Of a stretch of 22,461 nt of DNA, positions 1 to 22,461 are shown one piece after another. Both the position numbers and the translations under genes were made by a program. Origin of the DNA: an uncultured Ruminococcus sp. Its GTDB lineage: Bacteria; Bacillota; Clostridia; Oscillospirales; Ruminococcaceae. The notes under the pieces were generated by a model. That model was not told the origin of the DNA and did not search any database. It worked only from the letters and a program-made list of their open reading frames with translations. Positions within the stretch are counted from its first letter, which is position 1. The number at the start of each line of letters is the position of its first letter. The stretch spans positions 1-22,461 of the forward strand of contig CAMHBN010000004.1 in assembly GCA_946183385.1 (NCBI GenBank). Direction: 5' to 3'.

Positions 1-1
1 G

Positions 2-52
2 AACGAGGTAGTCATCGAGGCTGACCCCGATGATGACGAGAATGAAGAATAA
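2..52 (+). CDS. C-terminal tail of an unknown protein (partial, runs off left edge)
   Basis: An open frame enters from the left edge and ends at TAA 50-52. It encodes a very acidic 16-residue tail (N-E-V-V-I-E-A-D-P followed by a run of Asp/Glu). Such tails end many bacterial proteins, so the family cannot be named. It is in the same orientation as the next gene, whose start lies inside it, which suggests an operon with translational coupling. The short length keeps confidence moderate. Confidence 0.45.
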   Translation, partial: NEVVIEADPDDDENEE

Positions 53-506
53 GGCTGAGGAAACAGCTCTCAGGTTCAGACAGTCGCCTTTTTCGGCGGC
101 TGTCGTCACCTTGCTGAGCCTGTTCTGCCAGTTTCTTGTCTGGTTCGCGTTTGAAAAGACAGGCTACCCGTGGTGGGTGGCTCTGATAACGCCGCTGCTG
201 CTCTGCGCGATGTACCACTTCGTGCAGCTCGACGCGGGCGGAAAAAGCGGCTATTCGCGGATATTCGTGTTCATATTCTCAGCGGCAGTGCCTCTGCTGC
301 TGGGAATATTCGTTACACTGGCGGTCTACCTCGGCGACCCGCAGCTCAGCACGTTCAGCTCCGATAAGGAGTACACGGGGACTGTCCGCGAGCTCGTTTC
401 CCTCTATTCGGGGAGGATAGCGGTCACGTCGGCTTATCTGTGCCTGTTCGCGCTGATAGATGTCCCTGTGCTCAGAGCCTGCGACAAAGCGAGGAAATGC
501 CAATGA
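30..506 (+). CDS. Small four-helix integral membrane protein, function unknown
   Basis: A 158-residue protein that I do not recognise. After a short basic N-terminus (several Lys/Arg) there are about four hydrophobic stretches, near residues 23-45, 48-66, 78-102 and 128-148, so it should sit in the cytoplasmic membrane. Start choice: ATG codons at 30, 33 and 42 are in frame; GAGG at 17-20 is well spaced for 30. The start lies inside the preceding gene, and its TGA overlaps the ATG of the metallophosphoesterase (ATGA at 503-506), so the three genes are probably translated together. No catalytic motif is visible. A membrane partner or accessory of the phosphoesterase is possible but is only inferred from the overlap. 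Confidence 0.7.
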   Translation: MMTRMKNKAEETALRFRQSPFSAAVVTLLSLFCQFLVWFAFEKTGYPWWVALITPLLLCAMYHFVQLDAGGKSGYSRIFVFIFSAAVPLLLGIFVTLAVYLGDPQLSTFSSDKEYTGTVRELVSLYSGRIAVTSAYLCLFALIDVPVLRACDKARKCQ

Positions 507-1312
507 GATACGTTGTTACGATATTGATAGCTGCCGCGGTGGTTCTGCTGGTGTATCTCCTCTGCGAGAACTTCATCCTGCTGACCGTAAGGCACGTAAA
601 GCTCGGCAAGCGCCTGCGTGTCGCGCAGATAGCCGACCTCCACAGGAAGCGCTATCAGGGCGATAATATGCTCATCGCTATGCGCGTCGGGCAGGAAAAG
701 CCCGACCTCATATTCATCACCGGCGACCTTATCTCGCGCAAGGAGACGGATTTTTCCGTCACCGAGAAGCTTCTGCGGGAGCTGCGAAAAATTGCTCCCG
801 TCTATATGATTTACGGCAATCACGAGCAGAGCCTCATCACCCTCGACAGAGTAAAGGGTTTCGAGGATATGCTCGCGCGGACTGACGTTGTCCTGCTGAG
901 GAACAGCTCCGCGAGCGTGGAGATAGGCGGCAGGGTGTTCAATATCTGCGGAATCGAGCCGCCGTATACCACATACAAGAAAGGGCACGGCTACTTCCAC
1001 CTCGACAGGCTCACCGCGGACGATATACGCGGACTGGTCGGCTGTCCGCAGGGCGAGACGCTCCTGCTCGCGCACAATCCCATCTTCGGCAGGGAGTACG
1101 CCGAATGGGGCGCTGACTACACCTTCAGCGGACACGTCCACGGCGGAGCTGTGCGGCTCTTCGGTATCGGTATGCTCTCTCCCGAGCGCAAATTCTTCCC
1201 GAAATATACCAAGGGCGTGTACGACATCGGCGGAAAAAAGCTGTGTGTCTCCGCGGGCATTGGGAAGCTCCGTGCCTTCAATCCGCCTGAAATTGTTGTT
1301 TATGATATCTAA
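503..1312 (+). CDS. Membrane-anchored metallophosphoesterase (YkuE-like)
   Basis: A 269-residue calcineurin-like metallophosphoesterase. The N-terminal hydrophobic helix (about residues 3-22) is a signal anchor. The metal-binding motifs appear in order: D45-x-H47 (ADLH), G74-D75 (TGDL), G105-N106-H107-E108, H191 (LLAHNP) and G210-H-V-H-G-G215. This is the two-metal phosphohydrolase set, and the arrangement resembles the YkuE/LpxH-like branch of membrane-linked enzymes. Gram-positive members act on cell-envelope substrates, but the substrate cannot be read here. The start at 503 is preferred over the in-frame ATG at 497 because GAGGAA at 491-496 is correctly spaced only for 503. It overlaps the upstream gene by 4 nt and is followed at once by a hairpin terminator. 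Confidence 0.88.
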   Translation: MRYVVTILIAAAVVLLVYLLCENFILLTVRHVKLGKRLRVAQIADLHRKRYQGDNMLIAMRVGQEKPDLIFITGDLISRKETDFSVTEKLLRELRKIAPVYMIYGNHEQSLITLDRVKGFEDMLARTDVVLLRNSSASVEIGGRVFNICGIEPPYTTYKKGHGYFHLDRLTADDIRGLVGCPQGETLLLAHNPIFGREYAEWGADYTFSGHVHGGAVRLFGIGMLSPERKFFPKYTKGVYDIGGKKLCVSAGIGKLRAFNPPEIVVYDI

Positions 1313-1334
1313 AAGGGCGCATCTGCGCCCTTTT
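1311..1334 (+). terminator. Rho-independent terminator of the 30-1312 operon
   Basis: A perfect 11-bp inverted repeat (AAAAGGGCGCA / TGCGCCCTTTT) with a 2-nt centre starts inside the stop codon of the phosphoesterase gene. It ends in TTTT followed by AT-rich sequence. The short T-run and tiny loop make it modest but convincing. Confidence 0.8.
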
Positions 1335-1381
1335 ATATTGCGCGGAATAATTCCGCGGGCAAACAATCATGGATCGGCAGA

Positions 1382-1429
1382 AGGGGACGCCTCCCTTACA
1401 ATGGGACGTCGAGGACGCCGTCCCCTACA
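1382..1429. repeat. Degenerate copy of the TGTAGGGG/CCCCTACA intergenic repeat
   Basis: It contains GGGGACGCC and GGGACG...CGTCCCCTACA, matching the right-hand half of the elements at 7026-7086 and 9910-9939. The left end is degraded. It lies between two convergent genes. A perfect palindrome (CGCGGAAT-A-ATTCCGCG) sits just to its left at 1341-1357. Confidence 0.6.
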
Positions 1430-1434
1430 AAAAT

Positions 1435-1460
1435 CAGCCGAAAGATTATTCTTTCGGCTG
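1435..1460 (-). terminator. Terminator of the VanY-type carboxypeptidase gene
   Basis: An 11-bp perfect stem, CAGCCGAAAGA / TCTTTCGGCTG, with a TTAT loop. On the minus strand it lies 9 nt past the stop codon and is followed by ATTTTTG, giving a U-tract. Confidence 0.82.
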
Positions 1461-1469
1461 TTTGCTTTA

Positions 1470-2576
1470 TTATTCCGTTTCGGTATCTTCCGAGGTCTCT
1501 TCTTCCGATTCGTCAGAAGTCGCTTCGGTTGTGGCTTCCGCTGCGGGCTCGGCTGTCTCCTGTCCGAGAGCTGTCTTCTCGCTCTTGTGGACGGTCACAA
1601 TGAAGCCGTCGGAGTTATTGCCCGATATATCGTATCTGTAGCCGCTCGGCACGGGCACCTGCGTCGTCTCGGAGCCGTCGTCCGAGGGCACGTAGAATAT
1701 CTCGTATCTGTTGCCGTCGTCGTCGGTGAGATTGAGGTGCTTGTCATCGTATTTATAGCAGTCGCGGAGGAGGTCGATGTACTCCTCGAGGCAGAGGTCA
1801 GACTTTGTCATATAGGTCGCGTGGGCGATGCCTACATAGCGGAAGTGCCACGGCTCGGAGCGTATCTCCGTTATCTTTTCCTTTTCCTCGGTATAGCGTA
1901 CCACGAAGCCGTACTTGTAGCAGTTGTCGTTTATCCACTTGAAGTCGCCCTGACCCTGATAGTCGAGGTCTGTTGTCTCGGTGAAGTCGAATGCGTAGCC
2001 CGTTTCGTGCTCGCTGTGACCGGGGAGAGCCGCTCTCGGGAAGCCGTCCTCGTCCTTTTCACCGTCGTATCTGTCGTATATCTCCTGCTGATATGCCTTC
2101 GAGCGGTATGAACCGTATATCTGGAGCGTATCATTGTTGTAGAGCTTGTAGAAGTCCTCTATCATCTTCACCATCGGGTCGTAGACGGAACGGAGGATAG
2201 TGTACGTATTTTCGGCAACTGTAAAGTAATCTATGCCGCGCTCGCTGTTGAGGTCAACGATGTTCACGAGGTCCTCGTCGGCAAGGCTGTAATATTCGTT
2301 GTCGTTGTTGACGAGTATCAGCTCGCCGTAGAACTTGTTCTTGGTAGGGACATCGGTGTATGAGAACACTACCTTGTCGGGGTCGGGCTCGGTGAGCTCT
2401 TCGGGTTCGGTCGTCTCGGGCTCCTTGACGTAGCTCGATGAGGGTACCGTCTTCATACTGCTGTATGCGTTATACACATTATAGCCTGCAAATCCGAGGA
2501 TCACCGCGCATATCGCGAGCTGCGTCAGATTTCTGGCTCTGTCTATACTTTTCTCTTTGTTTATATCCTTGGGCAT
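1470..2576 (-). CDS. VanY/LdcB-type D-alanyl-D-alanine carboxypeptidase, membrane anchored
   Basis: A 368-residue zinc D,D-peptidase of the M15B (VanY) family, which trims the terminal D-Ala from peptidoglycan stem peptides outside the membrane. A basic N-terminus is followed by one hydrophobic segment (about residues 17-36), then an acidic Pro/Glu/Thr-rich linker and the catalytic domain. The key motifs are YGSYR (about 155-159), S188-x-H190-x2-G-x-A-x-D197 with two zinc ligands, and E241-P-W-H244-F. The C-terminus is a long Glu/Thr/Ser-rich tail. Start choice: the minus-strand GGAG abuts the first ATG (2585) but is 9 nt from the ATG at 2576, so 2576 is preferred. It is a lone gene with its own terminator. 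No VanS/VanR pair or van ligase is nearby, so ordinary wall remodelling is likelier than glycopeptide resistance. Confidence 0.9.
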   Translation of the reverse strand: MPKDINKEKSIDRARNLTQLAICAVILGFAGYNVYNAYSSMKTVPSSSYVKEPETTEPEELTEPDPDKVVFSYTDVPTKNKFYGELILVNNDNEYYSLADEDLVNIVDLNSERGIDYFTVAENTYTILRSVYDPMVKMIEDFYKLYNNDTLQIYGSYRSKAYQQEIYDRYDGEKDEDGFPRAALPGHSEHETGYAFDFTETTDLDYQGQGDFKWINDNCYKYGFVVRYTEEKEKITEIRSEPWHFRYVGIAHATYMTKSDLCLEEYIDLLRDCYKYDDKHLNLTDDDGNRYEIFYVPSDDGSETTQVPVPSGYRYDISGNNSDGFIVTVHKSEKTALGQETAEPAAEATTEATSDESEEETSEDTETE

Positions 2577-2585
2577 CAGCTTCAT

Positions 2586-2896
2586 CTCCTATCTGCCGAA
2601 AAATCGGCGGTTACATCTTTCTTTTGCGGCTTGCCGCACTACACGGGATATATTATACCACACTCTCCCCGAAAAATATAGTGTTTCGCGTTAATCTTTG
2701 TAGTTGTGACAAATATCGTCGGCTGTTTCTCGGCACAAACAGTGCAACTTATACATTGCACGGTGTTGAAAGTCGGCGGAGATTCAGTAATTTGTATAAA
2801 TTCGACAAAATATACTATTTGTGATTGTCATCCACGTAATATTATACAAATAGCAGTCGTTTAAAATGATGTAATGCACAATCTTTCGGAAAAAGC
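2586..2896. other. AT-rich divergent intergenic region with inverted repeats
   Basis: About 310 nt with no credible gene between two divergent transcription units. Two spaced inverted repeats are visible: GTGCAA...TTGCAC at 2742-2761 and CTATTTGT...ACAAATAG at 2815-2853. Either could bind a dimeric regulator. The rest shows no coding signature. Confidence 0.5.
2652..2657 (-). promoter_or_regulatory. Extended -10 promoter for the carboxypeptidase gene
   Basis: On the minus strand the sequence reads TGGTATAAT, a consensus -10 with the TGn extension, about 75 nt upstream of the chosen start. The -35 region is poor, as is usual for extended -10 promoters. Confidence 0.6.
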
Positions 2897-2925
2897 TTGA
2901 ATTTATTATGCTGTGATGATATAAT
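2897..2925 (+). promoter_or_regulatory. Sigma-A promoter for the zinc-ribbon/repeat protein gene
   Basis: TTGAAT (2897-2902), a 17-nt spacer, and TATAAT (2920-2925) preceded by TGA, an extended -10. It lies about 110 nt upstream of the GTG start at 3034, leaving a leader of about 100 nt. It would also serve mscL if the two genes are cotranscribed. Confidence 0.72.
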
Positions 2926-3033
2926 AAAATTGTATAGAATGCGCTTATGTGCAGTTCGCATGAACCGTTTGACAGTCCGTGCGGACGCATTTTTCACCTC
3001 CATACCATTTTCAGAAAGTCAGGAGTGATTTCA

Positions 3034-4620
3034 GTGATCTGTCCGTCATGTGGAACAAATAACGAGAAAGGCTTCAAGTTCTGCGTAAAATGCGGAAGTA
3101 ATCTTGAAAACCCTCAGGAAGTCAATTATGAACAAGTGGATATGGGCGGCTACCATACAGAGGAGGAGTTCTCCTCAGCAAGCAGAGGCTTCACTGTCGG
3201 CAACGGTACGTTTACCATAAACGACAGGGGAGGTTCAGGTTCCTCTTCTTCCGACATCTACACCGCCGACGAGCTCAACGACACAGACGAAGAGTTCGAT
3301 TTCAGTATGTACGAAGAGCCGTTCATCCCGAGGCTCGATTCAGACAGACTTAACCTGCCTCAGGCAGGCAGCGAGCCCTTACAGGCTCAGCAGCAGGGCT
3401 ACGGTCAGCCGCCGCAGATGATGGGCGGTATGCCTCAGCAGGGCGCTATGGGTGCTAACCCGTATATGAACCCGCAGCAGATGATGTACGGTCAGCCACA
3501 GATAATAGGCTATGACCCCAACGGTATGCCCGTATATTCGCAGGCTCCGCCGATGATGTACGGTCAGCCGCAGATAATAGGCTACGACCAGAACGGTATG
3601 CCCGTATATTCACAGGCTCCGCCGATAATGTACGGTCAGCCGCAAATAATAGGCTACGACCAGAACGGTATGCCCGTGTATTCGCAGGCTCCGCCGATAA
3701 TATACGGTCAGCCGCAGATAGTCGGCTATGACCCCAACGGTATGCCGATATATGCTCAGCCCGCTCCGATACCCGTTCAGGCGGCTCCCGAGCAGCAGAC
3801 GGCTCAGCAGGGCGGAGGTATGCAGGGTATGCCCGCTATGCCTCAGAGCCCGCAGGGTGGTGGTATGCAAGGTATGCCTGCTATGCAGGGAATGCCTTCA
3901 ATGCCGCAGCAGGGCGGCGGTATGCCCGCTATGCAGGGTATGCCTTCGATGCCGCAGCAGGGCGCCAACAGTATGTACGGTATGCCAGCACTTCCGAAGG
4001 CTCCCGCCAAGCAGGAGCAGGAGGAGCTCGTTGATGTGTCCGAGGACTTCTGGAAGTTCTTCGACGGCGGCTCGGCTACCAAGCACAGAGAGAGCAACCC
4101 CGAGGACTTCTTCGGAAAGTCGCACGGTATGGGCGACCTCGGCGGTATGCGTCAGAACGATAAGAAGAAAAACAGCTATATGAGCGATACTCCCATCGTT
4201 GACGGCGGTAAGCTCGCTCACAATGAAGTTGATAAATTCAACAAGTTCTATATGCGCAATACCGATACCGTGAATGCGGAAGACCTCGCCGAGAATACAC
4301 ACGTCAAGGCTCAGGACCGTATGGGCGTGACCCGGCAGGTCGATGCCGACAGGCTCTCGGAGAAGCTGACGGGCAAGTCGCGTATAACCATGTATACCGC
4401 GGGCGAAGCAAATGCGGATACCCTCGAGGCTTATGTGCCCGAGCGTCAGGAGTCGATGATGAACGAGGACCTGAGCGCGGTGGAGGCTCTTCCCAAGAAG
4501 AAGAACCCCTACGAGAGCGAGCTCGACAAGATTGAGCTCCCCGAGTATATGCAGGCTAAGAAAACTGTGCGTGAGGAGACGATAGAGATACCGTCGCTCC
4601 CGCAGATGGGTACAGATTAA
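3034..4620 (+). CDS. Zinc-ribbon protein with tandem Pro/Gln/Tyr-rich repeats, function unknown
   Basis: A 528-residue protein. The N-terminal zinc ribbon is C3-x2-C6 ... C17-x2-C20. An acidic Ser-rich stretch follows, then four tandem 24-residue repeats (about 150-245; each begins M/I-M/I-Y-G-Q-P-Q-I and contains G-Y-D-x-N-G-M-P). Next is a Gly/Met/Pro/Gln-rich segment (to about 326) and a charged C-terminal third (about 327-528) with D-F-W-K-F-F and N-P-E-D-F-F motifs. There is no signal peptide or membrane helix. The start is GTG at 3034, with AGGAG at 3021-3025 spaced 8 nt; upstream in-frame codons (to 2947) have no ribosome site. It probably shares a transcript with mscL, 55 nt downstream. 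The composition suggests a disordered, possibly condensate-forming or scaffold protein; this is inference, and no homologous function is known to me. Confidence 0.82.
   Translation: MICPSCGTNNEKGFKFCVKCGSNLENPQEVNYEQVDMGGYHTEEEFSSASRGFTVGNGTFTINDRGGSGSSSSDIYTADELNDTDEEFDFSMYEEPFIPRLDSDRLNLPQAGSEPLQAQQQGYGQPPQMMGGMPQQGAMGANPYMNPQQMMYGQPQIIGYDPNGMPVYSQAPPMMYGQPQIIGYDQNGMPVYSQAPPIMYGQPQIIGYDQNGMPVYSQAPPIIYGQPQIVGYDPNGMPIYAQPAPIPVQAAPEQQTAQQGGGMQGMPAMPQSPQGGGMQGMPAMQGMPSMPQQGGGMPAMQGMPSMPQQGANSMYGMPALPKAPAKQEQEELVDVSEDFWKFFDGGSATKHRESNPEDFFGKSHGMGDLGGMRQNDKKKNSYMSDTPIVDGGKLAHNEVDKFNKFYMRNTDTVNAEDLAENTHVKAQDRMGVTRQVDADRLSEKLTGKSRITMYTAGEANADTLEAYVPERQESMMNEDLSAVEALPKKKNPYESELDKIELPEYMQAKKTVREETIEIPSLPQMGTD
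3481..3768 (+). repeat. Four tandem 72-bp repeats within a coding region
   Basis: Four in-frame copies with an exact 72-bp period start at 3481, 3553, 3625 and 3697. The three central junctions are almost identical at DNA level, and the last copy is most diverged at its 3' end. They encode the 24-residue repeats of the zinc-ribbon protein, and the exact period makes copy-number slippage likely. Confidence 0.92.
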
Positions 4621-4675
4621 AAGGAGCTGTCGTAAGGCAGTCCCTTAAAATATATCATAAAGGAGAAGTATTAAA

Positions 4676-5110
4676 TTGAAGAAGTTTATCCAGGAATTCA
4701 AGGAATTCGCACTCAAGGGCAATGTAATGGACATGGCTGTCGGTGTTATCATCGGTGCCGCTTTCGGTAACATCGTTTCCGCGCTCACCGACGATTTCAT
4801 CAACCCCCTCATCGCTTCCATCGGCGGCGCTGAGATCGCGGGCAAGATAAAGCTCCCGTGGGTTGATTACACAGGACTCGATTCCGAGGCTATCACCGCG
4901 CTCTGCCTCAACTACGGTCATTTCATCACGACTGTTATCAACTTCCTTATCATGGCATTCTGCATTTTCCTCATGGTAAAGGCTGTTAACAAGCTCATGA
5001 GCATCGGCAAGAAGAAGGAAGAAGAGAAGCCCGCTGAGCCTCCGAAGGAGGAAGTTCTCCTCACAGAGATCAGAGATCTCCTCAAGGAGCAGAACGCTAA
5101 GAAGAACTAA
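4676..5110 (+). CDS. mscL: Large-conductance mechanosensitive channel MscL
   Basis: A 144-residue protein with the MscL plan. An amphipathic N-terminal helix (KKFIQEFKEFALKG) is followed by TM1 with N-V-M-D-M-A-V-G-V-I-I-G-A-A-F (about 16-46), an extracellular loop (47-80), TM2 (about 81-106), a Lys/Glu linker and a C-terminal bundle helix (E-E-V-L-L-T-E-I-R-D-L-L, about 125-138). It is a homopentameric pore that opens under membrane tension to release solutes on hypo-osmotic shock. The start is TTG at 4676 with AGGAG at 4661-4665; no in-frame ATG lies near the ribosome site. Length is normal for the family. No separate promoter is obvious in the 55-nt gap after the zinc-ribbon gene, so cotranscription is likely. 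A terminator follows. Confidence 0.97.
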   Translation: MKKFIQEFKEFALKGNVMDMAVGVIIGAAFGNIVSALTDDFINPLIASIGGAEIAGKIKLPWVDYTGLDSEAITALCLNYGHFITTVINFLIMAFCIFLMVKAVNKLMSIGKKKEEEKPAEPPKEEVLLTEIRDLLKEQNAKKN

Positions 5111-5133
5111 GCGGATACATATAACGTAAAGAG

Positions 5134-5164
5134 AAGGCTGTTCCCGTGTGGAACAGCCTTTTTA
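5134..5164 (+). terminator. Rho-independent terminator after mscL
   Basis: A perfect 10-bp stem, AAGGCTGTTC / GAACAGCCTT, with a 7-nt loop, followed directly by TTTTT. It ends the transcript 24 nt after the mscL stop. Confidence 0.93.
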
Positions 5165-5194
5165 CACAGTTTCGCTTTTTCGAGCTTTTTTCTG

Positions 5195-5223
5195 TTGACA
5201 AGTTAATTGTTCTACTGTATAAT
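5195..5223 (+). promoter_or_regulatory. Perfect consensus sigma-A promoter
   Basis: TTGACA (5195-5200), an exact 17-nt spacer, and TATAAT (5218-5223): every hexamer base matches consensus. It lies about 45 nt ahead of the start of the second zinc-ribbon gene, so that gene should be strongly and constitutively expressed unless repressed. Confidence 0.92.
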
Positions 5224-5268
5224 AAGTGTTAGATATACCGATATGTGGTACATAAGGAGGTAAAAAGT

Positions 5269-6954
5269 ATGAAATGTTTATCATGCGGCTTTGAGCTTGA
5301 CGATGACGCCGTTTTTTGCAGTCAGTGCGGCAAGAAGATAGAACTTCCCGCTAAGGAGCTCGCCGAGGAGGTAACGGATTCCGTTTCCGAGGCTGTTTCC
5401 GACGTGAAGGAGGACTTCGCAGAGGTCGTGTCCGAGCCTGTTGAAGCTGTTGAAAAGTTCGCTGACAAGGCTGAGGATAAGATAGAGTCTGCGCTTGACG
5501 ATATCAAGGACAGCTTCACGGACAAGCCCGTTTCCGATGCCGTTTTCAATGACTCCAACGACACCGTCGCCGCTATCGACGAGGTGCTCGAGGCTCTCAA
5601 TTCTCAGCCCGAGGCTGCGGAGAATGCTGTCGAGGCTGCCGCTGAGGATATAAAGGAAAAGGCGGAGAGCTTCACCGATAATATCAAGGATAAGGCTGAG
5701 GAAGCCGTTTCCGATGCGAAGTGGAAGGCTGACAAGGTCGCTTCCGATGTCAAGGATAAGGTCGAAGAAGTAAAGGACAAGGTCGAGGAGGTAAAGGAGG
5801 AGATCGCTCCCGAGCCTGCCCCCGAGGTAAAGCCGCTCAAAAAGCGCGAGAAGCCGCAGTATGAGGCTCCTGTGGAGAATGTCGCGGCTGCTTCCGCTGC
5901 TCCGCTGTACGCGCAGAGCGAGATAGGCGGCAGTGCTCCGCAGCAGGGGACTGCTCCGCAGTATTCGCAGCAGCAGTATGCTCCCTACAACGATCAGTTC
6001 CAGCCGTCGCTTCCCGAGGAGGACGAGCCTGAGGCTCCCGCAAAGGTGGGCGCTCTGCGTATATCGTTCGCGGGCTTCATTGCGATACTTACGATAATCT
6101 TCCTCACGCTCGTGAGCCTGCTGTTCTGCCTGAGACTCGGCGCTTCGGGTGATGTGCTCAAAAAGCGTACCGAAAAAATGAACATCAATACTGTCCTCGA
6201 CGCAGACCTCGGCGAGCGCTCGCTCTCCGATGCGATATACAACGAGGCGGGCTTCGGCTCTGCTACGGAGGGTCAGATCAGCAAGTCTGATTTCAGAGCT
6301 TACCTCGCAAAGACGAATCTGCTCCAGTATACGGGCGCTTTCGTCAAGGACTATGCCGACTACTTCATTGAGGGCGATATCGCCGATCCGTCCGTAGATG
6401 CGAACGATATGGCTGATTTCTTCGTCCAGAACTCCGATGTAGCCGATGAGTGCTTCGACTATCAGCTCCGGACCGCTGATTACAATAAGATCCGCACAAA
6501 GCTTGAGCTCAAGGACACCGCTGATAACTTCTCCATCGAGAAGTGGAGCAAAAAGGCTCACTTTGACCTCGCTAACCTCAACTTTGTGTTCTCGTATGTG
6601 ACACTCGGAATCATTCTCGGTCTTGTCATCGTGCTGCTCGTCTGGATAGCGGTCATCGTTGACGGCAGAGGCAAGCACATCGTCGGTATGTACGGCAGCA
6701 TTTTCTCGTGCAGCGGCGGTATCGTATTCATCGTGGGACTCGCAGCGGTCGCAGGTACGGCTATCGCTCACATCGTTACAGGCTGGTTCATCTTCTACCT
6801 CTGCGCGGCTCTGCTCCTGCCGTCCGGTGCTCTTGCACTCGGCGTGGGCGCGGTAGAGCTCCTGCTCGGATTCATATTCAAGCGCATCAGACGCGGTATC
6901 AAGAATTCCGACAAGAGGAACAAGGCTGTTGAAAAGGCTCTTATGGGCGTGTGA
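5269..6954 (+). CDS. Zinc-ribbon membrane protein with long charged helical region, function unknown
   Basis: A 561-residue protein. The N-terminal zinc ribbon C3-x2-C6 ... C17-x2-C20 has the same spacing as the ribbon in the protein starting at 3034. Residues about 25-195 are Lys/Glu/Ala/Val/Asp-rich, with repeating K-x-E-E-V and D-x-K-D-K-x-E units like the amphipathic repeats of LEA or apolipoprotein-type helices. A Pro/Gln linker follows (about 196-262), then TM1 (about 265-290), a soluble domain of about 145 residues, TM2 (about 440-465), and two further hydrophobic segments (about 474-503 and 506-535) before a basic C-terminus. The start is ATG 5269, with AAGGAGG at 5254-5260; the GTG at 5245 lacks a ribosome site. 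It is a single gene between a consensus promoter and a strong terminator. The family is not recognised; an envelope role is inferred from the topology. Confidence 0.85.
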   Translation: MKCLSCGFELDDDAVFCSQCGKKIELPAKELAEEVTDSVSEAVSDVKEDFAEVVSEPVEAVEKFADKAEDKIESALDDIKDSFTDKPVSDAVFNDSNDTVAAIDEVLEALNSQPEAAENAVEAAAEDIKEKAESFTDNIKDKAEEAVSDAKWKADKVASDVKDKVEEVKDKVEEVKEEIAPEPAPEVKPLKKREKPQYEAPVENVAAASAAPLYAQSEIGGSAPQQGTAPQYSQQQYAPYNDQFQPSLPEEDEPEAPAKVGALRISFAGFIAILTIIFLTLVSLLFCLRLGASGDVLKKRTEKMNINTVLDADLGERSLSDAIYNEAGFGSATEGQISKSDFRAYLAKTNLLQYTGAFVKDYADYFIEGDIADPSVDANDMADFFVQNSDVADECFDYQLRTADYNKIRTKLELKDTADNFSIEKWSKKAHFDLANLNFVFSYVTLGIILGLVIVLLVWIAVIVDGRGKHIVGMYGSIFSCSGGIVFIVGLAAVAGTAIAHIVTGWFIFYLCAALLLPSGALALGVGAVELLLGFIFKRIRRGIKNSDKRNKAVEKALMGV

Positions 6955-6959
6955 ACTAC

Positions 6960-6991
6960 AAAAAAAGGACGGCGGATGCCGTCCTTTTTTT
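6960..6991 (+). terminator. Strong rho-independent terminator after the zinc-ribbon membrane protein
   Basis: A 14-bp perfect stem, A7-GGACGGC / GCCGTCC-T7, with a GGAT loop. It is symmetric, so it can stop transcription from either direction between the convergent genes. Confidence 0.95.
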
Positions 6992-7025
6992 AATTCGGAA
7001 TTCGGAAATCGGAACGCGGAATTAT

Positions 7026-7086
7026 TGTAGGGGCGCATTCCGTGCCCAAAATTAATCGTGAAACGGGCGGGACGCCGTCCCCTACA
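7026..7086. repeat. Intergenic repeat unit with TGTAGGGG...CCCCTACA ends
   Basis: A 61-bp element with inverted ends TGTAGGGG / CCCCTACA. It holds two inner hairpins (GGGCGC-ATTCC-GTGCCC, with one wobble pair, and GGGAC-GCC-GTCCC). It is bordered on the left by short direct AATTCGGAA-like repeats. It has the same plan as the elements at 9827-9895 and 11818-11977. Confidence 0.8.
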
Positions 7087-7092
7087 AAAGGG

Positions 7093-7120
7093 AAACGCAG
7101 GCATGAAGCCTGCGTTTTTT
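7093..7120. terminator. Bidirectional hairpin between convergent genes
   Basis: A 10-bp stem, AAACGCAGGC / GCCTGCGTTT, with an ATGAA loop. The plus-strand side has a six-T tract. The minus-strand side, just past the secF stop, has only TTTCCCTTTT. It is probably the secF 3' end and a back-stop for rightward transcription. Confidence 0.8.
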
Positions 7121-7122
7121 GT

Positions 7123-8103
7123 TTAATCTTCGTTCTTCTTATCCTTCTTGTCTTTTTTCTCGCTGCCCTTCCACCATGACCATGTTACAGGTGCAACGAA
7201 GAGCGATGAGTAAGTACCCGAGATAAGACCTGCCATAAGCGGTACAGAGAAGCTAAGGAGCGATGTGTAGCCGCTTACGAGAACTACTATCGTTACTACC
7301 AGCATTGTACCGATAGTTGTGATAGATGTTCTGATAGAACGTGTGAGAGACTGCGAGCAGCCCGTATTGATGAGCTCGTTGAGTGAAGCCTTGGGCATCA
7401 GCGTTCTGTTCTCACGGATTCTGTCGTAGATTACGATGGTGTTGTTGATGGAGTAACCGAGTATCGTGAGGATTACCGCTACGATGTTCGAGTTGAACTC
7501 AAAGCCGCAGATGATGGATACCGCGAGTGCCGCGAGAATATCGTGGCAAAGTGCGAATATCGAGCATACACCAGCCGACCAGCCGCCTATCTTGCTGAAT
7601 CTGATAGCGATGTAGATGATGATGATGACTGCCGCAAATACCATCGCGAGCAGGCACTTCAGCAGGAACTCACGTCCCGATGAAGGGCTGACATCGTTTG
7701 AGTCGAAGAGCTCGAGCTCGTTGTCGGGGAATGCTGTGCGGAGGTTCTCGGTCAGCTCGTGCTGTCCGTCGGCGTTGAGTCCCTCATTCGATGTGAACGA
7801 GATGGTTATCTGGTAGCCGTCGGAGTCGAGGCTCTCGCCGCGTCTTACGTTTACGTTTGAATCAACGAGCTTTTCGACTTCTGCGTCAACTGCGTCTATG
7901 TCGAGGTCACCCGTGTAGGAGTAGGTCAGCATCGTGCCGCCCTTGAATTCGATTGCGAACTTTACGCCTCTGATGAGTGCTCCCGCGATGAGTGCGACTA
8001 CAACGCATATCGCGATGATGAGTATCATTCTCTTCTTTGAACAGAAGTCGTAAACCTTTCCTGTAGCTACAGGAGCTGCTGTATTAGTCTTTTTCTTGCT
8101 CAC
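7123..8103 (-). CDS. secF: Protein translocase subunit SecF
   Basis: A 326-residue SecF. With SecD it forms a proton-driven membrane complex that helps the SecYEG channel pull exported proteins across the membrane. TM1 lies at about residues 26-45, followed by the F53-K-G-G motif that opens the extracytoplasmic P1-like domain. There are five C-terminal membrane helices (from about 147), with the conserved G216-Y-S-I-N-N-T-I-V-I-Y-D-R-I-R-E-N block. A basic Lys/Asp tail ends the protein. The start is GTG (8103), which overlaps the secD stop as GTGA. A strong GGAGGTGAT lies inside the secD end, so the two are translationally coupled. secD and secF are separate genes here, not the fused secDF of Bacillus. 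Confidence 0.97.
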   Translation of the reverse strand: MSKKKTNTAAPVATGKVYDFCSKKRMILIIAICVVVALIAGALIRGVKFAIEFKGGTMLTYSYTGDLDIDAVDAEVEKLVDSNVNVRRGESLDSDGYQITISFTSNEGLNADGQHELTENLRTAFPDNELELFDSNDVSPSSGREFLLKCLLAMVFAAVIIIIYIAIRFSKIGGWSAGVCSIFALCHDILAALAVSIICGFEFNSNIVAVILTILGYSINNTIVIYDRIRENRTLMPKASLNELINTGCSQSLTRSIRTSITTIGTMLVVTIVVLVSGYTSLLSFSVPLMAGLISGTYSSLFVAPVTWSWWKGSEKKDKKDKKNED

Positions 8104-9509
8104 TTCATATCACCTCCGTAGATAACTCTGTTTCCGTTTATCTTAGAAAGTGATGTAACCATGAGTCTGGAGAAGAAGACTCCGAAGATGAAGTTGCAGA
8201 TAACTCCGACGAGAAGCGTGAAGCCGAATGAGTAAACAACGCCCTCGGCAGTTGCGCCGAACATGAAGAATATCGTTCTGTTGAGTATCTTCGAGAAGAA
8301 GCTCGAAGGAACGCCAAACGCACCCATAAGGATGATAGCGATGATAACGTTTGTGATGTTGCCGTCGAGGATAGCGGAGAACGCTCTCTTATAAGCCACG
8401 CTTATAGCGGAGTCGAGAGACTTGCCCGAGCGGAGCTCTTCCTTTATGCGCTCGCCTGTGATGATGTTAGCGTCAACGCCCATACCAACGGCGAGGATGA
8501 TACCTGCGATACCGGGGATAGTGAGTGTGGCGCCGGGCTGGAATCCGAACCAGCCTGTAACAGCTGCGATAGAGCCTGCGACCTGTCCGACAAGAGCTAT
8601 TACAGCTACGAGACCGGGGATACGGTAGAGGACTATCATATAAACAGCGATGAGCGCGAATGCGATAGCTGCTGCAACGAGGATAGCGTCGAGCGAGCCC
8701 TCACCCATTGTAGGCGAGATGGTCTTGAAGCTCTTTGTTTCTATCTTGAAGGGAAGCGCACCGGAGTTTATCTGGTCGGCGAGCTTCTTTGCGCTCTCGC
8801 TGGTGAAATTGCCTGTGATGACAGCGTTGCCGTCCGAGATAGCATTGCTTACCGTAGGAGCGGATATCATCGTGCTGTCCATCCATATCGAGATAGGTGT
8901 GGACGAGCCTGCGAGCTCAAGAGTAGCTGCTGCGAACTTGTCCTTGCCCTCGCTGTTGAGCTTGAGCGTTACTACCCACTCGTAATTGCCTGTTGAGTCG
9001 GGCTGCTGTGTATATCCTGCGGAGTCGATATTGCTTCCGTTGATTACGAGCTCACCTGTGGGAGTGATATTGCCCTCCTCGTCGGTGTCGTACTCCGAGC
9101 CCTTTCTGAATGTGAGCTCTGCCATTTCGCCGAGCTCCTTAACAGCGGCTTCGGGGTCGAAATTGCTCTCGCCCGCCTGCCACGGGAAACGTACTATGAT
9201 TCTGTCGCTCTTACCGTCGCTGTAGAGCTCGTTATCGTTGATTCCGAGCGTTGCGAGACGAGTCTTGATTACCTCGGTAGCTGCGTCGAGCTGCTCGTCG
9301 GTAGCGTCATAATCGCCCGCAGGTGCGAAGGTAACGTCAACGCCGCCCTTGATGTCGATACCGAGACGGATATCGTCCACGCCCTTTATTACTGTTGTCG
9401 TCTTGTCAGCGTAGATATAGTCAAATCCTGTGACAGCCGAAACAGCAAACAGCGCGATCAAAGCAACGACGATGAAGAAAGTGGATCTGCCGGTCTTTTT
9501 CACGGTCAT
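8100..9509 (-). CDS. secD: Protein translocase subunit SecD
   Basis: A 469-residue SecD, shorter than the roughly 615-residue proteobacterial form and typical of Gram-positive SecD. An N-terminal TM (about 11-28) is followed by L49-G-I-D-I-K-G-G56, then the large extracytoplasmic domain, and five C-terminal TMs (from about 273). The conserved G342-M-G-V-D-A-N-I-I-T-G-E-R-I block lies in the fourth helix and its Asp is the proton-relay residue of the family. The start is ATG 9509; its AGGAGG is only 3 nt away, whereas an in-frame GTG at 9503 is 9 nt away, so the true start may be 6 nt shorter. It is the first gene of a two-gene operon. No yajC is found upstream. Confidence 0.97.
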   Translation of the reverse strand: MTVKKTGRSTFFIVVALIALFAVSAVTGFDYIYADKTTTVIKGVDDIRLGIDIKGGVDVTFAPAGDYDATDEQLDAATEVIKTRLATLGINDNELYSDGKSDRIIVRFPWQAGESNFDPEAAVKELGEMAELTFRKGSEYDTDEEGNITPTGELVINGSNIDSAGYTQQPDSTGNYEWVVTLKLNSEGKDKFAAATLELAGSSTPISIWMDSTMISAPTVSNAISDGNAVITGNFTSESAKKLADQINSGALPFKIETKSFKTISPTMGEGSLDAILVAAAIAFALIAVYMIVLYRIPGLVAVIALVGQVAGSIAAVTGWFGFQPGATLTIPGIAGIILAVGMGVDANIITGERIKEELRSGKSLDSAISVAYKRAFSAILDGNITNVIIAIILMGAFGVPSSFFSKILNRTIFFMFGATAEGVVYSFGFTLLVGVICNFIFGVFFSRLMVTSLSKINGNRVIYGGDMK

Positions 9510-9637
9510 CTGCCTCCTATTATTTGTGAACGTCCCGAACCGCTTTTTGCCGTCCTGACGCCTTGATATTTACACGGAAACAACTTTTCGGGGGCAGCCT
9601 GTGACCTCGGTGCGAGTCTCCGCGACAATTACAATTA
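9510..9637 (-). other. About 125-nt untranslated leader of secDF
   Basis: The predicted transcript between the -10 box and the secD start. On the minus strand it is GC-rich with short complementary segments (for example GCG-GAGACT-CGC near 9618-9629) but no fold that I can name. No terminator-antiterminator pair or known riboswitch core was recognised. Confidence 0.35.
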
Positions 9638-9665
9638 TTGTACTATATTTCAAGAAAAAAGTCAA
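9638..9665 (-). promoter_or_regulatory. Sigma-A promoter of the secDF operon
   Basis: Minus strand: TTGACT (9665-9660), a 16-nt spacer, TACAAT (9643-9638). Each hexamer is one mismatch from consensus, and it is the only good promoter upstream of secD. Confidence 0.72.
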
Positions 9666-9770
9666 GTATATTGGAATATAAATGCCCATATTTCTTAAAT
9701 ATGCACAAGTTATGACGTTCTCAGTATTGCATTATGCATAATTAAAGCTATTAGCCGTTAGCCTTTAGCT

Positions 9771-9939
9771 TGTAGGGGCGGCATTCCGCCGCCCGTCGTT
9801 TTACCGACAAAAATGCGGCTGCCAAATGTAGGGGCGCACATCGTGCGCCCGATAGTCCTGATACGTAATGCGGGCGGATGATATCCGCCCCTACAATGTT
9901 TAATATGTTGGCGGGACGCCGAGGGCGGCGTCCCCTACA
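9771..9939. repeat. Cluster of three TGTAGGGG-type intergenic hairpin repeats
   Basis: A left half-unit (9771 on, stem GGGCGGC/GCCGCCC), a full 69-bp unit at 9827-9895 (stems GGGCGCAC/GTGCGCCC and GGGCGGAT/ATCCGCCC) and a right half-unit at 9910-9939 (GGGACGCC/GGCGTCCC). Ends are TGTAGGGG or CCCCTACA. It is flanked by simple direct repeats (TTAGCC-type at about 9748-9768, ATTCCGAAT-type at 9942-9966) and an AT-rich stretch (9666-9770) that has no other feature apart from the palindrome ATTATGCATAAT at 9731. The region separates secDF from atpC. Confidence 0.82.
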
Positions 9940-9964
9940 ATAATTCCGAATCCCGCATTCCGAA

Positions 9965-10375
9965 TTATTTAAAGTGCTTCTGCGATATTTTCAGACGGTT
10001 CATCGCGCGGTTCAGTGCTGCCTGCGTCTCGTAGTACTCGCGTATGCTCTGCTTTTGGCGCATCTGCTCCTCCGCACGCTCGCGAGCCTCCTCGGCGCGC
10101 TTGATGTCTATCTCCTCGGGCAGCTCGCACGAATCCGCAAGTATTACCGCCCTGTCGGGCATTATCTGTATGAAGCCCTCGGATATAGCGGCATAGTGCC
10201 ACTCGCCGTCTATCATATATTTCAGCTCGCCCGTCGGGAGCGCCGTTACGAGCGGTTCGTGTCCCGGAAGTATTCCGAGAAGTCCGTCTATCGCGGTTAT
10301 GACAAGGTGCTCGACATCGCCCTTGAAGAATACTCTGTCCGTGGCGATTATCTCAAGGTAGAACGTCTTTGCCAT
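9965..10375 (-). CDS. atpC: ATP synthase F1 epsilon subunit
   Basis: A 136-residue epsilon subunit. The N-terminal beta-sandwich holds the conserved A-x-D-G-x-L-G-I-L-P-G-H-E-P-L block (about 28-42) and the C-terminal two-helix domain has the R-A-E-E-A-R-E-R-A-E segment (about 92-103). It sits on the central stalk with gamma, contacts the c-ring, and its C-terminal helices can inhibit ATP hydrolysis. It is the last gene of the atp operon; its ATG is 4 nt after the beta stop. No U-rich terminator follows. The GC hairpin of the repeat at 9910-9939 is the first structure downstream and may form the 3' end. Confidence 0.96.
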   Translation of the reverse strand: MAKTFYLEIIATDRVFFKGDVEHLVITAIDGLLGILPGHEPLVTALPTGELKYMIDGEWHYAAISEGFIQIMPDRAVILADSCELPEEIDIKRAEEARERAEEQMRQKQSIREYYETQAALNRAMNRLKISQKHFK

Positions 10376-10379
10376 GTAC

Positions 10380-11981
<1,602 letters not shown>

Positions 11982-12890
11982 TTATTTGTTGAGTGAAGCC
12001 GCGCCGCCGCAGACCTCCGTTATCTCCTGTGTTATAGCCGCCTGACGTGCGCGGTTGTACATCAGTGAGAGGTCGTGTATCATTTCTTTGGCGCTGTTCG
12101 TGGCTGCGTCCATTGCCGTCATTCGCGAGTGCTGCTCGCAGCAGAATGCCTCGACCATTGCTCCGTAGATGATGCCCTTCGCGTAGTTCGGGATAAGGTA
12201 CTCCATTACCTTTTCGGGCGACGGCAGGAATGCCGCCTTCGGGAGCTTCTTCATCGTGCCGTCGGGAGCCTTGCCGAAATGCCTTCTCTCGAACGGCAGC
12301 AGGCGCACCGTGCGGGTCTCCTGCAGATTCGAGTTTATCATGTCCGTGTATAGCACGTATACCTCGTCGAGCTCGTGCTGTTCAAACTTGTCTATCACGC
12401 GCTCGGCTATTTCCTTGGCACGGTAGAGAGTCGGGTTCTGCGTGGTGTACAGGAACTCGCCGTCAACTGCGGCATTTCCGCCCGAATTCATGCGGCGCTG
12501 GAAGTACATACGTCCCACCTGTCCGATGACGAAGAGGTAGCAGTTGTCGATGTCGGGAGCCTCCGCGATGGTCTGCTCCGCGTATTTGAGGATATTGTGG
12601 TTGTAGCTTCCGCACAGTCCCTTGTCCGCCGTTATGACGATATAGCCCTTTTTGCGCTTTTCGTCGGGTATGTCCGAGCGCCTGTCGAAGAAGAGCTGGC
12701 GGGTGTGCGGTGTGTGCTCGAGCACGCTCTCGATGGTCTCCTGCAGTTTATAGAAGTAGGGCTCGGTGGAATCGAGCGCCGTTCTCGCCTTTTTCAGCTT
12801 TGACGAGGATATGAGATACATCGCGTTGGTTATTTTCAGTATCTGCTGTATGCTCGCTATCCTCTCGCGTATCTCTCTGATATTGGGCAT
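11982..12890 (-). CDS. atpG: ATP synthase F1 gamma subunit (rotor shaft)
   Basis: A 302-residue gamma subunit, slightly longer than the usual 285-290. The N-terminal helix has R-E-I-R-E-R-I-A-S-I-Q-Q-I-L-K-I-T-N-A-M and the C-terminal helix has N-S-A-K-E-M-I-H-D-L-S-L-M-Y-N-R-A-R-Q-A-A-I-T-Q-E-I-T-E; the two form the coiled-coil shaft. The D-K-G-L-C-G-S-Y-N motif (about 89-97) is also conserved. It rotates inside alpha3beta3 and couples c-ring rotation to catalysis. It starts 11 nt after the alpha stop, behind GGGGTGAG. The gene downstream (atpD) is separated by inserted repeats. Confidence 0.97.
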   Translation of the reverse strand: MPNIREIRERIASIQQILKITNAMYLISSSKLKKARTALDSTEPYFYKLQETIESVLEHTPHTRQLFFDRRSDIPDEKRKKGYIVITADKGLCGSYNHNILKYAEQTIAEAPDIDNCYLFVIGQVGRMYFQRRMNSGGNAAVDGEFLYTTQNPTLYRAKEIAERVIDKFEQHELDEVYVLYTDMINSNLQETRTVRLLPFERRHFGKAPDGTMKKLPKAAFLPSPEKVMEYLIPNYAKGIIYGAMVEAFCCEQHSRMTAMDAATNSAKEMIHDLSLMYNRARQAAITQEITEVCGGAASLNK

Positions 12891-12901
12891 AAGCTCACCC
12901 C

Positions 12902-14926
12902 TTACTCCTCGAACGCGGTAACGATGCGCTCGATACGCTCGCCGAGGTCGTCGGTCATGACCTTGTTCTCCTCGATCTCGGAGATGATGTCCTGTCCGTA
13001 GGACTCGATGTACGTCATAAGGTCGTTTACGTAGTCCTTCAGCTCCGAGAGCGGCGTGTACTCGAACAGCCCGTGCTGAGCCGCGTACAGCAGTATTACC
13101 TGCTTATAGTGGGGCATGGGGTTGTAGAGCGGCTGCTTCAGGAGCTCCGTGAGCATACGTCCGTGGGCGAGGAGCTCTGCCGTGGATTGGTCGAGCTCGG
13201 ACGAGAACTGCGTGAATATCTCCATTTCCTTGAACTGGGCAAGGTCGATACGGAGATTTCCCGCCGCCTTCTTCATAGCCTTGGTCTGAGCCGCACCGCC
13301 GACACGCGATACGGAAAGTCCGTAGTTTACGGCGGGGCGCTGTCCCGAATTGAACAGCTCGCTCTCGAGGAATATCTGTCCGTCGGTGATGGATATTACA
13401 TTTGTCGGGATATATGCCGAGATATCGCCCGCGAGAGTCTCGATTATCGGGAGCGCGGTCAGCGAGCCGCCGCCGTGCTCGTCGTCAAGGCGGCTCGAGC
13501 GCTCGAGCAGTCTCGAATGGAGGTAGAATACGTCGCCGGGGTAGGCTTCACGTCCGGGCGGACGGTGCAGCAGCAGCGACATTGCGCGGTATGCTACGGC
13601 GTGCTTGGAGAGGTCGTCGTACACGATGAGGACGTCCTTGCCCTTCGACATGAAGTATTCAGCCATAGCTGTGCCCGAATAGGGGGCGATATACTGGAAG
13701 GGAGCCTGATCGCTCGCAGAGGCGCAGACTACGACCGTATACGGCATAGCTCCGAACTTCTTGAGCATATTCACCACCTGCGCCACAGTCGAGGACTTCT
13801 GTCCGATGGCGACGTATACGCAGATGACGTCCTTGCCCTTCTGATTGATTATGGTATCAATGGCGATAGAGGTCTTACCTGTCTGTCTGTCGCCGATTAT
13901 CAGCTCACGCTGACCTCTGCCTATCGGGAACATAGAGTCGATGGCGAGGATACCCGTCTGGAGCGGCACGCTTACGGGCTTTCGCTCGATAACGCCCGGA
14001 GCTTCGCGCTCTATCGGGAAGTAATCGTCCGCGCGGATAGGTCCGAGACCGTCGATAGGAGCTCCGAGAGCGTCAACTACTCTGCCGAGCAGCTCGTCGC
14101 TCACGCCTATACCTGCCCTCTTGCCTGTGCGGACTACGGTCGAGCCCTCGGAAAGTCCCGAATCGTCGCCGAGAAGTACGACTCCGACCGACTTTTCCTC
14201 GAGGTTCTGCACGATGCCGCGTATGCCCGTCTCGAACTCGACGAGCTCGCCGTACATAACGCCGCTCATGCCGTATACCGTGGCGATACCGTCGCCGAGC
14301 CTTGTTACGTAGCCCGTCTCGGTCGCGCCGTTCCTGACCTCGAAGTCCCTGACCTCGGTCTTGAGCACGGAGATGATGTCGCCCGAGGTGAGCTTCTCCT
14401 TGCCGCTCTCGGCTACCTCTGCCGCCTTGGTCTGCATCAAGTCGCGCATTGCGCGGAGGCTCGTGCGGTAGCTGCGGTCGTACTCGACGTCGCCCGCATT
14501 GAGGATGAAGCCGCCGATGATGTCGGGGTCTTTTCGGTATTCTATGTCAACGTCGTCCTTAACGAATTTCTCCATTATGAACTTGCGCAGGTCAGCCTGC
14601 TGAGGCTCCGTAAGCGGCGTAACATAGCGCACTATAGCCTTTATGCTGCCCTGCTTTTCGAGGAGTATCTCCTCGTATTCGGCGAATATCTCGCCGAGCT
14701 CGCCTATCGCGCCGTCCCTGACTGCCGTGGACATGAAGCGTTCGAGGCTCGCGGGGAAGAGCTGCTTGATGATATTGTGTTTCTCGTCGTAAGTAACGAG
14801 AGGGTTAGAGAGCGTATCCGCGACGTCGGGACAGGTCTCGATGACCGTCCTTGCGGCGTTGATGTCCTCGCGCTGTATGTCGAGGCGGACAAGCTCCTTC
14901 ACAAGAGCCTTATCGGTATCCTTCAT
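12902..14926 (-). CDS. atpHA: Fused ATP synthase delta-alpha subunit polypeptide
   Basis: One uninterrupted 674-residue frame encodes both subunits. Residues 1 to about 170 are delta: a divergent helical domain, N-P-L-V-T-Y-D-E-K (about 41-49), and the family signature [18 protein letters not shown] (about 133-150). From about 178 onward it is a full alpha: [14 protein letters not shown] (about 203-216), Walker A G345-D-R-Q-T-G-K-T352, [14 protein letters not shown] (about 530-543) with the arginine finger. The junction (near 14385-14425) has no stop, and no start with a ribosome site; in-frame ATGs at 14449 and 14437 lack one. The start is ATG 14926, overlapping the atpF stop as TGATG; GTG 14929 is an in-frame alternative. 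Normal F1 has one delta and three alpha. Confidence 0.93.
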
Positions 14927-15414
14927 CACCTGTCACCCTCCCTCTCGGAAAGGAACTCATCGACAAGCTTCCTGTTCTTTTCGTCGTCAAGGTTCGCGCC
15001 GACTACCTTTGAAGCCGCCTCGATAGCGAGATCCGCTATCTGCGACTGTGCCTGCTGGAGCACGCGTCTGCGCTCGTTCTCGATGGTCTCGCTCGCGGCG
15101 CTGACTATTTCGTCAGCTTCCTCGTGCGATTTCTGTATGATATTCGAGCGCTCGGTCTCGGCGTCATCGTGAGCCTTCATTATGATACGGCTCGCCTCTT
15201 CCTTAGCCTCGCTGATAGTGTCCGAATACTGCTGGCGGAGCGTCTCTGCCTCCTGCTTTGCCTTCTCGGCGTCGTCGATGTCCTTCTGTATCGACTGCGT
15301 CCTCTCGTTCATCGCCTTTCTGACGGGCTTGAAGAGGAATATCCTGAGCAGTATGAAGAGTATGAGGACGTTTGCGACTGCCTCAAAAATGCTCCAGAAT
15401 TCAAATTTAAGCAT
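14926..15414 (-). CDS. atpF: ATP synthase Fo b subunit (peripheral stalk)
   Basis: A 162-residue b subunit. One N-terminal TM (about 7-28, with [10 protein letters not shown]) is followed by [11 protein letters not shown] and a long charged helix rich in Ala/Glu/Lys, with no Pro until the end. Two copies form the stator that holds delta-alpha against the rotating ring. The start is ATG 15414 with AAGGAGG spaced 7 nt. It overlaps the start of the fused delta-alpha gene, so stator and F1 head are translationally coupled. There is no b' gene and no b-delta fusion of the actinobacterial kind. Confidence 0.96.
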
Positions 15415-15450
15415 TGTATGCCCTCCTTATGTGAGTTTTGCTGCGGGTTC

Positions 15451-15678
15451 TTACTTGCTTCCGAGCATGATTATGATAAGGAGCGCTATAACGAAGCCGT
15501 ATACAGCGGTAGCCTCTGCGAGCGCACAGCCGATGATGAGTGATGTTCTTATGTCGCCCTTAGCCTCGGGCTGACGGGCAATGCTCTCGGTAGCCTTGGC
15601 TGTTGCGATCCCTATACCTATACCTGCGCCAATTCCCGTGAGTACGGCTACAGCGGCGCCCAGTGCGATGATTCCCAT
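15451..15678 (-). CDS. atpE: ATP synthase Fo c subunit, second tandem copy
   Basis: A 75-residue hairpin proteolipid of two TMs joined by the polar loop R35-Q-P-E-A-K-G-D. The ion-binding acid is E55 (A-L-A-E-A-T-A-V-Y-G). The protein is identical residue for residue to the copy at 15698-15925, while the DNA differs at about ten silent positions, all in the 5' half of the gene. The Na+ ligands known from Ilyobacter c subunits (Gln in helix 1, Ser after the Glu) are replaced by Ile and Ala, so proton coupling is predicted. GGAGGT precedes the ATG. It lies 19 nt after the first copy. Confidence 0.96.
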   Translation of the reverse strand: MGIIALGAAVAVLTGIGAGIGIGIATAKATESIARQPEAKGDIRTSLIIGCALAEATAVYGFVIALLIIIMLGSK

Positions 15679-15697
15679 AGTTGTTTACCTCCGTGGA

Positions 15698-15925
15698 TTA
15701 CTTGCTTCCGAGCATGATTATGATAAGGAGCGCTATAACGAAGCCGTATACAGCGGTAGCCTCTGCGAGCGCACAGCCGATGATGAGCGATGTTCTTATG
15801 TCGCCCTTAGCCTCGGGCTGACGGGCTATGCTCTCGGTAGCCTTTGCCGTTGCGATTCCTATACCAATACCTGCGCCAATGCCCGTAAGTACGGCAACAG
15901 CGGCGCCCAATGCGATGATTCCCAT
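15698..15925 (-). CDS. atpE: ATP synthase Fo c subunit, first tandem copy
   Basis: A 75-residue c subunit, first to be translated of the pair. G-rich helix 1 (G-I-G-A-G-I-G-I-G-I-A, about 15-25) packs the rotor ring; R35-Q-P is the loop that contacts gamma/epsilon; E55 carries the ion. Eight to seventeen copies form the ring in known enzymes. The ATG is 5 nt after the atpB stop, with GGAGGT spaced 7-8 nt. A second gene for the same protein raises c output relative to a and b, which fits the need for many copies per complex. Confidence 0.97.
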   Translation of the reverse strand: MGIIALGAAVAVLTGIGAGIGIGIATAKATESIARQPEAKGDIRTSLIIGCALAEATAVYGFVIALLIIIMLGSK

Positions 15926-15930
15926 ATTAT

Positions 15931-16671
15931 TTACCTCCGTGAAGTTGCGGCTTTTTTAGCCTTTTTCAGTTTCTTTCCGCCGTGTTCCTCTTCCTCCATT
16001 GCCTCTGTCATGTACAGCGTGGTGAGGAATACGAATATGTAAGCCTGGAGCAGTCCGTCGAATATGTCGAAGTAGGCGCTGAATATAACAGGTACACCTA
16101 TCGCGGGGACTCCTATGACAGTCGTGAATGCAAGCTTTATCAGCTCCATTACTACGAACGCGCCGAGCACGTTTCCGAAAAGTCGCATACACAGCGACAG
16201 CGGGCGCGTGATGAGGTCGAGCACATTTATCGGGTTGAGGAAGCTCTTCAGCCATTTCAGCGGTCCCTTCTCGATGATGAAGGCGAGCTGTACGAATATG
16301 ATGGCTATTCCCGCAAGTGCCGCCGTGACGTTGATGTCCTTCGTCGGCGGTACGAAGCCGAACAAGCCCATGAGGTTCGCAAAGGCTATGTAGATTATCA
16401 GCGTTTCGAGGAAGGAAAGGTACTTTTTCCCCTTTTCTCCGAGTATGTCGAGGAAGAGCTTATCCAGCCAGCCCACGATTCCCTCGATTATGCACTGCCT
16501 GCCCGTGGGCACCTTTTTCAGCCCGTGGGTGAATATTATCGACAGCAGTACGACCACTGCCATTATTATCCATGTTACCACGCACGATTCGGCGATGGGT
16601 ATGTCCAAGCCGAACAGGTGTATCGTAAAGGCGGTGTGGTTTTCGAGCCCTTCCATCAGCTCTTCTGCCAT
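15931..16671 (-). CDS. atpB: ATP synthase Fo a subunit
   Basis: A 246-residue a subunit with five to six membrane helices. The essential arginine is R163 in P-L-S-L-C-M-R-L-F-G-N-V-L-G; F-A-N-L-M-G-L-F-G-F-V-P-P (about 97-109) and the final helix with Q-A-Y-I-F-V-F-L-T-T-L-Y (about 209-220) are also conserved. It provides the half-channels through which protons reach the c-ring. The C-terminus is an unusually basic tail (Lys/Arg/Ala-rich, about 231-246). It is the first gene of the operon: neither atpI nor atpZ precedes it. The ribosome site GAGGG is spaced about 8 nt from the ATG. Confidence 0.96.
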   Translation of the reverse strand: MAEELMEGLENHTAFTIHLFGLDIPIAESCVVTWIIMAVVVLLSIIFTHGLKKVPTGRQCIIEGIVGWLDKLFLDILGEKGKKYLSFLETLIIYIAFANLMGLFGFVPPTKDINVTAALAGIAIIFVQLAFIIEKGPLKWLKSFLNPINVLDLITRPLSLCMRLFGNVLGAFVVMELIKLAFTTVIGVPAIGVPVIFSAYFDIFDGLLQAYIFVFLTTLYMTEAMEEEEHGGKKLKKAKKAATSRR

Positions 16672-16700
16672 TAAAACACCCTCTTTCCTTTAAAAGAATA

Positions 16701-16731
16701 AACGGAGACTGCGGGCGTGCATATCTCCGTT
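16701..16731 (-). promoter_or_regulatory. Hairpin in the atp operon leader
   Basis: An 8-bp stem (AACGGAGA / TCTCCGTT) with a 15-nt loop lies 30 nt upstream of the atpB start. It has no U-tract on the minus strand, so it is not a simple terminator. It could stabilise the mRNA end or affect atpB translation. Confidence 0.45.
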
Positions 16732-16790
16732 GATAAGTCAGCAATAGCGGTATGCATGGTCTGTATCGGACCGCATATTCCGATACTTAT

Positions 16791-16819
16791 ATAATATAAC
16801 AAAACTTTAACAAAGTCAA
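16791..16819 (-). promoter_or_regulatory. Probable sigma-A promoter of the atp operon
   Basis: Minus strand: TTGACT (16819-16814), a 17-nt spacer, TATTAT (16796-16791). Each hexamer has one mismatch. The -35 box lies only 16 nt past the stop codon of the upstream coiled-coil gene, and no terminator separates them, so read-through from the polysaccharide operon is possible. Confidence 0.65.
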
Positions 16820-16835
16820 TACCTTTGTGGAAATT

Positions 16836-17174
16836 TTAGCCCTCGGTGTCGCCCTGTGCAAGGCTGACTGCCTTGTTCAGGCGTTCAACTGCGCTTGTGT
16901 TGAGCTTGTCCGACAGCCTGAGACGGTCGAGCTCCTTCTTGAAGGCGTCAAGCTCTCCCGCGAGCTTGCGCATGACCTCGGCGTTCTGTATCTGCTTCTC
17001 CTCGAGAGCGCACACTCTCACGATGAGGTCGTTGATATTCGCCGCGAGGACTTCGTTTGCGGCGTTCTGCTTCTCGCCGAAGTCGGTCAGCTTCTCGCCC
17101 GACTTGAGCACCCCGACCTTTTCGTGTCCGTCGAAGGTGTGCATTTTCTCGTTTGTCAGCTTCATATCCGACAT
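16836..17174 (-). CDS. Small coiled-coil protein, function unknown
   Basis: A 112-residue soluble protein with no signal peptide or Cys motif. The N-terminal 40 residues are polar (F-D-G-H-E-K-V-G-V-L-K-S-G-E-K), and the rest has heptad-like spacing of Leu/Ile/Val with many Lys/Glu, which predicts a long coiled coil (about 45-108). The start is ATG 17174 with AGGAG spaced 8 nt. It is the last gene of the nucleotide-sugar operon, 25 nt after rmd. The family is not recognised; an accessory of the glycan pathway is only a guess from position. Confidence 0.75.
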   Translation of the reverse strand: MSDMKLTNEKMHTFDGHEKVGVLKSGEKLTDFGEKQNAANEVLAANINDLIVRVCALEEKQIQNAEVMRKLAGELDAFKKELDRLRLSDKLNTSAVERLNKAVSLAQGDTEG

Positions 17175-17199
17175 AGTGTCTGCTCCTCTCTGTAGCTTA

Positions 17200-18135
17200 T
17201 CAGAGACTTCCGCGCCAGTAGCCGAGCGTGTCGCGGATAGTCTGCTCCATTGTTATCTCTGCCTGCCAGCCCGTGTCGGCGTGTATCTGCGAGACGTCGG
17301 GCTCGATTATCGGTATGTCCGAGGCTCTCATACGGGCGGGGTCCTGTGTGACGGTGATGGCCGCGTCCGAAAAGCCGAGCGCCGTATCGAGGATGTACTG
17401 TATCTCTACAGCCTTGCCGCGCCCGATGTTGTAGACCCTGCCGCTCACGCCCTTTTCCGCGAGCAGGCGGTATGCCCTCACGACGTCGCGGACGTCCGTG
17501 AAATCGCGCATTGCCGAGAGGTTGCCCACCTTCATCTCGGGCGGACGTATGCCCTTCTCTATCTCCGCTATCTGGCGGCAGAAGTCTGATATCACGAAGA
17601 TGTCGCTCTGTGCGGGTCCCGAGTGGTTGAATGCGCGCACCATCACGATGTCCATTTTGTACGCGCGGACGTAAATGCGGCTTATCATCTCCTGACAAGC
17701 CTTCGTTGCGGCGTAGATATTGCCCGGATTGAGGGGCTCGCTCTCACTCAGCGGGCACGAGCCGTCCCTGATGAAGCCGTACTCCTCGCCAGTGCCGATC
17801 ATTATCAGGCGGATATCCTTCTTCTCGGCGGCTCTGACGGCTTCGAGCACGTTTATCGAGCCGATGACGTTTATCTCCGCGGTGAGCTGTGGCTTCTTCC
17901 ACGATATTGCCACCGAGCTCTGCGCCGCGAGGTGGAATATCACGTCGGGAGCGACCTCCGCAATGAGCGCGGAGATGTCCTCGATTCGCAGTATATCGAG
18001 GGTGTGCGGCGTGCAGTCCGCCGTTATCTTCTCGGACGGCAGACAGGTGGCGTGTACCTCCGCGCCCGCCGACGCCAGCTCGCGGATGAGGTAGGCTCCC
18101 ACGAAGCCCGCTCCGCCGATGACCAATGCTTTCAT
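17200..18135 (-). CDS. rmd: GDP-6-deoxy-D-mannose reductase (GDP-4-keto-6-deoxymannose 4-reductase)
   Basis: A 311-residue extended short-chain dehydrogenase. It has the NAD(P) loop G7-G-A-G-F-V-G13, the active-site block G114-T-G-E-E-Y-G and catalytic Y141-x3-K145. F-N-H-S-G-P-A-Q-S-D-I-F (about 169-180), R-D-F-T-D-V-R-D-V-V-R-A-Y and R-M-R-A-S-D-I-P-I are the blocks shared with bacterial Rmd enzymes. The predicted reaction reduces GDP-4-keto-6-deoxymannose to GDP-D-rhamnose. It shares an operon with gmd, which makes the substrate. No GDP-fucose synthetase (fcl) is seen. A general nucleotide-sugar epimerase/reductase is the alternative, but the motif set favours Rmd. GAGGA precedes the ATG. 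Confidence 0.86.
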   Translation of the reverse strand: MKALVIGGAGFVGAYLIRELASAGAEVHATCLPSEKITADCTPHTLDILRIEDISALIAEVAPDVIFHLAAQSSVAISWKKPQLTAEINVIGSINVLEAVRAAEKKDIRLIMIGTGEEYGFIRDGSCPLSESEPLNPGNIYAATKACQEMISRIYVRAYKMDIVMVRAFNHSGPAQSDIFVISDFCRQIAEIEKGIRPPEMKVGNLSAMRDFTDVRDVVRAYRLLAEKGVSGRVYNIGRGKAVEIQYILDTALGFSDAAITVTQDPARMRASDIPIIEPDVSQIHADTGWQAEITMEQTIRDTLGYWRGSL

Positions 18136-18148
18136 AGTTTATCCTCGC

Positions 18149-19270
18149 TTATTCTGACAGGAAGTCATAGAGCTTCCTGATTATATCCTTTTCGTTGAAG
18201 TCGTGCTTTACACGGTATGCGGCGTTTTTGCCGAGCTTATCGCGCAGGGGCTTGTCCTCCGCGAGTCTGTTTATCGCCGCGGCAAGCGCCTTCGGGGACG
18301 AGGGCGGGACTGTCAGTCCAGTTACGCCGTGCAGGCTGACGTGCGGTACTCCCGACGGGAGCGCCGTGTTGATGACGGGCTTGCCGTAGACCATAGCCTC
18401 AAGCTGTACGATACCGAACGCCTCGCTCTTCACGACCGACGGCAGCACGAAGATGTCGCAGTCCGAGTATGCCTGTCGGAGCTCGTCGTCGGGCAGGAAG
18501 CCGAGAAAATGCACCTTGTCCGAGAGCCCGTGCGTGTCGGCGTAGCGTCTGAGGCTCGCCTCAAGCTGACCCGTTCCCGCGATGAAGAGCTCGCACCCTT
18601 GCACGTTCCTGAACGCCCGCAGCAGCACGTCCACGCCCTTGTAGTAGACGAGCCTGCCCGTGAAGAAAATCTTTACCGCGCTCTTGTCGGTGAGCTTCTC
18701 CGTGAGGAAGGGCTTGCGCTCGATGGCGAGGTACTGCTCGGGGTCGATGCCGTAGGGGAGTATGCGGCACTTTTCACGGAACTGCGGCAGTACGTCAGAG
18801 CCGTCGATGTGTCCCTGTGTAGCCACGAATATGATATCCGCGCGGCGGAGCAGGTACATCATGAACGGGCGGTAGAAGAGCATCAGCTTCTTCTGCTTGA
18901 CGATGTCGCTGTGCCACGATACCGCGACCTTGCCCCTGTAGCCCGACACCAGCAGAGCTGCGTCCGCAAGCGGGAACGGTACATTGATGTGCACCGCGTC
19001 GGCTCTTTTCGCCATCTTCCTGAACAGGTACACGAACGACAGCGATATCGGGCACGACATAAGCGTCCCGAAGCTGCCCGCGCGTGTGAGCTCGACGCCG
19101 TTCATGCGCTCGTGTATGGTCGTGCCTGTGTCGTCGCGGCAGACGAGAGTGCGGACGCTCGCGCCGAATTGTCCGAGCTCCTCCGAATACTGCCTGACAA
19201 GGCTCTCGATGCCGCCGATGTGCGGGTAGTAAGCCTTGTTGACCTCCAGCACCCTGAACTGCTTGCCCAT
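18149..19270 (-). CDS. GT4-family glycosyltransferase
   Basis: A 373-residue retaining GT-B transferase. The N-terminal acceptor domain opens with Y-Y-P-H-I-G-G-I-E (about 14-22), and the C-terminal donor domain has F-T-G-R-L-V-Y-Y-K-G (about 203-212) and the E-x7-E motif E283-A-F-G-I-V-Q-L-E291 that binds the nucleotide sugar. No membrane helix. Given gmd, rmd and a guanylyltransferase in the operon, the donor is probably GDP-mannose or GDP-D-rhamnose; this is inferred from context. The start is ATG 19270, sharing one base with the stop of the 90-aa gene (TGATG); GTG 19273 is in frame too. rmd begins 13 nt after its stop. Confidence 0.92.
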   Translation of the reverse strand: MGKQFRVLEVNKAYYPHIGGIESLVRQYSEELGQFGASVRTLVCRDDTGTTIHERMNGVELTRAGSFGTLMSCPISLSFVYLFRKMAKRADAVHINVPFPLADAALLVSGYRGKVAVSWHSDIVKQKKLMLFYRPFMMYLLRRADIIFVATQGHIDGSDVLPQFREKCRILPYGIDPEQYLAIERKPFLTEKLTDKSAVKIFFTGRLVYYKGVDVLLRAFRNVQGCELFIAGTGQLEASLRRYADTHGLSDKVHFLGFLPDDELRQAYSDCDIFVLPSVVKSEAFGIVQLEAMVYGKPVINTALPSGVPHVSLHGVTGLTVPPSSPKALAAAINRLAEDKPLRDKLGKNAAYRVKHDFNEKDIIRKLYDFLSE

Positions 19271-19542
19271 CACTGAGCGAGACCGTTCTCGCGGCAGTAG
19301 TCCATCACGTATTTCTGCATATCTATGCCTGCCGCCTTGCCGAGATCCATCAGCTCAAGCGTGCGTTCGATGAAGTCCTGATCGGATTCGAGCGTATCAT
19401 TTGTAAGGCGCTCAACGAATTCGGGGAGGTACTTCTCCATCTCCATGCGAAACTCGTCCTCAGCCGTGAGGAAGGAGGAGAAGTCCTGCTCCTGCGGCTT
19501 CTCAGCCTCGTTTGTCTCGTTGTTCTTTATCTCTTCGCTCAT
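19270..19542 (-). CDS. Small acidic protein between two glycosyltransferases, function unknown
   Basis: A 90-residue acidic soluble protein. The first 22 residues are Glu/Asn/Lys-rich and likely disordered; the rest looks helical (E-D-E-F-R-M-E-M-E-K-Y-L-P-E-F-V-E-R-L, then T-L-E-L-M-D-L-G-K). No known domain recognised. Its ATG directly follows the TAA of the upstream glycosyltransferase, and its stop overlaps the start of the downstream one, so all three are translated as a coupled set. AAGGAG lies 9 nt before the ATG. A stabilising or adaptor partner of the transferases is possible, inferred only from the tight coupling. Confidence 0.82.
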   Translation of the reverse strand: MSEEIKNNETNEAEKPQEQDFSSFLTAEDEFRMEMEKYLPEFVERLTNDTLESDQDFIERTLELMDLGKAAGIDMQKYVMDYCRENGLAQ

Positions 19543-20688
19543 TTATATCAGCTCCTTGTAAATATCGTAAAGCATTTCTGCCGAAGCGTCCCATCTGAAC
19601 CGCTTGGCGCGTTCAAGTCCGCGGACGCTGAGCTCTCGGCGGAGGCTCTCGTCGCTGTACAGCTTTTCGAGCCCGTCAGCTATGCTCTCCTCGGAGTAGG
19701 CGTCGCATACGACCGCGCAGTCGCCCGTTACCTCGGGGAGGGAAGCCGCGTCGGACGTGAGCACGGGTACTCCGCTCGCCATAGCTTCAAGCGGCGGCAT
19801 ACCGAATCCCTCGTATATCGACGGGAACACAAAGGCGAGCGCTCCGCACATAAGCGGGTTCATATCCTCTGCGGGGACGTATTTCGTGAAGATGACCTGT
19901 GCCGTCAGCCCGAGCTCCGTGACGCGCGCGAATATGCCGTCGTAGAGCCAGCCCTTGCCGCCCGCGAGTACGAGCTTGGGCGCGTCCTTATGGCGCCGGC
20001 AGAAGATGTGGTAGGCGGTGATGAGCCTCTCGAGGTTCTTGCGGGGCTCTATCGTGCCGACGTAGAGGAAGTATTCGCCCTCTATCCCCAGCGACTCCTT
20101 CACCTGCGGGATACGCTCGGGCTCGGTGCAGGGCTTGAACTTTTCGAGATCGACTCCGCACGGCACTACGCGTATTTTTCTCTCGTGCATGGGGAAATAC
20201 TTGATTATCTCGCTCTTCGAGAACTCCGAGTCCGTGATTATCATGTCAGCCCGCTTCATCGACTGCTTCAGTCCCGTATTCAGCATAATCTTGGTGCGTC
20301 CGCGCACTGTCTCGGGGAAAGCCTTGTAGACCATATCGTGCACGGTTACTACCGTGCGCCCGTGTACTCCGGGGGGGACGATGTAGTTGAAGAAGTGCGA
20401 AACATCGGCGTCCTTGCCGAAGAAAAAGCTGTACGGGAACGGCGCGAACGTCGAAGCCGCGCGGTACATATAGCCCGAGAAGTGTACGAGCTTGGTGCCG
20501 ATGTTGCCGCCCGTGAACGGGGCGATACGCTCCAGCTTTATATGGTCGTCCGTGCGCGAGAAGAAGTTGTAGGTGTAGCTGTTCTCGGGGTGCAGACGCG
20601 CCATAGCCATTGTCTGTCCCGCCTCGCACCAGCCTATGCCCGTGATACGGTCGCTGATGAGCGGTAATGCGTCAAATGCGATATTCAA
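19543..20688 (-). CDS. GT4-family glycosyltransferase (mannosyl/rhamnosyltransferase-like)
   Basis: A 381-residue GT-B transferase of family GT4. The N-terminal domain has T-V-H-D-M-V (about 115-120) and A-D-M-I-I-T-D-S-E-F-S-K (about 147-158). The donor domain has Y-V-G-T-I-E-P-R-K-N-L (about 209-219) and the E-x7-E motif E293-G-F-G-M-P-P-L-E301. The G-T-x-E-P-R-K-N form is common among mannosyl- and rhamnosyltransferases using GDP-sugars, which fits the operon. The start is TTG 20688 with AGGA spaced about 6-7 nt; there is no in-frame ATG at this position. A strong GC hairpin sits between the ribosome site and the upstream gene. Confidence 0.93.
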   Translation of the reverse strand: MNIAFDALPLISDRITGIGWCEAGQTMAMARLHPENSYTYNFFSRTDDHIKLERIAPFTGGNIGTKLVHFSGYMYRAASTFAPFPYSFFFGKDADVSHFFNYIVPPGVHGRTVVTVHDMVYKAFPETVRGRTKIMLNTGLKQSMKRADMIITDSEFSKSEIIKYFPMHERKIRVVPCGVDLEKFKPCTEPERIPQVKESLGIEGEYFLYVGTIEPRKNLERLITAYHIFCRRHKDAPKLVLAGGKGWLYDGIFARVTELGLTAQVIFTKYVPAEDMNPLMCGALAFVFPSIYEGFGMPPLEAMASGVPVLTSDAASLPEVTGDCAVVCDAYSEESIADGLEKLYSDESLRRELSVRGLERAKRFRWDASAEMLYDIYKELI

Positions 20689-20714
20689 TCTGTTTCCTGC
20701 TTTCGTAAATGTAA

Positions 20715-20738
20715 GCGCCGCCGCGACTGCGGCGGCGT
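20715..20738 (-). other. GC-rich hairpin inside the nucleotide-sugar operon
   Basis: A 9-bp pure G/C stem (CGCCGCCGC / GCGGCGGCG) with a 4-nt loop lies between the 84-aa gene stop and the TTG start of the glycosyltransferase. No U-tract follows on the minus strand (it reads GCTTACATTTACG), so it is probably a pause, processing or mRNA-stability element rather than a full terminator. Confidence 0.6.
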
Positions 20739-20746
20739 AAGTGGCT

Positions 20747-21001
20747 TTATTCGGTCATATTCTGTATATCGTCGCAGAGCTTGCGGAAGTAGTCCTCGAC
20801 ATCCTGCTTGTTGAAGCCGCCTGTGAGCACCTTCTTGAACTTATGCTCCGCGACCTCGTCAGCTGTGCGTTTCAGCTCCGCGAGCGGGAGAACGCCCTCC
20901 TCGAAAGCGAGCTTTGCGGCGTTCAGCGTGTCGAGCGTTGCGATGACGTCAGCCTTGTCGTAGCCGCCGAAAGCCGCCGAACGAAGTATGTCCCTGTCCA
21001 T
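20747..21001 (-). CDS. Small protein with two DivIVA-like motifs
   Basis: An 84-residue soluble protein. Two related motifs are visible: A-F-G-G-Y-D-K-A-D-V-I (about 10-20) and T-G-G-F-N-K-Q-D-V-E-D-Y (about 60-71). G-[YF]-[DN]-x2-[DE]-V resembles the start of DivIVA-type domains, which bind curved or division-site membrane, but the usual long coiled coil is absent. It begins 1 nt after the gmd stop, so the two are coupled. The annotation as DivIVA-related is tentative; an alternative is a helix-hairpin protein with a repeated Gly-Gly-aromatic turn. Confidence 0.7.
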   Translation of the reverse strand: MDRDILRSAAFGGYDKADVIATLDTLNAAKLAFEEGVLPLAELKRTADEVAEHKFKKVLTGGFNKQDVEDYFRKLCDDIQNMTE

Positions 21002-21002
21002 A

Positions 21003-22461
<1,459 letters not shown>

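Follow-up and report, generated by a model that had tools for sequence, protein, structure and literature searches.

The genes of F-type ATP synthases are usually arranged in the order a-c-b-delta-alpha-gamma-beta-epsilon. In the known enzymes, the C-terminal domain of delta is the part that binds the b stalk, and helix 1 of the E. coli delta N-domain helps to bind the N-terminal helix of alpha. V/A-type ATPases have two or three peripheral stalks. PDB 9itj and its fellow entries, which we take to come from Chloroflexus, contain 72 b and 36 a chains in 18 entries, while 6 entries contribute 12 delta and 18 alpha chains; an entry thus averages two a, four b, two delta, and three alpha chains. 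From these averages, we conclude that at least one F-type enzyme of solved structure has more than a single stalk set, and in it delta (157 aa) is not joined to alpha. The E. coli peripheral stalk meets the three alpha N-termini through three different interfaces (PMC5214741).

The closest described system is an engineered Bacillus PS3 FoF1 in which the delta C-domain was fused to alpha, which gave an enzyme with as many as three stalks and three a subunits (Ueno et al. 2025, PMC12229609; PDB 9JC1). Two stalks are reported on average by gel, triple-stalk particles are rare, and the H+/ATP of the engineered enzyme is 5.8 versus 3.0. The number of a subunits coming with the stalks sets the proton-to-ATP ratio (PMC12229609). 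The authors conclude that the delta N-domain restricts the stalks to one, and they list natural N-domain-less delta-alpha genes from Acidaminococcus fermentans and two UniProt entries. Thus, the deltaC-alpha fusion is already in print. A search of the open-licence PMC literature found no description of either full-length delta-alpha fusions, including one conserved in a genus, or b'-deltaC-alpha fusions, and deltaC-deltaC-alpha and b-deltaC proteins were likewise not found in it.

The locus presented here lies in a 22,461-nucleotide stretch from an uncultured Ruminococcus sp., which is hereafter referred to as the window. Its minus strand encodes an F-type operon in the order a, c, c, b, delta-alpha, gamma, beta, epsilon that is otherwise ordinary, and hence the fusion unites two usual neighbours. 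The features of the operon are as follows:

15931..16671, minus strand: atpB, subunit a, present in one copy in the window (PF00119)
15698..15925, minus strand: atpE, subunit c, copy 1 (PF00137)
15451..15678, minus strand: atpE, subunit c, copy 2 (PF00137, TIGR01260)
14926..15414, minus strand: atpF, subunit b, a separate protein of ordinary length, 162 aa (PF00430, TIGR01144)
12902..14926, minus strand: delta-alpha fusion gene, 674 codons plus stop, with its ATG at 14926 and its stop at 12902-12904
14651..14926, minus strand: delta N-terminal domain, residues 1-92 from the ATG (PF00213; six helices in the AlphaFold2 model; helix-1 Y-A-x-A-L signature absent)
14441..14650, minus strand: delta C-terminal domain, residues 93-162 (PF00213; dN/dS 0.09)
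14387..14440, minus strand: linker, residues 163-180, of varying sequence and length in the genus alignment (dN/dS 0.61)
12905..14386, minus strand: complete alpha subunit, including its N-terminal helix and the P-loop GDRQTGKT (TIGR00962, 754.6 bits)
11982..12890, minus strand: atpG, subunit gamma (PF00231, TIGR01146)
10380..11777, minus strand: atpD, subunit beta, likely starting at 11777 in a frame open to 11975 (the TIGR01039 match begins at residue 69 of that frame)
9965..10375, minus strand: atpC, subunit epsilon (PF02823, PF00401)

The 674-codon frame encodes a complete delta and a complete alpha, and no stop codon separates the two parts. An in-frame GTG at 14929, just before the ATG, is an alternative start that overlaps the atpF stop. 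Numbered from this GTG, PF00213 (OSCP/delta) matches residues 16-163 (profile positions 19-170 of 172) with 92.1 bits against a cut-off of 22.3, and TIGR00962 (atpA) matches residues 181-674 with 754.6 bits against a cut-off of 484.45; three alpha/beta Pfam domains (PF02874, PF00006, and PF00306) match the alpha part as well. The alpha part is therefore F-type both by its TIGR00962 score and by its location in an F-type operon, while the delta part belongs to the Delta/OSCP family by PF00213 over both of its domains, except that it shares one frame with alpha rather than forming a separate chain. Frame reading and the two family models thus confirmed the original prediction of a delta and an alpha in one uninterrupted frame, with boundaries (delta to about residue 170, alpha from about 178) that were correct to within a few residues, and it was also right to set the fusion apart from the actinobacterial b-delta arrangement, as the b of the window is a separate 162-aa protein. 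In an AlphaFold2 model, the delta N-domain forms six helices with block pLDDT values of about 70-87; with a mean of 72.9 and poor values in parts of alpha, the model as a whole is modest and was used for secondary structure only. A fold search was uninformative for the delta part, as only residues 199-674 were spanned by at least one fifth of its rows.

Several smaller features of the operon were also recorded. The two atpE copies encode an identical protein and agree at 218/228 bases of DNA, and among 17 genus loci checked, two copies were present in 12, one in 4, and none was found in 1. Palindromic repeats of the type TGTAGGGGCGAACATTGTTCGCCCG lie between atpG and atpD (window 11814-11978), three being recognizable by eye and a repeat tool giving one direct and one inverted pair. 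Directly upstream of atpB is a 112-aa ORF (window 16836-17174, minus strand) whose sole Pfam match is a sub-threshold coiled-coil.

When compared with the described systems, the window protein resembles the engineered PS3 enzyme most closely, as both have the delta C-domain on the alpha N-terminus via a short linker and neither has a separate delta; chain 9jc1_I matches the window protein in one stretch over residues 93-668. Unlike that enzyme, the window protein is natural and retains the delta N-domain. The A. fermentans fusion is likewise a natural gene fusion in an anaerobe, but is without the N-domain (PMC12229609). The actinobacterial b-delta proteins (PDB 7jg5_d, 8j0s_d, and 9vkp_d) also have delta joined to another stator part, though to b rather than to alpha. 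The canonical F-type enzyme of Bacillus PS3 (6n2y) has the same alpha and delta families, whereas in the window these form one chain in which the delta helix-1 signature is lost. The best PDB match of the window's b is the b of the 9itj group.

We then compared selective constraint along the fusion. Using unsaturated pairs only (232-608 of 861, by region), dN/dS within the genus was lowest in the alpha body (0.056), followed by the delta C-domain (0.09), the alpha N-helix (0.12), the delta N-domain (0.23), and the linker (0.61). The delta N-domain is thus under purifying selection, and we rejected the notion that it is dead. As a control, 30 unfused deltas of the order (25 distinct) were obtained with their own alphas from 56 canonical loci. 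At 85-90% alpha identity, unfused pairs had N- and C-domain identities of 0.50 and 0.60 (18 pairs), as compared with 0.53 and 0.83 for fused pairs (371 pairs); N-domain identity was equal at 80-85% alpha identity (0.45 unfused vs 0.46 fused), and at 90-95% the fused N-domain was less alike (0.55 vs 0.71, the latter from 7 unfused pairs). The ratio of C- to N-domain divergence had a median of 0.32 in fused (n=21) vs 0.84 in unfused (n=15) sequence-disjoint pairs, and of 0.30 (n=12) vs 0.80 (n=9) once the disjoint pairs had been matched for alpha identity (p 7e-4). When scaled to alpha, the C-domain was slower (p 0.005) and the N-domain faster (p 0.017) in the matched fused pairs than in the unfused ones, although the N-domain was not faster in every identity band. 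We therefore regard the slowing of the C-domain as firm and the acceleration of the N-domain as less certain. Constraint has moved from the delta N-domain to the C-domain in the fused genus rows. These 42 rows constitute a single clade, and therefore this shift may reflect the history of one lineage rather than an effect of fusion.

Fused and unfused rows also differ in the helix-1 signature Y-[AGSC]-x-[AGS]-[LIVMF], which is present in all unfused relatives examined (30/30 rows, 25 distinct) and in 0/42 fused genus rows. Outside of the genus, it is absent in L081, L086, L220, and L221 but is present in L219, an independent full fusion, and therefore fusion is not always tied to its loss.

Based upon these sequences, we put at about even the chance that each alpha carries its own delta, in a head that likely has three delta arms and on which several stalks may be held. 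An uncut chain would give F1 the composition (delta-alpha)3-beta3-gamma-epsilon, in which every alpha N-terminal helix would bear the C-domain of its own delta as a docking place for a b2 dimer, and the N-domain, retained without its helix-1 signature, would no longer act as a single plug capping the threefold axis. If extra b2 stalks were each accompanied by an a subunit, the enzyme would spend more protons per ATP and could run on a lower proton-motive force, a property suited to a fermenter living in the rumen. The three-delta head is supported by the lack of a second alpha in 51/55 near-complete fused genomes and of a conserved internal start. More than one stalk is further supported by sister lineages having deltaC-alpha genes that lack the N-domain (30/51 order loci), by the engineered deltaC-alpha precedent (PMC12229609), and by the chain counts of the 9itj group. 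A bolder version, which we offer tentatively and with some doubt, would equip each head with three covalently tethered deltas and with as many as three b2 stalks and a subunits, forming a low-gear proton engine for low proton-motive force whose three remodelled N-domains make a symmetric crown rather than one plug and which represents one stage in a repeated clostridial series of stator-to-alpha fusions ending in b'-deltaC-alpha. If the prediction of multiple stalks holds, the enzyme would work in a manner like that of V/A-type ATPases (PMC6131620), with more than one stalk on a head, although the subunits are different and the window proteins are F-type by curated models.

The principal alternative, which we regard as rather unlikely, is that one delta docks while two remain idle, such that the fusion locks delta to alpha for assembly only, with one delta placing its N-domain on the axis as a cap and its C-domain on the sole b2 stalk while the other two arms are left free. 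The retained N-domain, having six predicted helices and a dN/dS of 0.23, both favours this arrangement and is the strongest point against a multi-stalk head, and the conclusion of Ueno et al. regarding the N-domain (PMC12229609) argues in the same direction. A single docked delta would also be consistent with the three different interfaces described for the E. coli stalk (PMC5214741). Retention of the helix-1 signature in L219 points likewise to one docked delta and away from a multi-stalk head; the latter must also contend with an operon having one atpB and one atpF, with N-domain identities that are equal at 80-90% alpha identity, and with fused rows that form one clade. However, the signature is gone in 42/42 fused genus rows, two idle deltas per head would be costly, and two idle copies predict no such tightening as was found in the more constrained C-domain. 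The tightened C-domain and the altered N-domain together suggest that each copy of the C-domain is important and that the N-domain no longer serves as a single plug, and it is for this reason that we favour the multi-stalk head over both one docked delta and cleavage of the chain. The retained N-domain also makes this a useful case, as the Ruminococcus fusion can tell apart two claims that were inseparable in the engineered enzyme, namely that tethering is enough for extra stalks or that N-domain loss is needed as well. As a consequence, the plan of one stalk, one delta, and one a, which has been treated as a fixed rule for F-type enzymes, becomes testable in nature in a cultured genus.

It is considerably less probable that the linker is cut, or that alpha is also made alone, which would give a mature enzyme with the usual one delta and three alpha. 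The variability and weak constraint of the linker (dN/dS 0.61) are what would be expected of an exposed cut site, but a shared cleavage motif was not seen by eye in 30 aligned rows, and cleavage would still leave delta and alpha at 1:1 with two deltas spare. To be made alone, alpha would require either its own start or another gene, both of which the original prediction had allowed for. In a scan of 42 non-redundant genus sequences for internal starts and frameshifts, start codons at residues 80-215 with a ribosome-site-like sequence occurred in at most 4/42, and the stops in other frames near the junction were scattered. As there is no conserved site in these sequences, an internal start and a programmed frameshift were both rejected, and the reading suggested by the sequences is one uncut product. 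In the profile of synonymous sites, the lowest 15-codon window fell at residues 152-166, which was not taken as a hidden signal because it contains only 5 usable columns and alpha-internal windows are nearly as low.

The search for a separate atpA or atpH in the source genome, which is 75% complete and in 334 contigs, found no second PF00213 match and no other F-type alpha, the remaining candidates being beta and a V-type-like pair, and a second alpha was accordingly rejected there. Across the genus, 58/100 genomes are ≥90% complete (contamination unfiltered); 55 of the 58 have the fusion and 3 have a separate alpha only. In 51 of the 55, no alpha other than the fusion exceeds the family cut-off, and in 4 both forms are present, which argues against a general supply of alpha from another gene. 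When all 100 genus genomes are considered, a separate alpha occurs in 11 (extra alpha fragments in G365 and G386, both <90% complete, being left out of this count), of which 4 have it alone and 7 have it alongside the fusion; the latter would favour alpha made alone. These seven genomes (G020, G033, G334, G335, G358, G373, and G377) possibly have two F-type enzymes in one cell.

The fusion itself is a conserved feature of the genus. A fused-length alpha frame (670-699 aa) is present in 88/100 genomes, including the named Ruminococcus flavefaciens strains MC2020, ND2009, 007c, and SAb67, as well as G034, which has a 3.6 Mb contig. Neither a fused nor a separate alpha was found as an intact frame in 8/100, although in two of these, G032 and G035, a fusion is present that is broken or cut off, the latter lying at a contig end. 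When the delta part was used as a database query, 790 proteins among 1350 candidates were returned, and among the 120 matches listed, delta and alpha domains occur together. Fusion proteins in the database bear labels that include 'F0F1 ATP synthase subunit alpha' and 'Multifunctional fusion protein'. Even though the source genome is an incomplete draft, the likelihood that an assembly or sequencing error deleted the stop between two ordinary genes is practically nil given this conservation and the related database proteins, and we conclude that the junction is real rather than the assembly slip that had been considered at the outset.

The search for other delta-alpha fusions in related Clostridia was also productive, yielding both full-length and deltaC-alpha forms. 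We read 51 order-level loci outside of the genus, which were picked for long or divergent alpha frames rather than at random and were classed by eye; L119 and L124 were left unclassed, as their alpha frames were not picked up by the motif filter. The 51 loci comprised 2 full delta-alpha, 30 deltaC-alpha without the delta N-domain, 1 deltaC-deltaC-alpha, 9 b'-deltaC-alpha with a membrane helix at the front, 5 with a free deltaC of about 72 aa, 1 b-deltaC, 1 with no delta found, and 2 canonical. A profile search of 394 order genomes located full delta-alpha frames outside of the genus in at least 5 genomes (G256, G180, G767, G833, and G800), the last of which encodes L219 on a 2.9 Mb contig. The deltaC-alpha front end of L039, used as a protein query, returned at least 8 proteins among 54 candidates in a search limited by a word filter. 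A class-wide search for delta ranked canonical deltas at the top, with fusions falling outside of the matches listed.

The b'-deltaC-alpha frames (L035, L036, L092, L095, L098, L099, L102, L104, and L110) are 737-784 aa in length with an N-terminal membrane helix, and ATP-synt_B, OSCP, and alpha all exceed the Pfam cut-off in L035 and L036. Where operons were read with their upstream genes (L035, L036, L092, and L104), a separate b gene is found beside the fusion, and the b'-deltaC part as a database query returned 1072 proteins among 3290 candidates. If uncut, such a protein would give each alpha its own membrane anchor, and with b'-deltaC-alpha as its extreme, the wider series suggests that anaerobes have altered the ATP synthase stator several times. 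In L090 (G133, 4544-6565), tandem delta C-domains precede alpha, each being followed by an alpha-N-helix-like stretch, and two OSCP stretches are above the Pfam cut-off. L120 (G315, 6115-6801, minus strand) encodes a 229-aa protein of b plus a delta C-domain without the delta N-domain (ATP-synt_B and OSCP above cut-off), and its alpha is separate. The free deltaC proteins lie between b and alpha (L041, L113, L121, L122, and L125), with OSCP alone above cut-off in that of L041. Two further loci depart from these forms. L105 (G078, alpha frame 4992-6608) is an F-type operon in which delta was not seen and alpha has a short N-terminal extension; a canonical delta is present elsewhere in this genome. 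L218 (G170) has a separate delta of one N-domain and two C-domains in a 261-aa frame on the minus strand, and its alpha is separate.

Three trees were built from alpha alone (L010, L031, and L042 omitted, genus rows thinned by random draw), from alpha and beta with gamma where found (L116 omitted, L192 dropped for having no beta, and gamma found for 38 rows only), and from a later set of hand-picked alpha rows. These trees are concordant on most points. The genus fusion forms one group with a support of 100 in all three, the b'-deltaC-alpha rows form one group (100), and the free-deltaC rows group with two deltaC-alpha rows and the b-deltaC row (99-100). In the alpha tree, 28/30 deltaC-alpha rows group with the full fusions. 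The grouping of the genus fusion, L081, L086, and these 28 rows, as against the unfused L013/L043 and L091, has weak to moderate support (67 in the alpha-alone tree and 84 in the later alpha tree), whereas the joined tree has a group of 42 that includes the unfused L013/L043 and L091 (99). L219 is nested in an otherwise unfused group (100, later alpha tree), and the fused or unfused state requires at least 4 changes on the alpha-alone tree. From these placements, we conclude that fusion to alpha arose several times. Full-length and N-domain-less forms occur together in the main group. In the later alpha tree, for instance, the full-length L081, L220, and L221 lie beside the N-domain-less L085 with a support of 98, and the DNA upstream of L085, L088, and L112 encodes b but no delta N-domain. 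This arrangement fits an order of events in which fusion would have come first and loss of the N-domain later.
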